64,000 bases of DNA, from the NCBI RefSeq assembly GCF_001528665.1, contig NZ_BBYJ01000004.1, forward strand, positions 374,472-438,471, read 5' to 3'. The notes under the pieces were generated by a model that was not told the DNA's origin, did no database searches, and saw only the letters and a program-made list of their open reading frames with translations. Of this stretch, positions 1 through 64,000 are shown piece by piece. Origin of the DNA: Microtetraspora malaysiensis. Lineage in GTDB: Bacteria > Actinomycetota > Actinomycetes > Streptosporangiales > Streptosporangiaceae. The position numbers were made by a program, and so were the translations under genes. Each line of letters begins with the position of its first letter. Position 1 is the first letter of the stretch.

Positions 1-479
1 CGGTCACGCTCAACGAGCGCTATCCGTACATGAACGCCAAGAGCGGCTCCGTCTACACGCTCGTACGGTCGCTGGAGGCGGCCGGATGGGTGGCCCCGAC
101 CGGCGTCGAGCAGATGGGCAACCGCCCTGCGCGTACCGTCTACGCCCTGACCGATCAGGGCTGGAACGTCTTCAAAGAGCGGGTGCGGCGGCAGATCCGC
201 GAGGCCAAGGTGACCACCTCGGCGTTCGTGGACGCCCTGGCCTATCTCGGCGCGCTCGACCGAGCCGAGGCCCCGCATGTACTGCGCGAGCGGCAGGAGT
301 CGCTGGAGGAGCGGATCGGGGAGCTGGAACGGGCGAGCGACCCCGGCTTGCCGGAGATCACCATGATCGAGGTCGATTTCATCCTGCACCAACTGCGCGC
401 CGAAGCGGAATGGATCCGCGCGCTGATCTCGCGCATCGACGACGGCGAGCTGGCCTGGCCGGCGAAGGGACAGGCATGA
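1..479 (+). CDS. PadR family transcriptional regulator (5' end cut by window)
   Basis: The reading frame is open from base 3, so the gene starts outside the window; an internal ATG at 30 is not the start. The visible part begins inside the winged-helix domain: the segment LNERYPYMNAKSGSVYTLVR and the following LEAAGWV match the recognition-helix and wing region of PadR proteins. The C-terminal half (about residues 75-150) is helical and charged, as in the PadR dimerisation domain. Its stop overlaps the start of the next gene (ATGA at 476-479), so the two are co-translated. PadR proteins are usually repressors of adjacent transport or detoxification genes; the ligand cannot be told from sequence. 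Confidence 0.85.
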   Translation, partial: VTLNERYPYMNAKSGSVYTLVRSLEAAGWVAPTGVEQMGNRPARTVYALTDQGWNVFKERVRRQIREAKVTTSAFVDALAYLGALDRAEAPHVLRERQESLEERIGELERASDPGLPEITMIEVDFILHQLRAEAEWIRALISRIDDGELAWPAKGQA

Positions 480-1456
480 GCGGATTGACGTACGGCATCT
501 ACGCGGCCAACCAGGTGGCCGCTACGGCGGGCCCGCCGGACGACCCCGCGGCCATCGACGGCCTGGTCAGCGGACTGAGCGGCGGACGGCCCTTCGTCGT
601 TCGCGAATATATGCACTTCCTGGGAACGCCCGCAGACCCCGAGAAGGCACAGATCCTGGCGCCCGAGCGGCGGATGCGCGAGCTGACCATGCCCGACCAG
701 TGGTACAGCACAGGGAACCGCCGGCTCGACCTGGTCTTGTGCTACCTGCCCACCGAGCGCGACCTCGACGGGTGGCTGGCCTTCATCGAGCAGGCCGTTC
801 ATCGATACGGGGCCATCGCGCGCTTCCTGCAGATCACCCTGGAGCCGAACTTCAAGCTGCCCTGGATCGACGGCAGCTCCCCCGGAGTCCTCGACGCCCT
901 CACCACCGGGACGTGCCACGCCCGCCGCCTGCTCGACGCGGCCGGGCACCGTGACGTCCGGATCGGCTTCTCCGTCGCGGAACCACCCGAGTTCCTGGGC
1001 GGCGACGAGGAGTTCTGGGCGCACCTGGAGGCGCTCGCACCCGCGGACTTCGCGGCCCACGTCGACTACGTGGGCCTGGGGCTCTACCCGGACGCCTTCT
1101 CTCCCGTGCCCGAACCCGCCCTGGCCGGGCTCACCGAGCACGCACTGCGCCATCTGCGCGAGCAGAGCATGCCCCGCGCCCACCTCGGCCCGGACGTGCC
1201 CATTCACGTCGCCGAGAACGGCACCCCCACCGGGCCCGACCGCACGCCCGACGACCAGGCCTCCCGGCTCGGCATCATGATCCGTACGGTGGCCGCCGCC
1301 GCCACGCGCTACAACGTCACTCACTACGAGCTGTTCGGTCTCCGTGACGCCGACTCCGCCCGCGCCGAGCCGACCGCCCAGCTCGGGCTGACCACCAGCG
1401 GCTACCGGCCCAAGCCCGCCTACGACGTGTACCGCAAGCTGGTCGCCGAAAGCTGA
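476..1456 (+). CDS. Putative glycoside hydrolase-like TIM-barrel protein
   Basis: A 326-residue cytoplasmic protein with no signal peptide, translationally coupled to the PadR gene. The pattern looks like a (beta/alpha)8 hydrolase: a strand ending ITLEPN near residues 120-125 (E123 in the position of an acid/base) and a strand ending HVAENG near 244-249 (E247 in the position of a nucleophile), with FGLRD near the C-terminus. These two Glu-bearing strands are the usual layout of clan-A retaining glycosidases. The reasoning is by motif only; the exact family and substrate are unknown. The neighbouring sugar importer fits a carbohydrate role. The coupling to a PadR regulator is unusual for a glycosidase. 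Confidence 0.6.
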   Translation: MSGLTYGIYAANQVAATAGPPDDPAAIDGLVSGLSGGRPFVVREYMHFLGTPADPEKAQILAPERRMRELTMPDQWYSTGNRRLDLVLCYLPTERDLDGWLAFIEQAVHRYGAIARFLQITLEPNFKLPWIDGSSPGVLDALTTGTCHARRLLDAAGHRDVRIGFSVAEPPEFLGGDEEFWAHLEALAPADFAAHVDYVGLGLYPDAFSPVPEPALAGLTEHALRHLREQSMPRAHLGPDVPIHVAENGTPTGPDRTPDDQASRLGIMIRTVAAAATRYNVTHYELFGLRDADSARAEPTAQLGLTTSGYRPKPAYDVYRKLVAES

Positions 1457-1466
1457 GCACGCTCAA

Positions 1467-1497
1467 CCCATGGCCGCGCCAAGCGCGCGGCCATGGG
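1467..1497. terminator. Bidirectional hairpin terminator
   Basis: A perfect 12-bp inverted repeat (CCCATGGCCGCG, 7-nt loop, CGCGGCCATGGG) sits between the convergent hydrolase gene and the malG-like permease gene. It has no long T tract, which is normal for terminators in high-GC actinomycetes. Confidence 0.75.
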
Positions 1498-1544
1498 CCG
1501 TTCATGGTGCCGCGAGCCCTCGAATCCCCCGTCCGAGCCGGGGC

Positions 1545-2435
1545 TCAGCCCTTCAGCGCGCCCGCCATGAGGCCGCGCATGAAGAACCGGCCGAGCAGCA
1601 CATACACGATCATGGTGGGGATCGACGCCAGGATCGCGGCCGCCATCTGCTGGCTGTACGGCACGGTCTGCGCGCCCGCGATGTTGTTGAGCATGACCGT
1701 CGTCGGCCACGAGCTGGGCGCGGTGAGGAAGACGGCGAACAGGAAGTCGTTCCACATCGACGTGAACTGCCAGATGACCACGACGGCGAACGCCGGGCCG
1801 GACACCGGCAGGATGATCGACCAGAACGTCCGGAGCATGCCCGCGCCGTCCACCCTGGACGCCTCGACCAGCTCGTCCGGGATCGTCACATAGTAGTTCC
1901 GGAAGATCAGCGTGCAGATCGGGATGCCGTACACCACGTGGGCGAGCGTCAGCCCGGGGATCCCGCCGTAGAGCTGGACGCCGAGCGCGTCGCCGAGATT
2001 CACCATGAGCTGGACCAGCGGGATCATCACGCCCTGGTACGGGATGAACATGCCGAACAGGAACAGGGTGAACACCAGATCGGCGCCGGGGAACCGCCAC
2101 TTCGACAGCACGTACCCGTTCATCGAGCCGAGGACGGCGGAGATCACCGACCCCGGCACGGCGAGCAGCAGGCTGTTGACGACGCCGGGCTGGAGCTTCT
2201 CCCACGCCACGCTCCACGCCTCGGTCGTCCAGACCTTCGGCAGGTTCCACGCCTGGGAGGGGTCGGCCTCCGAGAGCGGCTTGAAGCTGGTCACCACCAG
2301 CACGTAGACCGGGATCAGGAACACCACGACGAAGACCAGCAGCAGCGCCGGCCGCACCCACCGGGCGAGCGCCGCCCGCCGCCGGGCCCGCGCCACCGGG
2401 TCGGCCCGCCGTACGACCTCCTGTGCGACGCTCAT
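1545..2435 (-). CDS. Carbohydrate ABC transporter permease, MalG type (CUT1)
   Basis: A 296-residue inner-membrane permease with six predicted membrane segments; the first lies at residues 28-50. The cytoplasmic EAA loop that docks on the ATPase is at 191-210 (EASRVDGAGM followed by LRTFWSIILP). The start ATG has a strong ribosome site (GGAGGAG, 3-nt gap). It is the last gene of a three-gene sugar-uptake operon: binding lipoprotein, MalF-like permease, this gene. No ATPase gene is present, so the pair probably uses a shared MsiK-type ATPase encoded elsewhere, as is usual in actinomycetes. Confidence 0.93.
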   Translation of the reverse strand: MSVAQEVVRRADPVARARRRAALARWVRPALLLVFVVVFLIPVYVLVVTSFKPLSEADPSQAWNLPKVWTTEAWSVAWEKLQPGVVNSLLLAVPGSVISAVLGSMNGYVLSKWRFPGADLVFTLFLFGMFIPYQGVMIPLVQLMVNLGDALGVQLYGGIPGLTLAHVVYGIPICTLIFRNYYVTIPDELVEASRVDGAGMLRTFWSIILPVSGPAFAVVVIWQFTSMWNDFLFAVFLTAPSSWPTTVMLNNIAGAQTVPYSQQMAAAILASIPTMIVYVLLGRFFMRGLMAGALKG

Positions 2436-2484
2436 GACTCCTCCCCGCGCGGCGACTCGACGCCGCGTCCGTCGGCTCGCTCGC

Positions 2485-3378
2485 TCATGGCCTGTTTCCC
2501 TTGCGCGCGTTCCACACCAGATACGGAATGACGAAGACGGCGACCGAGAGCACGATGTACGCCGCGATCGTGGCCCCCTTGGCCGGGTCGTGCGAGTCGA
2601 AGACGGCCGTCCACATGAAGACCGCTGGCACGTCGGTGATGATCTGCTTGCCGGACACCGCCACGATCAGGTCGAAGACCTTCAGCGAGATGTGCCCGAG
2701 GATGATCAGGGCCGACAGGGTCACCGGGCGCAGCATCGGCAGCACGATGTACCGGTAGACCTGCCACTCGCCGCAGCCGTCCACCCGGGCGGACTCGCGC
2801 AGCTCGTCCGGCACGCTCCGGAAGCCCGCCAAGAACAACGCCATGACATATCCGGACATCTGCCAGATCGCGGGGATCGCCATCGCGGCCATCCCCCAGT
2901 CCGGATCGCGGAACCACTGCCATTCCAGGAAGCCCAGCCCGAGATGGCTGAACAGGCTGTTCAGCCCGACCGCCTGCTCCCCCATGCCGCTGTTCATCAG
3001 CCACCGCCACACCACGCCGGTGGCGATGAAGGAGACGGCCATGGGGAACAGGTAGACCGCCCGGAACCCGCCCTCCCCGCGGATGCCCTTCTCCATCAGG
3101 AAAGCCAGGAACCAGCCGAGGACGAGTGCCCCGCCGACGAAGACGACCGTGAAGACGATCGCGTGCCGGACCGAGATCCCCCAACGCTCCTGATCCCAGA
3201 TGCCGGCGAAGTTCTCCAGCCCGACGAAGCTCCCCTGGGAGATCTCGTCGTGCTGATCGCTCATCGCGACCTTGAAGTTCCAGCCGAGCAGGCCGTACAC
3301 GAAGACCGCGATGGCGACGATCGACGGCGACACCAGGAGCAGACCGGGCAGCCACCTGCGCACCCGTCTCAATTGCAC
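2485..3378 (-). CDS. Carbohydrate ABC transporter permease, MalF type (CUT1)
   Basis: A 297-residue membrane protein starting at GTG (3376-3378); a TTG six bases further in, with GAGAGG five bases ahead of it, is an alternative. The first transmembrane helix is at about residues 12-34, and the EAA loop (ESARVDGCGEW, then YRYIVLP) lies near residues 200-220. It lacks the long periplasmic insertion of E. coli MalF, as usual for Gram-positive CUT1 systems. It partners the MalG-like protein 50 bp downstream and the binding lipoprotein upstream to import an oligosaccharide. Confidence 0.93.
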   Translation of the reverse strand: MQLRRVRRWLPGLLLVSPSIVAIAVFVYGLLGWNFKVAMSDQHDEISQGSFVGLENFAGIWDQERWGISVRHAIVFTVVFVGGALVLGWFLAFLMEKGIRGEGGFRAVYLFPMAVSFIATGVVWRWLMNSGMGEQAVGLNSLFSHLGLGFLEWQWFRDPDWGMAAMAIPAIWQMSGYVMALFLAGFRSVPDELRESARVDGCGEWQVYRYIVLPMLRPVTLSALIILGHISLKVFDLIVAVSGKQIITDVPAVFMWTAVFDSHDPAKGATIAAYIVLSVAVFVIPYLVWNARKGNRP

Positions 3379-3501
3379 CTCTCAACGTCGAGGACGCGCC
3401 CGCCCGTGGGCCGCGGCGCGTCCGATGTGCTCCGCGAGCGACGAGACCGCGGCGCCCGCCGGACCGGAGCCGGAACCGGCGCGCGCCGTACGGACGTCAG
3501 G

Positions 3502-4785
3502 TCACTGCCCGCTGTTCTTGGCGGCGTCGGCCAGCGCCTGCTGGAACTTGGCGATGTCGTGGTCCTGCTGGAAGAGGCCGACGGCGTCGTTGATCGCGGC
3601 ACGCCAGGCGTCGTTCGCGACGACACCGTGCTGGATGGAGCCCGCCAGCTTGTCGCTCGCCCACTGCTCCAGATCCCAGGCGAGATAGTCCTGGTAGAGC
3701 GACTTGTCGGCGTCCTTGCGGGCCGGGATCGAACCCTTCTTGGGGTTGAAGGCGTCCTGGCCCTCCTTGCTGGCGGCGACCTTCAGCCACGCCACCGCGC
3801 CGTCCCGGTTGGGAGCGCCCTTGGGCAGGGTGAAACTGTCCGACAGCCACATGAAGGTGCCGTCCGTGCCGGGAGAGGCGGCCCAGTCGAAATCGGTCTT
3901 GGACGTCTTGCCGAGGCCGCCGGGGGCCGGGTTGTGGAAGTAGCCGTAGGCCCAGTCACCCATGATGTTGAACGCGGCCGCGCCGTCGGCGACCTGCTTG
4001 GCCGCCGGCTGCCAGTCCTCCTGCGGCGTCCCGGCGTACGACAGGATCGTCTTGAAGTTCTCCAGCGCCTTCGTCACGTTCGCGCCGGACCAGTCGGCGT
4101 TCGCCGTCCACAACTGGTTGTACGCGTCGGTGCCGAGCGAGCCGAGCAGGACGCTCTCCAGCAGGTGGACGGCGGTCCACTGGGAGCCGATGGAGAGCGG
4201 GATCTTGCCGGTCTTCTTCACCTTGTCCAGATCGGCGATGAACTCGTCGATCGTCGTGGGCGCCGCGGAGATCCCGGCCTCCTTGAGGACCGACGGGTTG
4301 AACCAGAGGACGTTGGACCGGTGGATGTTCACCGGCACCGAGTAGACCTGGCCCTGGACCGAGATCTGGTCGATCAGCTCCTGCGGCAGCGCGTCCTTCA
4401 GCTTGAGCTCGTCATAGAGGAAGTTCAGCGGCTCCAGCTTGCCCGCCTTGATGTATCCCTGCAGCTCGGCGCCCGCGTGGCCCTGGAAGGTGTCCGGGGG
4501 CTGGTTGGCCTGGAGCTTGCTGGCCAGCAGCGCGCGGGCCTGGTCACCGGAACCGCCCGCGACGGCGGCGTCATAGAACGTGAAGTCGGAGTTGTTCTTC
4601 TCGAAGATCTCTCGCATGGCCTTCAGACCATCGGCCTCGCCGGGGCCGGTCCACCAGGAGAAGACCTCGACCTTCTTCTGCCCGGACTTCCCGTCACCGG
4701 CCGCCTTGTCGCCGCTTCCACAGGCTGTAAGGGTGAGCAGACCCGCCATCGAGACCGCCACGGCCGCCAACCACCGTCGCCTCAT
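3502..4785 (-). CDS. Extracellular sugar-binding lipoprotein of CUT1 ABC importer
   Basis: A 427-residue solute-binding protein (family 1). The chosen ATG at 4783-4785 gives a classical lipoprotein signal: MRRR, a hydrophobic core, then the lipobox LTAC with C22 as the lipid-anchored residue; an AAGGGAT ribosome site lies just upstream. The upstream in-frame start at 4854 would put 23 non-signal residues ahead of it and would lie inside the operator. The mature protein has the mixed alpha/beta pattern of maltose- or glucoside-binding proteins (FSWWTG near the first strand, aromatic-rich cleft). The substrate is probably a beta-glucoside or alpha-oligosaccharide, but this is inference. Confidence 0.93.
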   Translation of the reverse strand: MRRRWLAAVAVSMAGLLTLTACGSGDKAAGDGKSGQKKVEVFSWWTGPGEADGLKAMREIFEKNNSDFTFYDAAVAGGSGDQARALLASKLQANQPPDTFQGHAGAELQGYIKAGKLEPLNFLYDELKLKDALPQELIDQISVQGQVYSVPVNIHRSNVLWFNPSVLKEAGISAAPTTIDEFIADLDKVKKTGKIPLSIGSQWTAVHLLESVLLGSLGTDAYNQLWTANADWSGANVTKALENFKTILSYAGTPQEDWQPAAKQVADGAAAFNIMGDWAYGYFHNPAPGGLGKTSKTDFDWAASPGTDGTFMWLSDSFTLPKGAPNRDGAVAWLKVAASKEGQDAFNPKKGSIPARKDADKSLYQDYLAWDLEQWASDKLAGSIQHGVVANDAWRAAINDAVGLFQQDHDIAKFQQALADAAKNSGQ

Positions 4786-4835
4786 CGCACATCCCTTCGG
4801 GGTGTGTGGTCGTCGAAAATCCTTACCCCCGAGCA

Positions 4836-4851
4836 CTGACAACGTTGTCAG
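4836..4851. promoter_or_regulatory. Perfect 16-bp LacI-family operator
   Basis: CTGACAAC followed by its exact reverse complement GTTGTCAG, with the central CG typical of LacI/GalR operators. It lies about 51 bp upstream of the binding-lipoprotein start codon, where it would block transcription of the sugar-uptake operon. No LacI-family gene is in the window, so the regulator is elsewhere. Confidence 0.7.
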
Positions 4852-4994
4852 CAAGAACCTTTATCAACCCACCTCGCACCGTCGGGCGTCAAGGGATCTT
4901 CGGCTACGCGCGGATAACGTCTCCGCATACAGCGCGCCGGAGGGAATCGCCTGTCTCCGGGGCCGTGTTCCTGGCCACCCGCCGCCGATGGGAA

Positions 4995-7157
4995 ATGTCA
5001 GTGACGTTCGTCACACTGACTGCCATGACTGTGACGTCGCGGGGGGCGGGCGCAGGGGCGAGCCCGGAGACAGGCCCCACATCAGGATCAGGGTCCTCCT
5101 CGGAGCCCGGCGAGCAAGCGGCCGGAGCGCCGCCGCGCGCCCGTTCCGAGGAGGCAGCGCACGAAGGGAGAACGGCCGACACGCCGCACAGCACCGAAAC
5201 CACCGAAACAGCGGACACGACACCCGATGGGAATCCGCCTGCGGCGACCGGGCCGGGCGGGCGGCCGGAGCCGGATCCGGAGCCGGACGACCTTCCGGAC
5301 TTCTCCGACCTCAGCGCCAATCTCTGGCACGCGCACGACGACACGATGCGCGACATCGGCTTCTTCACCATCGCGCGCAGGCTGCCCGCGTTGATCGTCC
5401 AGGCCGTACGCATGGCCTGGGAGGCGAGCCGCCGGGACACGGCCGCCACCATCGGCCTCAGCCTGCTCGCCGGCGTCTTCACCGCGTTCGGGCTGCTGGC
5501 CACCACCGGCGTGCTGCAGGCGCTCCTGGCGGCCGGGCCGACGCCCGAGCGGGTGCGCGCGGCGCTGCCCGCGCTGCTCGCGGTCGGCGCGGCGGCGACG
5601 GTGCGCACCGGCCTCCAGGCGGGGGCCAACTGGGCGCAGAGCCGGCTCGAACCCCAGGTCAGCCGCATCGCCGAGAAACGGCTCTACGGCGTGACCAGCG
5701 ACGTCCCGCTGGTCCGCTTCGACGACTCCGACTTCCACGACAGCCTGCAGCGGGCCCGCGTCCGCGGCGTCGACTCCTCCGACGCGGTCGTCGACTCGGC
5801 GATCGACGTGCTCACCGCCACGATCGGCCTCGGTGCCGCGGTCGGCGTCCTCGGCGTCCTCCACCCGGCGCTGCTGCCGCTGCTCGTCATCGCCGTCCTG
5901 CCCGACGCGTGGTCGACGGTCCGTTCCGCCCGGATGCGCTACACCACCATGCTGTCGCTCGTCCCCACCTACCGCCGCAAGTGGATCGTCAGCGAGTTGC
6001 TCGCCGTGCGGCCCACCGCGGCGGAGGTCCGCTCCTTCACCATGCGGGGCTTCCTGCTCCGGGTCTACGACCAGGTGGCCCGCGCCGAGCAGGCGGTCCT
6101 GGTCGCGCTGGCCCGGCGGCAGACGTTCGCCCGCCTCTTCGGCGAGGCGCTGGGCGGCCTCGGCACCGCCCTGATCTACGTCGCGCTCGGGCTGCTCCTC
6201 GCGTTCGGCGCGGTGCCGCTCGCCGTGGCCGGCACCGCCGTACTGGCGATCCGCTCGGGGCAGAACTCGCTCTCGAACCTGCTGTACGCGGTGAACCGGC
6301 TCTACGAGAACGGGCTCTACTTCACCGACTTCGTCGACTTCTGCGCGGCGGCCGAGACGGAGCGGACGCGGGAGCGGCAGGAGGCGCCGCCGGAGACGTT
6401 CGAGCGGATCGCCGCCGAAGACGTCACATTCCACTATCCCGGGGCGGAGAAGCCGGCCCTGCGCGGCGTGTCGGTCCGGATCGACCGCGGCGAGGTCGTC
6501 GCCCTCGTCGGCGAGAACGGCTCCGGCAAGACCACCCTGTCCCGGATCCTGGCCGGCCTGTACCTCCCGGACGGGGGCCGGGTCCTGTGGGACGACACCG
6601 ACCTGAGCCGGGTGGACCCGCACCTGCTGCGCGGACAGATCGCGGTGATCGCCCAGGACCACAGCCACTGGCCGCTCAACGCGCGGCACAACATCACGAT
6701 GGGCACCGAGAAGGGCGAGGAGGCGTTACGCCGGGCGGCAGAGGTGGCCGGGGCCGACGAGGTCATCGCCGAGCTGCCGCACGGCTACCACACGCTGCTC
6801 GACAAGCGGTTCAAGGACGGCCAGGAGCTGTCGGGCGGCCAGTGGCAGCGGATCGCCGTCGCGCGTGGCTTCTACCGGGACGCGCCGCTGCTGATCTGCG
6901 ACGAGCCCACGGCCGCGCTCGACGCGCGGGCCGAGCACGCGCTCTTCGACCGGATCAGGCGGCACGCCGACGGGCGCACGGTGCTCCTCATCACGCACCG
7001 GCTGGCGAGCGTCCGCTACGCCGACCGGATCTACGTGCTCGATCACGGGCAGGTCGCCGAGCACGGCACGCACGACGAGCTCATGGCGCTCTCCGGCATC
7101 TACGCCGAGCTGTACAACCTCCAAGCCGAGGCGTACCGCGTGACCACCACCACCTGA
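4995..7157 (+). CDS. ABC exporter, fused membrane and ATPase domains
   Basis: A half-size ABC exporter of about 720 residues. The N-terminal ~110 residues are Gly/Ser/Glu/Pro-rich and look disordered; a six-helix membrane domain follows, then an ATPase with Walker A GENGSGKTT, signature LSGGQWQR, Walker B LLICDEPTAALD and switch His in LITHRL. The start is uncertain: ATG 4995, GTG 5001 (GGGAA six bases ahead, the best ribosome-site geometry) or ATG 5025. An inverted repeat (GTGACG-TT-CGTCAC, 5001-5014) sits at the start and may be an operator. The gene is divergent from the sugar importer and has no partner nearby, so it probably acts as a homodimer or pairs with a distant half-transporter. 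Substrate unknown. Confidence 0.88.
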   Translation: MSVTFVTLTAMTVTSRGAGAGASPETGPTSGSGSSSEPGEQAAGAPPRARSEEAAHEGRTADTPHSTETTETADTTPDGNPPAATGPGGRPEPDPEPDDLPDFSDLSANLWHAHDDTMRDIGFFTIARRLPALIVQAVRMAWEASRRDTAATIGLSLLAGVFTAFGLLATTGVLQALLAAGPTPERVRAALPALLAVGAAATVRTGLQAGANWAQSRLEPQVSRIAEKRLYGVTSDVPLVRFDDSDFHDSLQRARVRGVDSSDAVVDSAIDVLTATIGLGAAVGVLGVLHPALLPLLVIAVLPDAWSTVRSARMRYTTMLSLVPTYRRKWIVSELLAVRPTAAEVRSFTMRGFLLRVYDQVARAEQAVLVALARRQTFARLFGEALGGLGTALIYVALGLLLAFGAVPLAVAGTAVLAIRSGQNSLSNLLYAVNRLYENGLYFTDFVDFCAAAETERTRERQEAPPETFERIAAEDVTFHYPGAEKPALRGVSVRIDRGEVVALVGENGSGKTTLSRILAGLYLPDGGRVLWDDTDLSRVDPHLLRGQIAVIAQDHSHWPLNARHNITMGTEKGEEALRRAAEVAGADEVIAELPHGYHTLLDKRFKDGQELSGGQWQRIAVARGFYRDAPLLICDEPTAALDARAEHALFDRIRRHADGRTVLLITHRLASVRYADRIYVLDHGQVAEHGTHDELMALSGIYAELYNLQAEAYRVTTTT

Positions 7158-7176
7158 GCACATCGCCCGAGGCAAG

Positions 7177-7214
7177 GCCCGGCCCGGGACGGCGGACGCC
7201 GCCGCGGGCCGGGC
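7177..7214. terminator. GC-rich hairpin terminator
   Basis: A 10-bp inverted repeat (GCCCGGCCCG / CGGGCCGGGC), with a further GGCGG/CCGCC pairing inside the loop, lies 20 bp after the ABC exporter stop and before the convergent MerR gene. Confidence 0.6.
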
Positions 7215-7261
7215 GCCCTGTCACCAAGCCACGGATCGAACCCGTGAGCGCCCTCCCCCGG

Positions 7262-7666
7262 TCAGGAGGCGGGCTCGTCCTGGCGCTCGCAGAGCCCGTC
7301 GGGGATGGCCAGCACGTCCCTGTAGAACTGGATCTTGTGCTGGATCGCCCCCTGCTGCCGTCGCAGGTCGGCGATCTTGTCCTCGACGGCCTGGTCGTGC
7401 GCCGCGAGCAGAGCGATCCGGTCGCTGATCGTGTGCTCGCCCGCACGGGTGAGCTCGGCGAAGCGCAGCATCTCGGCGATCGGCATGCCGGTGTCCCGCA
7501 GGCAGCGGATCATGCCGAGCCAGCCGATGTCTCCGTCGCTGAAGCGGCGCTGCCCCACGGCGTTGCGCTCGATCGGCTCCAGCAGCCCGATGCGCTCGTA
7601 ATAGCGGAGCGTGTCCAGGCTGAACCCGGTCTCCTCGGCGGCCTGTCCCGGTGTGTAGGCGGTCAC
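7262..7666 (-). CDS. MerR family transcriptional regulator
   Basis: A 134-residue MerR protein. The chosen GTG (7664-7666) gives the family-typical N-terminus VTAYTPGQAA with helix-turn-helix 1-20 and wing TLRYYERIGLL at about 19-29; a long dimerisation helix follows (about 75-115). No conserved Cys pair is present, so a metal sensor is unlikely; the length and tail resemble the regulators of carbonyl or aldehyde stress genes. The GTG lies exactly 7 nt after a -10 element, so the mRNA is probably leaderless; the GGAGG that overlaps this gap is too close (1 nt) to act as a normal ribosome site. It probably regulates itself and the aldo/keto reductase at 9394. Confidence 0.9.
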   Translation of the reverse strand: MTAYTPGQAAEETGFSLDTLRYYERIGLLEPIERNAVGQRRFSDGDIGWLGMIRCLRDTGMPIAEMLRFAELTRAGEHTISDRIALLAAHDQAVEDKIADLRRQQGAIQHKIQFYRDVLAIPDGLCERQDEPAS

Positions 7667-7673
7667 GCCTCCG

Positions 7674-7704
7674 ATCGTGGCACGTGGAGCGTGCTCCAGG
7701 TCAA
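7674..7704 (-). promoter_or_regulatory. MerR-type autoregulated promoter with operator
   Basis: On the minus strand: -35 TTGACC (7699-7704), a 19-bp spacer holding the inverted repeat TGGAG-N4-CTCCA (7685-7698), and -10 CACGAT (7674-7679). The over-long 19-bp spacer with the dyad between -35 and -10 is the signature of MerR activation by DNA untwisting. The same design is found at 9356-9386. Confidence 0.7.
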
Positions 7705-7763
7705 GCCGACCGGGCCGAGGCGCGGCACATGGTGCCCGGGGCACCACGAGGCGTCGTGGCGGG

Positions 7764-8231
7764 TTACCCCGCCTCGGCGGTCAGCCGTCGAGCCTGGTCA
7801 CGGCCCACTTCGGCGGTCCGGTGGAGATAGTCGGCGATGATCCCCAGTTCCTCGGCCGTGTAGCGCTCGAGCGCCGCGCCGAATGCCTTGCCCGGGACCT
7901 CCCAAGCTTCCGCGGTGCGCGTGGCCGCGTCGGGAGCCAGGGCGACGAGCGCCCGTCTGCGGTCGTGCGGGTCGGGCTGCCGCTGTACGAAGCCCGCCTT
8001 CTCCAGGCGGTCGACCAGCCGTGAGGCCGATCCCGACGACAGGCCGGTGAGCCGGGCGATCTCCCCGGTCGTCACCGGACCGGGCTCCAGGTCGAGCAGC
8101 GCGATGCACTGCACGTCGGTGGGGTGCAGCCCGATCCGGTCGGCCATCGCCTGGTTGAACAGGCTGTAGGCGGCGTAATGCCGCTGGCTCTCCTCCGCGA
8201 CGCGCGCGAGCAACTCCGCCCGGTTTGACAC
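7764..8231 (-). CDS. MarR family transcriptional regulator
   Basis: A 155-residue MarR-type protein. GTG at 8229-8231 was chosen because GGAGG stands six bases upstream and the protein then begins right at the first dimerisation helix. The winged helix spans about residues 53-95, with TTGEIARLTGL, then SGSASRLVDRLEKAGFV and the wing DPHDRRR. It is divergent from the NmrA-like oxidoreductase gene and probably represses it from the shared 180-bp intergenic region. The ligand is unknown. Confidence 0.92.
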   Translation of the reverse strand: MSNRAELLARVAEESQRHYAAYSLFNQAMADRIGLHPTDVQCIALLDLEPGPVTTGEIARLTGLSSGSASRLVDRLEKAGFVQRQPDPHDRRRALVALAPDAATRTAEAWEVPGKAFGAALERYTAEELGIIADYLHRTAEVGRDQARRLTAEAG

Positions 8232-8281
8232 CTGGCACCTCCATGCTTCAAATTTGCCTTCGTCGCGCAGATATTTCTTCA

Positions 8282-8300
8282 CGCACATTGTGTGCGACAA
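8282..8300. promoter_or_regulatory. Candidate MarR operator
   Basis: Two overlapping dyads: CGCACA-TTG-TGTGCG (8282-8296) and TTGT-N5-ACAA (8288-8300). The second has the spacing of many MarR-family sites. The block lies between the divergent MarR and NmrA-like genes. Confidence 0.45.
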
Positions 8301-8414
8301 AGCATCTGCGTCACGTTCACATTCTATTCGGCTTCGCAAACGGGGATACGTGTGTCCTCGCCCCCGTGGCCGCGCAGGGCCCCGGCGGGCCACCACTGAA
8401 AAGGAGTCACCGAA

Positions 8415-9236
8415 ATGACCGTTCTCGTCACCGGGAACCGCGGCGCCGTCGCCCGGACCCTCATCGGCCTGCTGCGTGAGCGCGGGCTCGCCGTCCGCGC
8501 CGCGTCCAGCCGGCCCGCCGGCCCGGAGACCATCCGGTGCGACCTCACCGACCCGTCCACCTTCGCCGCCGCGCTCAATGGCGTGACCTCGGTCTTCCTC
8601 TACGCCGAGCCCTCCCACATCGGCGCGTTCACCGAGGAGGCCGCCGCCGCCGGCGTCGAGCACATCGTGCTGCTGTCCTCCTCCTCGGTCCTCGCCCCGG
8701 ACGCCGAGAAGAGCCCGCTGGCCACGTCGCACCTGGATGTGGAAAGGGCGCTCGACGCCTCCTCCCTCCACTCGACGTCGCTGCGGCCGGGAGCGTTCGC
8801 GAGCAACGCGCTCGCGTGGAGCTGGAGCCTGCGGTCGGGCCGGCCGATCAGCCTGCCCTTCCCCGGCGCGCACAGCGACCCGATCCACGAAGCCGACATC
8901 GCCGAGGCCGCCCTCGCCGTGCTCACCGATCCCGGCCTGGGCGGACGGCCGTACACCCTGACCGGTCCGGAGTCGCTGACCTTCGCCGAACAGCTCGACA
9001 TCCTGAGCCGGGTGACCGGCCGGCCCTTCCCCTTCCGGCAGGTCACCCGCGAGGAATGGAAGCAGGAGATGGCCGAGCACATCCCCGCCTCCTACGCCGA
9101 CTCCCTCCTGAACTGGTGGCAGTCCAGCGACGGCGTTCCCGTCCAGCCGACCCAGGCCGTGCCGGAGCTGACCGGACACCCCGCGCGCACCTTCGCGACC
9201 TGGGCGCGAGACCACGCGGGCGACTTCCGCGCATGA
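8415..9236 (+). CDS. NmrA/SDR-like NAD(P)-binding oxidoreductase
   Basis: A 273-residue protein with an N-terminal Rossmann fold: VLVTGNRGAVARTL at residues 3-16, in which the usual GxxGxxG is changed to GNRGAV, then IRCDLTD for the second nucleotide-binding strand. It lacks the YxxxK pair of classical short-chain dehydrogenases, as expected for atypical NmrA-type members. The ATG has AGGAG eight bases upstream. Divergent from the MarR gene, it is a likely target of it. Members act as quinone or flavin reductases or as redox-sensing regulators; which applies here is not visible. Confidence 0.85.
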   Translation: MTVLVTGNRGAVARTLIGLLRERGLAVRAASSRPAGPETIRCDLTDPSTFAAALNGVTSVFLYAEPSHIGAFTEEAAAAGVEHIVLLSSSSVLAPDAEKSPLATSHLDVERALDASSLHSTSLRPGAFASNALAWSWSLRSGRPISLPFPGAHSDPIHEADIAEAALAVLTDPGLGGRPYTLTGPESLTFAEQLDILSRVTGRPFPFRQVTREEWKQEMAEHIPASYADSLLNWWQSSDGVPVQPTQAVPELTGHPARTFATWARDHAGDFRA

Positions 9237-9355
9237 CCGAGATCTCCCCCGTCCGGCGCCGGGGACCGGGCACGTCCTTCGAGATCACGGCCATCGGCGT
9301 CGTCGCCCGGGCGGTTGCGCCGGCGGCCGGCGACGCGTACGCCGACGCCGACCGG

Positions 9356-9386
9356 TTGCGCTGGAGTGCGCTCCAGCGTGCAGCGT
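9356..9386 (+). promoter_or_regulatory. MerR-type promoter of the aldo/keto reductase gene
   Basis: -35 TTGCGC (9356-9361), 19-bp spacer, -10 CAGCGT (9381-9386). An 8-bp perfect inverted repeat (CGCTGGAG-TGCG-CTCCAGCG, 9359-9378) fills the spacer. The half-site TGGAG/CTCCA and the 19-bp spacing are the same as at the MerR gene promoter, and the ATG at 9394 stands 7 nt beyond the -10, the same distance as there. Confidence 0.65.
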
Positions 9387-9393
9387 GTACGCC

Positions 9394-10305
9394 ATGAAAC
9401 TCGCGTTGGGCGCCCTCCCGTTCGGCACCGCGGTGGACGAGGCCACCTCGTTCGCGATCCTGGACCGGTTCGCCGAGAGCGGCGGCACGATCGTGGACAC
9501 CTCGAACAACTACTCCTTCTGGATCCCGGGAGCGACCGGGGACGAGAGCGAGCGCACGGTCGGCCGGTGGCTCGCCTCGCGCCGCGTACGCGACCGGATC
9601 ACGGTGAGCACCAAGTGCGGGGCGCGTCCCACCGTCCCCGGCGACACCACGCTCGATTCAGCCGAGGGCCTCTCCGCGGCCACCGTCCGCGAGGCGGCCG
9701 AGGGCAGCCTGCGCCGGCTCGGCCTCGACCGCCTCGACATCTACTGGGCGCACATCGAGGACCGTTCCGTCCCGTTGGAGGAGACCGTCGAGGCGCTCGG
9801 CGAGCTGGCGGCGGCGGGCAAGGTCGGCGTGCTCGGCGCGAGCAACCATCCGGCCTGGCGGGTCGAGCGCGCCCGGCGGATCGCCGCCGGCCTCGGCCGG
9901 ACGCCGTACACCTGCCTCCAACTGCGGCATTCCTACCTGCGCCCGCGTCCGGGCGTTCGGCTGCCGGAAGGCGGTCACGTCCAGGTGACCGAGGAGACCC
10001 TGGACTATGTGCGCTCGGAGCCGGACCTGACGCTCTGGGTCTACTCGTCGCTGCTCTCGGGCGCGTACACCGCCAAGCCGCTGCCCGAGCTGTACGACCA
10101 CCCCGGGACGGCCCGGCGGCTCGCCGCTCTGGACGGCGTGGCGCGCGAGCTGGGCGCGACCCGCAACCAGGTCGTGCTGGCCTGGCTGCGCGCCCAGGGC
10201 ATCCTGCCGATCGTGGGGGCCAGCTCGGCGGCCCAGCTCGACGAGCTGCTGGTCGAGGTGGACCTGGACCCGGCGCTGCGCGCCCGGCTGGACGAGCCCG
10301 CCTGA
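9394..10305 (+). CDS. Aldo/keto reductase
   Basis: A 303-residue TIM-barrel NADPH-dependent oxidoreductase. The catalytic tetrad can be placed: D35 and Y40 in VDTSNNYS, K74 in VSTKCG, H120 in YWAH. The NADPH-binding end (VLAWLRAQGILPIVGASS) is near residues 265-280. It probably reduces aldehydes or ketones, perhaps dicarbonyl or electrophile stress compounds given its MerR-type promoter. The ATG at 9394 has no ribosome site and sits at the expected transcription start, so translation is probably leaderless; GTG 9385 is the only nearby alternative. Confidence 0.93.
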   Translation: MKLALGALPFGTAVDEATSFAILDRFAESGGTIVDTSNNYSFWIPGATGDESERTVGRWLASRRVRDRITVSTKCGARPTVPGDTTLDSAEGLSAATVREAAEGSLRRLGLDRLDIYWAHIEDRSVPLEETVEALGELAAAGKVGVLGASNHPAWRVERARRIAAGLGRTPYTCLQLRHSYLRPRPGVRLPEGGHVQVTEETLDYVRSEPDLTLWVYSSLLSGAYTAKPLPELYDHPGTARRLAALDGVARELGATRNQVVLAWLRAQGILPIVGASSAAQLDELLVEVDLDPALRARLDEPA

Positions 10306-10349
10306 TCTCCGGCGCGGAAGCCGGCTCGCGGGTCTTGCCCAGACACGAC

Positions 10350-11096
10350 CTAGGAGGACGGCTCGGCCGGGCCCTCGGACGCGCGGCCGACAGACTCGGT
10401 GGCGGCGGACTCGGTGGCGGCGGACTCGGAGGCGTCCACGGCCGAATCGGAGAGGTGCTCGGACAGGTAGCGGCGGACCAGGCGCTTGCACTCGGCGATC
10501 AGGTCCGGGTCGCCTTGCGGGTGGGCGCGGAAGGCGAGCTTGAGCACGGCGTCGGCCGCCTCGACCGCGACGATGAACACCCGGCCGAGCCCCTCGTTCC
10601 TGGGCGCGCCGAGCAGTTCGATGGTGAGCGAGCGCAGCCGGTCGGCCACGATGACGTTGTTCTCCAAGGCCCGGTCGAGCATCCGCCGGGTCTCGGGCAG
10701 CGGGGGGCCGCCGGGCGTCGTGAGTATCTCGCCGAAGTCGACGACCCCGAAGCCCGGCGTCGTCCGTTTCATCGCGACGAACTCGTCGATGAACAGGTCC
10801 ACGGCCTCGGTCCAGTCCCGCAGGGCGACCCCCGCCACCCGGGCGGCCAACCGGTCGAGGAAGGCGTCGAGGTTGCGCAGGGCGAGCGCCCGGACAAGTC
10901 CCTGCTTGTCAGGAAAGAACTGGTAGAAGGTCCCGATGGGCACCTCTGCCCGGCGGGCGACCTCCTTGGTGGTGAGCTGCTCGTAGCCGACCTCGTCGAG
11001 CAACAGGGCGCACTCGTCCAGCATCCGCTCGACCCGTTCGAGGCTGCGGCGCTGGGAGGGGCGGCGGCGCAGCGTTCCACCCGCGGCGTTCGTCAT
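10350..11096 (-). CDS. TetR family transcriptional regulator
   Basis: A 248-residue TetR-type protein (ATG at 11096; an earlier in-frame ATG at 11150 would overlap the operator). The helix-turn-helix is at about residues 41-61 (LTTKEVARRAEV then GTFYQFF). The C-terminus carries a low-complexity tail with repeated SAATE units. It is divergent from the GH1 beta-glucosidase gene and probably represses it; TetR control of a GH1 enzyme is less common than LacI control. The ligand is unknown. Confidence 0.9.
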   Translation of the reverse strand: MTNAAGGTLRRRPSQRRSLERVERMLDECALLLDEVGYEQLTTKEVARRAEVPIGTFYQFFPDKQGLVRALALRNLDAFLDRLAARVAGVALRDWTEAVDLFIDEFVAMKRTTPGFGVVDFGEILTTPGGPPLPETRRMLDRALENNVIVADRLRSLTIELLGAPRNEGLGRVFIVAVEAADAVLKLAFRAHPQGDPDLIAECKRLVRRYLSEHLSDSAVDASESAATESAATESVGRASEGPAEPSS

Positions 11097-11135
11097 TCGC
11101 CCATTCTCTCCCGCCCGGAAGTCCTGCGCGTTAAC

Positions 11136-11150
11136 ATGAGCGTCACTCAT
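11136..11150. promoter_or_regulatory. Candidate TetR operator
   Basis: Inverted repeat ATGAG-CGTCA-CTCAT between the divergent TetR (start 11096) and beta-glucosidase (start 11167) genes, ending 16 bp before the latter start codon. Confidence 0.5.
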
Positions 11151-11166
11151 ATCCGAAAGGGTGACA

Positions 11167-12447
11167 ATGTTCCTCTGGGGTACGGCTACCGCCTCCTATC
11201 AGATCGAGGGCGCGGTCTCCGAGGACGGACGCGGCGTCTCGGTCTGGGACACGTTCTCGCACGAACCCGGCCGGGTCCGGGACGGGCACACCGGCGACGT
11301 GGCCTGCGACCACTACCATCGCTGGCCCGAGGACGTCGCGCTGATGGCCGACGCGGGGCTCAACGCGTACCGCTTCTCCGTCGCGTGGCCGCGGATCCAG
11401 CCCACCGGGCGCGGCGCGGTCAACCAGGCCGGGCTCGACTTCTACGACCGGCTGGTGGACGGCCTGTGCGAGAAGGGGATCACCCCCGCCCTGACGCTGT
11501 TCCACTGGGATCTCCCCCAGGCGCTGGAGGACGAGGGCGGTTGGCTCAACCGCGATACATCCCAATATTTCGCGGATTATGCGGCCATCGTGGCGGAACG
11601 GCTGGCCGACCGGGTCCCGATGTGGATCACCCTCAACGAACCGTTCGTCCACATGACGTTCGGATACGCCCTCGGCGTCCACGCGCCGGGCCGGACGCTG
11701 TTCCTCGACGCCCTTCCCGCGGCGCACCACCAGCTCCTCGGCCACGGCCTCGCCGTGTCCGCGCTGCGGGCGAACGGCGCGGACCAGGTGCTGATCACGA
11801 ACAACTGCACGCCGGTGTGGCCCGCCTCGGACGCTCCCGAGGATCTCGCCGCCGCCGAGGCGTACGACGCCCTGCACAACCGCCTGTTCAACGACCCGCT
11901 CTTCGCCGCCTCGTATCCCGATTTTTCGGCGTTCGGCGTGGAAGAGCTGGATTTCATCCACGACGGGGATCTGGAGACGATCGGGCAGCCGCTCGACGGC
12001 CTGGGGATCAACTACTACAACCCCACCCGCGTCGCCGCCCCCTCCACCGACGCGCTGCCGTTCGACGACGCCGGCATCACCGGCTACCCGACCACGGCGT
12101 TCGGCTGGCCCGTCGTCCCCGACGGCCTGCGCGAGCTGCTCGTCTCCCTCAAGGCGAGGTACGGCGCGGCGCTCCCGCCCGTCTACATCACCGAGAACGG
12201 CTGCTCGTACGAGGGCATCGACGACCAGGAGCGGATCGACTACCTCGACGGCCACATCGCGGCGGTCAGGCAGGCCCAGGCCGAGGGCGTGGACGTCCGC
12301 GGCTACTTCGTCTGGTCGCTGCTCGACAACTTCGAATGGGCCGAGGGGTACCACCAGCGGTTCGGCCTGGTCCACGTCGACTTCGCCACCCAGAAGCGCA
12401 CCCCGAAGGCCAGCTACCACTGGCTGAAGCGGCTGATCGCCGGGTGA
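11167..12447 (+). CDS. GH1 family beta-glucosidase
   Basis: A 426-residue cytoplasmic retaining glycosidase of family GH1, full length. The N-terminal signature FLWGTATASYQIEGA opens the barrel; E158 in TLNEP is the acid/base and E343 in ITENG the nucleophile; SLLDNFEWAEGY near residue 385 forms the aglycone side. ATG 11167 is preferred over GTG 11161 because AAAGG lies at good distance and the protein then starts as family members do. No signal peptide, so it hydrolyses imported beta-glucosides, which fits the CUT1 importer at the left end. Probably controlled by the divergent TetR. Confidence 0.96.
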   Translation: MFLWGTATASYQIEGAVSEDGRGVSVWDTFSHEPGRVRDGHTGDVACDHYHRWPEDVALMADAGLNAYRFSVAWPRIQPTGRGAVNQAGLDFYDRLVDGLCEKGITPALTLFHWDLPQALEDEGGWLNRDTSQYFADYAAIVAERLADRVPMWITLNEPFVHMTFGYALGVHAPGRTLFLDALPAAHHQLLGHGLAVSALRANGADQVLITNNCTPVWPASDAPEDLAAAEAYDALHNRLFNDPLFAASYPDFSAFGVEELDFIHDGDLETIGQPLDGLGINYYNPTRVAAPSTDALPFDDAGITGYPTTAFGWPVVPDGLRELLVSLKARYGAALPPVYITENGCSYEGIDDQERIDYLDGHIAAVRQAQAEGVDVRGYFVWSLLDNFEWAEGYHQRFGLVHVDFATQKRTPKASYHWLKRLIAG

Positions 12448-12450
12448 CCC

Positions 12451-12471
12451 GCGCGGCGTCCGGAGCCGCGC
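12451..12471. terminator. Hairpin terminator between convergent genes
   Basis: GCGCGGC, 7-nt loop, GCCGCGC, starting 4 bp after the beta-glucosidase stop. It could serve both that gene and the convergent secreted protein gene. Confidence 0.5.
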
Positions 12472-12535
12472 CTCCACGCGCCCGTCCCCGGATGCCCCCG
12501 CGGGGCCGCCGGCACGGCACATGCCGTACGCGGGA

Positions 12536-13423
12536 TCAGAGCACGGAGACGTGGACGTGGTCGTAGTGGTTGGCGGTGATGCCTCCGCGGTCGGACATCA
12601 TCCGCCAGCCCGCGCCGGTACGCATGTCGTAGAAGCGCTGCTGCCAGATGATGTACATGATCCCGTACTTGTCGGCGTTGTCGATGCACCACTTGGCCAG
12701 GGCGTCACCGCGCGCCTTGGCCACGGCGTCGGGCATCCGGCCGCCGCCGCTCATCATGAAGTCGCAGGCCCGGCCCTTGCCGTGCTCCCCCGGGTCGCCG
12801 ACACGCAGGCAACCAACACTGAACGGCATCGGGAACGTCTGCATGACCTCGGCGCGCAGCGTGATCAGGCGCTGGGTCAGGCCGGACGACGAGCCGGGGA
12901 CCTGGAAGCCGAACTTGGCCAGCTTCTGCTCGACCTCGTGCTGATTGGCCTTCAGCTCCTTGATGTGCTGCTCCAGCTGAGCGATCTTCCCGTCGGCGTC
13001 CTTCGCCGCCTTCTTCTCCTCGGCGATCAGCGTCTTGATCGAGGCGACCCGCTGGGTCTTCTCGCTGGAGAGGTACGAGACGATCGAGGAGGCGCCGAGG
13101 TCGGCCTGCGGCATCAGGAGCAGGGAGTCGTCGATCCCTCCGCCCATGTACGCGGTCTGGGCGAACATCGTCAGCTTGCGCTCGGCGGCGGCCAGAGAGC
13201 GCTTGAGCCGCGCCACCCGGCCGGAGGAGTTCTCCGCGAGCTTCTGGGTGTCCTCAAGGCTGACGATCTCGCCGCGGTACGCCTTGGTGAGCTCGGCGGC
13301 CTCCTCACGGAGCTTCTTGAGCTTGGCCTGCTCGTCCGGCGCGGCCTGGGCACCGGGAATGGCGAGCGCGCCGAGGAGCGCGGTGAACACCACCGCCAGG
13401 CCGACCCAGCGCCCCGGTTGCAC
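12536..13423 (-). CDS. Secreted coiled-coil protein with ARB_07466-like C-terminal domain
   Basis: A 295-residue exported protein. GTG at 13421-13423 has a GGGGGG site five bases upstream and begins a signal peptide (hydrophobic GLAVVFTALLGALAI, cleavage after AQA near residue 28). Residues about 30-200 are a long coiled coil rich in Lys/Glu, as in the hinge domains of NlpC/P60 and M23 hydrolases. The end (GCLRVGDPGEHGKGRACDF, and the final HYDHVHVSVL) matches the ARB_07466-like domain found in actinobacterial cell-wall proteins, with conserved His/Asp residues that could bind metal. Probably an envelope remodelling or hydrolase-like protein; catalytic activity is unproven. Confidence 0.82.
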   Translation of the reverse strand: MQPGRWVGLAVVFTALLGALAIPGAQAAPDEQAKLKKLREEAAELTKAYRGEIVSLEDTQKLAENSSGRVARLKRSLAAAERKLTMFAQTAYMGGGIDDSLLLMPQADLGASSIVSYLSSEKTQRVASIKTLIAEEKKAAKDADGKIAQLEQHIKELKANQHEVEQKLAKFGFQVPGSSSGLTQRLITLRAEVMQTFPMPFSVGCLRVGDPGEHGKGRACDFMMSGGGRMPDAVAKARGDALAKWCIDNADKYGIMYIIWQQRFYDMRTGAGWRMMSDRGGITANHYDHVHVSVL

Positions 13424-13450
13424 GTGATCCCCCCCTGCTGACGGTCCGAA

Positions 13451-13456
13451 ACTATA
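13451..13456 (-). promoter_or_regulatory. Candidate -10 element of the secreted coiled-coil gene
   Basis: TATAGT on the minus strand, 28 bp ahead of the GTG. The -35 region (TGGCAA, 17 bp upstream) is weak. Confidence 0.35.
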
Positions 13457-13676
13457 GAAGGTGATCTTGATAGTTGCCACCTGAACGGGGGATCCTGTCC
13501 GGCTTTAAGGCGTTTGCCGGACTTGACCGGATATGGAGTGTCTTGCCAGCCCTGACAGAACATGATTCGGTCCCAATGGCGGCCGGGTACTTGTCCTGCG
13601 ACGCCACGGCACACAAACTGTCTACCAACCAAGCATTCGCTCAAATGAGGCGCGCCCGACCGGGAGGCGGACCACC

Positions 13677-15113
13677 ATGCTTCAGCACGACAAACTCTTC
13701 ATCGGGGGCGACTGGGTGGCCCCCGCGGGCACCGGAACCATCGACGTCGTGTCCCCGCACACCGAGGAGGTGGTCGGGCGGGTCCCCGACGGCACCGCGG
13801 CCGACATGGACCGCGCCGTCGCCGCCGCACGCGAGGCGTTCGACAACGGGCCGTGGCCCCGCATGAGCATGGCCGAACGCGCCGCGGTCGTCGGGAAGCT
13901 CGCCGAGATCTACGCGGCGCGGCAGAACGAGATCGCCGAGGTGATCACCCTGGAGATGGGGTCGCCGATCACCTTCTCCCAGCTCGCCCAGGCCCCGCAG
14001 CCGCTCGGGATGCTCCAGTACTTCGCCGAGCTGGGCGCCACCTACGCCGTCGAGGACGAGCGGCCCGGCATGTTCGGGCCCATCACGGTGCGCCGCGAGC
14101 CGGTCGGCGTCGTCGCCGCCGTCGTGCCATGGAACGTCCCGCAGTTCGTCATCATGACCAAGCTCGCCCCCGCGCTCGTCGCGGGCTGCACGATCGTCGT
14201 CAAGCCCGCCCCCGAGACACCGCTCGACTCCTACCTCCTCGCCGAGATGATCAAGGAAGCCGGGATCCCGGACGGCGTCGTCAACATCGTGGCCGCCGGC
14301 CGCGAGGCGGGTGAGCACCTGGTCTCCCACCCCGGCGTGGACAAGGTCGCCTTCACCGGCTCCACCGCGGCGGGCCGCCGCATCGGCGCCATCTGCGGCG
14401 AGCAGCTCAAGCGGTGCAGCCTGGAGCTCGGCGGCAAGTCCGCCGCCATCATCCTGGACGACTGCGACCTGCCCTCCGCGATGGGCTTCCTGTCGATCGC
14501 CTCGCTCATGAACAACGGCCAGGCGTGCGTCGCGCAGACCCGCGTCCTCGCCTCACGCAACCGGTACGACGAAATCGTGCAGGCCGTGGCCGACATGGTC
14601 GCCGGCCAGCCGGTCGGCGACCCGGCCGACCCCGCCACCGGCATCGGCCCGCTGGTGGCCAGGCGGCAGCAGGAGCGGGTCGAGGGATACATCAGGACCG
14701 GCCTCGACGAGGGCGCCAAGGCCGTCATCGGCGGCCTCGATCGGCCGTTCGATCGTGGCTGGTACGTCGCCCCGACCGTGTTCGCCGGGGTCACCAACGA
14801 CATGCGCATCGCCCGCGAGGAGATCTTCGGCCCGGTCCTGGCGGTGATCCTGTACGACGACGAGGCGGACGCGATCCGGATCGCCAACGACAGCGACTAC
14901 GGCCTGTCCGGGTCGGTCTGGACGGCGGACACCGAGCACGGCATGGACGTCGCCCGCCAGGTGCGCACCGGCACCTACGGCGTCAACATGATGAACACGA
15001 TGGAGCCGTCCTCGCCCTTCGGCGGCTACAAGGCGAGCGGCCTCGGCCGGGAACTCGGCCCCGAGGGCCTGTCGGCCTACCTGGAGTACAAGTCGATCGC
15101 CCGTCTCGGCTGA
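13677..15113 (+). CDS. NAD(P)-dependent aldehyde dehydrogenase
   Basis: A 478-residue member of the ALDH superfamily, full length. Catalytic C284 is in NNGQACVAQ, the general base E250 in LELGGK, and the cofactor-binding K176 in VKPAPETP; FTGSTAAGR is the Rossmann glycine-rich turn. A GGAGG ribosome site is well spaced. It oxidises an aldehyde to an acid; the sequence does not identify the substrate. No operon partner: the gene stands alone, divergent from the secreted coiled-coil gene. Confidence 0.96.
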   Translation: MLQHDKLFIGGDWVAPAGTGTIDVVSPHTEEVVGRVPDGTAADMDRAVAAAREAFDNGPWPRMSMAERAAVVGKLAEIYAARQNEIAEVITLEMGSPITFSQLAQAPQPLGMLQYFAELGATYAVEDERPGMFGPITVRREPVGVVAAVVPWNVPQFVIMTKLAPALVAGCTIVVKPAPETPLDSYLLAEMIKEAGIPDGVVNIVAAGREAGEHLVSHPGVDKVAFTGSTAAGRRIGAICGEQLKRCSLELGGKSAAIILDDCDLPSAMGFLSIASLMNNGQACVAQTRVLASRNRYDEIVQAVADMVAGQPVGDPADPATGIGPLVARRQQERVEGYIRTGLDEGAKAVIGGLDRPFDRGWYVAPTVFAGVTNDMRIAREEIFGPVLAVILYDDEADAIRIANDSDYGLSGSVWTADTEHGMDVARQVRTGTYGVNMMNTMEPSSPFGGYKASGLGRELGPEGLSAYLEYKSIARLG

Positions 15114-15342
15114 GGCGGCTTCCCGGGCCGGGGAGACACCCCACCGGTCCCGCACGACGCGCCGCGCGCGAGATGTTCCCTCGCGCCTCGCGTGGCCCGT
15201 ACGGGACCGGGAGGCCCGCCCAGCGCGCCCCCGCGACGCTGGGCCACACCATGACTACACAATGGTGCGCACCGATCACCCCTAATCGGTGGATTGGACC
15301 ACTCCCGAGGGGTTTGATCCGCACAACTCTGGTAGACGACCG

Positions 15343-16098
15343 TTATACGGGTTTGGTTCGCACGATCCACGAACCGATTTTTCGCACCAGGTCCGGAGTG
15401 GCCGCGGCCTCGGCGTGACCGTACCCCGGGATGATCCACATCTCCTTCGGGTCGCGGGCGTTGCCGTAGAGCTCGTGCGGGTGGTCGAGCGGGAAGAACG
15501 GGTCCGCGTCGCCGTGGACGATCAGCAGCGGCGTGGGGGTGATCAGCGCGGCCGCCTCGAACGGCGGCAGCGGCACGGGGTCCCACCGCCCGGACGCGAT
15601 CCTGGTCCCCTTGACCCACCGCGCCGCGAGCCGGCCCTCCGGGCGCTCGATCGCCCAGTGGACCTGGCGCATCGGCTTGGTGCCCCGGTAGTACCACCAC
15701 GCGGGCGCGCTCACCGCGACGATGCCGTCCACGCCCCGGTGCAGCGCGGCGTGCCGTACGGCCACGGCGGCGCCCATGGAGAAGCCGACGGTGACGACCC
15801 GCCGATAGCCGATGGACCTGGCGTGCTTGACGGCCGCGTCGAGGTCCAGCACCTCCAGGTCGCCGACCGTCGACTCACCGGTGGAGCGCCCGTGGCCGCG
15901 GAAGTCGAAGGAGAGCACCCCGCCGAACCGGGACAGGACGTGCGTGATGCGGCGCGTGCAGGGGGCCCGCCAGGATCCGGTGAACCCGTGGGCGATCACG
16001 ATGCCGAGGTCGAGGGAGTCGTTGGGCGTGTGCGCGGCATCGATCCGCACACCGTCCGACGTGCGCAGCATCGCCGCGAAGGCCGGAGCGAAGGTCAT
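15343..16098 (-). CDS. Alpha/beta hydrolase
   Basis: A 251-residue serine hydrolase. The nucleophile is S107 in GFSMGA, the acid is D197 or D199 in VHGDADP, and the base is H228 in GYGHAE; HGF near residue 38 forms the oxyanion turn and FRGHG is the typical loop. The ATG at 16098 was chosen because the residues before it belong to the upstream remnant. That ATG overlaps the remnant's TGA (ATGA), so it may now be translated by coupling; alternatively TACAGT at 16107-16112 could be a -10 giving a leaderless message. Esterase or lipase-like; substrate unknown. Confidence 0.9.
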   Translation of the reverse strand: MTFAPAFAAMLRTSDGVRIDAAHTPNDSLDLGIVIAHGFTGSWRAPCTRRITHVLSRFGGVLSFDFRGHGRSTGESTVGDLEVLDLDAAVKHARSIGYRRVVTVGFSMGAAVAVRHAALHRGVDGIVAVSAPAWWYYRGTKPMRQVHWAIERPEGRLAARWVKGTRIASGRWDPVPLPPFEAAALITPTPLLIVHGDADPFFPLDHPHELYGNARDPKEMWIIPGYGHAEAAATPDLVRKIGSWIVRTKPV

Positions 16099-16457
16099 AT
16101 CAGCCAACTGTAACCGCGGCCTCCGACCGCGATTCCAGCAGGTTTCCCACAGCCCGCCTCCCACGATTCGAGCGTCACAGAATCGAAGAGAGACGCCCCC
16201 GGGAGAGTGGAGGCCGCCGCCTCGGCGGCGAACAATCGCAGTTCCTCACCCATCGGCCGTCCTGACGCGGTGAAGAACAGGTGAGGAACGCCGGAACGTT
16301 CGACGAATTCCTCCACAAGCCGGGACTTCCCCACCCGCCGCCGTCCCCTGAGGAGCAGCGCCCGCCCGGGACGGCCGATCGCGCCGCCGTCCGCCGTCTT
16401 TCCCAGCCAGCGGTGGAGTCGCGCGAGCTCCCGCTGTCGGCCGATGAATCGGCGCAT
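16095..16457 (-). pseudogene. Truncated DUF234-type AAA ATPase (5' remnant)
   Basis: The 120-codon frame starts MRRFIGRQREL after a good AAGGAG site and contains the P-loop of archaeal-type/DUF234 ATPases (LLLRGRRRVGKSRLVEEF, about residues 33-50) followed by PHLFFTASGR and LPGASLFDSVT, which are typical of this family. Homology stops after SWEA (near base 16165); the last ~20 codons are unrelated, and the Walker B and C-terminal domains are missing. Full members run to 450-480 residues. So about three quarters of the gene is gone. Its stop overlaps the alpha/beta hydrolase start by four bases, so the deletion joined the two. The stub is unlikely to be active. Confidence 0.72.
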
Positions 16458-16470
16458 CAAGCTCCTTGTA

Positions 16471-16520
16471 CTCTCATGAATGAGACCATCACCCGTGGAA
16501 CTCTCATCGACGAAACCATC
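16471..16520. repeat. Imperfect direct repeat, 30-bp period
   Basis: Two 20-bp units (16471-16490 and 16501-16520), 16 of 20 bases identical, both with CTCTCAT at the left and ACCATC at the right. The first also contains the dyad CTCAT-GA-ATGAG. The block lies immediately upstream of the truncated ATPase gene and may be a regulator site left from it. Confidence 0.45.
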
Positions 16521-16584
16521 GGCGATAAGCGTGGGAATGTGCCGGATCGTGCGACCATGGCGCGCGGCGGTGACGCGCATCAAC

Positions 16585-16590
16585 TAAAAT
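16585..16590 (+). promoter_or_regulatory. Candidate -10 element upstream of typA
   Basis: TAAAAT, the most AT-rich hexamer in the region, 99 bp before the typA start. No convincing -35 is visible. Confidence 0.3.
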
Positions 16591-16689
16591 CTGAAGGTCG
16601 CACTCGCGGCCAGACGTCTCGCGGCGGGACACGAGCCGGTTCCCGGGACGCGGACGGACAGCCCCAACGAACCAGAGCGAGACTCCACT

Positions 16690-18543
16690 ATGCCATTGAA
16701 CAGCCGCGACGACCTGCGGAACATCGCGATCATCGCGCACGTCGACCACGGCAAGACCACGCTGGTGGACGCCATGCTGTGGCAGTCCGGGGCGTTCCGG
16801 GCCAACCAGGACGTCGACGAGCGTGTCATGGACTCCAACGACCTCGAGCGCGAGAAGGGCATCACCATTCTCGCCAAGAACACCGCGGTCAAGCACGGGG
16901 GCATGACGCTCAACATCATCGACACCCCCGGCCACGCCGACTTCGGCGGCGAGGTGGAGCGGGGCCTGTCCATGGTGGACGGCGTCGTGCTGCTGGTCGA
17001 CGCCTCCGAGGGTCCGCTGCCGCAGACCCGATTCGTGCTGCGCAAGGCGCTGTCGGCCAAGATGCCGGTCATCCTGTGCATCAACAAGGTCGACCGGCCG
17101 GACGCCCGGATCGCCGAGGTCGTCGACGAGGTCTACGAGCTCTTCATGGACCTCGACGCGACCGAGGACCAGATCGACTTCCCGATCGTCTACGCGTCCG
17201 GCAAGGCGGGCCGCGCATCCCTGAACCGTCCCCAGGACGGCGAGATGCCCGACTCCGAGGACCTGGAGCCGCTGTTCGAGACGATCACCTCGACGATCCC
17301 GGCCCCGGTGTACGACCCGACCGCACCGCTGCAGGCGCACGTCACCAACCTGGACGCGTCCAGCTATCTCGGCCGGATCGCCCTCTGCCGGGTCCACCAG
17401 GGCACGATCAAGAAGGGCCAGCAGGTCGCCTGGTGCCGCACCGACGGCACCGTGCAGAAGGTGAAGATCTCCGAGCTGCTCATGACCGAGGCGCTGGAGC
17501 GCAAGCCCGCCGAGGAGGCGGGACCGGGCGACATCATCGCCATCGCCGGCATCCCCGAGATCATGATCGGCGAGACGCTGGCCGACCCGGACGACCCGCG
17601 CCCGCTGCCGCTGATCACCGTGGACGAGCCCGCGATCTCCATGACCATCGGCACCAACACCAGCCCGCTGGTCGGCAAGGTCAAGGGCGCCAAGGTCACC
17701 GCCCGCATGGTCAAGGACCGGCTCGACAAGGAGCTGGTCGGCAACGTGTCGCTGCGGGTGCTCCCGACCGACCGGCCCGACGCCTGGGAGGTGCAGGGCC
17801 GCGGTGAGCTCGCCCTGGCCATCCTGGTCGAGCAGATGCGCCGCGAGGGCTACGAGCTGACCGTCGGCAAGCCGCAGGTCGTCACCAGGGTGATCGACGG
17901 CAAGACGCACGAGCCGGTCGAGCGGCTCACCGTCGACTGCCCCGAGGAGTACCTCGGCTCCGTCACCCAGCTCCTCGCCCTGCGCAAGGGCCGCATGGAG
18001 CACATGACCAACCACGGCACCGGCTGGATCCGGATGGAGTTCGTGGTCCCGGCCCGCGGCCTGATCGGCTTCCGTACCGAGTTCCTCACCGAGACGCGCG
18101 GCACCGGTCTGGTCCACCACGTCTTCGAGTCGTACGAGCCGTGGTTCGGCGACCTGCGCACCCGCAACAACGGCTCCCTGGTCGCCGACCGCTCCGGCCC
18201 GGTCACCGCGTTCGCCATGCTGAACCTCCAGGAGCGCGGCACGCTGTTCGTCTCTCCGACCACCGAGGTCTACGAGGGCATGATCATCGGTGAGAACTCA
18301 CGGTCCGACGACATGGACGTGAACATCACCAAGGAGAAGAAGCTCACGAACATGCGCTCCTCCACGGCGGACGAGACCGAGAAGGTCATCCCGCCGCGCG
18401 TCCTGTCGCTGGAGCAGGCGCTGGAGTTCATCCGCGACGACGAGTGCGTGGAGATCACGCCCGAGACCGTCCGCCTCCGCAAGGTGGTCCTCGACGCCGC
18501 CATCCGCGGCCGGGCCGCCGCGCGGGCCAAGCGCTCCAACTGA
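16690..18543 (+). CDS. typA: Translational GTPase TypA/BipA
   Basis: A 617-residue ribosome-associated GTPase, full length. G1 is AHVDHGKTT (residues 16-24), switch I follows with the conserved [11 protein letters not shown]3 is [10 protein letters not shown], and G4 is NKVD. The C-terminal part contains the [12 protein letters not shown] segment unique to BipA. It binds 70S ribosomes and assists large-subunit assembly and stress adaptation. It stands as a single gene with its own terminator. Confidence 0.97.
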
Positions 18544-18553
18544 TCACAGCGAA

Positions 18554-18603
18554 ACGCCCGCCCCGGCCGGCTCCCAGAACGGGAGTCGTCCCGGGGCGGG
18601 CGT
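18554..18603 (+). terminator. Terminator of typA
   Basis: Twelve-base perfect arms (CGCCCGCCCCGG at 18555-18566, CCGGGGCGGGCG at 18591-18602) enclose a second hairpin, CTCCC-AGAAC-GGGAG. It begins 11 bp after the stop and is followed by TTCG. Confidence 0.8.
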
Positions 18604-18710
18604 TCGCGTTCCCGGAGCCGTTTCCCGCCCCGGGCACGGGTCAGGCATGGTTTCCTTCGTAACGCAAGGTAATCGGAAGGACACTCATCGCACGAAGCAG
18701 GGGAGAGACC

Positions 18711-19331
18711 ATGCCCGGAAGGACACACCTCGCGCTCGCCGTGACGCTCGCGCTCGGCGCGGCGGTCATCGGATCCTCCGCCGCCGAGGCGGCGCCCGGC
18801 CACATCGCCCGGCCACTCGACGCGACGCTGCGTGACGCGGCCGGCAAGCGGGTCGGCGTGCTGCGCGTCGAGGACGAGGGCCAGGCGACCCGGATCACCG
18901 TGAGCGTCTGGGGGCTGCCGGCCGGATTCCACGGCTTCCATGTCCATACCACCGGCAGGTGCGACGCCAGGGCCGTGGATCCGGCGACCGGGAGCCCGTT
19001 CACCACGGCGGGCGCGCACCTCGACCTCGCCACACCCGCCACACCCGGCGGCCATGGCGGGCACGGCGGGCACGACGGCGACCTGCCCGCGCTGCTCGTG
19101 GGCCAGAACGGCACGGCCCGCGCCTCCTTCGTCACCGACCGGTTCCGGGTCGCGCAGCTCGCCGACGCGGACGGCAGCGCCGTCGTCATCCACGCACTGC
19201 CGGACAACTACGGGAACATCCCCTCCCGCTACTCCCACCCGGCGGACACGACGGGCACCACGGGCGCGGACGCGACCACCCTGAAAGCCGGCGACACAGG
19301 CAACCGCATCGCCTGCGGCGTGCTCCGCTGA
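18711..19331 (+). CDS. Cu/Zn superoxide dismutase family protein
   Basis: A 206-residue exported protein: signal peptide of about 27 residues ending SAAEAA, then a Cu/Zn-SOD domain. Copper ligands are visible in GFHGFHVHTTGRC, the bridging and zinc region in TAGAHLDLA, and the fourth copper His in VVIHALPDNYGNI; the disulfide Cys pair would be GRCD and the terminal CGVLR. The zinc loop carries a His-rich insert (GGHGGHGGHDGD). The active-site Arg is not in its normal position, so dismutase activity should not be taken for granted. GGGAGAG precedes the ATG. Extracellular role, probably oxidative-stress defence or copper binding. Confidence 0.88.
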   Translation: MPGRTHLALAVTLALGAAVIGSSAAEAAPGHIARPLDATLRDAAGKRVGVLRVEDEGQATRITVSVWGLPAGFHGFHVHTTGRCDARAVDPATGSPFTTAGAHLDLATPATPGGHGGHGGHDGDLPALLVGQNGTARASFVTDRFRVAQLADADGSAVVIHALPDNYGNIPSRYSHPADTTGTTGADATTLKAGDTGNRIACGVLR

Positions 19332-19436
19332 CGCCCCAAGTCACCGCCCAGCAGAGCGCAAGAGGCCGGCGGCACCATCAACGTGAGGAGAGCGCCACGG
19401 GGCCCGGCGCCTCCCACCGAGAGGGGGAATCCCGCC

Positions 19437-19523
19437 ATGAAGTACGCCACCGCGATCGTGTGCTCCACACAGATCGGCGCCTGGCTGCTCATCGGAGCGC
19501 TGGCGCTGCTGATGACCCGGTGA
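19437..19523 (+). CDS. Candidate 28-residue single-span membrane peptide
   Basis: A short frame, MKYATAIVCS then a hydrophobic stretch with WLLIGALALLM, ending TR. A run of five G lies nine bases ahead of the ATG, and a strong hairpin (19527-19564) follows its stop directly, so the frame fits a real transcription-unit end after the SOD gene. The composition is that of a one-pass membrane peptide. No family is recognised; conservation is needed to prove it is expressed. Confidence 0.4.
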   Translation: MKYATAIVCSTQIGAWLLIGALALLMTR

Positions 19524-19526
19524 ATC

Positions 19527-19564
19527 CGGTACGGCTCGCGCCACCGCGCGAGCCGTACAACCGG
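19527..19564. terminator. Strong hairpin terminator
   Basis: Twelve-base perfect arms GTACGGCTCGCG / CGCGAGCCGTAC with a 6-nt loop (19541-19546) and flanking CCG/CGG pairing. It lies 3 bp after the small membrane ORF and about 60 bp before the convergent HerA-like gene. Confidence 0.75.
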
Positions 19565-19625
19565 CGGGGAACGGGCCTCGGAAATCGCGGGCGTCGGACC
19601 CGGAGCCGGCGGCGCAGTGGGGAGC

Positions 19626-21167
19626 TCAGCGGCGGCGGCGGGCGGTGCCGAAGATCGACCGCGTGATCTCCCTCCCGAGGGCGGACGCCGCCGAACGCGC
19701 CAGCGACCGCAGCGCGGGCGAGCGGAGCACCCCCTCAAGCGGCGTCCTCTCCCCCGGCCGCTCGCGCGCCTCGTCGCGGCGTTCCCGTGGCTCCTCGCGC
19801 CTCTCCCGCCACCGCTCCGGCGTTTCGGCGGGTGCCGTGGGGGCGGGCGCGGGCGGGGAGAGCCGGGCGTTCAGCATCTCGTACGCCGACTCCCTGTCCA
19901 CTGCCGTGCCGTACTTGGGGAGGAGTGGGGAGGAGGCGATGGCCTGCCGGACCACGGCGGGGTCCGAGGGGGCCATCAGGCTCTCCGGGGCGCGCAGCCG
20001 GGTCCAGGCGACCGGGGTGGGCGCGCCCGTCTCCGACAGCACGGTCACCACCGCCTCCCCGATGCCGAGCTGGGTGAGCAGCTCCTCCAGGTTGTACGAC
20101 GACGCGGGGAAGGTGGACACGGTCGCCCTCAGGTCCTTGGCGTCCTGGGGCGTGAAGGCGCGCAGCGCGTGCTGCACGCGCGAACCGAGCTGGCCCAGCA
20201 CGTCGGCGGGCACGTCCTTGGGCGTCTGGGTGACGAAGAAGACGCCGACGCCCTTCGAGCGGATCAGCCGCACGGTCTGCGTGATCGCCTGCAGGAACGC
20301 CTTGGACGCCCCGTCGAAGAGCAGGTGCGCCTCGTCGAAGAAGAAGACGAGCGTGGGCTTGTCCGGGTCGCCGATCTCGGGCAGCCCCTCGAACAGGTCC
20401 GCGAGCAGCCACATCAGGAAGGTCGAGAAGAGCCGCGGCCGGTCCTGTACGGCGGGCAGTTCGAGGACGGAGATCACTCCCCTGCCGTCGGACGTCGTAC
20501 GGAGCAGGTCGCGGGTGTCGAACTGGGGCTCGCCGAAGAACGCCTCCGCCCCCTGCGCCTGGAAATTGATCAGCGCGCGCAGGATCACCCCGGCGGTCTG
20601 CGGGGCGAGCCCGCCGACGCCCTTCAGCTCTTCCGGGTTGCCGGTGAGGTGCTGGATGACCGCGACCAGGTCCTTCAGGTCCAGCAGCGGCAGGCCGTGC
20701 CGGTCGGCGAAGTAGAAGATCAGCCCGAGCGAGGACTCCTGGGTCTCGTTCAGCCCGAGCACCTTGGCCAGCAGCGTCGGCCCGAACGCGGTCGTCGTGG
20801 CCCGCAACGGGATGCCGTCGCCGATGCCGCCGAGCGAGAAGAACTCGGTGGCGCAGGCCTTCCCGGTCCAGGGCTGGCCGATCTCGGCGGCCCGCGCGCT
20901 CACCCGGTCGGAGGGCGCGCCGGGCGAGGCGAGGCCGGACAGGTCGCCCTTCACGTCGGCCAGGAACACCGGAACGCCCTGCGCGGCGAGCTGCTCGGCC
21001 ATCATCTGCAAGGTCTTGGTCTTGCCCGTGCCGGTGGCGCCGGCGACCAGACCGTGCCGGTTCATCATCCCGAGCGGGATCCTGATCTTCTCCGCGGGGT
21101 CGGCCCGCCCGTCCGCCACCAGCGCGCCCAGCTCCAGCGCGGGCCCCTCGAAGTCGTAGCCCTTCAT
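19626..21167 (-). CDS. HerA-like/DUF853 P-loop ATPase
   Basis: A 513-residue ATPase of the HerA/FtsK superfamily, DUF853 branch. Walker A is GATGTGKT at residues 43-50, the Walker B strand is LVFFFDEAHLLF near residue 265, and the sensor motif is FFVTQTPKDVP. The C-terminal 60 residues are Arg/Glu-rich and probably disordered. Members are widespread in bacteria with poorly defined function, perhaps DNA translocation or processing. The start overlaps the stop of the deacetylase gene by four bases, so the two are co-translated. Confidence 0.9.
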   Translation of the reverse strand: MKGYDFEGPALELGALVADGRADPAEKIRIPLGMMNRHGLVAGATGTGKTKTLQMMAEQLAAQGVPVFLADVKGDLSGLASPGAPSDRVSARAAEIGQPWTGKACATEFFSLGGIGDGIPLRATTTAFGPTLLAKVLGLNETQESSLGLIFYFADRHGLPLLDLKDLVAVIQHLTGNPEELKGVGGLAPQTAGVILRALINFQAQGAEAFFGEPQFDTRDLLRTTSDGRGVISVLELPAVQDRPRLFSTFLMWLLADLFEGLPEIGDPDKPTLVFFFDEAHLLFDGASKAFLQAITQTVRLIRSKGVGVFFVTQTPKDVPADVLGQLGSRVQHALRAFTPQDAKDLRATVSTFPASSYNLEELLTQLGIGEAVVTVLSETGAPTPVAWTRLRAPESLMAPSDPAVVRQAIASSPLLPKYGTAVDRESAYEMLNARLSPPAPAPTAPAETPERWRERREEPRERRDEARERPGERTPLEGVLRSPALRSLARSAASALGREITRSIFGTARRRR

Positions 21168-21967
21168 CGGTCGGAGTACCGCTTTCCCGGCTTGAGATCG
21201 CCGAAGAGCTCGGACACGGTCACGTACGTGAACCCCTTCTTGTCGAACACGTTCAGCAGGCGCGGCAGTGCTTCCACGGTCGTTTTGTGGATGTCGTGCA
21301 TCAGGACGATCTGTCCTGGTTTCGCGGCCGTGCTGCGCTGGACGACGAGCTTGGGCACCCGGTCGCGCCAGTCGAGGGTGTCGACCGCCCAGAGAACCTG
21401 TCCGAGCCCGAGCCGCTTCGCCTCGCCGGCCACCCTGCGGTCGGTCGCTCCGTACGGCGGCCGCAAGGCGTGCATACGGACGCCGGTCACCTGTTTGACC
21501 AGCCGCTCCGTACTGACGACCTCGTGTTTGAGCGCCGCGTCACTGAGCGAGGTGAGATCGCGGTGGTCCCACGTGTGGTTGCCCAGCTCGTGCCCGTCGG
21601 CGACCATGCGCCGCAGCACCGGCTGGTCCTCCTTGTGGATCATCTCTCCGACCAGGAAGAACGTCGCCCGGGCGTAGTGCTTGGCGAGCACGTCGAGGAC
21701 GTGCGAGGTGTAGTTTCCCGGCCCGTCGTCGAAGGTCAGGGCCACGCACTTGACGTGCGCGCACGAGATGTGGCGAGGCTGCGGCGGCCGGGGCGTGCCG
21801 CTCGGTGCGGAAGAAGGCGAGGGCGAGGGGGCCGGGGACGGCTGCGCGCCGGCCGGGCCGGTCGGGCGGGGCGTCGGGGCGGGGCGCGGCCCGGCCGACG
21901 GGCGGGGCAACAGGACACCGCATCCGGACACCAGCAGCAGTGCCAGACAGGTGAGGCCGACCCGCAT
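21164..21967 (-). CDS. Polysaccharide deacetylase lipoprotein (NodB domain, CE4)
   Basis: A 267-residue exported lipoprotein: signal peptide with lipobox LVSGC (C16), a Pro/Ser linker to about residue 62, then a NodB domain. CE4 motif 1 is TFDDGPG (D80 and D81, base and metal ligand), motif 2 is H131-TWD-H135 (metal ligands), motif 3 is RPPYGA near residue 169. It probably removes acetyl groups from peptidoglycan or another surface polysaccharide. It is the first gene of a two-gene unit with the HerA-like ATPase, an odd pairing with no obvious shared pathway. Confidence 0.93.
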   Translation of the reverse strand: MRVGLTCLALLLVSGCGVLLPRPSAGPRPAPTPRPTGPAGAQPSPAPSPSPSSAPSGTPRPPQPRHISCAHVKCVALTFDDGPGNYTSHVLDVLAKHYARATFFLVGEMIHKEDQPVLRRMVADGHELGNHTWDHRDLTSLSDAALKHEVVSTERLVKQVTGVRMHALRPPYGATDRRVAGEAKRLGLGQVLWAVDTLDWRDRVPKLVVQRSTAAKPGQIVLMHDIHKTTVEALPRLLNVFDKKGFTYVTVSELFGDLKPGKRYSDR

Positions 21968-21991
21968 GTGTTCCCCCCGAGCTGGCGGGGA

Positions 21992-22297
21992 TCAGGGATA
22001 TCCCTTGGCCTTGTCCCCCCGTATGACCCTGGCCAGGTCCTCCCACCAGGGCGGCACGTTCGCTCGGAGATCGGCATATCTACGGGCCACCCGGATGGCA
22101 CATCCGGAAGGGTCACTACCCACGTGACGGCGTTTCACGGAGGCCTCCTGCCACCGGTAAAACCCGTCGCGATAGCTCACCACGAGGCCGATCCAGACCG
22201 ACAGCGTGGCACCGTCGCCGATCTCGTACGCGTCGGAAACGCCGAGGGCGGCGAGCTCGGCGTGCAGTTTCGCCATCGCGTCCGCGGACTCAGCCAT
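21992..22297 (-). CDS. Small hypothetical protein
   Basis: A 101-residue frame starting MAESADAMAKL, with GGAG eight bases ahead of the ATG (22295-22297). The N-terminal third is helical, the middle (YEIGDGATLSVWIGLVVSY) reads as two or three strands, and the C-terminus is basic. Codon usage is normal for the genome. Its stop is 24 bp before the deacetylase start on the same strand. I do not recognise the family; the size and position recall the small accessory proteins beside actinomycete XRE regulators, but no such regulator is present. Confidence 0.6.
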   Translation of the reverse strand: MAESADAMAKLHAELAALGVSDAYEIGDGATLSVWIGLVVSYRDGFYRWQEASVKRRHVGSDPSGCAIRVARRYADLRANVPPWWEDLARVIRGDKAKGYP

Positions 22298-22724
22298 CGC
22301 TCGCACTCCGTGGCCGCAGAAGGGCACGGAAAGGACGGACCAATAGATTTTGTTCGGGGGCGGGAGAACTCATGGAGTAATCATGGGGCTCCAGCCCGTT
22401 ACCTCGCAGGAATATTGGCCTGACCGTTGCTACGGGCATCGCTGTCGAGATCCCCGTGAGTCGCACTCTGGATGACTTCCCGAGGAAATGGGGCGGCCAA
22501 ACGCCCACACACTCCCATCTTCATCACGCTATGACAAAGCTCCCCCACCCCACCGTCACCACCGAAAGGGTGATGGCCGACATCTGTGACTTTGATGGCT
22601 TGATGGCGTGAGTTACCCCGGCGGTATTCGGCGGTTTGTTGGTGAGGCCGCTCAGTGGGTGTGGCGGGGTGAGGCAAGGACGCCGGTGACTTCGGCGATG
22701 GCTTCGCCGCCGGGTCGTCGTGCG
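22298..22724. other. Intergenic stretch without a convincing gene
   Basis: About 430 bp with lower GC and poorer third-position bias than its surroundings. Two short minus-strand frames (22290-22508 and 22399-22728) read through it but have no family features, and one is Pro/His-rich noise. A hairpin CGGCGA-N5-TCGCCG at 22693-22709 could end the histidine-kinase transcript. The low coding signal would fit decayed DNA. Confidence 0.5.
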
Positions 22725-23855
22725 TCACACGGCCTCTCGCGGTGAGGCGGTGCCCGGGCCCGGCAATCGTACGGTCACCACCAGGCCACCGCCGTCGCGA
22801 GGGACGGCCGTCACCGAGCCGCCGTGACCGCGGGCGATGGAGCGCACGATGGACAGGCCGAGGCCGAATCCCCTCCCACCGCCGGTACGCTCGCGGTTGA
22901 GCCGCCGGAACGGCTGGAACAGCGACTCGATCTCGTAGTGCGGCACGATGGGCCCCGAGTTGGCCACGGTCAGCACCACGTCCTCGCCGACAGTCTCCGT
23001 GGTCACAGAGACGAGCCCGGAGGGCACATTGTGCTCGACGGCGTTCTCCACCAGGTTCTGCACCAGCCGTTCGAGCAGGATCGGATCGCCTCTGGTGATC
23101 GCGGCGGCCGCGCCGTCGCAGGGCACGCCGAGCTGGTCGCAGACGTGGCCGGCGATGTCGGCCAGGTCGACGGGGGTGCGCTCGGTGATGCCGTGCTCGG
23201 AGTCGGCCAGTGTGAGCAGGCCGTCTATCAGCCGTTCGTGCCGTTCGTTGACGGTCTGCAACGACGTACCGAGCTGGATGCAGTCCTCCGAGGCACCCGG
23301 CCTGCTGACCGCGAGCTCCACCAGCGTCCTGTTCATGGCCAGCGGGGTGCGCAACTCGTGCGAGGCGTTGGCGACCAGCCTGCGCTGTCCGTCGAAGGCC
23401 GCGTCCAGTTGCTCCACCATCAGGTTGAAGGCGTCGGCCAGGTCGCGTACCTCGTCCTGCGGGCCGTCCATGACGATCCGTTCGTGCAGTCCCCGCCCCG
23501 CGCCCACGGACAGCCGCCGCGCGGTCTCGGTGACACGGTGCAAGGGCTGCAGCGCCCGGCCCGCCACCAGCCAGCCGAACCCGACCGAGGCCGCGCCGAC
23601 CAGCAGCAACCCGATCGCGCCCTGCGATATCAGGGAGGTGGTGGTCACCGTGCGGATCCGGTCGCTCAGCATCTGCCGGCCCTCGTCCATCGGCGGTCCA
23701 GACGGCGCGGACGACAGAATGTGCTTGCCGCTGATGGCCGAGGGCACCTGCTGGGACACCAGCAGGGTCGTGACGCCGAGCAGCACCACTCCGCCCACCA
23801 GGAAGAACGCCGCGTATACCAGGGTCAATCTGGCCCTGATCGTGAGCTTCTTCAT
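22725..23855 (-). CDS. Sensor histidine kinase with HAMP domain
   Basis: A 376-residue membrane sensor kinase. Two transmembrane helices (about residues 10-33 and 78-100) flank a short external sensor of ~45 residues; a HAMP linker follows. The phosphorylated His is H166 in NASHELRTPL, the N box is LVENAVEHN, and the G boxes are VANSGP and GFGLGLSIV. Its start overlaps the response-regulator stop (ATGA). The small sensor domain is typical of kinases that detect envelope stress or membrane-active peptides, which matches the exporter operon next door. Confidence 0.95.
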   Translation of the reverse strand: MKKLTIRARLTLVYAAFFLVGGVVLLGVTTLLVSQQVPSAISGKHILSSAPSGPPMDEGRQMLSDRIRTVTTTSLISQGAIGLLLVGAASVGFGWLVAGRALQPLHRVTETARRLSVGAGRGLHERIVMDGPQDEVRDLADAFNLMVEQLDAAFDGQRRLVANASHELRTPLAMNRTLVELAVSRPGASEDCIQLGTSLQTVNERHERLIDGLLTLADSEHGITERTPVDLADIAGHVCDQLGVPCDGAAAAITRGDPILLERLVQNLVENAVEHNVPSGLVSVTTETVGEDVVLTVANSGPIVPHYEIESLFQPFRRLNRERTGGGRGFGLGLSIVRSIARGHGGSVTAVPRDGGGLVVTVRLPGPGTASPREAV

Positions 23856-24505
23856 GCGATGCGGTACCCGACTCCAGGAATGGTGTCGATCACTGGGACC
23901 TCCAGCTTGCGGCGCAACTTCAGAATCGTCACCCGCACGACGCCGGTGAACGGGTCGGTGTGCTCATCCCAGGCCCGCTCCAGCAGGTCCTCGGCCGACA
24001 CCACCGCCCCATCGGCGCGCAGCAACTCGGCGAGTACGGCAAACTCCTTGCGCGACAGGGCGACGTAACGCCCGTCGCGGTAAACCTCCCGCCTGGCCAG
24101 ATCCATCCGGAGGCCACGGCGGCTGAGGACCGGAGGCGTGATGCGCCCGGTGCGCCGCAGCAGCGCCTGCACTCTGGCCGACAACTCGGCCAGTGCGAAC
24201 GGCTTGGACAGGTAGTCGTCAGCGCCGAGCTGGAGGCCCGCCACCCGATCCCGTACGGCCGCGGCAGCGGTCAGCATGAGAACGCGGGTTCGTGAGGTCG
24301 ATTCCACAATCGATCGGCACACGTCGTCGCCGTGGACGGCAGGAAGATCACGGTCGAGGATGACCACGTCGTAGTCGTTCACTTCCAGCCGCTCCAGCGC
24401 CGAGCCACCGTCGTTGACCACGTCAACGGCCAGCGCGTCGCGACGCAGCCACTCGGCGATGCCGTCGGCCAGCACCGGTTCGTCCTCAACGATCAGAACA
24501 CGCAC
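23852..24505 (-). CDS. OmpR/PhoB-type response regulator
   Basis: A 217-residue regulator. GTG at 24503-24505 begins VRVLIVEDEP, the first receiver strand. The phospho-acceptor is D51 in VVILDRDLP, with T79 and K101 (SKPF) as the switch residues. The C-terminal winged helix (about 125-217) has the recognition helix around DPFTGVVRVTILKLRRKL. Cotranscribed with the kinase and divergent from the lipoprotein/MFP/ABC operon, which it most likely activates. Confidence 0.95.
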   Translation of the reverse strand: MRVLIVEDEPVLADGIAEWLRRDALAVDVVNDGGSALERLEVNDYDVVILDRDLPAVHGDDVCRSIVESTSRTRVLMLTAAAAVRDRVAGLQLGADDYLSKPFALAELSARVQALLRRTGRITPPVLSRRGLRMDLARREVYRDGRYVALSRKEFAVLAELLRADGAVVSAEDLLERAWDEHTDPFTGVVRVTILKLRRKLEVPVIDTIPGVGYRIA

Positions 24506-24541
24506 GCTCAGAAGTTCTATCCGGTTGTGTGTATCGCCACA

Positions 24542-24571
24542 GTTAACGTTCGCGCTAACGCCACGGTAATC
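24542..24571. promoter_or_regulatory. Candidate response-regulator binding site
   Basis: TAACG at 24544-24548, TAACG at 24556-24560 and TAATC at 24567-24571, repeated at 11-12 bp, one helical turn, as OmpR-family regulators bind. The first two also form the dyad GTTAACG-N4-CGCTAAC. The block lies in the 90-bp gap between the divergent regulator and lipoprotein genes; TAATCG could also serve as a -10. Confidence 0.5.
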
Positions 24572-24595
24572 GGCTCTGCGATGAACTCCGGGGCC

Positions 24596-25075
24596 ATGAA
24601 GACGAAGACGCTGATCACGCTCCTCGCCGTGGGCCTCCCCCTGACTGCCTGCGGCGCCCAACCCGAGCCCAGGGTCGCCACCGCGAGCGGCGCCACGGCG
24701 AGCGTGGCCGCGAGCCCTTCGGCCGCCGGTGACGGAGAGGTGGCCTTCGCCCGGTGCATGCGAGGTGAAGGCGTCGACATCAAGGACCCGACCGACGGCC
24801 GCTTCCAGGTCAGCAGCGACATCGCCGAGAAGGAGAAGATGGACGCGGCGATGGCCAAGTGCGGTCACCTCCTCCCCGGCGGACAGGGCGGCAAGCCGAG
24901 TACTCAAGATCTCGATAGCGCGCGCAATCAGGCAAAGTGCATGCGCGAGAACGGATACCCCAAGTTCCCTGACCCCGACCCCAGCGGAAGGATCAAACTG
25001 GATGTCGGAGCCCTCGGAGCCAGCCCTGACGACCCGAAGTTCACGGCCGCGATGGAAAAGTGCCGCGCGGCATGA
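24596..25075 (+). CDS. Small secreted lipoprotein of the ABC efflux operon
   Basis: A 159-residue protein with signal peptide [10 protein letters not shown] and lipobox PLTAC (C19). Mature part: a Thr/Ala/Ser-rich linker, then two short Cys-containing repeats, [15 protein letters not shown] and [15 protein letters not shown], each followed by a further Cys (AKCGHLL, EKCRAA). Such Cys-Met pairs and FPDP motifs mark a lipoprotein family that accompanies MacAB-like operons in actinobacteria. An ATG at 24581 is an alternative start. Its stop overlaps the next start (ATGA). Confidence 0.82.
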
Positions 25076-26091
25076 CCGGCCGGATCGCGGCCGGGACGCT
25101 GATCCTTGCAGCGGGCTGCGCCACCACCGCGGTGATCGTGCTCGGCGGGCACGGCGACGAACCGGCCACCCGCGACGCCGCGCCCGCCGCCGTCGCCGAG
25201 GTCACCAAGCAGGACCTGGCCGACACCACGACGGCCACGGGGATCGTGGGCTACGGCCGCGAGCGCCCGCTCGCCGCGGCCGCTCCCGGCACGGTCACCG
25301 CGCTCCCCGCCGTCGGCTCGACGGTCCGTCGCGGTGGCGTGCTGTTCAAGGTCGACCAGGTCCCCACCGTGCTCTTGTACGGCAACGTGCCTGCCTACCG
25401 GACGCTGCGGTCCGGCGTGCGAGGGGCCGACGTCCGGCAGCTGGCAGAGAATCTGCGCGAACTCGGCTATCGCGGTTTCACCGTCGACAACGTATTCGGC
25501 AAGGAGATCGCGCGGGCCGTACGCAAGTGGCAGAAGGACCTCGGCGTCAAGCAGACCGGCATGGTCGAGCTCGGCCGGGTCGTCTTCCAACCGGACGCTG
25601 TCCGCGTCAACGACCAGACCTCAGGGCCTGGGACGCTCGTCCATCCGGGCTCTCCGCTCCTGACTTTCACCGGGACCGAGCACTTGGTCACCGTACGGCT
25701 GGACGAGACCGAATACCGGCTGGCCAAGATCGGCGCGACGGCGACGGTCAAGACACCGTCCGGCGAGCAGGTCCAGGGAAAGGTCGCGACCGCGCAGTTC
25801 GTAGTCAATTCCGATCAGGGAGGCACGACCACCAAAGTGGAGCTGACCGTGGCGATCGGGGCCGTCGGCTGCGACCGGGCGGCGGTCGATGTGACGCTCG
25901 TCTCCGAGGTGCGCGAGGGCGTCCTCACGGTGCCGATCGCGGCGCTCCTGGCACTGTCCGAAGGCGGGTACGGCGTCGAGCTCGCGGGCGGCCGGATCGT
26001 TCCGGTCCGGACGGGGCTGTTCGCCGGCGGGCGTGTCGAGGTGTCAGGACAGGGACTCACCGCCGGCCTGAAGGTGGGGATGCCGACATGA
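25072..26091 (+). CDS. Membrane fusion protein with inserted peptidoglycan-binding domain
   Basis: A 339-residue exported protein, ATGA-coupled on both sides. A signal or anchor segment (residues 3-26, with a possible lipobox AAGC) precedes a HlyD/RND-type adaptor. The lipoyl half ([25 protein letters not shown], about 68-92, shown only in outline here) is followed by a PG_binding_1 domain at about 112-168 ([14 protein letters not shown], then [11 protein letters not shown]), and then the beta-barrel part. A peptidoglycan-binding insert in an adaptor is characteristic of Gram-positive versions, where it ties the exporter to the wall. Confidence 0.88.
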
Positions 26092-26744
26092 TCGCGCGGC
26101 TCGAGGGCGTCACCAAGGCCTACCCCGGTGGTGTCATCGCGCTGGATGACGTCTGGCTGGAGATCGAGGAGGGCGAGCTGCTGGCCATCGTCGGGCCGTC
26201 CGGGTCGGGCAAGTCCACCATGTTGCACGTCCTCGGCACCTTGGACCGGCCGACCAGCGGCCGGGTGCACCTCGACGGCCAGGACGTGGCCGCGCTGCCG
26301 GACCGTGCCCTGTCGGAGCTGCGGGCCACCAGGATGGGGTTCGTGTTCCAGCAGTTCCACCTGACCACAGGGGCGTCGGCGCTGGACAACGTGGCCGACG
26401 GGCTGCTGTATGCGGGGGTGCCGCTCGGGCAGCGGCGCGCCCGCGCGCTGGAGGCGCTCGACCAGGTGGGCCTCGGCCATCGCGTACGGCACCGGCCGCA
26501 CGAACTGTCCGGCGGCGAGCGGCAGCGCGTGGCCATCGCCAGGGCGGCCGTGCGCCGGCCTGTCCTGCTGCTGGCCGACGAGCCGACGGGCAACCTCGAC
26601 TCGGCGGCGGGCGCGGGCGTGCTCGCGCTGCTACGGGAGCTGAACGCGTCAGGGACCACGATCGTGGTGATCACGCACGACCTGGAGATCGCGCACGCCC
26701 TGCCCAGGCAGGTACGCGTGCGGGACGGGCGGGTGCTGCCATGA
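26088..26744 (+). CDS. ABC transporter ATP-binding protein, MacB/LolD type
   Basis: A 218-residue ATPase: Walker [10 protein letters not shown] (36-44), Q loop FVFQQF, signature LSGGERQR, Walker [13 protein letters not shown], switch His in VITHD. The LolD/FtsE-like DEPTGNLD sequence places it with type VII (mechanotransmission) transporters. It powers the permease encoded by the next gene (ATGA overlap). Confidence 0.96.
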
Positions 26745-27919
26745 CGGCGCTGTCGGCCAGGGACGTGATCAGGGTGGGCGGGGCCGGGCTGCGCACCCGG
26801 CCGCTGCGAGCCCTCCTGTCGGCCCTCGGCATCGCCATCGGGATCGCCGCGATGGTGTCGGTCGTCGGGATCTCCGCTTCCAGCAGAGCCGAGCTGGACC
26901 GGACCCTGGCCAGGCTCGGCACCAACCTGCTCACGGTCGCGCCGGGCCAGACCGTCTTCGGGAAGCAGGCGCAGCTGCCGCAGGAAGCGGCGGCCATGAT
27001 CCGCAGGATCCGCCCGGTGACGGGCGCCGCCGCCACCGCGCTGCTGCCCGACGCGCACGTGTACCGTCACGATCGGATCCCTGCCGCCGAGAGCGGCGGC
27101 ATCGCCGTCGTCGCCACAGAGCTCACCGTCCCCGATCTCATCGGGGCGACCGTGGCGCGAGGAACCTGGCTCAACGCCGCGACGGCCCGGTACCCGGCCG
27201 TCGTGCTCGGCTCGACGGCGGCCGAACGGCTGGGCGTCACGGCACTGGGACGGCAGGTGTACCTGAGCGGACACTGGTTCACCGTCATCGGCCTGCTGGA
27301 CGCGGTGCCGCTCGCGCCGGAGTTGGACTCCTCCGCGCTGATCGGCCGGCCCGCTGCCGCAAGGTACCTGTCGTTCGACGGGCATCCGACCACGATCTAC
27401 ACCCGCACCGAGGACTCGGCCGTGGAAGCGGTGCGCGCCGTGCTGGCCGCCACCGCCAAACCTCAGGTGCCCGGCGAGGTGAACGTGTCCAGGCCATCCG
27501 ACGCGCTCGCCGCTCGCCAGGCGACAGATCGGGCGCTGACCGGCCTGCTGCTCGGCCTCGGCGCGGTCGCCCTGGTCGTCGGGGGCGTGGGCGTGGCCAA
27601 CACCATGATCATCTCGATCCTGGAACGCAAGGCCGAGATCGGGCTGCGCCGGTCACTCGGCGCCACACAGGGGCAGATCCGCGTCCAGTTCCTGACCGAA
27701 GCGCTGCTGCTGTCCGGCCTCGGCGGTCTCGGCGGCCTGTTCCTGGGCGCCGCGGTGACCGGTGTGTACACGGCCATCCAGGCCCTGCCGATGGTGATCC
27801 CCGTCTGGGCGCCGGCCGGCGCCCTGGTCGCGACCCTGCTGATCGGCAGCCTGGCCGGCCTCTACCCCGCCATCCGTGCCAGCCACCTGGCCCCGACAGA
27901 GGCGCTGGCCTCGCCCTGA
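26741..27919 (+). CDS. ABC transporter permease, MacB/FtsX type
   Basis: A 392-residue permease with the type VII layout: one helix near residues 20-42, a ~220-residue extracellular MacB periplasmic core domain, then three C-terminal helices (about 265-290, 318-345, 355-378). [25 protein letters not shown] is the conserved cytoplasmic coupling segment (named by its first part GLRRSLGA). With the ATPase, adaptor and lipoprotein it forms a tripartite-like exporter. Likely cargo: antimicrobial peptides, lipoproteins or macrolides. Confidence 0.95.
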
Positions 27920-27966
27920 CCAGCCGCTCAGCATCGGTCACCTCGCCGCTGCTCTACGACGGCCTG

Positions 27967-28551
27967 TCAATAAGGCTGGTCGGCCTGCTCGCGGGGTTCG
28001 ATGACGGCCATCATGAAGCGGAGCGGGCCGTCCCCCTCGTTCGCGTAGCGATGCGGCCGGTCGCCGCTGAAGACGACCGCCTCGTCGGCCCCGACCGTGT
28101 GGCTCTTGCCGTACACGGTGAGGGTGAGCTCGCCCTCCAGGACGCTGAGCATCTCGCGGGTGCCGGCCGGGTGCGGGTCGCCGTCGTGGTGCTCGCCGGG
28201 ACCGAGCCGCCAGTCCCACAGTTCGCAGATGGCCGGCGCGTCCGCGCCCACCAGCAGCCGCGCCTCGCCCCCGCTCGCGTGGCGGAAGGTCACCACGTCG
28301 GCGGCGTGGACGACCCGGACGACGGGGGTCTCGGACACCTCAACGAGCCGGCCGACCGTGACCCCGAGGGCCTCGGCGATCCTGCTCAGCGTGTTGATGC
28401 TGGGGTTGGTCCGGCCCTGCTCGATCTGGATGAGCATGCCGCGACTCACCCCCGACCGAGCCGCGAGCTCGTCGAGTGTCATCCCGCGATGGGCGCGCTG
28501 CCCGCGCACGTTGGTGGCGATGGCCGCGCTGATCGTCTCCAGATCCGGCAT
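27967..28551 (-). CDS. XRE family regulator with C-terminal cupin domain
   Basis: A 194-residue regulator. The helix-turn-helix covers about residues 12-66 (MTLDELAARSGVSRGMLIQIE, in the standard XRE pattern); a cupin sensor covers about 100-190 (GDPHPAGTREMLSVLEGE, HRYANEG). This class usually senses small metabolites and regulates a neighbouring transporter. It is divergent from an EamA exporter gene over an 87-bp gap rich in dyads, so local repression of that gene is likely. Confidence 0.93.
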   Translation of the reverse strand: MPDLETISAAIATNVRGQRAHRGMTLDELAARSGVSRGMLIQIEQGRTNPSINTLSRIAEALGVTVGRLVEVSETPVVRVVHAADVVTFRHASGGEARLLVGADAPAICELWDWRLGPGEHHDGDPHPAGTREMLSVLEGELTLTVYGKSHTVGADEAVVFSGDRPHRYANEGDGPLRFMMAVIEPREQADQPY

Positions 28552-28584
28552 GTGTACAGCCTAGTGAATCTGATTTGCAATCTG

Positions 28585-28615
28585 TTGCACTCAACATGTT
28601 GTATGAACAGTGCAA
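28585..28615. promoter_or_regulatory. Nested palindromes, candidate XRE operator
   Basis: TTGCACT (28585-28591) and AGTGCAA (28609-28615) form a 7-bp inverted repeat around the perfect 10-bp palindrome CAACATGTTG (28592-28601). It lies between the divergent XRE-cupin and EamA genes in an unusually AT-rich gap. Confidence 0.5.
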
Positions 28616-28638
28616 TTCAGTGAACTGTGAGGTGCGCG

Positions 28639-29481
28639 GTGACGGCAGTGGCGCTCGCTACGGCGTGTGCGGTGATCTTCGGTACGGCCGACTTCTTCGG
28701 CGGGCTGGCCACGCGACGATCCCGCGTGCTCGCGGTCGTCGTGATCTCCCAGCTCGGCGGGCTGGTGCTGGTCTGCGCCCTCATGCCCGTCCTGCCCGGG
28801 GAGGCGAGCCCGGCGGCGCTGCTGTGGGGCATGGCCTCGGGCGTGGCCGGGGCCGCCGGCATCGTTCTGTTCTACCGGGGCCTGGCGTCGGGGATGATGT
28901 CCGTGGTCGCGCCGACGACGGCGACCACCTCCATGGCGGTCCCCGTGCTGTTCGGGCTGATCCAGGGCGAGCGGCCGTCCGTCACCGCGATGGTCGGGAT
29001 CGCGCTCGGCCTGCTCGCCGTGCTCCTGGTGAGCCGCGACTCCGCCGCCGGCCCGTCCGGCGCCCGGCTCGGCCCGATCGTGAGCGCGCTCGCGTCAGGC
29101 GCGGGCTTCGGTGGGTTCTTCGTGCTGCTCAAGCTGGCCCCGGCCGGCTCGGGCCTGTGGCCGCTGGCCGGGGCGCGCATCGCGTCGATCTCGCTGGTCG
29201 TGCTGCTGGCGCTCGTCTCGCGCCGGACGCTGCGCCCGATCCCGGGGGCACTCCCGGTGACGATCGCGGCCGGCGTGCTCGACATGGCCGCCAACATCCT
29301 CTACCTACTGGCGGCCCGCGGCGGGATGCTCAGCCTGGTGGCCGTACTGGTGTCGCTCTACCCCGCGAGCACGCTGCTGCTCGCGCGGTACGTGCTGGAC
29401 GAACGGCTCAACCGGGTGCAGATCGCGGGGGTGGGGTTCGCGCTCAGCGCGGTGGCGCTGATCGCCGTGCCGCACACCTAG
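28639..29481 (+). CDS. EamA/DMT family transporter
   Basis: A 280-residue, ten-helix membrane protein of the drug/metabolite transporter superfamily with two EamA repeats. GTG at 28639 was preferred because TGAGG lies six bases upstream and the protein starts directly with the first helix (VTAVALATACAVIFGTADFF, in outline). The second repeat ends with the conserved LYPASTLLLARYVLDERL. Probably exports amino acids or other metabolites; controlled by the divergent XRE-cupin regulator. Confidence 0.9.
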   Translation: MTAVALATACAVIFGTADFFGGLATRRSRVLAVVVISQLGGLVLVCALMPVLPGEASPAALLWGMASGVAGAAGIVLFYRGLASGMMSVVAPTTATTSMAVPVLFGLIQGERPSVTAMVGIALGLLAVLLVSRDSAAGPSGARLGPIVSALASGAGFGGFFVLLKLAPAGSGLWPLAGARIASISLVVLLALVSRRTLRPIPGALPVTIAAGVLDMAANILYLLAARGGMLSLVAVLVSLYPASTLLLARYVLDERLNRVQIAGVGFALSAVALIAVPHT

Positions 29482-29607
29482 TGCGTTTCCGTAAACGTTC
29501 ACCGGGATCGAGGGAGAGGAGCGGAAGGGAGCGAGGACCGCAGGTTCCTTCGGGCGGAGTGACCGACCCGTCCAGGTGCGTGGACCCCCCACTGAAGGCG
29601 GGTGCGG

Positions 29608-30195
29608 TCAGGCGGCGACGGGCACGCGGACGACGCCCTCCTCGCGGGCGTATTCGGCGAGCATGCCGCGGAGCTGGCGGCGGCCCCGGTGCAGCCGGGA
29701 CATCACGGTGCCGATGGGGGTGCCCATCCGGTCGGCGATCTCCTTGTACGCGAACCCCTCGACGTCGGCGAGGTAGACCGCGACCCGGAAGTCCTCGGGC
29801 AGGGCGCGCAGCGCGTTCATGACGGCACTGTCCGGAAGCTGCTCAAGCGCCTCGGTCTCCGCGGACTTCAAACCGGTGGACATGTGCGACTCCGCCGCGG
29901 CGAGCTGCCAGTCCTCGATCTCCTCGGCGGCGGACAGCTTGGGCGAACGCTGCTTCTTGCGGTAGTCGTTGATGAAGTTGTTCGTCAGAATCCGGTGCAG
30001 CCACGCCTTCAAGTTCGTGCCCTCACGGAACTGGTGGTAGGAGGTGTACGCCTTGGCCACCGTCTCCTGGACCAGGTCCTCGGCATCGGCCTGGTTGCGG
30101 GTGAGACGCATGGCGGAGGCGTAAAGCTGACCGGTCACCGGGACGACATCGCGTTCGAACCATGCCTGGCGCTGCTCATCGGTCATCGTGATCAT
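29608..30195 (-). CDS. sigR: ECF sigma factor, SigR/SigH type
   Basis: A 195-residue sigma factor. ATG at 30193-30195 has GGGGG six bases upstream; an earlier ATG (30201) abuts that site. Region 2 includes [14 protein letters not shown] and [20 protein letters not shown]; the linker [19 protein letters not shown] and region 4 ([22 protein letters not shown]) match Streptomyces SigR almost word for word. SigR directs the disulfide-stress response (thioredoxin, mycothiol genes). The usual downstream zinc anti-sigma gene rsrA is absent: only 125 bp separate this gene from the convergent EamA gene. The symbol is given by similarity; a paralogue of sigR is possible. Confidence 0.9.
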
Positions 30196-30387
30196 TTCCA
30201 TCCCCCTACGCGAAACTGCTCCCCCGCTACCCCTCCGGCGTGAACCCATGCGGGCGCCCGGGACCTGTTACGTCGCTCGACATCGTTGCAGGGGACTCGT
30301 AAGCGAAGTGTTAAGGGTCGTGCCTGGTCAGAGGGGTCACCGCGGACGTGGGCCAGCACGGCGAAGTCACGTGCGGCCCGTCTAAGT

Positions 30388-30410
30388 CTCATTACAATAA
30401 CACTCATTAC
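30388..30410. repeat. Direct repeat CTCATTAC, 15-bp period
   Basis: CTCATTAC at 30388-30395 and 30403-30410, separated by AATAACA, in an AT-rich patch between the divergent sigR-like and cysteine desulfhydrase genes. It may be a regulator site for either gene. Confidence 0.4.
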
Positions 30411-30457
30411 TCGATCCTGTAGAAATTGTGGCAAACCTCACTAGCTAGGGTTATGGC

Positions 30458-31531
30458 ATGGAATACGTGGAACGGCACGACCCGGGCATCCGTCGATGGG
30501 CGGCGGACGCCATCCAGGCCGTGGAGGCCGACGCGAACCGCAGTTGCGACACGCACCTGCATGTCTTCCCGCTCCCTCCGCACTGGGGCGTCGATCTCTA
30601 CCTCAAAGACGAGTCGGTCCACCCGACCGGTTCACTGAAGCATCGGCTCGCCCGTTCCCTCTTCCTGTACGGCCTGGCCAACGGCTGGATCGGCCCGACG
30701 ACCACGATCATCGAGTCGTCCAGCGGCTCCACCGCGGTCAGCGAGGCGTACTTCGCCCGGCTGCTCGGCCTGCCGTTCATCGCGGTGATCCCGGCGAGCA
30801 CGTCACCGGAGAAGCGGGAGATCATCGAGTTCCACGGCGGCAAGTGCCATCTCGTGGACGACCCCTGCGCGATCTACGCGGAGTCCCGGCGGCTGGCCGA
30901 GGAGACCGGCGGCCACTACATGGACCAGTTCACCTACGCCGAGCGGGCCACGGACTGGCGGGGCAACAACAACATCGCGGAGAGCGTCTTCAATCAGATG
31001 GCCCTGGAACGGCATCCGGAGCCCGCGTGGATCGTGGTGAGCGCGGGGACCGGCGGCACGTCCGCCACCATCGGGCGCTACATCCGGTACCGGCGGCACC
31101 AGACGCGGCTCTGCGTGGCCGACCCCGAGGGCTCTGCGTTCTACCCCTCCTGGGTCGCGGGCGAGGAGCGGCCGGGGACGGGCTCCCGCATCGAGGGCAT
31201 CGGCCGCCCCCGGGTCGAGCCGTCGTTCATGCCCGCGGTGATCGACCGGATGACCCAGGTGCCCGACGCGATGTCGATCGCCGCCATGCGGTGGGTCAAG
31301 GAGGTCACCCGCCTCGACGTGGGCGGCTCGACCGGGACCAACATGGCGGCCGCCGTACAGATCATCAAGGAGATGCGGGCGGCGGGTGAGCGGGGCAGCG
31401 TGGTGACGCTGATCTGCGACGGCGGCGAACGTTACCGGGACACCTACGGCGACGACGGCTGGCTCGAACGCCAGGGCATCGACATCGCGCCGCACCTGGA
31501 GGAGCTGCGCGCCTTCCACATACCCGCATAA
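30458..31531 (+). CDS. PLP-dependent cysteine desulfhydrase, Cds1 type
   Basis: A 357-residue PLP enzyme of the cysteine synthase fold. K61 in HPTGSLKHR holds the cofactor, SSSGST (87-92) forms the asparagine-loop position, and [12 protein letters not shown] binds the PLP phosphate. The order and sequence resemble mycobacterial Cds1, which splits cysteine to sulfide, pyruvate and ammonia. The start ATG follows TAGGGT by 6 nt, so a leaderless message is possible. The position next to a SigR-like gene suggests a link to thiol metabolism. Confidence 0.85.
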
Positions 31532-31566
31532 CCCACGCGCGGGCCCTCGTGCCCCCGCCCCGCCTC

Positions 31567-31620
31567 CCTACGCGAGACGCCGGCCAGGTCGCATCACCCC
31601 CGGCCGGCGTCTCGCGTAGG
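31567..31620. terminator. Bidirectional terminator, 19-bp stem
   Basis: Perfect 19-base arms (31567-31585 and 31602-31620; left arm begins CCTACGCGAGACG) with a 16-nt loop, between the convergent desulfhydrase and siderophore-binding protein genes. One of the most stable hairpins in the window. Confidence 0.9.
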
Positions 31621-31635
31621 CGTACGCGCCGGACC

Positions 31636-32640
31636 TCAGGCCTGCCGGGCGGGGTCCACGCCGAAGGCCGCGGCCAGGTCGTCGAGGATGACGTGCGCGC
31701 CCTGCATGCCGACCGCCGACATCCACGTCTGGTCGGAGACGTCGTGCTTCTCGCCCTTGAGCTTGCCCCACAGCGGGTTGGCGGTGAACTTCTTCTTCGT
31801 CTCGTCCGCCGCCGGGTCCTGGTACGAGCTCACGAAGATGTGGTCGGCGTCGAGGTCGGCGATGCGCTCCTCGCTGATCTCCACCATGATCGTGTCGGTG
31901 ACGGTCGGCTGCCCCTCCGGCCGGGGGAATCCGACGTCCTTGAGCACGACCCCGGAGTAGGAGTTCTCCACGTAGAGCCGGACCGTCGGCTCACCGGCGA
32001 ACCTGACGATGGAGACGGTCGGCATCTTCCCGCCGTTCTTCTCCTTGATCTCCTCGCCGATCTTGGTGGCGCGGGCCGCGTACGCGCTGATCCGCTGCTC
32101 GGCGAGGTCCTCCTTGCCCAGGGCCTTGGCCACCAGGCGGAGGTTGTCCTTCCAGATGGCGCCGGTGGTCTCGCTGAAAACGGTCGGGGCGATGGCCGAG
32201 AGCTTGTCGTACAGGGCCTCGTGGCGGACCTTGGCCGACACGATGAGGTCCGGCTTGAGCTCGGCGATCTTCTCCAGGCTGGGCGCCTCCAGCGTGCCCA
32301 CCGGCACCGCGTTCGCCGCGTTGGCCAGGACCGGCCGCAGATAGTCGGGCAGCTTCTCCTCGATCGACCGGTACTGCGTGTAGCCGACGACCTCGGTGTC
32401 CAGCGTCAGGACGGCGTCGACGAAGCTCTGGTCGAGCGCGACGACGCGCTTCGGCTGCGCCTTCACCTCGGTCTTGCCCATGGCGTGCTCGACCACCCGG
32501 GGGTACCCCGTCTGGGCGGCCAACGTCGCCTCCGTCGTCCCGCTCGCGTTCCCCGGGTCGGTCGCGGTGGTGGACGAGCCGCAGGCGGCGACCGCCATGG
32601 CCAGCACGATCCCGGCGCCCAAGGCGCGAAGCGCTCTCAT
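31636..32640 (-). CDS. Iron-siderophore ABC transporter substrate-binding lipoprotein
   Basis: A 334-residue FecB/FepB-type binding protein. The signal peptide ends with lipobox VAAC (C20). The mature protein has the family's two-lobe pattern: PKRVVALDQSFVDAVLTL in the first lobe, LKPDLIVSAKVRHEALYDKL, then RFAGEPTVRLYVENSYSG and ADHIFVSSY in the second (fragments only). ATG 32640 follows TTG 32643; AAAGG lies about 11 bases ahead. Divergent from its permease genes across two iron boxes. Confidence 0.94.
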   Translation of the reverse strand: MRALRALGAGIVLAMAVAACGSSTTATDPGNASGTTEATLAAQTGYPRVVEHAMGKTEVKAQPKRVVALDQSFVDAVLTLDTEVVGYTQYRSIEEKLPDYLRPVLANAANAVPVGTLEAPSLEKIAELKPDLIVSAKVRHEALYDKLSAIAPTVFSETTGAIWKDNLRLVAKALGKEDLAEQRISAYAARATKIGEEIKEKNGGKMPTVSIVRFAGEPTVRLYVENSYSGVVLKDVGFPRPEGQPTVTDTIMVEISEERIADLDADHIFVSSYQDPAADETKKKFTANPLWGKLKGEKHDVSDQTWMSAVGMQGAHVILDDLAAAFGVDPARQA

Positions 32641-32657
32641 CAAAAACCCGGCCTTTC

Positions 32658-32676
32658 TTAGGTAAGGGAGCCCTAA
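32658..32676. promoter_or_regulatory. IdeR/DmdR iron box 1
   Basis: TTAGGTAAGGGAGCCCTAA, a 19-bp match to the actinobacterial iron box (TTAGGTTAGSCTAACCTAA), 18 bp ahead of the binding-protein start codon. Iron-loaded IdeR/DmdR should repress here. Confidence 0.85.
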
Positions 32677-32677
32677 A

Positions 32678-32696
32678 TTAGCTAAGGCTCACCTAA
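32678..32696. promoter_or_regulatory. IdeR/DmdR iron box 2
   Basis: TTAGCTAAGGCTCACCTAA, the better match of the two, one base after box 1, so the two are phased 20 bp apart. Together they can repress both the binding-protein gene and the permease-ATPase operon. Confidence 0.88.
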
Positions 32697-32746
32697 GCCT
32701 GACATACTCGTCCGGGTCAAGCGACAGAGAGAGGGATCACGTACCC

Positions 32747-33760
32747 ATGACTGCCCTGCGCCCGCGACGCCGGCGGGCGGGCGTCCTCGCGGCGCTCCTC
32801 ACGGCGGTGCTCGCCGGGGCCGTGCTCAGCGTCGCGATCGGCGCCAAGTCGGTGCCGCTCGGCGACGTGTGGCACGCCCTCTGGTCGCCCGGCGGGACGG
32901 AGAGCGACATCATCGTCCGCACACTGCGCGTCCCGCGCACCGCCCTCGGCCTGCTGGCCGGGGTCGCGCTCGGCGTCGCCGGCGCGCTCATGCAGGGGCA
33001 CACGCGCAACCCGCTCGCCGACCCCGGACTGCTCGGCGTCACCCAGGGCGCGGCCTTCGCGATGGTCCTCGCCATCATCGCGTTCGGCGTCTCGAACCTG
33101 TACGGCTACATCTGGTTCGGCCTGGCCGGCGCCCTCGTCGCGAGTGTCGGCGTCTTCGCGATCGGCTCCGTCGGCGGCCGAGGCGGCCCGAGCCCCCTCA
33201 CCCTCGCGCTCGCCGGAACCGCCGTCAGCGCCTTCCTGTACGCGCTGACCTCCGGACTCGTTCTCGTGAACGAGCAGGCCATGGACGTCTTCCGCTTCTG
33301 GCAGGCGGGCTCCATCGCCGGGCGGGGCGCGGGCGTGGCCTGGCAGGTCCTGCCGTTCATCGCCGCCGGACTGGTGCTCTCGCTGGCGAACGCGCCGGGG
33401 CTCAACGCGCTCTCCCTGGGCGAGGATGTCGCGCGTTCCCTCGGCCGCAACGTCACGGCGACCCGGGCGCTCGGCATCACCGCCGTGACGCTGCTGACCG
33501 CCGGGGCGGTGGCCGCGTGCGGCGCGCTCGCGTTCGTCGGCCTGATCGTCCCTCACCTGGCCCGCGCGCTCTCCGGCCCCGACCACCGGTGGCTGCTGCC
33601 GTACTCGGGGCTGCTCGGCGCGGCGGCGCTGCTGCTCGCGGACGTGGTCGGCAGGGTGGTCGCCCGGCCCGGTGAACTGGAGGCCGGGGTGGTGCTCGCC
33701 CTGATCGGCGCCCCGTTCTTCGTCGCGCTGGTCCGCCGCAGGAAGCCGGTGCGGCTGTGA
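32747..33760 (+). CDS. Iron-siderophore ABC permease (FecCD family), first subunit
   Basis: A 337-residue permease with about nine to ten membrane helices. Family marks: [25 protein letters not shown] early (outline), [15 protein letters not shown], and the C-terminal [21 protein letters not shown] that contacts the ATPase. ATG 32747 has GAGAGGG some 11 bases upstream. Stop overlaps the second permease start (GTGA). Confidence 0.95.
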
Positions 33761-34827
33761 CCGGCGTACGGCTCCCGCACGCCCGGCCGTACCGGGCGGG
33801 CAAGATCTCCTGGCTGGTCCGCCCGCGCGGCGTGGCGGCCGGGCTCACCGGGCTCGCGCTGATCGCGGTCCTGGTCGCGCTCAGCCTGCGGATCGGCGAC
33901 TTCCCGCTGTCCCTGAGCGAGATCGTCGCGTCGCTGACCGGAACCGGAGGCAACCACTTCGTCGTGGTCGAGCTGCGCCTCCCCCGCGCCCTGACCGGCG
34001 TGCTGGTCGGCGCCGCGCTCGGACTCTCCGGCGCGATCACCCAGTCGATCGCGCGCAACGCGCTGGCCAGCCCCGACATCCTCGGCGTGACCTCGGGCGC
34101 CAGCGTGACCGTGGTGGCGGTGATCGTCGGCAGCGGCAGCGTGTACGGCGGGGCCAGCGGGGCCCTGGCCGGCGTCGGCATCCCCGTCGCCGCGCTGGCC
34201 GGCGGCCTGATCGGCGCGGTGATCGTCTACTCGCTCGCCTGGCGGCGCGGGCTGGACGGGTACCGTCTGGTCCTGGTCGGCGTCGGCGTCGCCGCCGTGT
34301 TCACCAACGTCAAGTACTGGCTGATGACGACCGGCGACGTCAACGACAGCTCCCGCGCGATGGTGTGGATCAGCGGCTCGCTGAACGGGCGCGGCTGGGA
34401 GCACGTCGCTCCCGTCGCGTACGCGCTGGTCGTGCTGGTGCCGCTCTGCCTGGCCGGGACCCGGGTGCTGTCGGCGCTCAGGTTCGGCGACGAGACGGCG
34501 ACCGGGCTCGGCGTCCGGCTGAACGCGGCCCGCGCCGTGCTGCTGCTCGGAGCCGTACTGCTCGCGGCGGTCGCGACCGCCGCCGCCGGGCCGATCGCGT
34601 TCGTCGCCCTGGCGGCGCCGCAGATCGCGCTGCGCCTGGCCGGGGTGGCCCAGCCGCCGCTGGTGGTGTCCGCCGTCACCGGCGCCGTCCTGACGTCGGC
34701 CGCCGACCTCGCCGCGCGCAGCCTCTTCGCGCCGGTGGAACTGCCTGTCGGCGTGGTCACCGCCGTACTCGGGGCTCCCTACCTGATCTATCTGCTCATC
34801 CGCGCCCGCCGGGAGGCACGCTCGTGA
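33757..34827 (+). CDS. Iron-siderophore ABC permease (FecCD family), second subunit
   Basis: A 356-residue permease starting at GTG within the preceding stop region (4-bp overlap). Family marks include [36 protein letters not shown] and [19 protein letters not shown]. About nine membrane helices. It forms the membrane heterodimer with the first permease; its stop overlaps the ATPase start. Confidence 0.95.
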
Positions 34828-35618
34828 ACACGCGGTTGGAAGCCGTCGACATCCGCCTGGGCTACGGCGACCGGGTGATCGTGGACGGGCTCGACCTCGG
34901 CATCGAGAGCGGGACGATCACCACGATCATCGGCCCGAACGGCTGCGGCAAGTCCACGCTCCTGCGCGCCCTGGGACGGCTGATCAAGCCCCTGGGCGGC
35001 CAGGTGCTGCTCGACGGGAAGCGGATCGACCGGATGCCGTCGCGCGAGGTGGCCCGGCTTCTCGGCGTCCTCCCGCAGGCACCCGCCGCGCCCGAGGGGC
35101 TGACGGTCGCCGACCTGGTGGCCCGCGGACGGCATCCGCACCAGACGTGGTACCGCCAGTGGTCGCCGGACGACGAGAGCGCGGTGGCCGAGGCGCTGGA
35201 GCGTACCGGCCTGCTCGACCTCGCAGACCGGCCGCTGGACGAGCTGTCCGGCGGGCAGCGGCAGCGGGCGTGGATCTCGATGGCCCTCGCCCAGGGCACG
35301 GGGCTCCTCCTGCTCGACGAGCCGACCACGTTCCTGGACCTGGCGCACCAGATCGAGGTGCTGGAGCTGGTCGATCAGCTGCACGCGCAGGCGGGCAAGA
35401 CGGTGGTCATGGTGCTGCACGACCTGAACCTCGCCGCGCGGTACGCCGACCGGCTCGTGGCGATGCGCGACGGCCGGGTGGTCGCGGCCGGCCCGCCCGC
35501 CGACGTGCTGACCGAGGAACTGCTGGCCGAGGTCTTCGGCCTGAACGCCAAGATCATTACTGATCCGGTGGCGGGCACTCCCCTGGTGGTGCCGATCGGG
35601 ACGGCGAATCGGAGCTGA
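34824..35618 (+). CDS. Iron-siderophore ABC transporter ATP-binding protein (FecE type)
   Basis: A 264-residue ATPase: Walker [10 protein letters not shown] (37-45), signature LSGGQRQR, Walker [13 protein letters not shown], switch His in VLHDLN. GTG at 34824 overlaps the permease stop. The [12 protein letters not shown] sequence is typical of ferric-siderophore importers. The last 62 bp of the gene overlap the 3' end of the convergent TPR gene. Confidence 0.96.
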
Positions 35619-37584
35619 CGGCCGCCAGCTCCCGCCGGATGTCCTCGTCCTCCGGGGCGAGCTCGGCCGCCCGCAGGAGGTCCTCCCGGGCCTCCTCGTC
35701 GCGGCCGAGCGCCCGGAGCGCCACCGCCCGGTTGAACCGTACGGCCGGATCGTCCCCGAGTTCGAGCGCCCGGGTGAGGTCGGCCACCGCGTCCTCCGGC
35801 GCGCCCGTCTCGAACGCCAGGATCCCGCGGCTCACCCAGAGCGCGGCGAGCGCCGGATCGTGGCGCAGCCCCGTGTCGAAGGCCTTCCTCGCCTCGGCGT
35901 GCCTGCCCTCGGCCGCCTCCACCTGCCCCAGCACACACAGCAGGTACGCGTTGCGCGGGTCGAGGGCGAGCCCCTGGAGCGCGTCCGCGCGGGCCCTGCC
36001 GTACTCGCCGAACTCGACGAACAGCCCGGCGCGGTTGGCGTACGCGTCGGCGAACCCCGGGTCGAGTTCGAGGGCGTAGTCGAGGTCGGCCAGCGCGCCG
36101 GCGTGGTCTCCGGCCTGGAACCTGATCTCCGCCCGGTTGTAGTACGCCTCGGGGAACGGCGGCCCGGCCCGCATGGCCGTCTCGTAGTCGGCGACGGCGT
36201 CCTGCGGGCGGCCGAGCCGGTGCAGCAGGTTGCCCCTGCTGATGTAGTAGTCGGGATAGCCCGGGTCGGCCGCGACGGCCGCGTCCAGGTCGGCCAGCGC
36301 CCGCGCCGGGTCGCCGAGCATCGCGGTCAGCTGCCCCCGGTTCGCCCGCAGGACCAGCCGGTGGATGGGGTGCTCGCCGGGATCGAGGTCGCGGTCGGCG
36401 AGCTCGATCGCCTGCTCCACCAGCCGCAGCGCCTCCTCCGGCCGCCCCGCGCGCATCTCCACCAGCGCCTTGCCGTTGAGGTCGAAGCTCAGGTGGAAGG
36501 CCCGCTCCCTGCGGTCGGGCAGCGACGAGGTGATCGCGACCGCCTCGTTGATCCACGACAGCGCCTCGCCCACGTCACGCGCCGCCGGGTCGTGATGCCG
36601 CATCAGCAGCATCGCGGTCGCGTACGCGGCGGTGGCCCGGTTCTTGGGGTCGGCGCTCTCCCGCCGGGCCCGGTCCAGGATCGCCCGCGCCTCATCCTCC
36701 CGATCGACGGCCGCGAGCGCGCCCGCGGTGCGGTGGACGAGCGACCACCAGGCGTCCGGATCGGCATCCGGGTCGGCCTCGGTGTGGGCCCCGCGCAGCG
36801 CCCGCACGCCGAGCCGGGCCGCCGCGTGGTGGAAGCCCTCGGTGAAGTAGCGTTCCACCACCTCCGGCCCGTGCTCGTCCCCGCTCCGGCTCTCGTGGTA
36901 GCTGTGGTGCTCCTCCTCACCGCTCCGTCCCGCGACGGTCGCACCGCCGTCCGGCGCGGGGAGGGCGTGCCGCTTGAGCACGGCGGCGAGAACGGGATCC
37001 GCGCTCTCGGCGCAGACGACGACGGTGAGCAGCGCGGGGTCGATCCTGCGGAGCAGGACGGCGAGGAACTCCTGGTCCGTCTCGTCGGCCACGTCGGCGC
37101 GTTCCACGACGAGCGCGGCGGGCCCCACCTCCTTGAGGTGGTCGTGGACGAACTCCGCCAGCCCGTTGGCGAGCCGGAGCGTACGGCGCGGCGCGGGGAC
37201 GAGGATCCGCTCCGCCTTGGGGAGATGCGCCGCGAGCGACCCGCGCACAGCCGGCACAACGTCCCTCAACCCGGGGGCCGCCGCGCGGATCTCGATGTCG
37301 TGTGCGTCGACGAGTTCCTTTCGCGCCCCGGGGACGATCGCGTGGAGCAGCGCGCTCGCGACCGTGTACGGCGCCGCCCTGTGGCTGGGCGCGGCCGACT
37401 GATCGCCGGGGACGGGACGGATCCCCTGGAAGGTCCGATCGGAACCCGTCCCACCGTCCGGGCGGTCGGCCGACCGGCTGTGCGCCGGACCGGCCGTCAC
37501 ACCGACGACGACGGGGGGAGCCACGAGCGGGGGTATGTCACGTTCCCCGTTCCAGCGCCGCCCTTGGACCCACAGATGACGCAC
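35557..37584 (-). CDS. Large TPR-repeat protein with degenerate STAND/AAA-like N-terminus
   Basis: A 675-residue cytoplasmic protein. GTG at 37582-37584 has AGGGGA six bases upstream. Residues ~1-85 are Pro/Gly-rich; ~85-230 look like an AAA/STAND module that has kept a Walker-B-like strand ([19 protein letters not shown]) and sensor strand ([10 protein letters not shown]) but has no Walker A. Residues ~270-650 hold about ten TPR units (for example [38 protein letters not shown]). No kinase, protease or RiPP enzyme domain is seen. It lies 67 bp after the 24-residue peptide gene, with a strong hairpin between them. TPR proteins often bind peptides, so this peptide is the obvious partner, by inference. 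Confidence 0.85.
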
Positions 37585-37611
37585 ACGCGCTCCCCTCGTC
37601 GCCCCCGGAAG

Positions 37612-37645
37612 GGCGAGACCATGCCGTACGGCGGCAGGTCTCGCC
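37612..37645 (-). terminator. Intercistronic attenuator hairpin between peptide and TPR genes
   Basis: Stem of 9 bp (GGCGAGACC at 37612-37620 with GGTCTCGCC at 37637-37645), one bulged base, then 5 bp (TGCCG with CGGCA) and a 5-nt loop. It starts 7 bp after the peptide stop and ends before the TPR ribosome site. Such partial terminators raise the dose of a small first gene over the large second one. Confidence 0.75.
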
Positions 37646-37651
37646 GGTCGC

Positions 37652-37726
37652 TCACGCGTGGTGCTTGGCGCTGGCCTGGCCGGAGAGCTGGACCGTGCCG
37701 GGCTTGTGAACAACGACCTTCTTCAT
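37652..37726 (-). CDS. 24-residue peptide gene upstream of the TPR protein
   Basis: ATG at 37724-37726 with AGAGG five bases upstream, an excellent ribosome site. The peptide begins MKKVVVHKPGTVQL and ends SAKHHA; codons show the genome's normal third-position GC. It is basic, Val-rich at the front, with Ser/Gln/Ala in the middle and a His-His-Ala end. There is no signal peptide, no Cys and no Asp/Glu, so it does not look like a lanthipeptide, lasso or thiopeptide precursor. It is followed by a hairpin and then the TPR gene. Role unknown: possible peptide signal, modified-peptide precursor or ligand of the TPR protein. Confidence 0.7.
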   Translation of the reverse strand: MKKVVVHKPGTVQLSGQASAKHHA

Positions 37727-37782
37727 CAGGGCCTCTCTGATCTCGTCTGAGGAACGACGCCCATGTCAACACGGACCACGTC

Positions 37783-37796
37783 AGGTCACAAGACCT
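37783..37796. promoter_or_regulatory. Inverted repeat upstream of the peptide gene
   Basis: AGGTC-ACAA-GACCT, 57 bp ahead of the peptide start; a TTGACA hexamer (minus strand, 37764-37769) lies between them. Possible operator and -35, but no good -10 is seen. Confidence 0.35.
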
Positions 37797-37862
37797 AGGC
37801 TGGTAATGGTCATTTCCCGATAAATCATGACAACTGCGCAACCGGGGCATGGCCGTGTCTAT

Positions 37863-37892
37863 TTGCGCTCGCTCCGCTCGCGCGGGCTCGGG
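37863..37892 (+). repeat. Fragment of a dispersed repeat
   Basis: Thirty bases identical to 63800-63829, beginning TTGCGCTCGCTCCGCTCG. It lies in the 298-bp gap between the peptide gene and the hemerythrin-like gene, which otherwise holds only regulatory-looking dyads. Confidence 0.7.
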
Positions 37893-38024
37893 CCGCCGGA
37901 CGACTGGTCAGGTTCGGGTGATTTGACCGGCGGTCGCCGATCATGATGTAGTCCGTGCCTGCGTCGCGGTGTACCCGGCAAGGAGATCGCCGAGGACATG
38001 GAGGCGCCGGAACATGGGACCACC

Positions 38025-38519
38025 ATGGAAACATCACACGAGCGCCTGGCGGCGTTCGGCAACCAGTTGATCGAAGTACACCTCTGGCTCCGGGAGGAGC
38101 TCGCCGCCCTCCGCGAGGACGTCGACGCCTATCTCGCCGGAGGCGCCCGCCCCCGCGATCTGCGGGCCCACTGCCTGACCTTCTGCACCGCCCTCCAGCG
38201 ACACCACGTCGGCGAGGACGGCGGCGCCTTCCCCGTGCTCGCGGAGCGATTCCCCGAGTTGCGCCCCGTGCTGGACGAGTTGCGCCGCGACCATCAGCTC
38301 GTGGAGGACTCCCTCACGCGACTGCAGGCCCTCCTCGACGGCCTGGGCCGCGAGACCGACCCCGTCATACTGCGCGGCGAGCTGGACAGCCTCGCCGCGC
38401 TGATGGAGACCCACTTCGTCTACGAGGAGAAGCGGATCCTCGCGGCGCTCAACACGCTGGACGCGCCGGAATGGGACCGTTCGCGGCCCGATTTCCTGCT
38501 CATCGGCGAGGAGACCTGA
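38025..38519 (+). CDS. Hemerythrin-like domain protein
   Basis: A 164-residue helical protein. ATG 38025 (GGGA six bases ahead) was chosen over 37998 because it begins METSHERLAAFGNQL, as family members do. Candidate diiron ligands: H19, H60 or H61, E64, H90, H130 and E134 or E135, in the order of a four-helix hemerythrin fold (RHHVGED, RRDHQLV, METHFVYEEK). Could bind oxygen or nitric oxide, or store iron; no partner gene. Confidence 0.88.
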   Translation: METSHERLAAFGNQLIEVHLWLREELAALREDVDAYLAGGARPRDLRAHCLTFCTALQRHHVGEDGGAFPVLAERFPELRPVLDELRRDHQLVEDSLTRLQALLDGLGRETDPVILRGELDSLAALMETHFVYEEKRILAALNTLDAPEWDRSRPDFLLIGEET

Positions 38520-38539
38520 CCGGTCCCCAGTGTTCCGAG

Positions 38540-38572
38540 CGCGCCGATCGGGAGCGGATCCCGATCGGCGCG
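38540..38572. terminator. Bidirectional hairpin terminator
   Basis: Perfect 14-base arms (CGCGCCGATCGGGA / TCCCGATCGGCGCG) with a 5-nt loop between the convergent hemerythrin-like and hydrolase genes. Confidence 0.85.
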
Positions 38573-38592
38573 TCGCACCGCAGGCAGCAGTA

Positions 38593-39324
38593 TCAGCCGA
38601 GGTGCCGGGCGAAGAACCGCAGCGTGCTGTCCAGCTCGAATGCCGGGATCTCCCCGTGCTTGCCGGGGTTGGCATGCAGCGTCTTCTCGGCCGAGGCCAA
38701 GGCGTCGAACAGCGCCAAGCCCTGGGCCCGCGGCATCCGTTCATCGTCCCACTGCAGCAGGAACTCCACCGGGACGGTGATTCTCGCGGCGGCCTCCGCC
38801 GATGCCGACGCCCCGCCCAGGCCCAGCACCGCGGCGCGGACCCGGGGTTCGGCGGCAACGAACGGAACGCCGAGTCCGCAACCCAACGACACACCCCAGT
38901 AGCCCACCGGACCAGCCCCGACGTGCTCGGCTTGCTGGACCCCGTCCAGGACCGCCTGCCATTCCGGGACGGTCTGGCGGGCTACGAGCGCCTGGAACCC
39001 AGCGATCAGCGGAGCCAGATCCTCTCCGGCGTCCGCGCGAGCCTGGTTCTCGGTCGCGATCCGGTTGTACTCCTCGTCCTTCGGCCGGTCGCCATGGCCG
39101 GGCACGTCGACCGCCACCACCGCGAACCCACACTCGGCCACGAAGCGGCGCGCACGGGCCACGATGCCGGGGGCCTTCTTGTGCTGACCGCCGCCATGTC
39201 CCATGAAGACAAGGGGACGCGTACCGGCGGCGCCTTCTGGCGTCCACAGCACGCCGGGAATCTCACCAAGGGTGAAGAGTTGTTCGGAGACACCGTCACA
39301 CGACGTCTCAGAGGTGAAGCGCAT
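38593..39324 (-). CDS. Alpha/beta hydrolase (dienelactone hydrolase-like)
   Basis: A 243-residue cytoplasmic hydrolase. The nucleophile Ser is in GVSLGCG (about residue 147), HGGG near residue 43 forms the oxyanion turn, and a late Asp (LLQWDDE) and His (NPGKHGEIP) complete the triad. The sequence resembles the dienelactone hydrolase/prolyl-peptidase-like group. Single gene, substrate unknown. Confidence 0.9.
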   Translation of the reverse strand: MRFTSETSCDGVSEQLFTLGEIPGVLWTPEGAAGTRPLVFMGHGGGQHKKAPGIVARARRFVAECGFAVVAVDVPGHGDRPKDEEYNRIATENQARADAGEDLAPLIAGFQALVARQTVPEWQAVLDGVQQAEHVGAGPVGYWGVSLGCGLGVPFVAAEPRVRAAVLGLGGASASAEAAARITVPVEFLLQWDDERMPRAQGLALFDALASAEKTLHANPGKHGEIPAFELDSTLRFFARHLG

Positions 39325-39472
39325 AGCGTTTCAGCCTTTCGGGATGCCTTCTGCGGGCACTCCCTAGGCCATGCGAGGGAGGGAGTCCCGACCTGTCACA
39401 GCGTTGATCGGTCTCACCTCCTCAGTTCGCGGCAGCGCACAGCGCCGTCGAACGTATCACAAAGTGCAAAAG

Positions 39473-39509
39473 ACGGGCGGGATCGGACAGTGCCGTCGAT
39501 CCCGCCCGT
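39473..39509 (-). terminator. Rho-independent terminator of ftsY
   Basis: Thirteen-base perfect arms (ACGGGCGGGATCG / CGATCCCGCCCGT), followed on the minus strand by CTTTTGC. It ends the ftsY transcript 12 bp after the stop codon. Confidence 0.9.
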
Positions 39510-39520
39510 TTCGGCGGAGC

Positions 39521-40687
39521 TCAGTCGCCCAGCAGGGCGTCCACGAACACCTCGGGGTCGAAGGGCGCCAGGTCGTCGGGCCCCTCGCCCAGGCCGACCA
39601 GCTTGACCGGCACGCCCAGCTCGCGCTGGACCGAGATGACGATGCCGCCCTTGGCCGTGCCGTCGAGCTTGGTCAGGGCGATGCCGGTGATGTTCACCGC
39701 CTCGGCGAACACCTGGGCCTGGCGCATGCCGTTCTGGCCGGTCGTGGCGTCGAGGACGAGCAGCACCTCGTCGACCACGGCCTTCTTCTCGATCACCCGC
39801 TTGACCTTGCCCAGCTCGTCCATCAGGCCGGTCTTGGTGTGCAGCCGTCCGGCGGTGTCGATGATGACCGTGTCGGCGCTGTCCTCGATGCCCTTGGCCA
39901 CCGCGTCGAACGCGACGGACGCCGGGTCGCCGCCCTCGGGGCCGCGTACGACGGCGGCGCCCACACGGTCACCCCAGGTCTGCAACTGGTCGGTCGCGGC
40001 CGCGCGGAACGTGTCCGCGGCGCCGAGGACGACCGTGTTGCCGTCGCCCACCAGGGCGCGGGCCAACTTGCCCGTCGTGGTCGTCTTGCCGGTGCCGTTC
40101 ACGCCGACGATCAGGAGCACGGCGGGCCGTCCCGCCGGCGACTTGGTGTGCAGAGTGCGATCCAGGTCGGGCGAGATCTGCTTGAGCAGTTCCTCCCTGA
40201 GCAGGCCGCGGACCTCCTCAGGAGTACGCGTGCCGAGGACCTTCACCTTGGTCCGCAGCTCCTCGACCATCGCCCGCGTCGGCGCGACGCCGACGTCGGC
40301 CGTGATCAGGATCTCCTCGATCTCGTCCCAGACCTCGTCGTCGAGCCGGTCGCGCGAGAGCAGTTCGAGGAGTCCCCTGCCCAGCACGCTCTGGGAGCGG
40401 GACAGGCGCGTGCGCAGCCGCACCATACGGCCGGCCGAGGGCGGCGGCACCTCGATCTCGGGCGCCTTGAGCAGCTCCTCCTCGGGCGGAGGAAGGGTGG
40501 TGATGGTGCCGCCCTCCCGGTCGACCGGGCCCTCCTGCGGAGGAACCTTCAGGTCCGGGATCTGCGGCTCCGGCGGCGCCTCCACCGGAGGGAGGTCCTT
40601 GGCTCTGGGCCGGAACAGGAACAGGCCGCCCACCGCCAGTACGGCGATGACGACGACCATCACGATGATGCCGAGGTAACCTTCCAC
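39521..40687 (-). CDS. ftsY: Signal recognition particle receptor FtsY
   Basis: A 388-residue SRP GTPase. GTG at 40685-40687 starts VEGYLGIIVM with an N-terminal membrane helix (residues 4-26) instead of the long acidic A domain, as usual in actinomycetes; a Pro/Glu linker follows. The N domain carries ADVGVAPTRAM; the G domain has G1 GVNGTGKTTT, the DTAGRLHT motif, and TKLDGTAKGG. It docks SRP-bound ribosomes at the membrane. Confidence 0.97.
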   Translation of the reverse strand: MEGYLGIIVMVVVIAVLAVGGLFLFRPRAKDLPPVEAPPEPQIPDLKVPPQEGPVDREGGTITTLPPPEEELLKAPEIEVPPPSAGRMVRLRTRLSRSQSVLGRGLLELLSRDRLDDEVWDEIEEILITADVGVAPTRAMVEELRTKVKVLGTRTPEEVRGLLREELLKQISPDLDRTLHTKSPAGRPAVLLIVGVNGTGKTTTTGKLARALVGDGNTVVLGAADTFRAAATDQLQTWGDRVGAAVVRGPEGGDPASVAFDAVAKGIEDSADTVIIDTAGRLHTKTGLMDELGKVKRVIEKKAVVDEVLLVLDATTGQNGMRQAQVFAEAVNITGIALTKLDGTAKGGIVISVQRELGVPVKLVGLGEGPDDLAPFDPEVFVDALLGD

Positions 40688-40784
40688 GCGCTCAAGTTTT
40701 CCAGACGCCCCCCGATGGTCCAGCACACCGCCCTGCTGAACCGCCGCGCCTTCGGCGCGGCAGGCTCACGCGAGCGCCTGTGAT

Positions 40785-40908
40785 CATTACGGCGCCGGAC
40801 CGTCACGCTCCGGGCGCGGCGGTGTCTGGACTGAGGAGCGAGCGGGGAGCGAGGGACGAGCGACTCCGAGCGACGAGGGAAGACATCGACTGAGGGCGCC
40901 CCGAGCCC
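40785..40908 (-). repeat. Dispersed intergenic repeat, copy 1
   Basis: About 120 bp between ftsY and smc that recurs, inverted relative to this copy, at 63824-63942. Two blocks are identical: 21 bases (40872-40892) and 24 bases (40812-40835, containing CTCAGTCCAGACACCGCC on the minus strand). The segment between them is rich in GAGCGA units and differs between copies. Not coding in either copy. Confidence 0.8.
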
Positions 40909-40939
40909 GCCGCGCCGGAGGCGCGGCAATAAGCACAGC

Positions 40940-43900
40940 TCAGTCGGCTACGCGCAGGCGTTGGCTGATCACCTGGGTGACGCCGTCGCCGCGCATGGAG
41001 ACTCCGTACAGCGCGTCGGCGATCTCCATGGTGCGCTTCTGGTGCGTGATGACGATGAGCTGGGAGTTCTCCCGCAGCTCCTCGAAGAGGGTCAGCAGGC
41101 GCTGGGTGTTGGTGTCGTCCAGGGCCGCCTCGACCTCGTCCATCACGTAGAACGGCGAGGGGCGCGCCTTGAAGATGGCGACCAGGAAGGCGACCGCGGT
41201 GAGCGAACGCTCGCCGCCGGACAGCAGCGACAGGCGCTTGACCTTCTTGCCGGGCGGGCGGGCCTCGACCTCGACCCCCGTGGTCAGCATGTCGGAGGGG
41301 TCGGTGAGCAGGAGGCGGCCCTCGCCGCCGGGGAAGACCCGTCCGAAGATCTCGGAGAACTCGCGGGCCACGTCCTCGTACGCCGCGGAGAACACCTGCT
41401 CGACCCGGTCGTCGACCTCCTTGACGACGAGGAGGAGGTCCCGGCGCGTCTTCTTGAGGTCTTCGAGCTGGGACGTCAGGAACGCGTGGCGCTCCTCAAG
41501 TGCGGCGAACTCCTCAAGCGCGAGCGGGTTGACCTTGCCGAGCTGCGTCATCTGACGGTCCGCCGTCTTGGCCCGCTTCTCCTGCTCCTCGCGGACGTAC
41601 GGGATCGGCGGCTCGCCCGGCACCGGGACCGCGGGACCGTACTCGGCGACCAGGGCCCCCGGCTCGACGCCGTACTCGTCGAAGGCCCGCTGCTCAAGCT
41701 GTTCGAGTCGCAGCCGCTGCTCGGTGCGGGCCATCTCGCTGCCGTGCGCCCGGTTGACCAGCCGGTCCAGCTCGCCGCCGAGCTCCCGGACGCGGATCCG
41801 CACGGTCTTGAGCTCCGCCTCGATCTCGCCGCGGGCCCGCTCGGCCTCGTCGCGCTCGGCCGCCGCCCGGTCGATGGAGCCGACGAGCGCCGTGAGCGCG
41901 GCCTGCGCGGCCCGCGCGACGGCGGCGGCGATCTGCGCCTGCCTGCGCCGCCGCTCGCGCTGCGCGGCCGCCCGGGCGCGGTCCTCGCGCTCGCGCTGCG
42001 CGGCGCGCAGCAGCCCTTCGGCGCGCCCGGCGATGCCTCTGACCCGCTCCTCCGCCGTGCGTACGGCGAGCCGGGCCTCCATCTCGGACTGCCTGCTCAC
42101 GCCGCAGGCGGCGGTCAGTTCGTCGCGCCTCTCGGTGGTGGGCTCGGCTTCCAGCTCCTGGGCGTACTCCGCCTCGGCCAGCCGCTCCTCCATCTCGGCC
42201 GCGTCCGCCTCCGCGGCCTGCCGGGCCTCCTCGGCGTCCTGTACGGACTTGGCCAGCCGGGCGCTCTCGTCATGGGCGGCCTTGACGGCGGCCTCCAGCC
42301 GGGCGAGCTGCTTGGCCGCGTCCGCCGCCCGGCGGTCGGCGTCCCGCTGCTTGGACCGGACCCGGTCCAGCACACCTTGGGCCGCGTTGAGGCCGTTCTG
42401 CGCGGTGTTGACGGCGTTCTGCACGGCGCTGACCCCGGCTTGGGCCTCGTTCACGCGCGCCTGCGCCGCCTCGAGCGCGAGCTGGGCCTCGGCCTCCGCG
42501 GCGACGGCCTGCTCCAGAAGTTCGGCGTTCTCCTCCGCGGCGGCGCGGGCGGCCTCCAGATCGACGGTCGCCTCGTCGAGCGCGGCCCGCATCTGCAGGG
42601 CTGAGCCGCCGCCGGAGCCGCCGCCGGCCTCGTACACACCGAGCAGGTCGCCCGCCCGGGTGACGGCCCGGATGCCCGGATGGCCCTCCACGACCTTGCG
42701 CGCGGCGGCGAGGTCCTCGACGACGAGAACCCCTGACAGCACGGCGTCGACGGCGGCGCGCAGCTCGTCCGGCGCGGTGACGAGATCGGCGGCCCAGACC
42801 GCGCCGGCGATGGGCACGGGGGGACGCGCCTTGCCGCGTTCGTGGTCGGTCGAGGCGATCAGCAGCCCGGCCCGCCCGCCGTCGTCGTCCCGCAGGTGTT
42901 CAAGCGCGGCGACGGCCCCCTCCAGCGAGGCCACGGCGACCGCGTCGGCGGCCAGCACGGCGGCGACGGCCGACTCTGCTCCCGGGCGTACGGCGAGCAT
43001 GGTCGCGATGGGGCCGAGCACGCCGGGGATGCCCGCGCCGAGCAGCGCGGCGGCCCCGTCGGCCCCCTGGGCGAGGCTCATCTCCAGCGCCTCGCGGCGG
43101 GCGTCGAGAGCGGCGACAGCGCGCTGCGACTCCTGGTCGGCGGCGCGGGCCGCGGCGACCGCGGACGTGGCGGCGGCGAGTGCCGCCCGGGGACCGGCGA
43201 CGGCTTCCTTGGCCCGCTCGACGGCCTCCTTGGCCTCGTCCACCAGCGCCCTGGCCGACTCAACGGCGGCACGGGCGATCTCCACGCCCTCCTCGGCCCC
43301 GTTCAGCTCGGCGGCGAGGGCCGGGTCAGCGGCGGGCTCATCGAGCTCGTGGGCGTCGCAGTCGGCCTGGGCGTGCTCGGCCCGCAGGCGCGCCTCGTCA
43401 AGGGCGCGGGAGAGCCGGCCGATCTCCTCTCCGGCGGCCCTGGCCCGGCTTCTGGCGGACTCGGCCTGGCCACGCAGCCGGGCCAGGCTCTCCCGGCGGT
43501 CGGCCGCGGCCCGGGCGGCGGCGGCCAGCCTGCGCTCCTCCAGGCTCAGCGCCTCCTCGGCCTCGGCGCGGATCTCCACCGCGGCCGACAGCCGTTCGCG
43601 CGTCTCGTCGAGCTCCTCCGAGAGGACGCGCTCCTTCTCGCGGACCTCGGCGGCCTCCCGCTCGAACTCCTCGGGATCACGGCCGCGCCGCTCGATCGAC
43701 GCCGCGTCGGCGGCGTGCCGTTCGCGCTCCAGGGCGAGCCCCTCGACGCCGCGCAGCCGTTCCCGCAGGGCGGAGAGCCGGTAGAACGTCTCCTGGGCGG
43801 CGGTGAGCCGCGGCTGGGCCTCGGCCGCCACGGCCTCCAGCTCGGCCTCGCGCCGCTGGTCGCGCCCGAGGTCGGCCTCGACCTGGGCCCGCCGGGCCTG

Positions 43901-44653
43901 TACGGCCGCCTCGTCGGCGGCCTCGCGTTCGAGGGTCTCGCGGAGGGTGACGACGTCGTCGGCGAGCAGCCGCAGGCGGGCGTCGCGCAGATCGGCCTGG
44001 ATGACGGCGGCCTTGCGGGCGATCTCCGCCTGGCGGCCCAGCGGCTTGAGCTGGCGGCGCAGCTCGGTCGTGAGGTCCTGTACGCGGTTGAGGTTGGCCT
44101 GCATCGCGTCGAGCTTCCGCAGCGCCTTCTCCTTGCGCTTGCGATGCTTGAGCACGCCCGCGGCCTCTTCGATGAACGCCCTGCGGTCCTCGGGGCCGGC
44201 GTGCAGGACCTGGTCGAGCTGGCCCTGGCCCACGATGACGTGCATCTCACGGCCGATGCCGGAGTCGGAGAGCAGCTCCTGGATGTCGAGGAGCCGGCAG
44301 GTGTCGCCGTTGATGGCGTACTCGCTCTGGCCGGAGCGGAACATGAGGCGGCTGATCGTCACCTCGGTGTAGTCGATCGGCAGCGCGCCGTCGGAGTTGT
44401 CGATCGTGAGCGTGACCTCGGCCCGGCCGAGGGGCGGCCGGCTGGAGGTGCCGGCGAAGATGACGTCCTCCATCTTGCCGCCGCGCAGCGACTTGGCGCT
44501 GTGCTCGCCCATCACCCAGGCGAGGGCGTCGACCACGTTGGACTTGCCGGAGCCGTTGGGGCCGACCACGCAGGTGATGCCGGGCTCGAACCGCAGGGTG
44601 GTCGCGGAGGCGAAGGACTTGAAGCCGCGCAGGGTCAAGGTCTTCAGATACAA
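40940..44653 (-). CDS. smc: Chromosome segregation ATPase SMC
   Basis: A 1237-residue condensin subunit. Walker A GPNGSGKSN is at residues 32-40, two long Ala/Glu/Arg-rich coiled coils flank a hinge at about 500-680, and the C-terminal head has the signature LSLLSGGERSL and Walker B FYVMDEVEAALDD. Starts at TTG (44651-44653) behind GGAGGGGG. It compacts and segregates the chromosome with ScpA/ScpB, which are encoded elsewhere. Confidence 0.97.
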   Translation of the reverse strand: MYLKTLTLRGFKSFASATTLRFEPGITCVVGPNGSGKSNVVDALAWVMGEHSAKSLRGGKMEDVIFAGTSSRPPLGRAEVTLTIDNSDGALPIDYTEVTISRLMFRSGQSEYAINGDTCRLLDIQELLSDSGIGREMHVIVGQGQLDQVLHAGPEDRRAFIEEAAGVLKHRKRKEKALRKLDAMQANLNRVQDLTTELRRQLKPLGRQAEIARKAAVIQADLRDARLRLLADDVVTLRETLEREAADEAAVQARRAQVEADLGRDQRREAELEAVAAEAQPRLTAAQETFYRLSALRERLRGVEGLALERERHAADAASIERRGRDPEEFEREAAEVREKERVLSEELDETRERLSAAVEIRAEAEEALSLEERRLAAAARAAADRRESLARLRGQAESARSRARAAGEEIGRLSRALDEARLRAEHAQADCDAHELDEPAADPALAAELNGAEEGVEIARAAVESARALVDEAKEAVERAKEAVAGPRAALAAATSAVAAARAADQESQRAVAALDARREALEMSLAQGADGAAALLGAGIPGVLGPIATMLAVRPGAESAVAAVLAADAVAVASLEGAVAALEHLRDDDGGRAGLLIASTDHERGKARPPVPIAGAVWAADLVTAPDELRAAVDAVLSGVLVVEDLAAARKVVEGHPGIRAVTRAGDLLGVYEAGGGSGGGSALQMRAALDEATVDLEAARAAAEENAELLEQAVAAEAEAQLALEAAQARVNEAQAGVSAVQNAVNTAQNGLNAAQGVLDRVRSKQRDADRRAADAAKQLARLEAAVKAAHDESARLAKSVQDAEEARQAAEADAAEMEERLAEAEYAQELEAEPTTERRDELTAACGVSRQSEMEARLAVRTAEERVRGIAGRAEGLLRAAQREREDRARAAAQRERRRRQAQIAAAVARAAQAALTALVGSIDRAAAERDEAERARGEIEAELKTVRIRVRELGGELDRLVNRAHGSEMARTEQRLRLEQLEQRAFDEYGVEPGALVAEYGPAVPVPGEPPIPYVREEQEKRAKTADRQMTQLGKVNPLALEEFAALEERHAFLTSQLEDLKKTRRDLLLVVKEVDDRVEQVFSAAYEDVAREFSEIFGRVFPGGEGRLLLTDPSDMLTTGVEVEARPPGKKVKRLSLLSGGERSLTAVAFLVAIFKARPSPFYVMDEVEAALDDTNTQRLLTLFEELRENSQLIVITHQKRTMEIADALYGVSMRGDGVTQVISQRLRVAD

Positions 44654-44885
44654 CGACCCGCCCCCTCCCTGCCCAGCTTTGCCGGAAGACTACCGGTCCC
44701 CTGGGACGGGAGGCGGCGGATATCACCCGAAGCGGTGCCAGGGGCCGCGCGACGGGCCCGATATGGAATACCCCTGGGGACAATTTTGTACGGAACCGGG
44801 ATTATCGAACCGTTGACGGGAAGGCCTATCGGGACGAATGCGTTTATACCGGCCGCAAAAATGCATTGGGCTACACAAATGACAA
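44654..44885. other. Gap upstream of smc
   Basis: About 230 bp between the terminator of the small coiled-coil gene and smc. It includes AT-rich patches (44780-44880) that probably contain the smc promoter, but no clear -35/-10 pair was assigned. No gene seen. Confidence 0.4.
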
Positions 44886-44908
44886 GGGACGCCTTTGGCA
44901 GGCGTCCC
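44886..44908 (-). terminator. Hairpin terminator of the small coiled-coil gene
   Basis: Eight-base arms GGGACGCC / GGCGTCCC with a 7-nt loop, followed on the minus strand by TTGTCATTTG. Lies 20 bp after the stop of the 64-residue gene. Confidence 0.75.
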
Positions 44909-44928
44909 TGACGGTGATTCCTCCGGCC

Positions 44929-45123
44929 TCAGGTGAGGGCCGGCTCGCGATCCTCCAGCCGGACCAGTGCCTCATCCCGAGACTGCGCCGCCAGCGCGTC
45001 GTTCTGTGCCTGGAGCCGGGTGAGTTCTGCCTCCAGGTCCCGGATGCGCTGCTGGAGGCGGCGCATTTCGGAGACCATCCGAGGATCAGGACCGCCGACG
45101 TGGCCGAGTAGAGCCTTCGCCAT
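44929..45123 (-). CDS. Small coiled-coil protein between smc and acyP
   Basis: A 64-residue protein, MAKALLGHVGGPDPRMV followed by a heptad-rich helix (EMRRLQQRIRDLEAELTRLQ). GGAGG lies ten bases before the ATG and a terminator follows. The position, start and length fit a small conserved protein seen in this cluster in actinomycetes. It probably forms a short dimeric coiled coil; function unknown. Confidence 0.78.
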   Translation of the reverse strand: MAKALLGHVGGPDPRMVSEMRRLQQRIRDLEAELTRLQAQNDALAAQSRDEALVRLEDREPALT

Positions 45124-45311
45124 AGTAAAGGGTCCTCCACGCTGAGTGACCAGACTGGTTCGCGCACTTCATGCCGCGGGAGGGGTGCGCGTGGTTCCTC
45201 TCAAGAGTCGCACCGGTATTGGAGGCGGTCAAGTTGAACGCTTCACACAGACGCACCGATGGACACTCTCGGCATGTAAATATACCGCATTTGCGACGCC
45301 CGAAGGAAGGG

Positions 45312-45581
45312 CTATCGCTCGACAAAACCCACCAAACCGCCCTTTGCGTCACTCCAACGTTCTGTAACGCCATCCACTCTCCCGGGCGTGTCACTGCTTC
45401 TGAGCAGCCCGAGGAGCGACTCACATGATTCCCGTGAGCCTTCGGCCACGACCTCAACCCTGCCATCCGACAGATTCGTCGCCCAACCGGCCAGTCCGAG
45501 CTCCAGCGCCCTGGCCCGGGTCCACCAGCGGAACCCCACACCCTGCACCCGCCCGCGCACCCACGCCGTCAACCGGATCAT
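45312..45581 (-). CDS. acyP: Acylphosphatase
   Basis: An 89-residue protein of the normal family size. [11 protein letters not shown] (residues 9-19) holds the phosphate-binding loop with the catalytic Arg R18; [17 protein letters not shown] has the catalytic Asn N36. It hydrolyses acyl phosphates such as carbamoyl phosphate. It lies between mutM and the small coiled-coil gene. Confidence 0.95.
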
Positions 45582-45615
45582 GACTCACAGTATCCCGGAG
45601 GTCTCTGGCGCGGAC

Positions 45616-46530
45616 TCAGGGATGGGCGTCTCGCGGGCGCGGCTGGCACCGGGGGCAGCTGTAGGAGGACCTGTTCATGAACGCCTCCCGCCTGATCGGG
45701 GTGCCACAGCGGCGGCAGGGCTCGTCCCGCCTCCCGTACACGGCGAGCGACCGGTCGAAGTAGCCGCTCTCGCCGTTGACGTCCACATACAGGCTGTCGA
45801 AGGACGTGCCGCCCTCGTCGAGCGCCTCGCCCATCACGGCGCGAGCGGCGCCGAGCAGCTCGGCGATCTTCTTCGTGGACAGCGACTCGGTGGGCCGGGC
45901 CCAGTGCAGCCGCGCCCGCCACAGCGCCTCGTCGGCGTAGATGTTGCCGACCCCGCTGATCAGCGACTGGTCGAGCAGCGCCCGCTTGATCCCGGTACGA
46001 CGGCGGCGCAGCCGGGCCGCGAACTCCGCCTCGTCGAACACGTCCTCGAACGGGTCGGGCGCGATGTGCGCCACCGGCTCCGGCACCGGACGGACCCGCC
46101 CGCCGCGCGACGGCGGCTCGGGCGCCGTCAGGGGCGCGACAAGGAGGTGGCCGAACGTGCGCTGGTCGACGAACCGCAGGTCGGACCCACCGTCGGCGAA
46201 GCCGATCCGGACCCGGAGGTGCTTCTCCAGCGGGGCGTCCGGCTCGATCACCAGGAGCTGGCCGCTCATGCCCAGATGGGCGAGCAGGGCCTCCCCCGCC
46301 TCTCCCTCGGGCCCGCCAGGCTCGGCACCCTCGTCACCGAGGGGAAGCCACAGGTACTTGCCGCGCCGCTCGGCGGAACGGATCTCGCGCCCCTTGAGCT
46401 GGTCGGCGAGCTCACCCGCGTTCCTGCGCACCGCGCGCGGGTGCAGCACCTCGGCCGACGCGATCGTCCGGCCGGAAACCCAGCGTTCGAGGCCGCGCCT
46501 GACGACCTCGACCTCGGGCAGCTCAGGCAT
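45616..46530 (-). CDS. mutM: Formamidopyrimidine-DNA glycosylase
   Basis: A 304-residue repair enzyme. P2 is the catalytic N-terminal Pro and E3 the partner in MPELPEVE; K57-K60 region (GKYLWLPL) holds the conserved Lys; the helix-two-turn-helix is near [19 protein letters not shown]; the zinc finger is CRRCGTPI with CPRCQ at the end. It removes 8-oxoguanine and nicks the strand. Part of the rnc-mutM-smc cluster. Confidence 0.97.
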
Positions 46531-46565
46531 CCCGTCCCCTCAACTCACCCGTGCCGGAGCGCGGC

Positions 46566-47312
46566 TCAACCCTGGCCGAGCCCGGCGCCTTCCTTGGCCT
46601 CGCGGACGGCGCGGATCGCCGTCCACGCCGCCTCCGCGGCCTGCTGCTCCGCCTCTTTCTTGCTCCGTCCCGCGCCGGTGCCGTACTCGGTACCGCCGAC
46701 CCGGACGGTGGCCACGAACGACTTCGCGTGATCGGGGCCGCTCTCCGCGACGTGGTACTCCGGCACGCCGAGCATCTCGGCGGCGGTCAGCTCCTGCAGC
46801 GAGGTCTTCCAGTCGAGGCCCGCCCCCAGGGAGGCCGACCGCGTGATCAACGGGTCGAAGAGCAGGTGCACGACGCGGAACGCCTCGTCCAGGCCCTTGT
46901 CGACGTAGACCGTGCCGATCAGCGCCTCCAGGGTGTCGGCGAGGATCGAGGACTTGTCCCGCCCGCCGGTGCCCTCCTCGCCCCGGCCGAGGCGGAGGTA
47001 CTTCCCGAGGTTCAGGCCGCGCGCCACGTCCGCGAGGGCGCGCATGTTGACCACGGCGGCGCGCAGCTTGGCGAGCTGCCCCTCAGGAAGATCCGGGTGC
47101 CCCCGGAACAATGTGTCGGTGACCACCAGCCCGAGCACCGAGTCCCCCAGGAACTCCAGGCGCTCGTTCGTGGGCAGGCCACCGTTCTCGTACGCGTAGG
47201 ACCGGTGCGTCAGCGCCCGCTCCAGGATGCCCGTGCTGAGTGCCACGCCGATCTCGCGTGCCAGCTCGTCCCTGGCGATCTCAACTGCTACCGGCTTCAT
47301 CGCTGCGCCCAC
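46566..47312 (-). CDS. rnc: Ribonuclease III
   Basis: A 248-residue enzyme. GTG 47312 follows AGGAGG by four bases; ATG 47300 is an alternative. The catalytic signature [12 protein letters not shown] is at about residues 48-59, the second metal-binding acidic residues are in [13 protein letters not shown], and a double-stranded-RNA-binding domain occupies about 175-240. It processes rRNA precursors and double-stranded mRNA. Confidence 0.97.
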
Positions 47313-47550
47313 CGCTCCTCCTGTTCACCTGTGCATGGCAAGGCCGCACGGTGACTGGTCCGGTGATCAGCCCGAAGACGTGGTGGGCGCCGGTTCCCCG
47401 CTGATCGGGGCCTCCCGGCGTCCACCACGGCCGCGGGCACGTCCGCCTGCCGTCGTGCCTCCGCCCGCCACCGTACGCGCTGAAAGCAAGGTAACGCCGA
47501 CCGGGGCGTCTTGACGACCCGGCCGGCGTTCCGTTCCGCTTGTCGCGCGA

Positions 47551-47730
47551 TCAGGCCGACGGCTCGATGACCTGACGACGGTTGTAGGTGCCGCAGCTCG
47601 GGCACGCCACGTGCGGGCGCTTCGGCGAGCGGCACTGGGGGCAGCTCACGAGCGCGACCGCGGCGGCCTTCCACTGGGACCTGCGGGCGCGGGTGTTGCT
47701 CCGCGACATCTTCCGCTTGGGGACGGCCAC
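47551..47730 (-). CDS. rpmF: Ribosomal protein L32
   Basis: A 59-residue protein starting at GTG with AGGAGG six bases upstream. [14 protein letters not shown] is the standard start; the four Cys (CPQC at 30-33, CPSC at 43-46) make it the zinc-binding C+ form. The start codon lies one base from the stop of the YceD-like gene, the usual yceD-rpmF pair. Confidence 0.97.
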
Positions 47731-47731
47731 G

Positions 47732-48286
47732 TCAACCCTCCTGATCGTCTTTCTTGTCCACAACCAAACCCTGCAGCGACGCCCAGCGCGCGTCGATCCG
47801 CTCGTGCCCGTGGTCCGGGCCGGCTTCCGCCAGCTTGACCCCGCATTCCGCGCAGAGACCGGGGCAGTCTTCACCGCACATCGGGCTCAGCGGCAGTGCG
47901 AGCACCACCGCGTCGCGGAATATCGGCTCGAGATCGAGCAGTTCGCCGTCGAGGAGCAAGTCGTCCTCTCCGGCGTCCTCCGCCGAGTAGAAGAAAAGCT
48001 CCTGGAACCCGACCTCGATCTCCGAGGTCAGCGGATCCAGGCAACGTGAGCACTCTCCACTGAGAGGAACCCGCGCCGTGCCCGTGACGAGCACGCCTTC
48101 CATCACCGCCTCGAGCCGGATGTCCAGCTCGACGTCGGCGTTCTTGGGAACGCCGATCATTCCGACCGCGAGGTCCGCCGGTGCCGGAAGAACCGGGCTG
48201 ATCCTGCGCATCGACCCCGGTCGCCGTCCCAGATCGTGAGTGGAGATCACCCATGGGGCTCGGGGGTCGAGGCTGTGCAGAGTCAT
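47732..48286 (-). CDS. YceD/DUF177 family protein
   Basis: A 184-residue protein. ATG 48286 was preferred over 48304 because homologues begin with xLDPRxPxVxxTxxLGRRPG, here [19 protein letters not shown]. Cys pairs GECSRC and [12 protein letters not shown] are the conserved family marks and may bind zinc. YceD proteins take part in 23S rRNA or large-subunit maturation and are nearly always upstream of rpmF, as here. Confidence 0.93.
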
Positions 48287-48356
48287 CCTGCTCTCGTTAG
48301 GCATGACGAATCACCGCCGTCGTGCAAGGCCGGATAGAAAGGATACCAGCAGCTGG

Positions 48357-48833
48357 TCAGCCCCTGAGCCGCTCGATGAGCAGCCGCTGGACGAGGTCAG
48401 GGACCAGGCCGGATACGTCCCCACCATACCGTGCGATCTCCTTCAGTCTGCTCGACGAGAGGAAGGAGTACTCCGGGTTGGTGGACATGAACAGCGTCTC
48501 CACACCGGACATGCGGTAGTTGAGCTGCGCCATCTGGAGCTCGTAGTCGAAGTCGCTGACCGCCCGCAGGCCCTTCACGATCGTCGGGATGTCGTTCTGG
48601 CGGCAGAAGTCGACCAGCAGCCCGTGGAACTTCTCGACCCGGACGTTCCCGTACTCCTTGGTCACCGCCTCGAGCATCTCGATCCGCTCGTCCACGGTGA
48701 ACAGGCCGGCCTTCTCAATATTGATCAACACGGCCACGACGACCTCGTCATACAGCCGGGAGGTCCGGCCGATGATGTCCAGATGTCCGTTGGTCACGGG
48801 GTCGAACGACCCCGGGCATACGACGCGACGCAA
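48357..48833 (-). CDS. coaD: Phosphopantetheine adenylyltransferase
   Basis: A 158-residue enzyme starting at TTG (48831-48833) with GGGGGTG upstream; LRRVVCPGSFDP matches the family N-terminus. GSFDPVTNGHLDII (8-21) holds the T/HxGH nucleotidyl-transfer motif, and SFLSSSRLKEI near residue 125 is the ISSTxxR motif. It performs the fourth step of coenzyme A synthesis. Confidence 0.97.
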   Translation of the reverse strand: MRRVVCPGSFDPVTNGHLDIIGRTSRLYDEVVVAVLINIEKAGLFTVDERIEMLEAVTKEYGNVRVEKFHGLLVDFCRQNDIPTIVKGLRAVSDFDYELQMAQLNYRMSGVETLFMSTNPEYSFLSSSRLKEIARYGGDVSGLVPDLVQRLLIERLRG

Positions 48834-48848
48834 GGCGCACCCCCAGGT

Positions 48849-49418
48849 TTACGGGTTCCCGGCTGCGTGACCGTACCAAACGGCCGCTTCCCCGTAACGG
48901 CGGACCCTGTCCTCCTCGAAGCCCGGCGGCCAGACCAGGTCCTTCCCCCTGGACTCGCGCTCGAAGGCGACCAGCGTGCCCTCGCCGACCCACCCTTCGG
49001 AGCGCAGCGCCTCCAGCACCCGGGTGACGGCCTCGTCGCCGACGGAGTACGGCGGGTCCGCGAACACGAAGTCGTACGGCTCGGCACACCCCTGGGCCAA
49101 GACCCGCTCGACCTTCTCCGCCCTGAGCACGGCTCCGGGCAGGCCGAGAGTGGCGATGTTCTGCCTGATGGTCCGTGCGGCCTTGGCGTCCGACTCGACG
49201 AGGAGGGCGTGGCTCGCGCCCCTGCTCAGTGCCTCCAGGCCGACCGCCCCCGACCCGGCGTAGAGATCGAGGACCCTGGTCCCGTCAAACGATCCCAAAA
49301 GCGACCCCACTGTCGAGAACAGCCCCTCCCGGGCACGATCGCTCGTCGGCCTGGTGCCCCTGCCCGGTGGCACGGCCAGCCTGCGTCCTCCTGCGCTGCC
49401 TGCGATGACCCGCGTCAT
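48849..49418 (-). CDS. rsmD: 16S rRNA (guanine966-N2)-methyltransferase
   Basis: A 189-residue SAM-dependent enzyme. VIAGSAGGRRLAVP and TRPTSDRAREGLFS are the family N-terminal marks; VLDLYAGSGAVGLEAL binds SAM; FVFADPPY is the catalytic (D/N)PPY motif. It methylates G966 of 16S rRNA. Adjacent to coaD, as in most bacteria. Confidence 0.96.
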   Translation of the reverse strand: MTRVIAGSAGGRRLAVPPGRGTRPTSDRAREGLFSTVGSLLGSFDGTRVLDLYAGSGAVGLEALSRGASHALLVESDAKAARTIRQNIATLGLPGAVLRAEKVERVLAQGCAEPYDFVFADPPYSVGDEAVTRVLEALRSEGWVGEGTLVAFERESRGKDLVWPPGFEEDRVRRYGEAAVWYGHAAGNP

Positions 49419-49795
49419 CTGTTCATTGTCCCGCTCCGGGAAGGGGGTCCGGGACGGCGGTGCGCCCGCACCGGGCGGCCCCGGGAGCGGTCAAGAGTGG
49501 GCAAGCGGGGGCGACGAATGGGTAAGAGCGGTATCGCACGGCCTCCGCGTTCCGCATGATGATTCTGCGGCCTTCAAGGTGACCCAGGGGAAGGCCGGCC
49601 GGCGTGGTCGTGAGCCCTTCCGCACGCCGGCGCCCTCGGCACCTGACCCGAGGGTGGGCCCAGCCGGGGACGGCATTCGGGGGGAGGCCGTCCCAAGGCT
49701 GGGCCCTGGGTCATTCTTATGCGCGCGGCCGTCGGCCGCCGCGATCAGCGCTCGGGCGGGGCCGTTCACGCCGTCTCCGTTCGCGCCTTCTCCGT
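49419..49795. other. Gap between recG and rsmD
   Basis: 377 bp carrying the recG terminator hairpin and presumably the rsmD promoter. A minus-strand frame 49491-49799 of low complexity crosses it but looks non-coding. No other gene seen. Confidence 0.5.
49656..49706 (-). terminator. Large hairpin terminator after recG
   Basis: Outer 10-bp stem GGGCCCAGCC / GGCTGGGCCC (49656-49665, 49697-49706) and inner 8-bp stem GGGACGGC / GCCGTCCC (49667-49674, 49687-49694) with a small internal loop. Predicted to be very stable. Confidence 0.75.
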
Positions 49796-49809
49796 TCACG
49801 CCTTCTCCA
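49765..49809. repeat. Three tandem 15-bp units across the recG stop codon
   Basis: Units 49765-49779, 49780-49794 and 49795-49809 (TTCACGCCTTCTCCA type on the plus strand) differ at one or two bases each. Being 15 bp long, each keeps the recG frame, so the stop codon is followed by near-copies of the last codons and a second in-frame TGA. Confidence 0.7.
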
Positions 49810-51955
49810 GGAACTCGGCGCGCTCATCGCCCAGGAGGGCGTCGAGCTCGGCCCGCAGGACCGGATGGTCCGCCAGCTCGGGATCGGCCGTCAGGAGCGC
49901 GCTCGCCTCCTCTCGCGCCGCCTGGATCACGTCCTCGTCGCGGAGCAGCTGCAGCATCTTCAGCGACGACCTGCGGCCCGACTGCGCGGCCCCGAGCACG
50001 TCCCCCTCGCGGCGCTGCTCCAGGTCCACCCGGGACAGCTCGAAGCCGTCCAGGGTGGCGGCCACCGCGTCCAGGCGGGTACGCGCCGGGGTGCCGGCGG
50101 CGGCCTCGCTCACGAGCAGGCACAACCCCGGCAGACCGCCCCGCCCGACCCGGCCGCGCAACTGGTGCAGCTGGGAGACGCCGAACCGGTCCGCGTCCAT
50201 GATGACCATGACCGAGGCGTTCCGAACGTCGACGCCGACCTCGATCACCGTGGTGGCCACGAGCACGTCGATCTCACCCTTGGTGAAGGAGCGCATCACC
50301 GCGTCCTTCTCCTCCGGGGGGAGCTTGCCGTGCAGGACGCCGACCCGCATGCCGTGCAACGGGCCCTCGGCCAGCATCTCCGCCACCTCGAGCACCGCGA
50401 GCGGCGGCCTGCGCTCGTCGTCCTCCTTGCCGAGGTCGCCCTCGTCGCCCTCCTGGTCGCCGATGCGGGGGCAGACGACGTACGCCTGGCGGCCGAGCCC
50501 GACCTCCTCGCGCACCCGCTCCCAGGCGCGGTCGAGGAAGTGCGGCTTCTCGGCGGCCGGCACCACGTGGGTGGTGATCGGCGCGCGGCCGGACGGCAAC
50601 TGCGACAGCGTGGAGACCTCCAGGTCGCCGAACACCGTCATCGCGACCGTCCTCGGGATGGGGGTGGCGGTCATGACCAGCACGTGGGGACGGCCGCCGC
50701 CGCCCTTCTCGCGGAGCGCGTCGCGCTGCTCCACGCCGAAGCGGTGCTGCTCGTCCACCACGACCAGGCCGAGATCGGCGTACTGGACGTGCTCCTGGAT
50801 CAGCGCGTGGGTGCCGACCACGATGCCCGCGGCTCCCGAGGCGGCGTCGAGCAGCGCGCTCCGCCGCGCCGCCGCGCCCATGGAGCCGGTCAGCAGGGTC
50901 ACGCCGGTGCCGCCGAACATGCCGCCGGTCGCGAGATCGCCCAGCATCCCGATGATCGACCTGTGATGCTGCTGGGCCAGGACCTCCGTCGGGGCGATGA
51001 GCGCCGCCTGCCCGCCCGAGTCGACCACCTGGAGCATCGCCCGCAACGCGACGACCGTCTTGCCCGCGCCCACCTCGCCCTGCAGCAGCCGGTGCATGGG
51101 GTGCTCGCGGGCCAGATCCGCGGCGATCTCCTCGCCGACCTGGCGCTGCCCCTCGGTCAGCTCGAACGGCAGCCGCCCCTCGAAGTCGCGCAGCAGGCCG
51201 TCGGGACGCCCCGGCCTCGGGCGGGCCGGCCAGGCGGAGGCCGCCAGCCTGCGTCTGGCCAGCACGGACTGGAGCAGGAACGCCTCGTCGAACTTCAGCC
51301 GCCCGCGGGCCAGGGAGATGTCGGCCTGGCTCCGCGGCCGGTGGATGTGGCGCAGCGCCACCTCAAGCTCGGGAAGATCGTGCCGGTGCCTGATCTCGGC
51401 CGGGAGCGGGTCGTCCAGCGCCAGCACGTCGAGCACGGTGCGTACGGCCCGGCGGATCGTCCACGTGGCCAGCCCCTGCGCGGAGGGATAGATCGGCACC
51501 GGCGCGGCGGCGAACTCGGCCACGTCCTCGATCTCCTCCGTCTCGTACTCGGGATGGGTGAGGGAGACCCGGCGCCGGCCGGCCTGCAGTGGGAAGACGT
51601 TGACCTTGCCGGAGAACATCGCCTCGGTGCCGGGGGTCAGCCGCTGCTCCGCCACGAAGGCGCCCTTGCCGAAGAAGGCGAGGTGCAGCCGCTCTTGACC
51701 GTCGGTCACCTCGACGTCCAGCCAGGTGCCCTGCCGGTTTTTCATCGGCCGCCGTTGCAGCGCCGCCACCCGGGCCACGACCGTGACGTGCTCGTCGTGC
51801 TGCAGCGAGGAGATCGGCGTCAGCTCGCCGCGCTCGGCGTAGCGCCGTGGGTAGTGGCGGAGCAGCTCCCCCACGGTGGCGATGCCGAGCGCGCGCTCCA
51901 GCGGGCCGGCCGTACGGCCCAGCGCCCGCTTCAGCGGCTCGTCGAACCTCGTCAT
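49796..51955 (-). CDS. recG: ATP-dependent DNA helicase RecG
   Basis: A 719-residue helicase, full length. The N-terminal wedge/OB domain (about 60-160) leads to helicase motif I GEVGAGKTVV, motif II DEQHRFG, motif III TATPIPRT, and motif VI near QLRGRVGRGG. It remodels stalled replication forks and Holliday junctions. The C-terminal TGA lies in a 15-bp tandem repeat. Confidence 0.97.
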   Translation of the reverse strand: MTRFDEPLKRALGRTAGPLERALGIATVGELLRHYPRRYAERGELTPISSLQHDEHVTVVARVAALQRRPMKNRQGTWLDVEVTDGQERLHLAFFGKGAFVAEQRLTPGTEAMFSGKVNVFPLQAGRRRVSLTHPEYETEEIEDVAEFAAAPVPIYPSAQGLATWTIRRAVRTVLDVLALDDPLPAEIRHRHDLPELEVALRHIHRPRSQADISLARGRLKFDEAFLLQSVLARRRLAASAWPARPRPGRPDGLLRDFEGRLPFELTEGQRQVGEEIAADLAREHPMHRLLQGEVGAGKTVVALRAMLQVVDSGGQAALIAPTEVLAQQHHRSIIGMLGDLATGGMFGGTGVTLLTGSMGAAARRSALLDAASGAAGIVVGTHALIQEHVQYADLGLVVVDEQHRFGVEQRDALREKGGGGRPHVLVMTATPIPRTVAMTVFGDLEVSTLSQLPSGRAPITTHVVPAAEKPHFLDRAWERVREEVGLGRQAYVVCPRIGDQEGDEGDLGKEDDERRPPLAVLEVAEMLAEGPLHGMRVGVLHGKLPPEEKDAVMRSFTKGEIDVLVATTVIEVGVDVRNASVMVIMDADRFGVSQLHQLRGRVGRGGLPGLCLLVSEAAAGTPARTRLDAVAATLDGFELSRVDLEQRREGDVLGAAQSGRRSSLKMLQLLRDEDVIQAAREEASALLTADPELADHPVLRAELDALLGDERAEFLEKA

Positions 51956-52141
51956 GCGCCCCCCTCACGTGACGGGATCGTGTCCTGCGCCGCGACCGCG
52001 CGCGGCCCGACGCCCCGCCCGCCCGGCAGGCGAGGCGCGACGGCCGGAAGACGCGCGGTCACGAAGATAAGTTCTACCGCCGGTGACCGACAGAAATCAC
52101 CTGGGCGCCCGCCCCGCCCCTCCGGCGGGACGGCAGGGGCG

Positions 52142-53722
52142 TCACTCCACGCCGATGAGCAGCGGGTAGCCGCCCTGTCCCCCTTCGTAGACGACCACCT
52201 CGACGTCCGGGCGCACCCGCGCCAGATGGTTCCGTACGGCCCCCTCCGGGGCGGCGGCGGAGGCGGCTCCGGTCACCAGCGTCACCAGCTCGCTGCTCGA
52301 CGACATCATGCGTTCGGCGACCCGCACCGCCACATCGGCGAGATCGGCGCCGATGAGGGCGACGTCGCCGTCGACGACGCCGAGCACGTCGCCCGGACGG
52401 CACAGCCCGGCACTGGTCACGGCCTCGCGGTCGGCCACCCACACGTGCCCGTGCCGGGTGTGTCCCGCCGCGTCGGTCATCGCCACGACGTCGTCGTCGA
52501 AGCGGCGCAGCGGATCGTGCACCGCGAGCGCGGCGAGCCCCTGGACCGATGCCCTGGTCGGCAGCACGCTGACCGTCAGCCCCTCCTCGCGGGCGACCTC
52601 CGCGGCCGCCACGGCCACCGCGTGCGCGCCGCTGTCGTTCGGCAGCACCACCACCTCGCCGCCCGCCTCCCTGATCGCCGCGAGCACCGCGGCGAGGGGC
52701 GGGGCGGCGCCGGGCTCGCGCCGTACGACGACGGCTCCGGCCCGCCGGAAGAGGGCGGCGAGGCCGTCGCCCGCCGCGATCGCGACCACGCCGCGCGCCG
52801 GTGCGGGCTCGTGGACCCGGCCGCCGAGGTGGGTCACCCGGATGCGGTGCGGGCGCCCGGCCGCGATCGCCGCCTCGATCGCGGCGCCGGCGTCGTCCAC
52901 GTGCACGTGGACGTTCCAGAGGCCGTCGCCGCCGACGATCACCAGGGAGTCGCCCAGCGCGTCCAGCTCCCTCCTGAGCCGGCCGACCGCCTCCTCGGAC
53001 GCGTCCAGGAGGTACATCACCTCGTAGCCCGGCGTGGCCTCGCGGGTCTTCTCCCGCGCCTCCTCGACCGGGGCCCGCCCGGCCGCCGGGGCGGGAACCT
53101 CGTGCCGCTCGCTGAACGCGTCGGTGACCACCTCGGCCAGGGTCTCCAGGATGATCACCAGGCCCGCGCCGCCCGCGTCGACCACGTGGTTCCTGGCCAG
53201 CACGTCGAGTTGTCGCGTGGTGCGAAGCAGCGCCCTCCGCGCCTCCTCCGCCGCGATCCGCGCCACCTCGCCGAGGTCGTCGGAGGCGTGCCGCACGGCC
53301 TCGGCGACGGCGGACAGAACGGTCAGCACGGTGCCCTCGACCGGCCGCATCACGGCGGCCCTGGCCATCTCGGCGGCCCGCGTCAACGCCCGGCGCAGGT
53401 CGGCTCCGCATCCGTCGGCGCGTCCGAGCACCTCGGCCAGCCCGCGGATCGCCTGGCTGACGATCACTCCCGAATTACCCCGGGCGCCGAGCAGAGCCCC
53501 CTGGGCGAGTGCCTGCCAGGTCCGGTCGCGCCCCGCGTCGCCGGGCAGGCCGTCCAGCGCCTCCGCCGCGGACAGCACGGTGAGGTGCAGGTTCGTCCCG
53601 GTGTCGCCGTCGGGGACGGGGAACACGTTGAGCGCGTCTATCTCCGCCCTGGCCCGGCCGAGCGCGTCCGCGCACCGGCGTGACCAGCGGCGAACGGCGG
53701 GCGGGTCGAGCACCTCAAGCAT
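52142..53722 (-). CDS. DAK2-domain fatty-acid kinase-like protein (FakA/YloV)
   Basis: A 526-residue protein. The DAK2 nucleotide-binding domain fills residues ~1-200 with the Mg-binding signature VPDGDTGTNLH (about 36-46) and GARGNSGVIVSQ; the rest is the DUF1949-like FakA middle and C-terminal part (VVVLPNDSGAHAVAV). FakA phosphorylates fatty acids bound to FakB partners; no FakB gene is nearby. The position between recG and rpmB is standard in this cluster. Confidence 0.94.
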   Translation of the reverse strand: MLEVLDPPAVRRWSRRCADALGRARAEIDALNVFPVPDGDTGTNLHLTVLSAAEALDGLPGDAGRDRTWQALAQGALLGARGNSGVIVSQAIRGLAEVLGRADGCGADLRRALTRAAEMARAAVMRPVEGTVLTVLSAVAEAVRHASDDLGEVARIAAEEARRALLRTTRQLDVLARNHVVDAGGAGLVIILETLAEVVTDAFSERHEVPAPAAGRAPVEEAREKTREATPGYEVMYLLDASEEAVGRLRRELDALGDSLVIVGGDGLWNVHVHVDDAGAAIEAAIAAGRPHRIRVTHLGGRVHEPAPARGVVAIAAGDGLAALFRRAGAVVVRREPGAAPPLAAVLAAIREAGGEVVVLPNDSGAHAVAVAAAEVAREEGLTVSVLPTRASVQGLAALAVHDPLRRFDDDVVAMTDAAGHTRHGHVWVADREAVTSAGLCRPGDVLGVVDGDVALIGADLADVAVRVAERMMSSSSELVTLVTGAASAAAPEGAVRNHLARVRPDVEVVVYEGGQGGYPLLIGVE

Positions 53723-53941
53723 GAACGCCGCCCCCTCGGTCCGGTGACCCGCACGCGTGGCGCCGCCGAGATGCGCTACCGTTGGTCGCTACGAGATTAT
53801 CCCCGTTCGCCGGGATCCCGTTTGGCGTGCAACGGCTGACATCGGATATCCTCGTGTGGCCAGCCGGTTGCCCCGGCACGCTCGGATGAGCCGCTTCTCA
53901 GCGGACCGGGCCGATTCGACTGATCTGAAGGAGCGATGACC

Positions 53942-54127
53942 GTGGCTTCCGTCTGCGACGTCTGCGCTAAGAAGCCGACTTTCGGCAACAACGTCTCCCA
54001 CTCGCACCGCCGCACCCGCCGCCGCTGGAACCCGAACATCCAGACCGTGCGTGCGACGGTCAACGGGACGCCGAAGCGGATGAACGTGTGCACCTCCTGC
54101 ATCAAGGCAGGTAAGGTCACCCGCTGA
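53942..54127 (+). CDS. rpmB: Ribosomal protein L28
   Basis: A 61-residue protein. GTG 53942 gives [15 protein letters not shown], matching family starts, with AAGGAG eight bases upstream; ATG 53936 is too close to that site. VCDVC and VCTSC supply the four zinc ligands of the C+ form. Divergent from the DAK2 kinase gene. Confidence 0.96.
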
Positions 54128-54141
54128 CCTCACTTCTTTCG

Positions 54142-54171
54142 AAGCCCGTCACCGATCCGGTGGCGGGCTTT
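54142..54171 (+). terminator. Rho-independent terminator of rpmB
   Basis: AAGCCCGTCACC / GGTGGCGGGCTT, one G-T pair, 5-nt loop, then TTT; 14 bp after the stop. Confidence 0.85.
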
Positions 54172-54233
54172 CGCGTTGCCCGCGCCCGCTGCTCCGGGTC
54201 GCTCGGGCGACCGCGCGGGTCACACCCGGCCGG

Positions 54234-55031
<798 letters not shown>

Positions 55032-55113
55032 GCCCCTATCAAACCAGGACATTTCCCCACCCTTGCCCATACGGTGCGCGGGCGGGGCGAACCGCCTCCC
55101 CGGCGTTTCCCGA

Positions 55114-56160
55114 TCAATCGTGCGAACTACGGAAATGGTCCCAGCCGCCCCACGCGTCCGCGCGCCCGGCGACGTGGACCCCCTCACCTTCCGTGACCCG
55201 GCCGATCACCAGCCACGGCTCCGGGAGGCGTACGTCAGAGGGGAAGACGGCGGCGAACGCGTGGTCGTCCCCTCCGGTGAGGATCCACTCCAGCGGGTCG
55301 GCCCCCAGCGCGCGGGCGGCCGCGGCGAGCGCCGGGCCGACGGGGAAGGCGCCGGGGTCAAGCTCGATCCGGACACCGCTCGCCTCCGCGATGTGGTCGA
55401 GGTCCTGCAGAAGCCCGTCGCTCACGTCGAGCATGGCCGTCGCGCCGAGCCGGGCCGCGCCGGGACCGCACGCGTACAAGGGGCGGGGACGGCGATGGGC
55501 GTCCACGAGAGCCGACAGCAGCTCCTCGATCCCACCGTCCCCGGCGACCACACGGCCTTCCGCACCGCCCCTCGGCACCCCCTCCGGCGGACCCGACGGG
55601 CCGGAAACGACGTCCGGGCCCACCCGGCCGGCCTGGAGCAGCGCCAGTCCCGCCGCGGCGTGACCGAGACGGCCCGCGACCGCGACGACCTCCCCCGGGA
55701 GGGCGCCCGACCTGGTCACCGGCCGTCTCCCGCCGAGGTCGCCGAGCGCGGTGACGCCGAGCACCACTGTGTCGGAGCGGGAGATGTCCCCGCCCGCCAC
55801 GCTCGCGCCGACGAGCGCGCACTCGTCCCGGAAGCCGTCGGTGAGGGCGTCCAGCCAATCGGTGGTGACGTCGGCGGGCATCCCCAGGCCGACGAAGATC
55901 GCCGTCGGATCAGCCCCCATAGCCGCTATATCGGAAAGATTCTGGGCTGCCGCTTTCCGGCCGATGTCATAGCCACTGGACCAATTGCGACGGAAGTGCC
56001 TACCCTCGATTAGGAGATCCGTACTTACGACGACCCGCCCGTCCGGCGCGCTCAGAACAGCGGCGTCGTCTCCAGGTCCGAGCAGCACGGCCGCGCCCTG
56101 CGGCAATCGCCCAGCGATACGTCCAATTACACCGAATTCGCCAAGATCTCCGACTGTGAT
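55114..56160 (-). CDS. thiL: Thiamine-monophosphate kinase (apparent AUC start)
   Basis: Homology to ThiL N-termini ([14 protein letters not shown]) begins directly at base 56157, and an in-frame TAG stands four codons earlier. No ATG, GTG or TTG lies between; the codon at the expected start is ATC (56158-56160), with AGGGG six bases upstream. The first ordinary start, TTG 56106, would delete the conserved first 18 residues. From ATC the protein has 348 residues. GPGDDAAVL and [11 protein letters not shown] hold the metal and substrate Asp residues; GGDDHAF closes the C-terminal domain. A 25-residue insert rich in Gly/Pro (near residue 195) is unusual. It makes thiamine diphosphate. Confidence 0.88.
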
Positions 56161-56224
56161 GGCACACCCCTAGTGCATTCGAGGTACGGTACGCTCCGGC
56201 ACTGATCTCTATCCGGAGGGCGTT

Positions 56225-56458
56225 ATGGTGCAGGCCTACATCCTTATCCAGACCGAGGTCGGCAAGGCGGCCAATGTGGCCGGCCAGATCGCCGGGATCA
56301 CGGGAGTCACCCAGGCGGAGGATGTCACCGGTCCCTACGATGTGATCGTCCGGGCCGAGGCCCGCAACGTCGACGAGCTGGGCAAGCTGGTGGTGGCCCA
56401 GATTCAGGCTGTCGAGGGCATCACGCGTACTCTTACATGTCCGATCGTGCACATCTGA
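56225..56458 (+). CDS. Stand-alone Lrp/AsnC ligand-binding (RAM) domain protein
   Basis: A 77-residue beta-alpha-beta protein: MVQAYILIQTEVG, then TGPYDVIVRAEA and TRTLTCPIVHI, the full RAM domain without the DNA-binding helix-turn-helix. GGAGG is six bases ahead of the ATG. Such solo domains bind amino acids and may modulate full-length Lrp proteins. Divergent from thiL; overlaps the reading frame upstream of the next gene. Confidence 0.92.
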   Translation: MVQAYILIQTEVGKAANVAGQIAGITGVTQAEDVTGPYDVIVRAEARNVDELGKLVVAQIQAVEGITRTLTCPIVHI

Positions 56459-56469
56459 CCTGGGAAGAG

Positions 56470-56928
56470 ATGCGAAGACTGATCCCGCCGGCCCGGCCGG
56501 CGGCCGCGTTGGCGGCCGGGCTGCTCGCCGTCCTGTCCCTTTCCGCCTGCTCCGGCGCGGTGCGGGTGGAGCCGCCGAAGCCGGAGGGAGCCGCGGCCGC
56601 GGCGTGCCAGAAGCTCGCCACCGCGCTCCCCAACCGGCTCGACGGTGTGGAGCGGGTGGAGAGTGACCCGCCCTCGCCGTACGTCGCGGTGTGGGGAGCG
56701 GGCGAGATCGCCCTCCGGTGCGGGGTGGAGCGGCCCGCCTCGATGGCCGCCACGGACCAGGCGACCGACCTCGACGGCGTCACCTGGTACCAGGATCCCC
56801 GGCTCCCGGCGCTGTTCACCGCGATCAACCGCGCGGCGTACGTCGAGGTGACGGTCTCCGGGAAGCACGTTCCCGGAGACGTGATGGTGGATCTGGCCGG
56901 CCCGATCAAGTCGTCCATCCCCGAGTGA
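56470..56928 (+). CDS. DUF3515 family lipoprotein
   Basis: A 152-residue exported protein. ATG 56470 (GGGAAG just ahead) starts a lipoprotein signal: MRRLIPPARP, hydrophobic core, lipobox LSAC near residue 27. The mature part matches the DUF3515 pattern (ACQKLATALP, YVAVWGAGEIALRCGV, GVTWYQDP). These small actinobacterial proteins are regularly found between ddl and thiL; function unknown. Confidence 0.88.
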   Translation: MRRLIPPARPAAALAAGLLAVLSLSACSGAVRVEPPKPEGAAAAACQKLATALPNRLDGVERVESDPPSPYVAVWGAGEIALRCGVERPASMAATDQATDLDGVTWYQDPRLPALFTAINRAAYVEVTVSGKHVPGDVMVDLAGPIKSSIPE

Positions 56929-56938
56929 CCGATCCGGC

Positions 56939-58057
56939 TCAGCGCAGCCCCGCGGGGCGTTCGAGCGCGAGCCGGATCAGGTGATCGACGAGCTCCGCGT
57001 ACGGCAGGCCGGTCGCGGCCCAGAGCTGCGGCGCGACCGAGAGCGACGTGAAGCCGGGCATCGTGTTGATCTCGTTGAGGATGATCTCACCGGAGGGCGT
57101 GTAGAAGAAGTCCACCCGGGACAGCCCCTCGCACGACAGCGCCTCGAAGGCCCGCACGGCCATCGCGCGCACCTCCTCGGCGGTCTCCGCCGGGATGTCG
57201 GCGGGCGCGGCGAGCGCCATCTGGTCGGGGTAGTACTTCGCCTCGAAGTCGAAGAACTCGCGCTCGCCCCGCACCAGCACCTCGCCGGGGACGCTCGCCT
57301 TCGGCGGCGCGTCGCCGAGGGACTCGAGCACGGCGCACTCGACCTCCCGGCCGACGATCGCGGCCTCGACCAGCACCTTGGGGTCGTGCTCGCGGGCGAC
57401 GTCGATGGCGGCCTCCAGCGACTCCAGGTCGTGCGCCTTGGAGATGCCCTGTGAGGACCCGGCGCGGGCCGGCTTGACGAACACCGGCCAGCCGAGCTCC
57501 TCGACCTCCTTGAGCACCCTCCCGCGGTCGGTGCGCCAGTCGCGGTCGCGGACGACGACGAACGGCCCGACCGGCAGCCCCGCCGCCTTGAGCACGAGCT
57601 TCATGTACGCCTTGTCCATGCCGACCGCACTCGCCAGCACGCCTGAGCCGACGTAGCGCACCCCGGCCATCTCCAGGAGGCCCTGGATGGTGCCGTCCTC
57701 GCCGAACGGCCCGTGCAGCATCGGGAAGACCACGTCCACCTCACCGAGGGAGCGCGGGATATGCCCGGGGTCGAGCGCGATGATCGACCCGGAGTCGGAC
57801 GGCAGAGCGAGCGCCGTGCCGGAGTCGCCGACGACCGGCAGCTTGCCGTCTTCAATCGCGTAACTCTGCCCCTCGGACACCAGGACCCAGCGTCCGTCGG
57901 GAGCGATGCCGACCGGGATGACCTCGTACTTCGACCGGTCGATCGCGCCGATCACGCTGCCCGCGCCCATCAGCGACACCGCGTGCTCGGAATTGCGCCC
58001 GCCGAAGACGACGGCGACTCGGATCGGCCGGGAAGGCACCTCGCGCTGCTCGTTCAT
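56939..58057 (-). CDS. ddl: D-alanine--D-alanine ligase
   Basis: A 372-residue ATP-grasp enzyme. VVFGGRNSEHAVSL (about 16-29) is the N-terminal substrate motif; the ATP-grasp core includes VFVKPARAGSSQGISK; SRVDFFYT and EINTMPGFT supply metal ligands. NTMPGFT with the following SLSVAPQLW matches D-Ala-specific ligases rather than D-Ala-D-Lac forms. It makes the dipeptide for peptidoglycan. Confidence 0.96.
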   Translation of the reverse strand: MNEQREVPSRPIRVAVVFGGRNSEHAVSLMGAGSVIGAIDRSKYEVIPVGIAPDGRWVLVSEGQSYAIEDGKLPVVGDSGTALALPSDSGSIIALDPGHIPRSLGEVDVVFPMLHGPFGEDGTIQGLLEMAGVRYVGSGVLASAVGMDKAYMKLVLKAAGLPVGPFVVVRDRDWRTDRGRVLKEVEELGWPVFVKPARAGSSQGISKAHDLESLEAAIDVAREHDPKVLVEAAIVGREVECAVLESLGDAPPKASVPGEVLVRGEREFFDFEAKYYPDQMALAAPADIPAETAEEVRAMAVRAFEALSCEGLSRVDFFYTPSGEIILNEINTMPGFTSLSVAPQLWAATGLPYAELVDHLIRLALERPAGLR

Positions 58058-58097
58058 GATGCTCGAATGTACCGCTTCCGGACGGGGAACCCGCTTG

Positions 58098-58154
58098 TCA
58101 GGCCCGGGTGTAACCGTTCGGGCGCATGGTGTCGAGCGCCTGCGTCACGTCCAT
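58098..58154 (-). other. Coding-like frame downstream of gpsA
   Basis: Beyond the gpsA TAG (58233-58235) the same frame stays open for 44 codons to TGA at 58098-58100. The distal half reads WPEDAEDLIMDVTQALD then TMRPNGYTRA, with normal codon usage and amphipathic spacing. The only ATG in it (58152-58154) gives 18 residues. It may be a tiny gene, a decayed C-terminus or chance. Confidence 0.3.
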
Positions 58155-58232
58155 GATCAGGTCTTCCGCGTCCTCCGGCCATGGACCGCGCGGGAGTTCT
58201 CCACGAGCCTCCCGCGCCCGCGCCTCATGGGG

Positions 58233-59240
58233 CTACACGCCGTAGCGCTCCGGTTTCGGGGTACGCGACATCAGGAGCATCGCCGCCTCGGACGGGGCCA
58301 TCCCGTCGTGGACCACGCCGACCACGACCTCGGTGATGGGCATCTCCACGTCGTGCTTCCTCGCCAGCTCGAGAACCGACTCGCACGACTTGACTCCCTC
58401 GGCGGTCTGCTTCGTCACCGCGACGACCTCGGCCAAGGTCATCCCGCGCCCCAGATTCTCACCGAAGGTGCGGTTCCTGGACATCGGGGAGCTGCACGTC
58501 GCCACCAGATCGCCCATGCCGGCGAGGCCGGCGAACGTGTGCTGGTCGGCCCCGAGCGCCGCGCCGAGCCGGGCGATCTCGGCGAGGCCGCGGGTCATGA
58601 GCATCGCGGTCACGTTGTCCCCCAGCCCCATGCCGACCGCGACGCCGACCGCGAGCGCGATCACGTTCTTCACCGCGCCGCCGAGCTCGACACCGACGAC
58701 GTCCGGGTTGGTGTACGTGCGGAACCACGGCAGGTGGCAGGCGTCCTGGAGCCGCCGCGCGACCTCCTCGTCCGAGCAGGCCACCACCGCGGCGGCGGGC
58801 TGCCGCTGGGCGAGCTCGGGGACGAGGTTCGGTCCCGAGACCACCGCCACCCGCTCGGGGGGCACGCCCGCGACCTCGCAGATGACCTCGCTCATCCGCT
58901 TGCAGGTGCCCCGCTCGACGCCTTTCATGAGGCTGACCAGAACGGCGTCCGGCGGGAGGTACCGCTTCCACGCGGCGAGGTTGTCGCGGAGCGTCTGGGC
59001 CGGCACGGCGAGGACCACGAAGTCGGCCCCCTCCATCGCCTCCGCCGGATCGGTGGTGGCGCGCAGGCTCTCCGGCAGCCGCAGCCCGGGAAGGTACTCC
59101 GGGTTCTCATGCCTCTCGTTGATCGCGTCGACGACCGAGGCCCGTCTCCCCCACAGCATCGTCTGGGTGCCCGCCTCCGCGAGGATCATCGCGAACGTGG
59201 TCCCCCACGAGCCAGTACCGAAAACGACAGCCCTGCTCAC
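58233..59240 (-). CDS. gpsA: Glycerol-3-phosphate dehydrogenase [NAD(P)+]
   Basis: A 335-residue enzyme starting at GTG. FGTGSWGTTFA (7-17) is the Rossmann glycine loop; VVSGPNLVPELAQ and LGGAVKNVIALAVG contain the catalytic Lys; the C-terminal helical domain ends KPERYGV. It makes glycerol-3-phosphate for phospholipids and is followed upstream by plsC on the same strand. Confidence 0.97.
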   Translation of the reverse strand: MSRAVVFGTGSWGTTFAMILAEAGTQTMLWGRRASVVDAINERHENPEYLPGLRLPESLRATTDPAEAMEGADFVVLAVPAQTLRDNLAAWKRYLPPDAVLVSLMKGVERGTCKRMSEVICEVAGVPPERVAVVSGPNLVPELAQRQPAAAVVACSDEEVARRLQDACHLPWFRTYTNPDVVGVELGGAVKNVIALAVGVAVGMGLGDNVTAMLMTRGLAEIARLGAALGADQHTFAGLAGMGDLVATCSSPMSRNRTFGENLGRGMTLAEVVAVTKQTAEGVKSCESVLELARKHDVEMPITEVVVGVVHDGMAPSEAAMLLMSRTPKPERYGV

Positions 59241-59361
59241 CGCTCGCTCACCATTCCTCGTAATCCGGCGAGACGGCCTCGTCTCCCGGCCGGCCGTTCC
59301 ACTCGCCGCTCGCCGGTCGTGCCCGTTCCCCGCGCGTCGTCCTTCTCACCGTACGCGCTCG

Positions 59362-60081
59362 TCAGGAGTGAGCCGCGTTTTTCGGGTCATATGGGATTTC
59401 CGGCGCTTCTTCCTTGCGGATCTCCGCGAGTTGGGTGGTGATGGCGGACATGATGTCGGCGGTCGCCTCGCGCAGGACCGTGCCGCGCATCGGCTGGCCC
59501 TGGTACTTCGACAGGTCGACGGGCGGGCCGGCCAGCACCCGGAACGTCTTGCGGGGGAACAGCCGCGGCTTCTTCTCGCCGTAGGGCAGGAGCTCGTGGG
59601 CGCCCCAGTGGGCGACCGGGATCACGGGCGCGCCGGTCACGAGCGCCAGCCGCGCCACGCCGGTCTTGCCCACCATGGGCCACATGTCCGGGTCGCGGGT
59701 GATCGTGCCCTCGGGGTAGAAGATGACGCAGCCCCCGTCCCGGAGCCGCTGCTCAGCTGTCTTCAGGGACTGGGTGGCCTCGGTGCTGCCCCGGTGAACC
59801 GGGATGGTCAGCCACCGGGTGATGACACGCCCGAGCACCGGGATCTTGAAGAGCCCCGACTTGGCGAGGATCACCGGCCAGCGCCTGTTGTTGTACAGGT
59901 AGTGCGAGAGCAGGAGGGGGTCCGACCACGACATGTGGTTGGCCGCGATGATCACGCCTCCGGAACGGGGCACGAACTCCCCTCCGCGCCAGACATGCCT
60001 GGTCAGCAGGAGCGACAGCGGCTTCACGATCAGGACGGCCAGGACTTCCCAGAACCAGGAGGGACGGCTACGGCGTTTCAT
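59362..60081 (-). CDS. plsC: 1-acylglycerol-3-phosphate O-acyltransferase
   Basis: A 239-residue membrane-bound acyltransferase. ATG 60081 follows GAGGAG. Motif I is NHMSWSDP (H49 and D54), motif III is FYPEGTITR near residue 121, and VIPVAHWG is motif IV. An N-terminal hydrophobic helix (10-27) anchors it. It converts lysophosphatidate to phosphatidate, with gpsA just downstream in the same unit. Confidence 0.95.
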   Translation of the reverse strand: MKRRSRPSWFWEVLAVLIVKPLSLLLTRHVWRGGEFVPRSGGVIIAANHMSWSDPLLLSHYLYNNRRWPVILAKSGLFKIPVLGRVITRWLTIPVHRGSTEATQSLKTAEQRLRDGGCVIFYPEGTITRDPDMWPMVGKTGVARLALVTGAPVIPVAHWGAHELLPYGEKKPRLFPRKTFRVLAGPPVDLSKYQGQPMRGTVLREATADIMSAITTQLAEIRKEEAPEIPYDPKNAAHS

Positions 60082-60288
60082 TTCTGCTCCTCGTGTGCCG
60101 GCCGGACGGGGAACCACGGCGCGCCGCGCCGGCTGCGCGCGCCCCTCCCGGCGGGAACACGGGCGCGCGCCATCGCGCCCCGTCGTCCGCTCACTCGCTC
60201 CTCCACGTACTGATCCGCCGCTCCCGGCGGCGGGTGCCCCAAGTCTCCCGGTTGGCTCCGGGCGCTGTCGAGGCGGGAAGCTTACGTT

Positions 60289-60987
60289 ATGCAGCTCACA
60301 CGATGGACCCTCGTGGTGCCGGTGAAGACCATCATCAGGGCGAAGACCCGCCTGGCGGGCGCGGCGGGGCCGTACCGCGCCGACCTGGCGGTCGCGCTGG
60401 CGTGCGACACGGTGTCCGCGGCGCTGAGCTGCCCCCGTGTCCACCGCGTGATCGTCGTCACCGCGGACCCGGTGCCGGCGGAACGGCTGGCCGCGCTGGG
60501 CGCCCACGTGGTGACCGACCCCGACCGGGGGCTCAACACCGCGCTGCGCTTCGGCGCCGCCGAGGCCGTACGGCTCGCGCCGGACGACGCCGTCGGGGCG
60601 CTCCAGGCGGATCTGCCCGCGCTGCGCCCCGCGGAGCTGGAACGGGTCCTCGCGGCCGCCGAGGAGTTCGACCAGGCGTTCGTGCCCGACGCGGCCGATG
60701 TCGGGACCACCTTCTACGGCGTACGGCCGGGTGTGCCCTTCCGGCCCCGATTCGGCGGCGAGTCGAAGGCCCGGCACCTCTCCGGCGGAGCGAAGGAACT
60801 GGTCATGGACGGCATCGCCTCCGTCCGCAGGGACGTGGACACGGTGGAGGACCTGCGCGAGGCGCTCGCCCTGGGCCTGCCCGCCACCACTTCGGCCGTG
60901 GTCGCGCGGATCCGGCCCCCGATCACCGGCGCCGCGCCGTACGGGCGGGGTGGGGAAGCGGGCGTGGCCACGCGATCGGAGAGGTGA
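60289..60987 (+). CDS. cofC: Phosphoenolpyruvate/2-phospho-L-lactate guanylyltransferase
   Basis: A 232-residue nucleotidyltransferase of coenzyme F420 synthesis (CofC/FbiD). WTLVVPVKTIIRAKTRLAG is the N-terminal GTP-binding signature; ALQADLPALRP holds metal-binding Asp; FGGESKARHL and the conserved VRRDVDT end the fold. GGGAAG lies eight bases before the ATG. Divergent from plsC; this placement is typical of actinomycetes that make F420. Confidence 0.94.
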   Translation: MQLTRWTLVVPVKTIIRAKTRLAGAAGPYRADLAVALACDTVSAALSCPRVHRVIVVTADPVPAERLAALGAHVVTDPDRGLNTALRFGAAEAVRLAPDDAVGALQADLPALRPAELERVLAAAEEFDQAFVPDAADVGTTFYGVRPGVPFRPRFGGESKARHLSGGAKELVMDGIASVRRDVDTVEDLREALALGLPATTSAVVARIRPPITGAAPYGRGGEAGVATRSER

Positions 60988-60999
60988 TCGCGCGGCCAC
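60964..60999. terminator. Bidirectional terminator overlapping the cofC stop
   Basis: GTGGCC-A-CGCGATC pairs with GATCGCG-C-GGCCAC, 13 bp with one mismatch and an 8-nt loop; the cofC TGA is inside the loop. Convergent with the drug-exporter gene. Confidence 0.7.
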
Positions 61000-61049
61000 A
61001 CGGACGACGGTTCGGATGCGATCGGATGTGATCGAACGGGCATCTCAGC

Positions 61050-62543
61050 TCAGGCGGACAGGGCCTCCTTCGCCGGCTCCGCTTCGAGGGCGTCCTCCTC
61101 GCGGGCGTACTTCGGCAGGAGGAAGGCGACCACGAACGTGAGCAGCAGCATGCCCACCACGACACACAGCGTGACCTTCATGGCGTGGTCGAAGCTCGTG
61201 CCGGTGGGGACCGGGCCGAGCAGGTCGAAGAAGACCGTGCCGAGCAGAGCCACGCCGAACGCGTTGCCGAGCTGCTGCACCGCGGTGAGCGTGCCGGAGG
61301 CCGAGCCGGTCTCGTGCTGCTCGACGCCGGAGAGCACGATGTCGAAGAACGGGCCCATGAGCAGGCCCATGCCGATGCCGGTCACGATCAGGGCGGGCGC
61401 GAGCTGCCACGGCGTGACGCCGATCCCGGCCAGGTCGATGGTCAGGTAGACGCCGGCCGCGCCGAGAGCCATCACGAGCGCCCCGCCGTGCAGGACCTTG
61501 CGGCCGAACCGCTTGACCGCCTGCATGATGCCCATGCCGAGGATCATGCCGATCGACCAGGGCACTCCGGCGAGGCCGGCCTTGATCGGCGAGTAGCCCA
61601 GCCCGATCTGGGTGTAGAGGTTGAAGACCAGCATGAACCCGGCCATGCCGGAGAAGAAGACGATGCCGGTCAGCAGGCCGCCGGTGAAGGCGCGCTTGCG
61701 GAACAGGCTCGGCACGATCAGCGGGTCGCCCCCGGCCCGGCTCTTACGCGACTCGAACCACCCGAAGAACGCGAAGATGACGACGGACGCGCCGATCATC
61801 ACGAACGACCAGACCGGCCAGTCGTTCTCCCGGCCCTGAACCAGCGGGAAGACGATCAAGACCGCGGCCAGCGACGCGATGACGACGCCGGGGACGTCCA
61901 GCCGCAGCGGGTGCGGCGAGCGGGACTCCGGCAGGAAGCGAAGGGCCCCGGCGAGCGCGGCCAGACCGAGCGGCAGGTTGATGAGGAAGATCATGCGCCA
62001 GCCGGTGCCGAAGAAGTCCGCGTCCACCAGCCAGCCGGCGAGGATCGGACCGCCGACCGAGGCCAGGCCCATGACCGGGCCGAACAGGACGAAGGCGGAC
62101 TGCATCTCCTTGGGCGGGAACATCTCCTTGATCATCCCCAGCCCCTGCGGCAGCATGACGGCCCCGAACAGGCCCTGGACCACGCGCGCGGAGATGAGCG
62201 TCTCGGGCGACTGGGCGACGGCACACAGCAGCGACCCGAGGACGAACCCCCCGGCGCCGATGACGAACATCCTCTTGCGTCCGAAGATGTCGCCCAGCCG
62301 GCCGCCCGTGAGCAGCCCGGTCGTCATGGCCAGCGTGTACGCCGCGCCGAGCCACTGAAGCGTGCTCTCGCTGCCGCCGATCTCGGCCCTGATCGTCGGC
62401 CCGGCGATGTTGGTGACCATCGCGTCGAGGAGGTCCATGACCTCGGCGGCGAGGATCACGAAAAGAGCGGCCCAACGCCATCTGTACGGCGCCGGCTCGT
62501 GGGTGGGCGGTGCGGATGCCACCGCCTCGTCGGATGTGGTCAT
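61050..62543 (-). CDS. MFS drug exporter, DHA2 (EmrB/QacA) family
   Basis: A 497-residue protein with about 14 membrane helices. ATG 62543 follows GGAGG by five bases. Helix 1 contains the family Asp (AAEVMDLLDAMV), motif A is GGRLGDIFGRKRM, and motif C in helix 5 is GPVMGLASVGGPILAGWLV (outline). Divergent from a TetR regulator: a standard inducible drug-efflux pair. Substrates cannot be predicted. Confidence 0.95.
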   Translation of the reverse strand: MTTSDEAVASAPPTHEPAPYRWRWAALFVILAAEVMDLLDAMVTNIAGPTIRAEIGGSESTLQWLGAAYTLAMTTGLLTGGRLGDIFGRKRMFVIGAGGFVLGSLLCAVAQSPETLISARVVQGLFGAVMLPQGLGMIKEMFPPKEMQSAFVLFGPVMGLASVGGPILAGWLVDADFFGTGWRMIFLINLPLGLAALAGALRFLPESRSPHPLRLDVPGVVIASLAAVLIVFPLVQGRENDWPVWSFVMIGASVVIFAFFGWFESRKSRAGGDPLIVPSLFRKRAFTGGLLTGIVFFSGMAGFMLVFNLYTQIGLGYSPIKAGLAGVPWSIGMILGMGIMQAVKRFGRKVLHGGALVMALGAAGVYLTIDLAGIGVTPWQLAPALIVTGIGMGLLMGPFFDIVLSGVEQHETGSASGTLTAVQQLGNAFGVALLGTVFFDLLGPVPTGTSFDHAMKVTLCVVVGMLLLTFVVAFLLPKYAREEDALEAEPAKEALSA

Positions 62544-62601
62544 GGTTTCCTCCAGGGTGCATGAGAACACTGTTCAGTTAGACAGATCGCTGTTCTATCA
62601 T

Positions 62602-62614
62602 CGAACGGCGTTCG
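62602..62614. promoter_or_regulatory. Perfect 13-bp palindrome in the exporter/TetR gap
   Basis: CGAACG-G-CGTTCG, 59 bp ahead of the exporter start codon. Possible regulator site in addition to the AT-rich boxes nearby. Confidence 0.4.
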
Positions 62615-62634
62615 TTGAAAACGTGCGGTGTTCT

Positions 62635-62672
62635 CAAGATATATCGCCTCTGTGTGGCGCACAAGATATATC
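62635..62672. promoter_or_regulatory. Twin CAAGATATATC operators
   Basis: CAAGATATATC at 62635-62645 and again at 62662-62672, 27 bp apart on the same strand, each containing the palindrome GATATATC. Such AT-rich dyads are very rare in this genome; the second extends to AGATATATCT. They lie between the divergent exporter and TetR genes. Confidence 0.6.
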
Positions 62673-62736
62673 TCGTTTCCGATCGCCGTTCGGTTCTGGT
62701 GAGCGATGTTCACTACCATGTGCGGCGGGAGGCCAC

Positions 62737-63468
62737 ATGACAGAGCGCGACATGCCCACACCGCCCTGGGAGCGAGCGCGCAGGCGCCCCACCCGGGCAC
62801 GCGTCCCCCTCACCCGCGAGCGCATCGTCGACGCCGCCTTCGTCGTGCTCGACCAGGAGGGGCTCGACGGGCTGAGCATGCGCCGGGTCGCCTCCGAGCT
62901 CGGCGTCACGGTCTCCGCCCTCTACGCGCACGTCGACAACAAGAACGAGCTGCTGGAGCTGATGTACCACCGGCTCTTCGACGGCTTCGAGCTACCGGAG
63001 CACGACCCCGAGCACTGGCAGGAGCAGCTCAAGAACTTCGCGCGGGAGAGCCGCGCCCGGATGCAGCACCACCGCGACATGGCCCGCATCTCCATGGGGC
63101 AGACGCCGTTCTCCCCCGAGCTCCTGCCGCATGTCGAGAGGCTGCTCGCCCTGCTGCGCGCGACCGGGTTGCCCGACCGCGTCGCCGCCATCGCCGGAGA
63201 CATGCTCTCGACCTACATCGACGGCTTCGTCGCCGAGGAGACCATCTGGCGGGAGCGCTACGAGGGCGAGGACGTCAAGTCGTGGAGCGAGATCCGCGAC
63301 GAAATGAAAGCGTATTTCGGGGCGCTCCCACCCGACCGGTTCCCCAACATGCTCGCGGTGGCGAACCTCATGGTGGACGAGACCAACGACTACCGCTTCG
63401 AACTCGGACTCGACATCATCCTGCGCGGCCTCGCCTCCTACGTGGAAGAGCCGCCCGACGCGAGCTGA
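62737..63468 (+). CDS. TetR family transcriptional regulator
   Basis: A 243-residue repressor. ATG 62737 follows GGGAGG by five bases. The N-terminal helix-turn-helix (about 28-70) has LTRERIVDAAFVVLDQEGLDG then MRRVASELGVTVSALYAHV (in part); the C-terminal domain is of the TetR_C class-1 type seen in drug-efflux regulators. Its target is most likely the divergent DHA2 exporter. Confidence 0.94.
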   Translation: MTERDMPTPPWERARRRPTRARVPLTRERIVDAAFVVLDQEGLDGLSMRRVASELGVTVSALYAHVDNKNELLELMYHRLFDGFELPEHDPEHWQEQLKNFARESRARMQHHRDMARISMGQTPFSPELLPHVERLLALLRATGLPDRVAAIAGDMLSTYIDGFVAEETIWRERYEGEDVKSWSEIRDEMKAYFGALPPDRFPNMLAVANLMVDETNDYRFELGLDIILRGLASYVEEPPDAS

Positions 63469-63558
63469 GCCGGGGCGGCGGCGCGCCGACCCCGAAGAGC
63501 CTCAGTACGGGCGCGTTCCACCACCCCCCGCCCGGCCCGCCCACCTCGCGGCGACGCA

Positions 63559-63588
63559 TTATCCGCCCCGCGTCGGGACGAGTACGCT
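63559..63588 (+). promoter_or_regulatory. Candidate leaderless promoter
   Basis: TTATCC (63559-63564), 18-bp spacer, TACGCT (63583-63588); the GTG at 63595 follows by 6 nt and has no ribosome site. Confidence 0.45.
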
Positions 63589-63594
63589 GATCAG

Positions 63595-63798
63595 GTGCAG
63601 GCCACGGTGAAGACCTTCGACGACGCGACCCACTGCGGGTCGGTGTTCCTGGACGACGGCACCGAGCTGCCGTTCGACACCGCCGCCTTCGACGCCGGCC
63701 CGCTGCGGCTGCTGCGCACCGGCCAGCGGGTGAACATCCTCCTCGACGGCGACCGCATCACCTACGTCACCCTCTCCACCTTCCCCGTGCCCCGCTGA
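63595..63798 (+). CDS. Small cold-shock-like beta-barrel protein
   Basis: A 67-residue protein starting at GTG: VQATVKTFDDATHCGSVFLDDG, strand-turn-strand with FD in place of the usual aromatic-rich RNP motif, then RTGQRVNILLDGDRITYVTL. Size and strand pattern resemble the CspA-like OB fold found in actinomycetes, but only one of the typical RNA-binding aromatics is kept, so nucleic-acid binding is uncertain. No Shine-Dalgarno; the start lies at the expected transcription start of TTATCC/TACGCT. Confidence 0.72.
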   Translation: MQATVKTFDDATHCGSVFLDDGTELPFDTAAFDAGPLRLLRTGQRVNILLDGDRITYVTLSTFPVPR

Positions 63799-63799
63799 A

Positions 63800-63942
63800 T
63801 TGCGCTCGCTCCGCTCGCGCGGGCTCGGGGCGCCTTCAGTCGATGTCTTCCCTCGTCTCTCGGGGCCTCGTCCCTCAGCCCACTCGTTCCTCAGTCCAGA
63901 CACCGCCGCGCCCCGAGCGTGATGGTTCACCGCCGTAGTGAA
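63800..63942 (+). repeat. Dispersed intergenic repeat, copy 2
   Basis: 63824-63942 is the inverted partner of 40785-40908, with identical blocks at 63837-63857 and 63890-63913. The preceding 63800-63829 is identical to 37863-37892, and part of it (GCTCGCGCGGGCTCGGG) recurs at about 63950. The last 200 bp of the window hold no gene. Confidence 0.8.
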
Positions 63943-64000
63943 TGTTGGCGCTCGCGCGGGCTCGGGGCGGGGAAAAGCAGGACGGCGCCCGGATCATCCG

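Follow-up and report, generated by a model that had tools for sequence, protein, structure and literature searches.

Members of the NmlR/AdhR clade of MerR regulators are described from H. influenzae, Neisseria and B. subtilis. In the sections of PMC4776306 used here, the regulator lies divergent from a detoxifying oxidoreductase, a likeness to the locus described below, and the clade cysteine is reported to be required in both H. influenzae and B. subtilis. A second related system is the CvkR-Cas12k pair of Anabaena 7120, for which the excerpted parts of PMC9938897 describe a MerR-type regulator and a divergent target, both with leaderless mRNAs. Here we describe a predicted two-gene MerR regulon in a 64,000-nt stretch of Microtetraspora malaysiensis DNA (the window), with its features listed in Table 1.

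Table 1. Coordinates of the merR/reductase locus (positions in the window)
Feature	Position	Strand	Description	Basis
merR gene	7262..7666	minus	NmlR-like MerR regulator, 134 aa, GTG start, Cys55	Pfam, NCBIfam and PDB matches, orthologs
merR promoter	7674..7704	minus	-35 TTGACC (7704-7699), 19-bp spacer, -10 CACGAT (7679-7674)	Sequence read directly
Predicted MerR operator dyad, merR promoter	7685..7698	minus	TGGAG-CACG-CTCCA	Sequence, pattern searches, orthologs
1605-nt stretch with MarR/NmrA pair	7716..9320		No counterpart in Microtetraspora fusca L005, which has 105 nt at this place	
MarR-type regulator gene	7764..8231	minus	In the 1605-nt stretch; GTG behind GGAGGT	Pfam MarR_2 1.6e-17
NmrA-like NAD(P)-binding protein gene	8415..9236	plus	In the 1605-nt stretch; behind AAAAGGAG	Pfam NAD_binding_10 2e-11, NmrA 3.2e-11
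Aldo/keto reductase promoter	9356..9386	plus	-35 TTGCGC (9356-9361), 19-bp spacer, -10 CAGCGT (9381-9386)	Sequence, relatives
Predicted MerR operator dyad, reductase promoter	9362..9375	plus	TGGAG-TGCG-CTCCA	Sequence, pattern searches
Aldo/keto reductase gene	9394..10305	plus	303 aa, ATG start, presumed target	Pfam Aldo_ket_red 9.1e-44

The merR product carries both the DNA-binding domain and the MerR-DNA-bind helix of the MerR family (Pfam MerR_1, 2.6e-17; MerR-DNA-bind, 2.4e-08; both above the curated cut-offs). Its best NCBIfam model is NmlR (NF041849), with a score of 98.8 bits against a cut-off of 175, and the protein is therefore termed NmlR-like only. The best PDB sequence matches are 5e01, 5d8c and 5d90. 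In these chains the residue aligned with Cys55 is the cysteine of QCLKNTGM, and Cys55 is kept in 80/80 orthologs; by alignment and conservation it is the predicted counterpart of the NmlR sensing cysteine (Cys54 in H. influenzae). The divergent target is an aldo/keto reductase gene in place of adhC/estD. The NmlR-like identity and the clade cysteine would fit induction by an aldehyde or another electrophile.

At both promoters the dyad lies in the 19-bp spacer between -35 and -10, as in the 19-bp-spacer type of the MerR family. Direct reading of the minus strand gives the merR dyad, 5 nt, the -10 hexamer, 7 nt and the GTG (7666-7664); the plus strand gives the reductase dyad, 5 nt, the -10 hexamer, 7 nt and the ATG. 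The dyad-to-start distance is thus 18 nt at each gene. Given the 7 nt that separate the -10 from the start codon at each gene, both mRNAs are predicted to begin at that codon. The original prediction placed TGGAG-N4-CTCCA within a 19-bp spacer and the start 7 nt past the -10 at both genes, and was exact to the base. It had also called the two promoters identical: this holds for the dyad arms, the spacer length and the start distance, but the -10 hexamers have only C1, A2 and T6 in common. The first T of TAnnnT is absent from both hexamers. The GGAGG found 1 nt upstream of the merR GTG counts against the leaderless reading in the window. Folding of the reductase mRNA over its first 57 nt showed no more structure than shuffles (z +1.0).

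A scan of the 8,820,049-base genome for the dyad promoter had been proposed with the prediction. Searching TTGNNNTGGAGNNNNCTCCA with 0 mismatches gave two matches, the merR and reductase sites, and the reversed-pattern control gave none. RTG at exactly +18 also fits both sites in the genome search. Within the window, two matches arose at up to two mismatches; 100 shuffles averaged 0.31, and 4 of them reached two. Chance origin of the operator pair was rejected on the genome count, the control and the shuffles. A wider regulon in this genome was also rejected: with one mismatch allowed, additional sites do not rise above background, because 7 matches (including both window sites) compare with 21 for the control.

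We collected 80 orthologous merR loci and counted an operator if it fell within 75 nt upstream of merR. This was the case in 62/80 loci, and the merR start lies 17-19 nt past the operator in all 62. The same spacing was found in 44 of 46 reductase matches. A looser 120-nt search added a 63rd locus (L080), in which the dyad-like match is not 17-19 nt from merR. The second and sixth bases of the -10 are A and T, respectively, in 61 of the 62 merR promoters. A pyrimidine (C or T) precedes the start codon in 57/62 merR and 44/44 reductase genes, and the codon itself opens with a purine. By one procedure, correctly placed NANNNT was found before 74/79 merR and 40/43 reductase starts, compared with 3/53 GH1 and 4/22 TetR starts; in the same control procedure a Shine-Dalgarno 4-mer precedes 42/53 GH1 starts. 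A Shine-Dalgarno-like 4-mer at -15 to -4 was seen before 25/79 merR and 6/43 reductase genes. Eighteen merR genes have no operator within 75 nt, and in 14 of these CAGGAT ends 7 nt before the GTG. Those 14 genes belong to Microbispora, Planotetraspora and Sphaerimonospora. In 45/80 loci there is a reductase match at 50% identity or more, divergent from merR in every case; the two genes are adjacent and divergent in 38 of these 45, and the window pair is separated. Taken as sequence evidence, the spacing at the merR and reductase genes supports the two-gene regulon with predicted leaderless geometry at both promoters.

The MarR/NmrA pair noted earlier between merR and the reductase is present. 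The MarR_2 score was taken on a reading 13 residues longer, and the GTG start of that gene was placed from the sequence. In blastn against Microtetraspora fusca L005, window positions 7600-7715 are 98.3% identical and 9321-9450 are 90.0% identical. Searching the 80 loci by tblastn at 1e-8 gave no MarR or NmrA match; in six of these loci the sequence upstream of merR is shorter than 3.9 kb. Because neither gene was matched in the 80 loci, the pair looks like an insert between merR and the reductase. A role of the pair in the regulon was rejected on the missing matches and on the Shine-Dalgarno sequences before both genes.

We regard it as quite probable that an NmlR-like MerR and electrophile-driven untwisting of the spacer activate the merR and reductase promoters to give leaderless mRNAs. 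We infer binding, untwisting, transcription start sites, inducer and substrate as follows. The regulator would bind TGGAG-N4-CTCCA in the over-long 19-bp spacer of its own promoter and of the reductase promoter. Without inducer, -35 and -10 would be out of register and expression low. An aldehyde or other electrophile would modify the conserved Cys55, the dimer would untwist the spacer, and RNA polymerase could then start both genes. Both mRNAs would have their 5' ends at the start codon, give or take about one base, and undergo leaderless translation. Untwisting would thereby raise the level of the regulator itself and that of a carbonyl-reducing enzyme.

The coupling to leaderless translation had been called unusual; this did not hold up. 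In a class-wide Actinomycetes sample, operator sites were searched irrespective of start codons, and 41/50 NmlR-like sites have the 17-19 nt spacing (37/46 after removal of the window and of sites in common with the named loci). By genus, the only treatment of relatedness, the count was 16/19 with a mean share of 0.78. At SoxR-type sites, whose operator motif in actinomycetes we take to be TCAA-N6-TTGA, the start codon lies 17-19 nt past the dyad in 17/30 and the -10 A and T are in matching places in 24/30. A stricter dyad, scanned across the phylum, matched in 5/396 genomes. The layout is real, yet common in the group because many actinomycete relatives have it; judged from sequence, most operators of this type in the sample have leaderless geometry. 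Leaderless mRNAs make up 17-21% of transcripts in two Streptomyces, according to the consulted part of PMC8079986, and the CvkR pair is a published precedent.

These figures bear on the explanation that the leaderless state is not co-selected with MerR control and comes with the genes in a leaderless-rich group. We judge the chances of this to be evenly balanced, and it is compatible with the untwisting mechanism. The published Streptomyces share speaks for it, and leaderlessness follows the downstream gene (merR 28/29, reductases 10/11, short-chain dehydrogenases 2/4, luciferase-like monooxygenases 0/4). Against it, the fractions at NmlR-like and SoxR-type sites exceed the published share, with relatedness handled by genus only, and the geometry is common to reductases with visibly different N-termini and to two dehydrogenases. 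We lean slightly away from the broader proposal that 19-bp-spacer MerR-type promoters in Actinomycetes are preferentially leaderless across several target families and genera, with leaders used by the few relatives examined outside the class; selection would then couple a fast stress promoter to leader-free translation. The actinomycete MerR-leaderless link was stated in no title or abstract opening found, most subscription journals lying outside the search. In a literature text search with six operator strings, the titles seen for part of the matches concerned animal, human-disease and virus topics, and none concerned MerR.

MerR might instead act as a repressor only, seated on the promoter with no untwisting activation. 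Because the dyad spans the spacer, occupancy could block the promoter. Promoters activated by distortion are set up with the -10 19 bp from the -35 and a first base other than T. Against simple repression, the 19-bp distance is kept in 61/62 ortholog promoters, and the first -10 base is never T in the 41 merR and 40 other promoters tabulated. CvkR, in the excerpts of PMC9938897, is a precedent for a MerR-type repressor on a leaderless divergent pair, but the protein here is closest to NmlR, whose clade the cited sections of PMC4776306 describe among activators; we consider repression alone improbable. Highly improbable is the explanation that other promoters upstream supply leaders, the 18-nt spacing reflecting mere compact packing: leadered versions are known (the L070 reductase, displaced from its operator and standing behind GGAGG; five Actinomadura loci with target starts 42-69 nt downstream; L140, a merR relative with an operator and its start 62 nt away), but the spacing is held in 62/62 merR, 44/46 reductases and 41/50 class-wide sites, GGAGG occurs in the final 10 nt before only 4/80 merR genes, and the -10 and start codon stay paired in 14/18 merR genes without an operator within 75 nt.

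A cleanly defined two-site regulon with fixed operator-to-start geometry may aid in finding MerR-type regulons in actinomycete genomes from sequence and in correcting start codons there. Should the enrichment across the class stand up against a proper background, a single mechanism of transcription activation would be tied to one mode of translation initiation.

SoxR is a redox cluster sensor. Its actinomycete operators resemble those of the window in dyad-to-start distance and -10 A and T placement, and differ in the dyad itself and in the lower frequency of leaderless geometry. Like the CvkR-Cas12k pair, the locus combines a MerR-type regulator and a divergent target, both of predicted leaderless layout; CvkR differs in that it represses, dimerises in a mode of its own, has no recognisable effector site and uses a 15-nt motif, as given in the portions of PMC9938897 used. 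The window regulator is most like the NmlR/AdhR clade, which supplies its best PDB and NCBIfam matches and a cysteine at the aligned place. It differs from that clade in its score under the NmlR cut-off, in its target, an aldo/keto reductase and not AdhC, and in the predicted leaderless geometry.

The regulator gene merR and the aldo/keto reductase gene of M. malaysiensis are each preceded by a promoter with the dyad TGGAG-N4-CTCCA in a 19-bp spacer (see table), and the original description of both promoters agrees with the sequence to the base. The perfect pattern TTGNNNTGGAGNNNNCTCCA has two matches in the 8,820,049-base genome, at the merR and reductase promoters, with RTG at +18 of the dyad in both; the reversed control has none. 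With one mismatch allowed, seven matches including the two promoters are found genome-wide versus 21 for the control, and the one-mismatch matches are background. It was concluded that the predicted regulon, as defined by this dyad, consists of merR and the reductase gene. MerR would bind and untwist the spacer at both promoters, and both transcripts would begin at the start codon.

Promoters of merR and reductase genes, as read from the sequence, and merR genes that keep the -10 without the operator
Feature	Start codon	Strand	Elements in order
merR promoter	GTG at 7666	minus	TTGACC, TGGAG-CACG-CTCCA, CGTGC, CACGAT, 7 bases, GTG
reductase promoter	ATG at 9394	plus	TTGCGC, TGGAG-TGCG-CTCCA, GCGTG, CAGCGT, 7 bases, ATG
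merR genes with no operator within 75 nt, in compared loci L011-L013, L015, L016, L019, L020, L023, L027, L028, L033, L036, L038, L045	GTG		CAGGAT, 7 bases, GTG

A search of genome contigs with the regulator as query found 153 relatives, and the best 80 of 153 were retained. By name these are mostly from genera of the family Streptosporangiaceae, with eight Actinomadura and one Streptomyces. Microtetraspora fusca is the nearest relative (locus L005; regulator 91% and reductase 93% identical). The dyad (up to two mismatches) is found within 75 nt upstream of merR in 62 of the 80 loci, and the start codon follows it by 17 nt (18 genes), 18 nt (41) or 19 nt (3). Loosening the limit to 120 nt added a 63rd locus, L080, with a match at a distance other than 17-19 nt. 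Forty-five of the 80 loci contain a reductase match with an identity of 50% or more, in every case divergent from merR; in the other 35 none was found inside the available stretch (a 28% match in L053 was excluded). The merR-reductase gap is below 500 bp in 38 loci and about 1.9 kb in seven, all Microbispora. One of these longer gaps (L013, 2118-3990) contains a long frame that has a pentapeptide-repeat look by eye. Among the 46 reductase matches in the 45 loci, 44 begin 17 (3), 18 (40) or 19 nt (1) after the dyad, including a shortened frame of 94 codons (L047). Of the remaining two, one (L067) appears to be a broken gene, and the other (L070) has been moved about 0.35 kb away from its operator and is now behind GGAGG.

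Rhizohabitans arisaemae (L078) carries two reductase copies (3678 and 5480, minus strand), each with an operator and ATG at 17 nt. Three Acrocarpospora loci (L007 at 3935, L009 at 3935 and L026 at 3934, minus strand) have a divergent operator with ATG at 17 nt, and no aldo/keto reductase match was found in these three loci; the operators are possibly the relic of a lost gene.

In 61/62 merR promoters, position 2 of the -10 is A and position 6 is T. For operators at exactly 18 nt this holds in 41/41 before merR and 40/40 elsewhere; none of these 81 hexamers begins with T. C or T directly precedes the start codon in 57/62 merR and 44/44 reductase genes, and the first base of the start codon is a purine, as expected of a transcription start. 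In a control that applied one procedure to four sets of starts, the -10 signature was found before 74/79 merR, 40/43 reductase, 3/53 GH1 and 4/22 TetR starts, and a Shine-Dalgarno 4-mer at -15 to -4 before 25/79, 6/43, 42/53 and 0/22, respectively; the TetR starts are less certain, and TetR rows with an alignment short of the start were dropped. Fourteen of the 18 merR genes with no operator within 75 nt retain CAGGAT, embedded in TG(A/C)CAGGATC, at 7 bases from GTG, and thus -10 and start codon remain together once the operator is gone. This longer string is absent from the other four (L051, L060, L077, L080).

The coupling of a MerR promoter to leaderless translation had been called unusual; a sample taken blind to start codons speaks against this. 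A search with TTGACNTGGAGNNNNCTCCANG across 296 genomes from the class gave 52 sites in 42 genomes, and 50 of the sites were examined (30, plus 20 of the 22 others). ATG or GTG lies 17-19 nt after the dyad and opens a frame of 80 codons or more at 41/50 sites, or 37/46 when the window's own site and three identical to sites of the compared loci are excluded. By genus, 16/19 have at least one spaced site (mean share 0.78). The downstream genes encode 29 MerR regulators, 11 aldo/keto reductases, four luciferase-like monooxygenases, four short-chain dehydrogenases and two proteins that belong to none of these groups. The nine sites without the spacing precede 4/4 luciferase-like genes, 2/4 dehydrogenases, one reductase, one merR (L140) and one unassigned gene. 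Among the compared loci, five from Actinomadura (L075, L076, L079, L080, L084) have the operator before a leadered luciferase-like monooxygenase gene as the divergent target, with the start 42-69 nt away. SoxR-type operators, searched with a motif that we take to represent them, show the spacing at 17 of 30 listed places with loci examined. In S. lividans 17% of transcripts are reported to be leaderless, and in S. coelicolor 21% (PMC8079986). Against 0.21 the binomial tail is 5e-20 for 41/50 and 2e-5 for 17/30, values not reliable as probabilities because the sites share descent. The -10-to-start gap is 6-8 nt in the MerR-type promoters here, compared with a reported mean of 6.3 nt in S. lividans (PMC8079986). 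In this class the coupling is genuine and frequent, and is no peculiarity of this genome.

The MarR/NmrA pair between the two genes is a probable insert. Window 7600-7715 and 9321-9450 are 98.3% and 90.0% identical to M. fusca L005; between these flanks (7716-9320) lie 1605 bases versus 105 in L005. When the 80 loci were searched by tblastn with MarR and NmrA, neither had a match at 1e-8. The pair is divergent, and each gene is behind a Shine-Dalgarno sequence, which sets both apart from merR and the reductase gene. The simplest interpretation is that a leadered cassette was inserted between divergent merR and reductase genes and each operator stayed beside its own gene.

The best NCBIfam model of the 134-aa regulator is NmlR (1.9e-28, 98.8 bits, under the cut-off of 175). 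Its best PDB sequence matches, with almost equal scores, are HI_0186 (5e01) and 5d8c and 5d90, the latter two named MerR family regulator in PDB; we take HI_0186 to be an H. influenzae protein and all three entries to be NmlR structures. Cys55 of the regulator is aligned with the cysteine of QCLKNTGM in the best PDB chains and is kept in 80/80 orthologs. In the NmlR clade, the formaldehyde response is reported to need the conserved cysteine (PMC4776306). The inducer may likewise be a carbonyl compound, which the reductase would remove. By eye, the cysteine is absent from the regulators of L108, L109, L110 and L112, loci of other genera with operators of the same pattern (e.g., RLRSTGMPI), and these may therefore sense another signal.

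Contrasts with other systems are small in number. HspR, which we take to be a MerR-family repressor, has sites in 11/98 genomes by a motif presumed to be of its type. In the five of 11 loci judged (L185-L189), the gene after the site, recognised as dnaK by eye, starts 19-21 nt from it behind GGAGGAA and is therefore leadered; the distance is similar to that at the merR and reductase promoters, but the leaderless start is not shared. In four loci outside the class, the pattern used found the dyad promoter in two, with the annotated start 41 nt from the dyad in Shinella and, in Priestia, annotated starts at 78 nt, where the first ATG lies at 63 nt, and at 111 nt; it did not find the promoter in the other two. 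In a fifth locus read alongside, from Nonomuraea, both distances are 18 nt. The literature searched contained no statement that links MerR control with leaderless mRNAs in actinomycetes. Leaderless genes are reported to exceed 20% in Actinobacteria (PMC3160421), and in Anabaena translation from leaderless mRNAs is reported both for the MerR-type repressor CvkR and for cas12k, its divergent target (PMC9938897).
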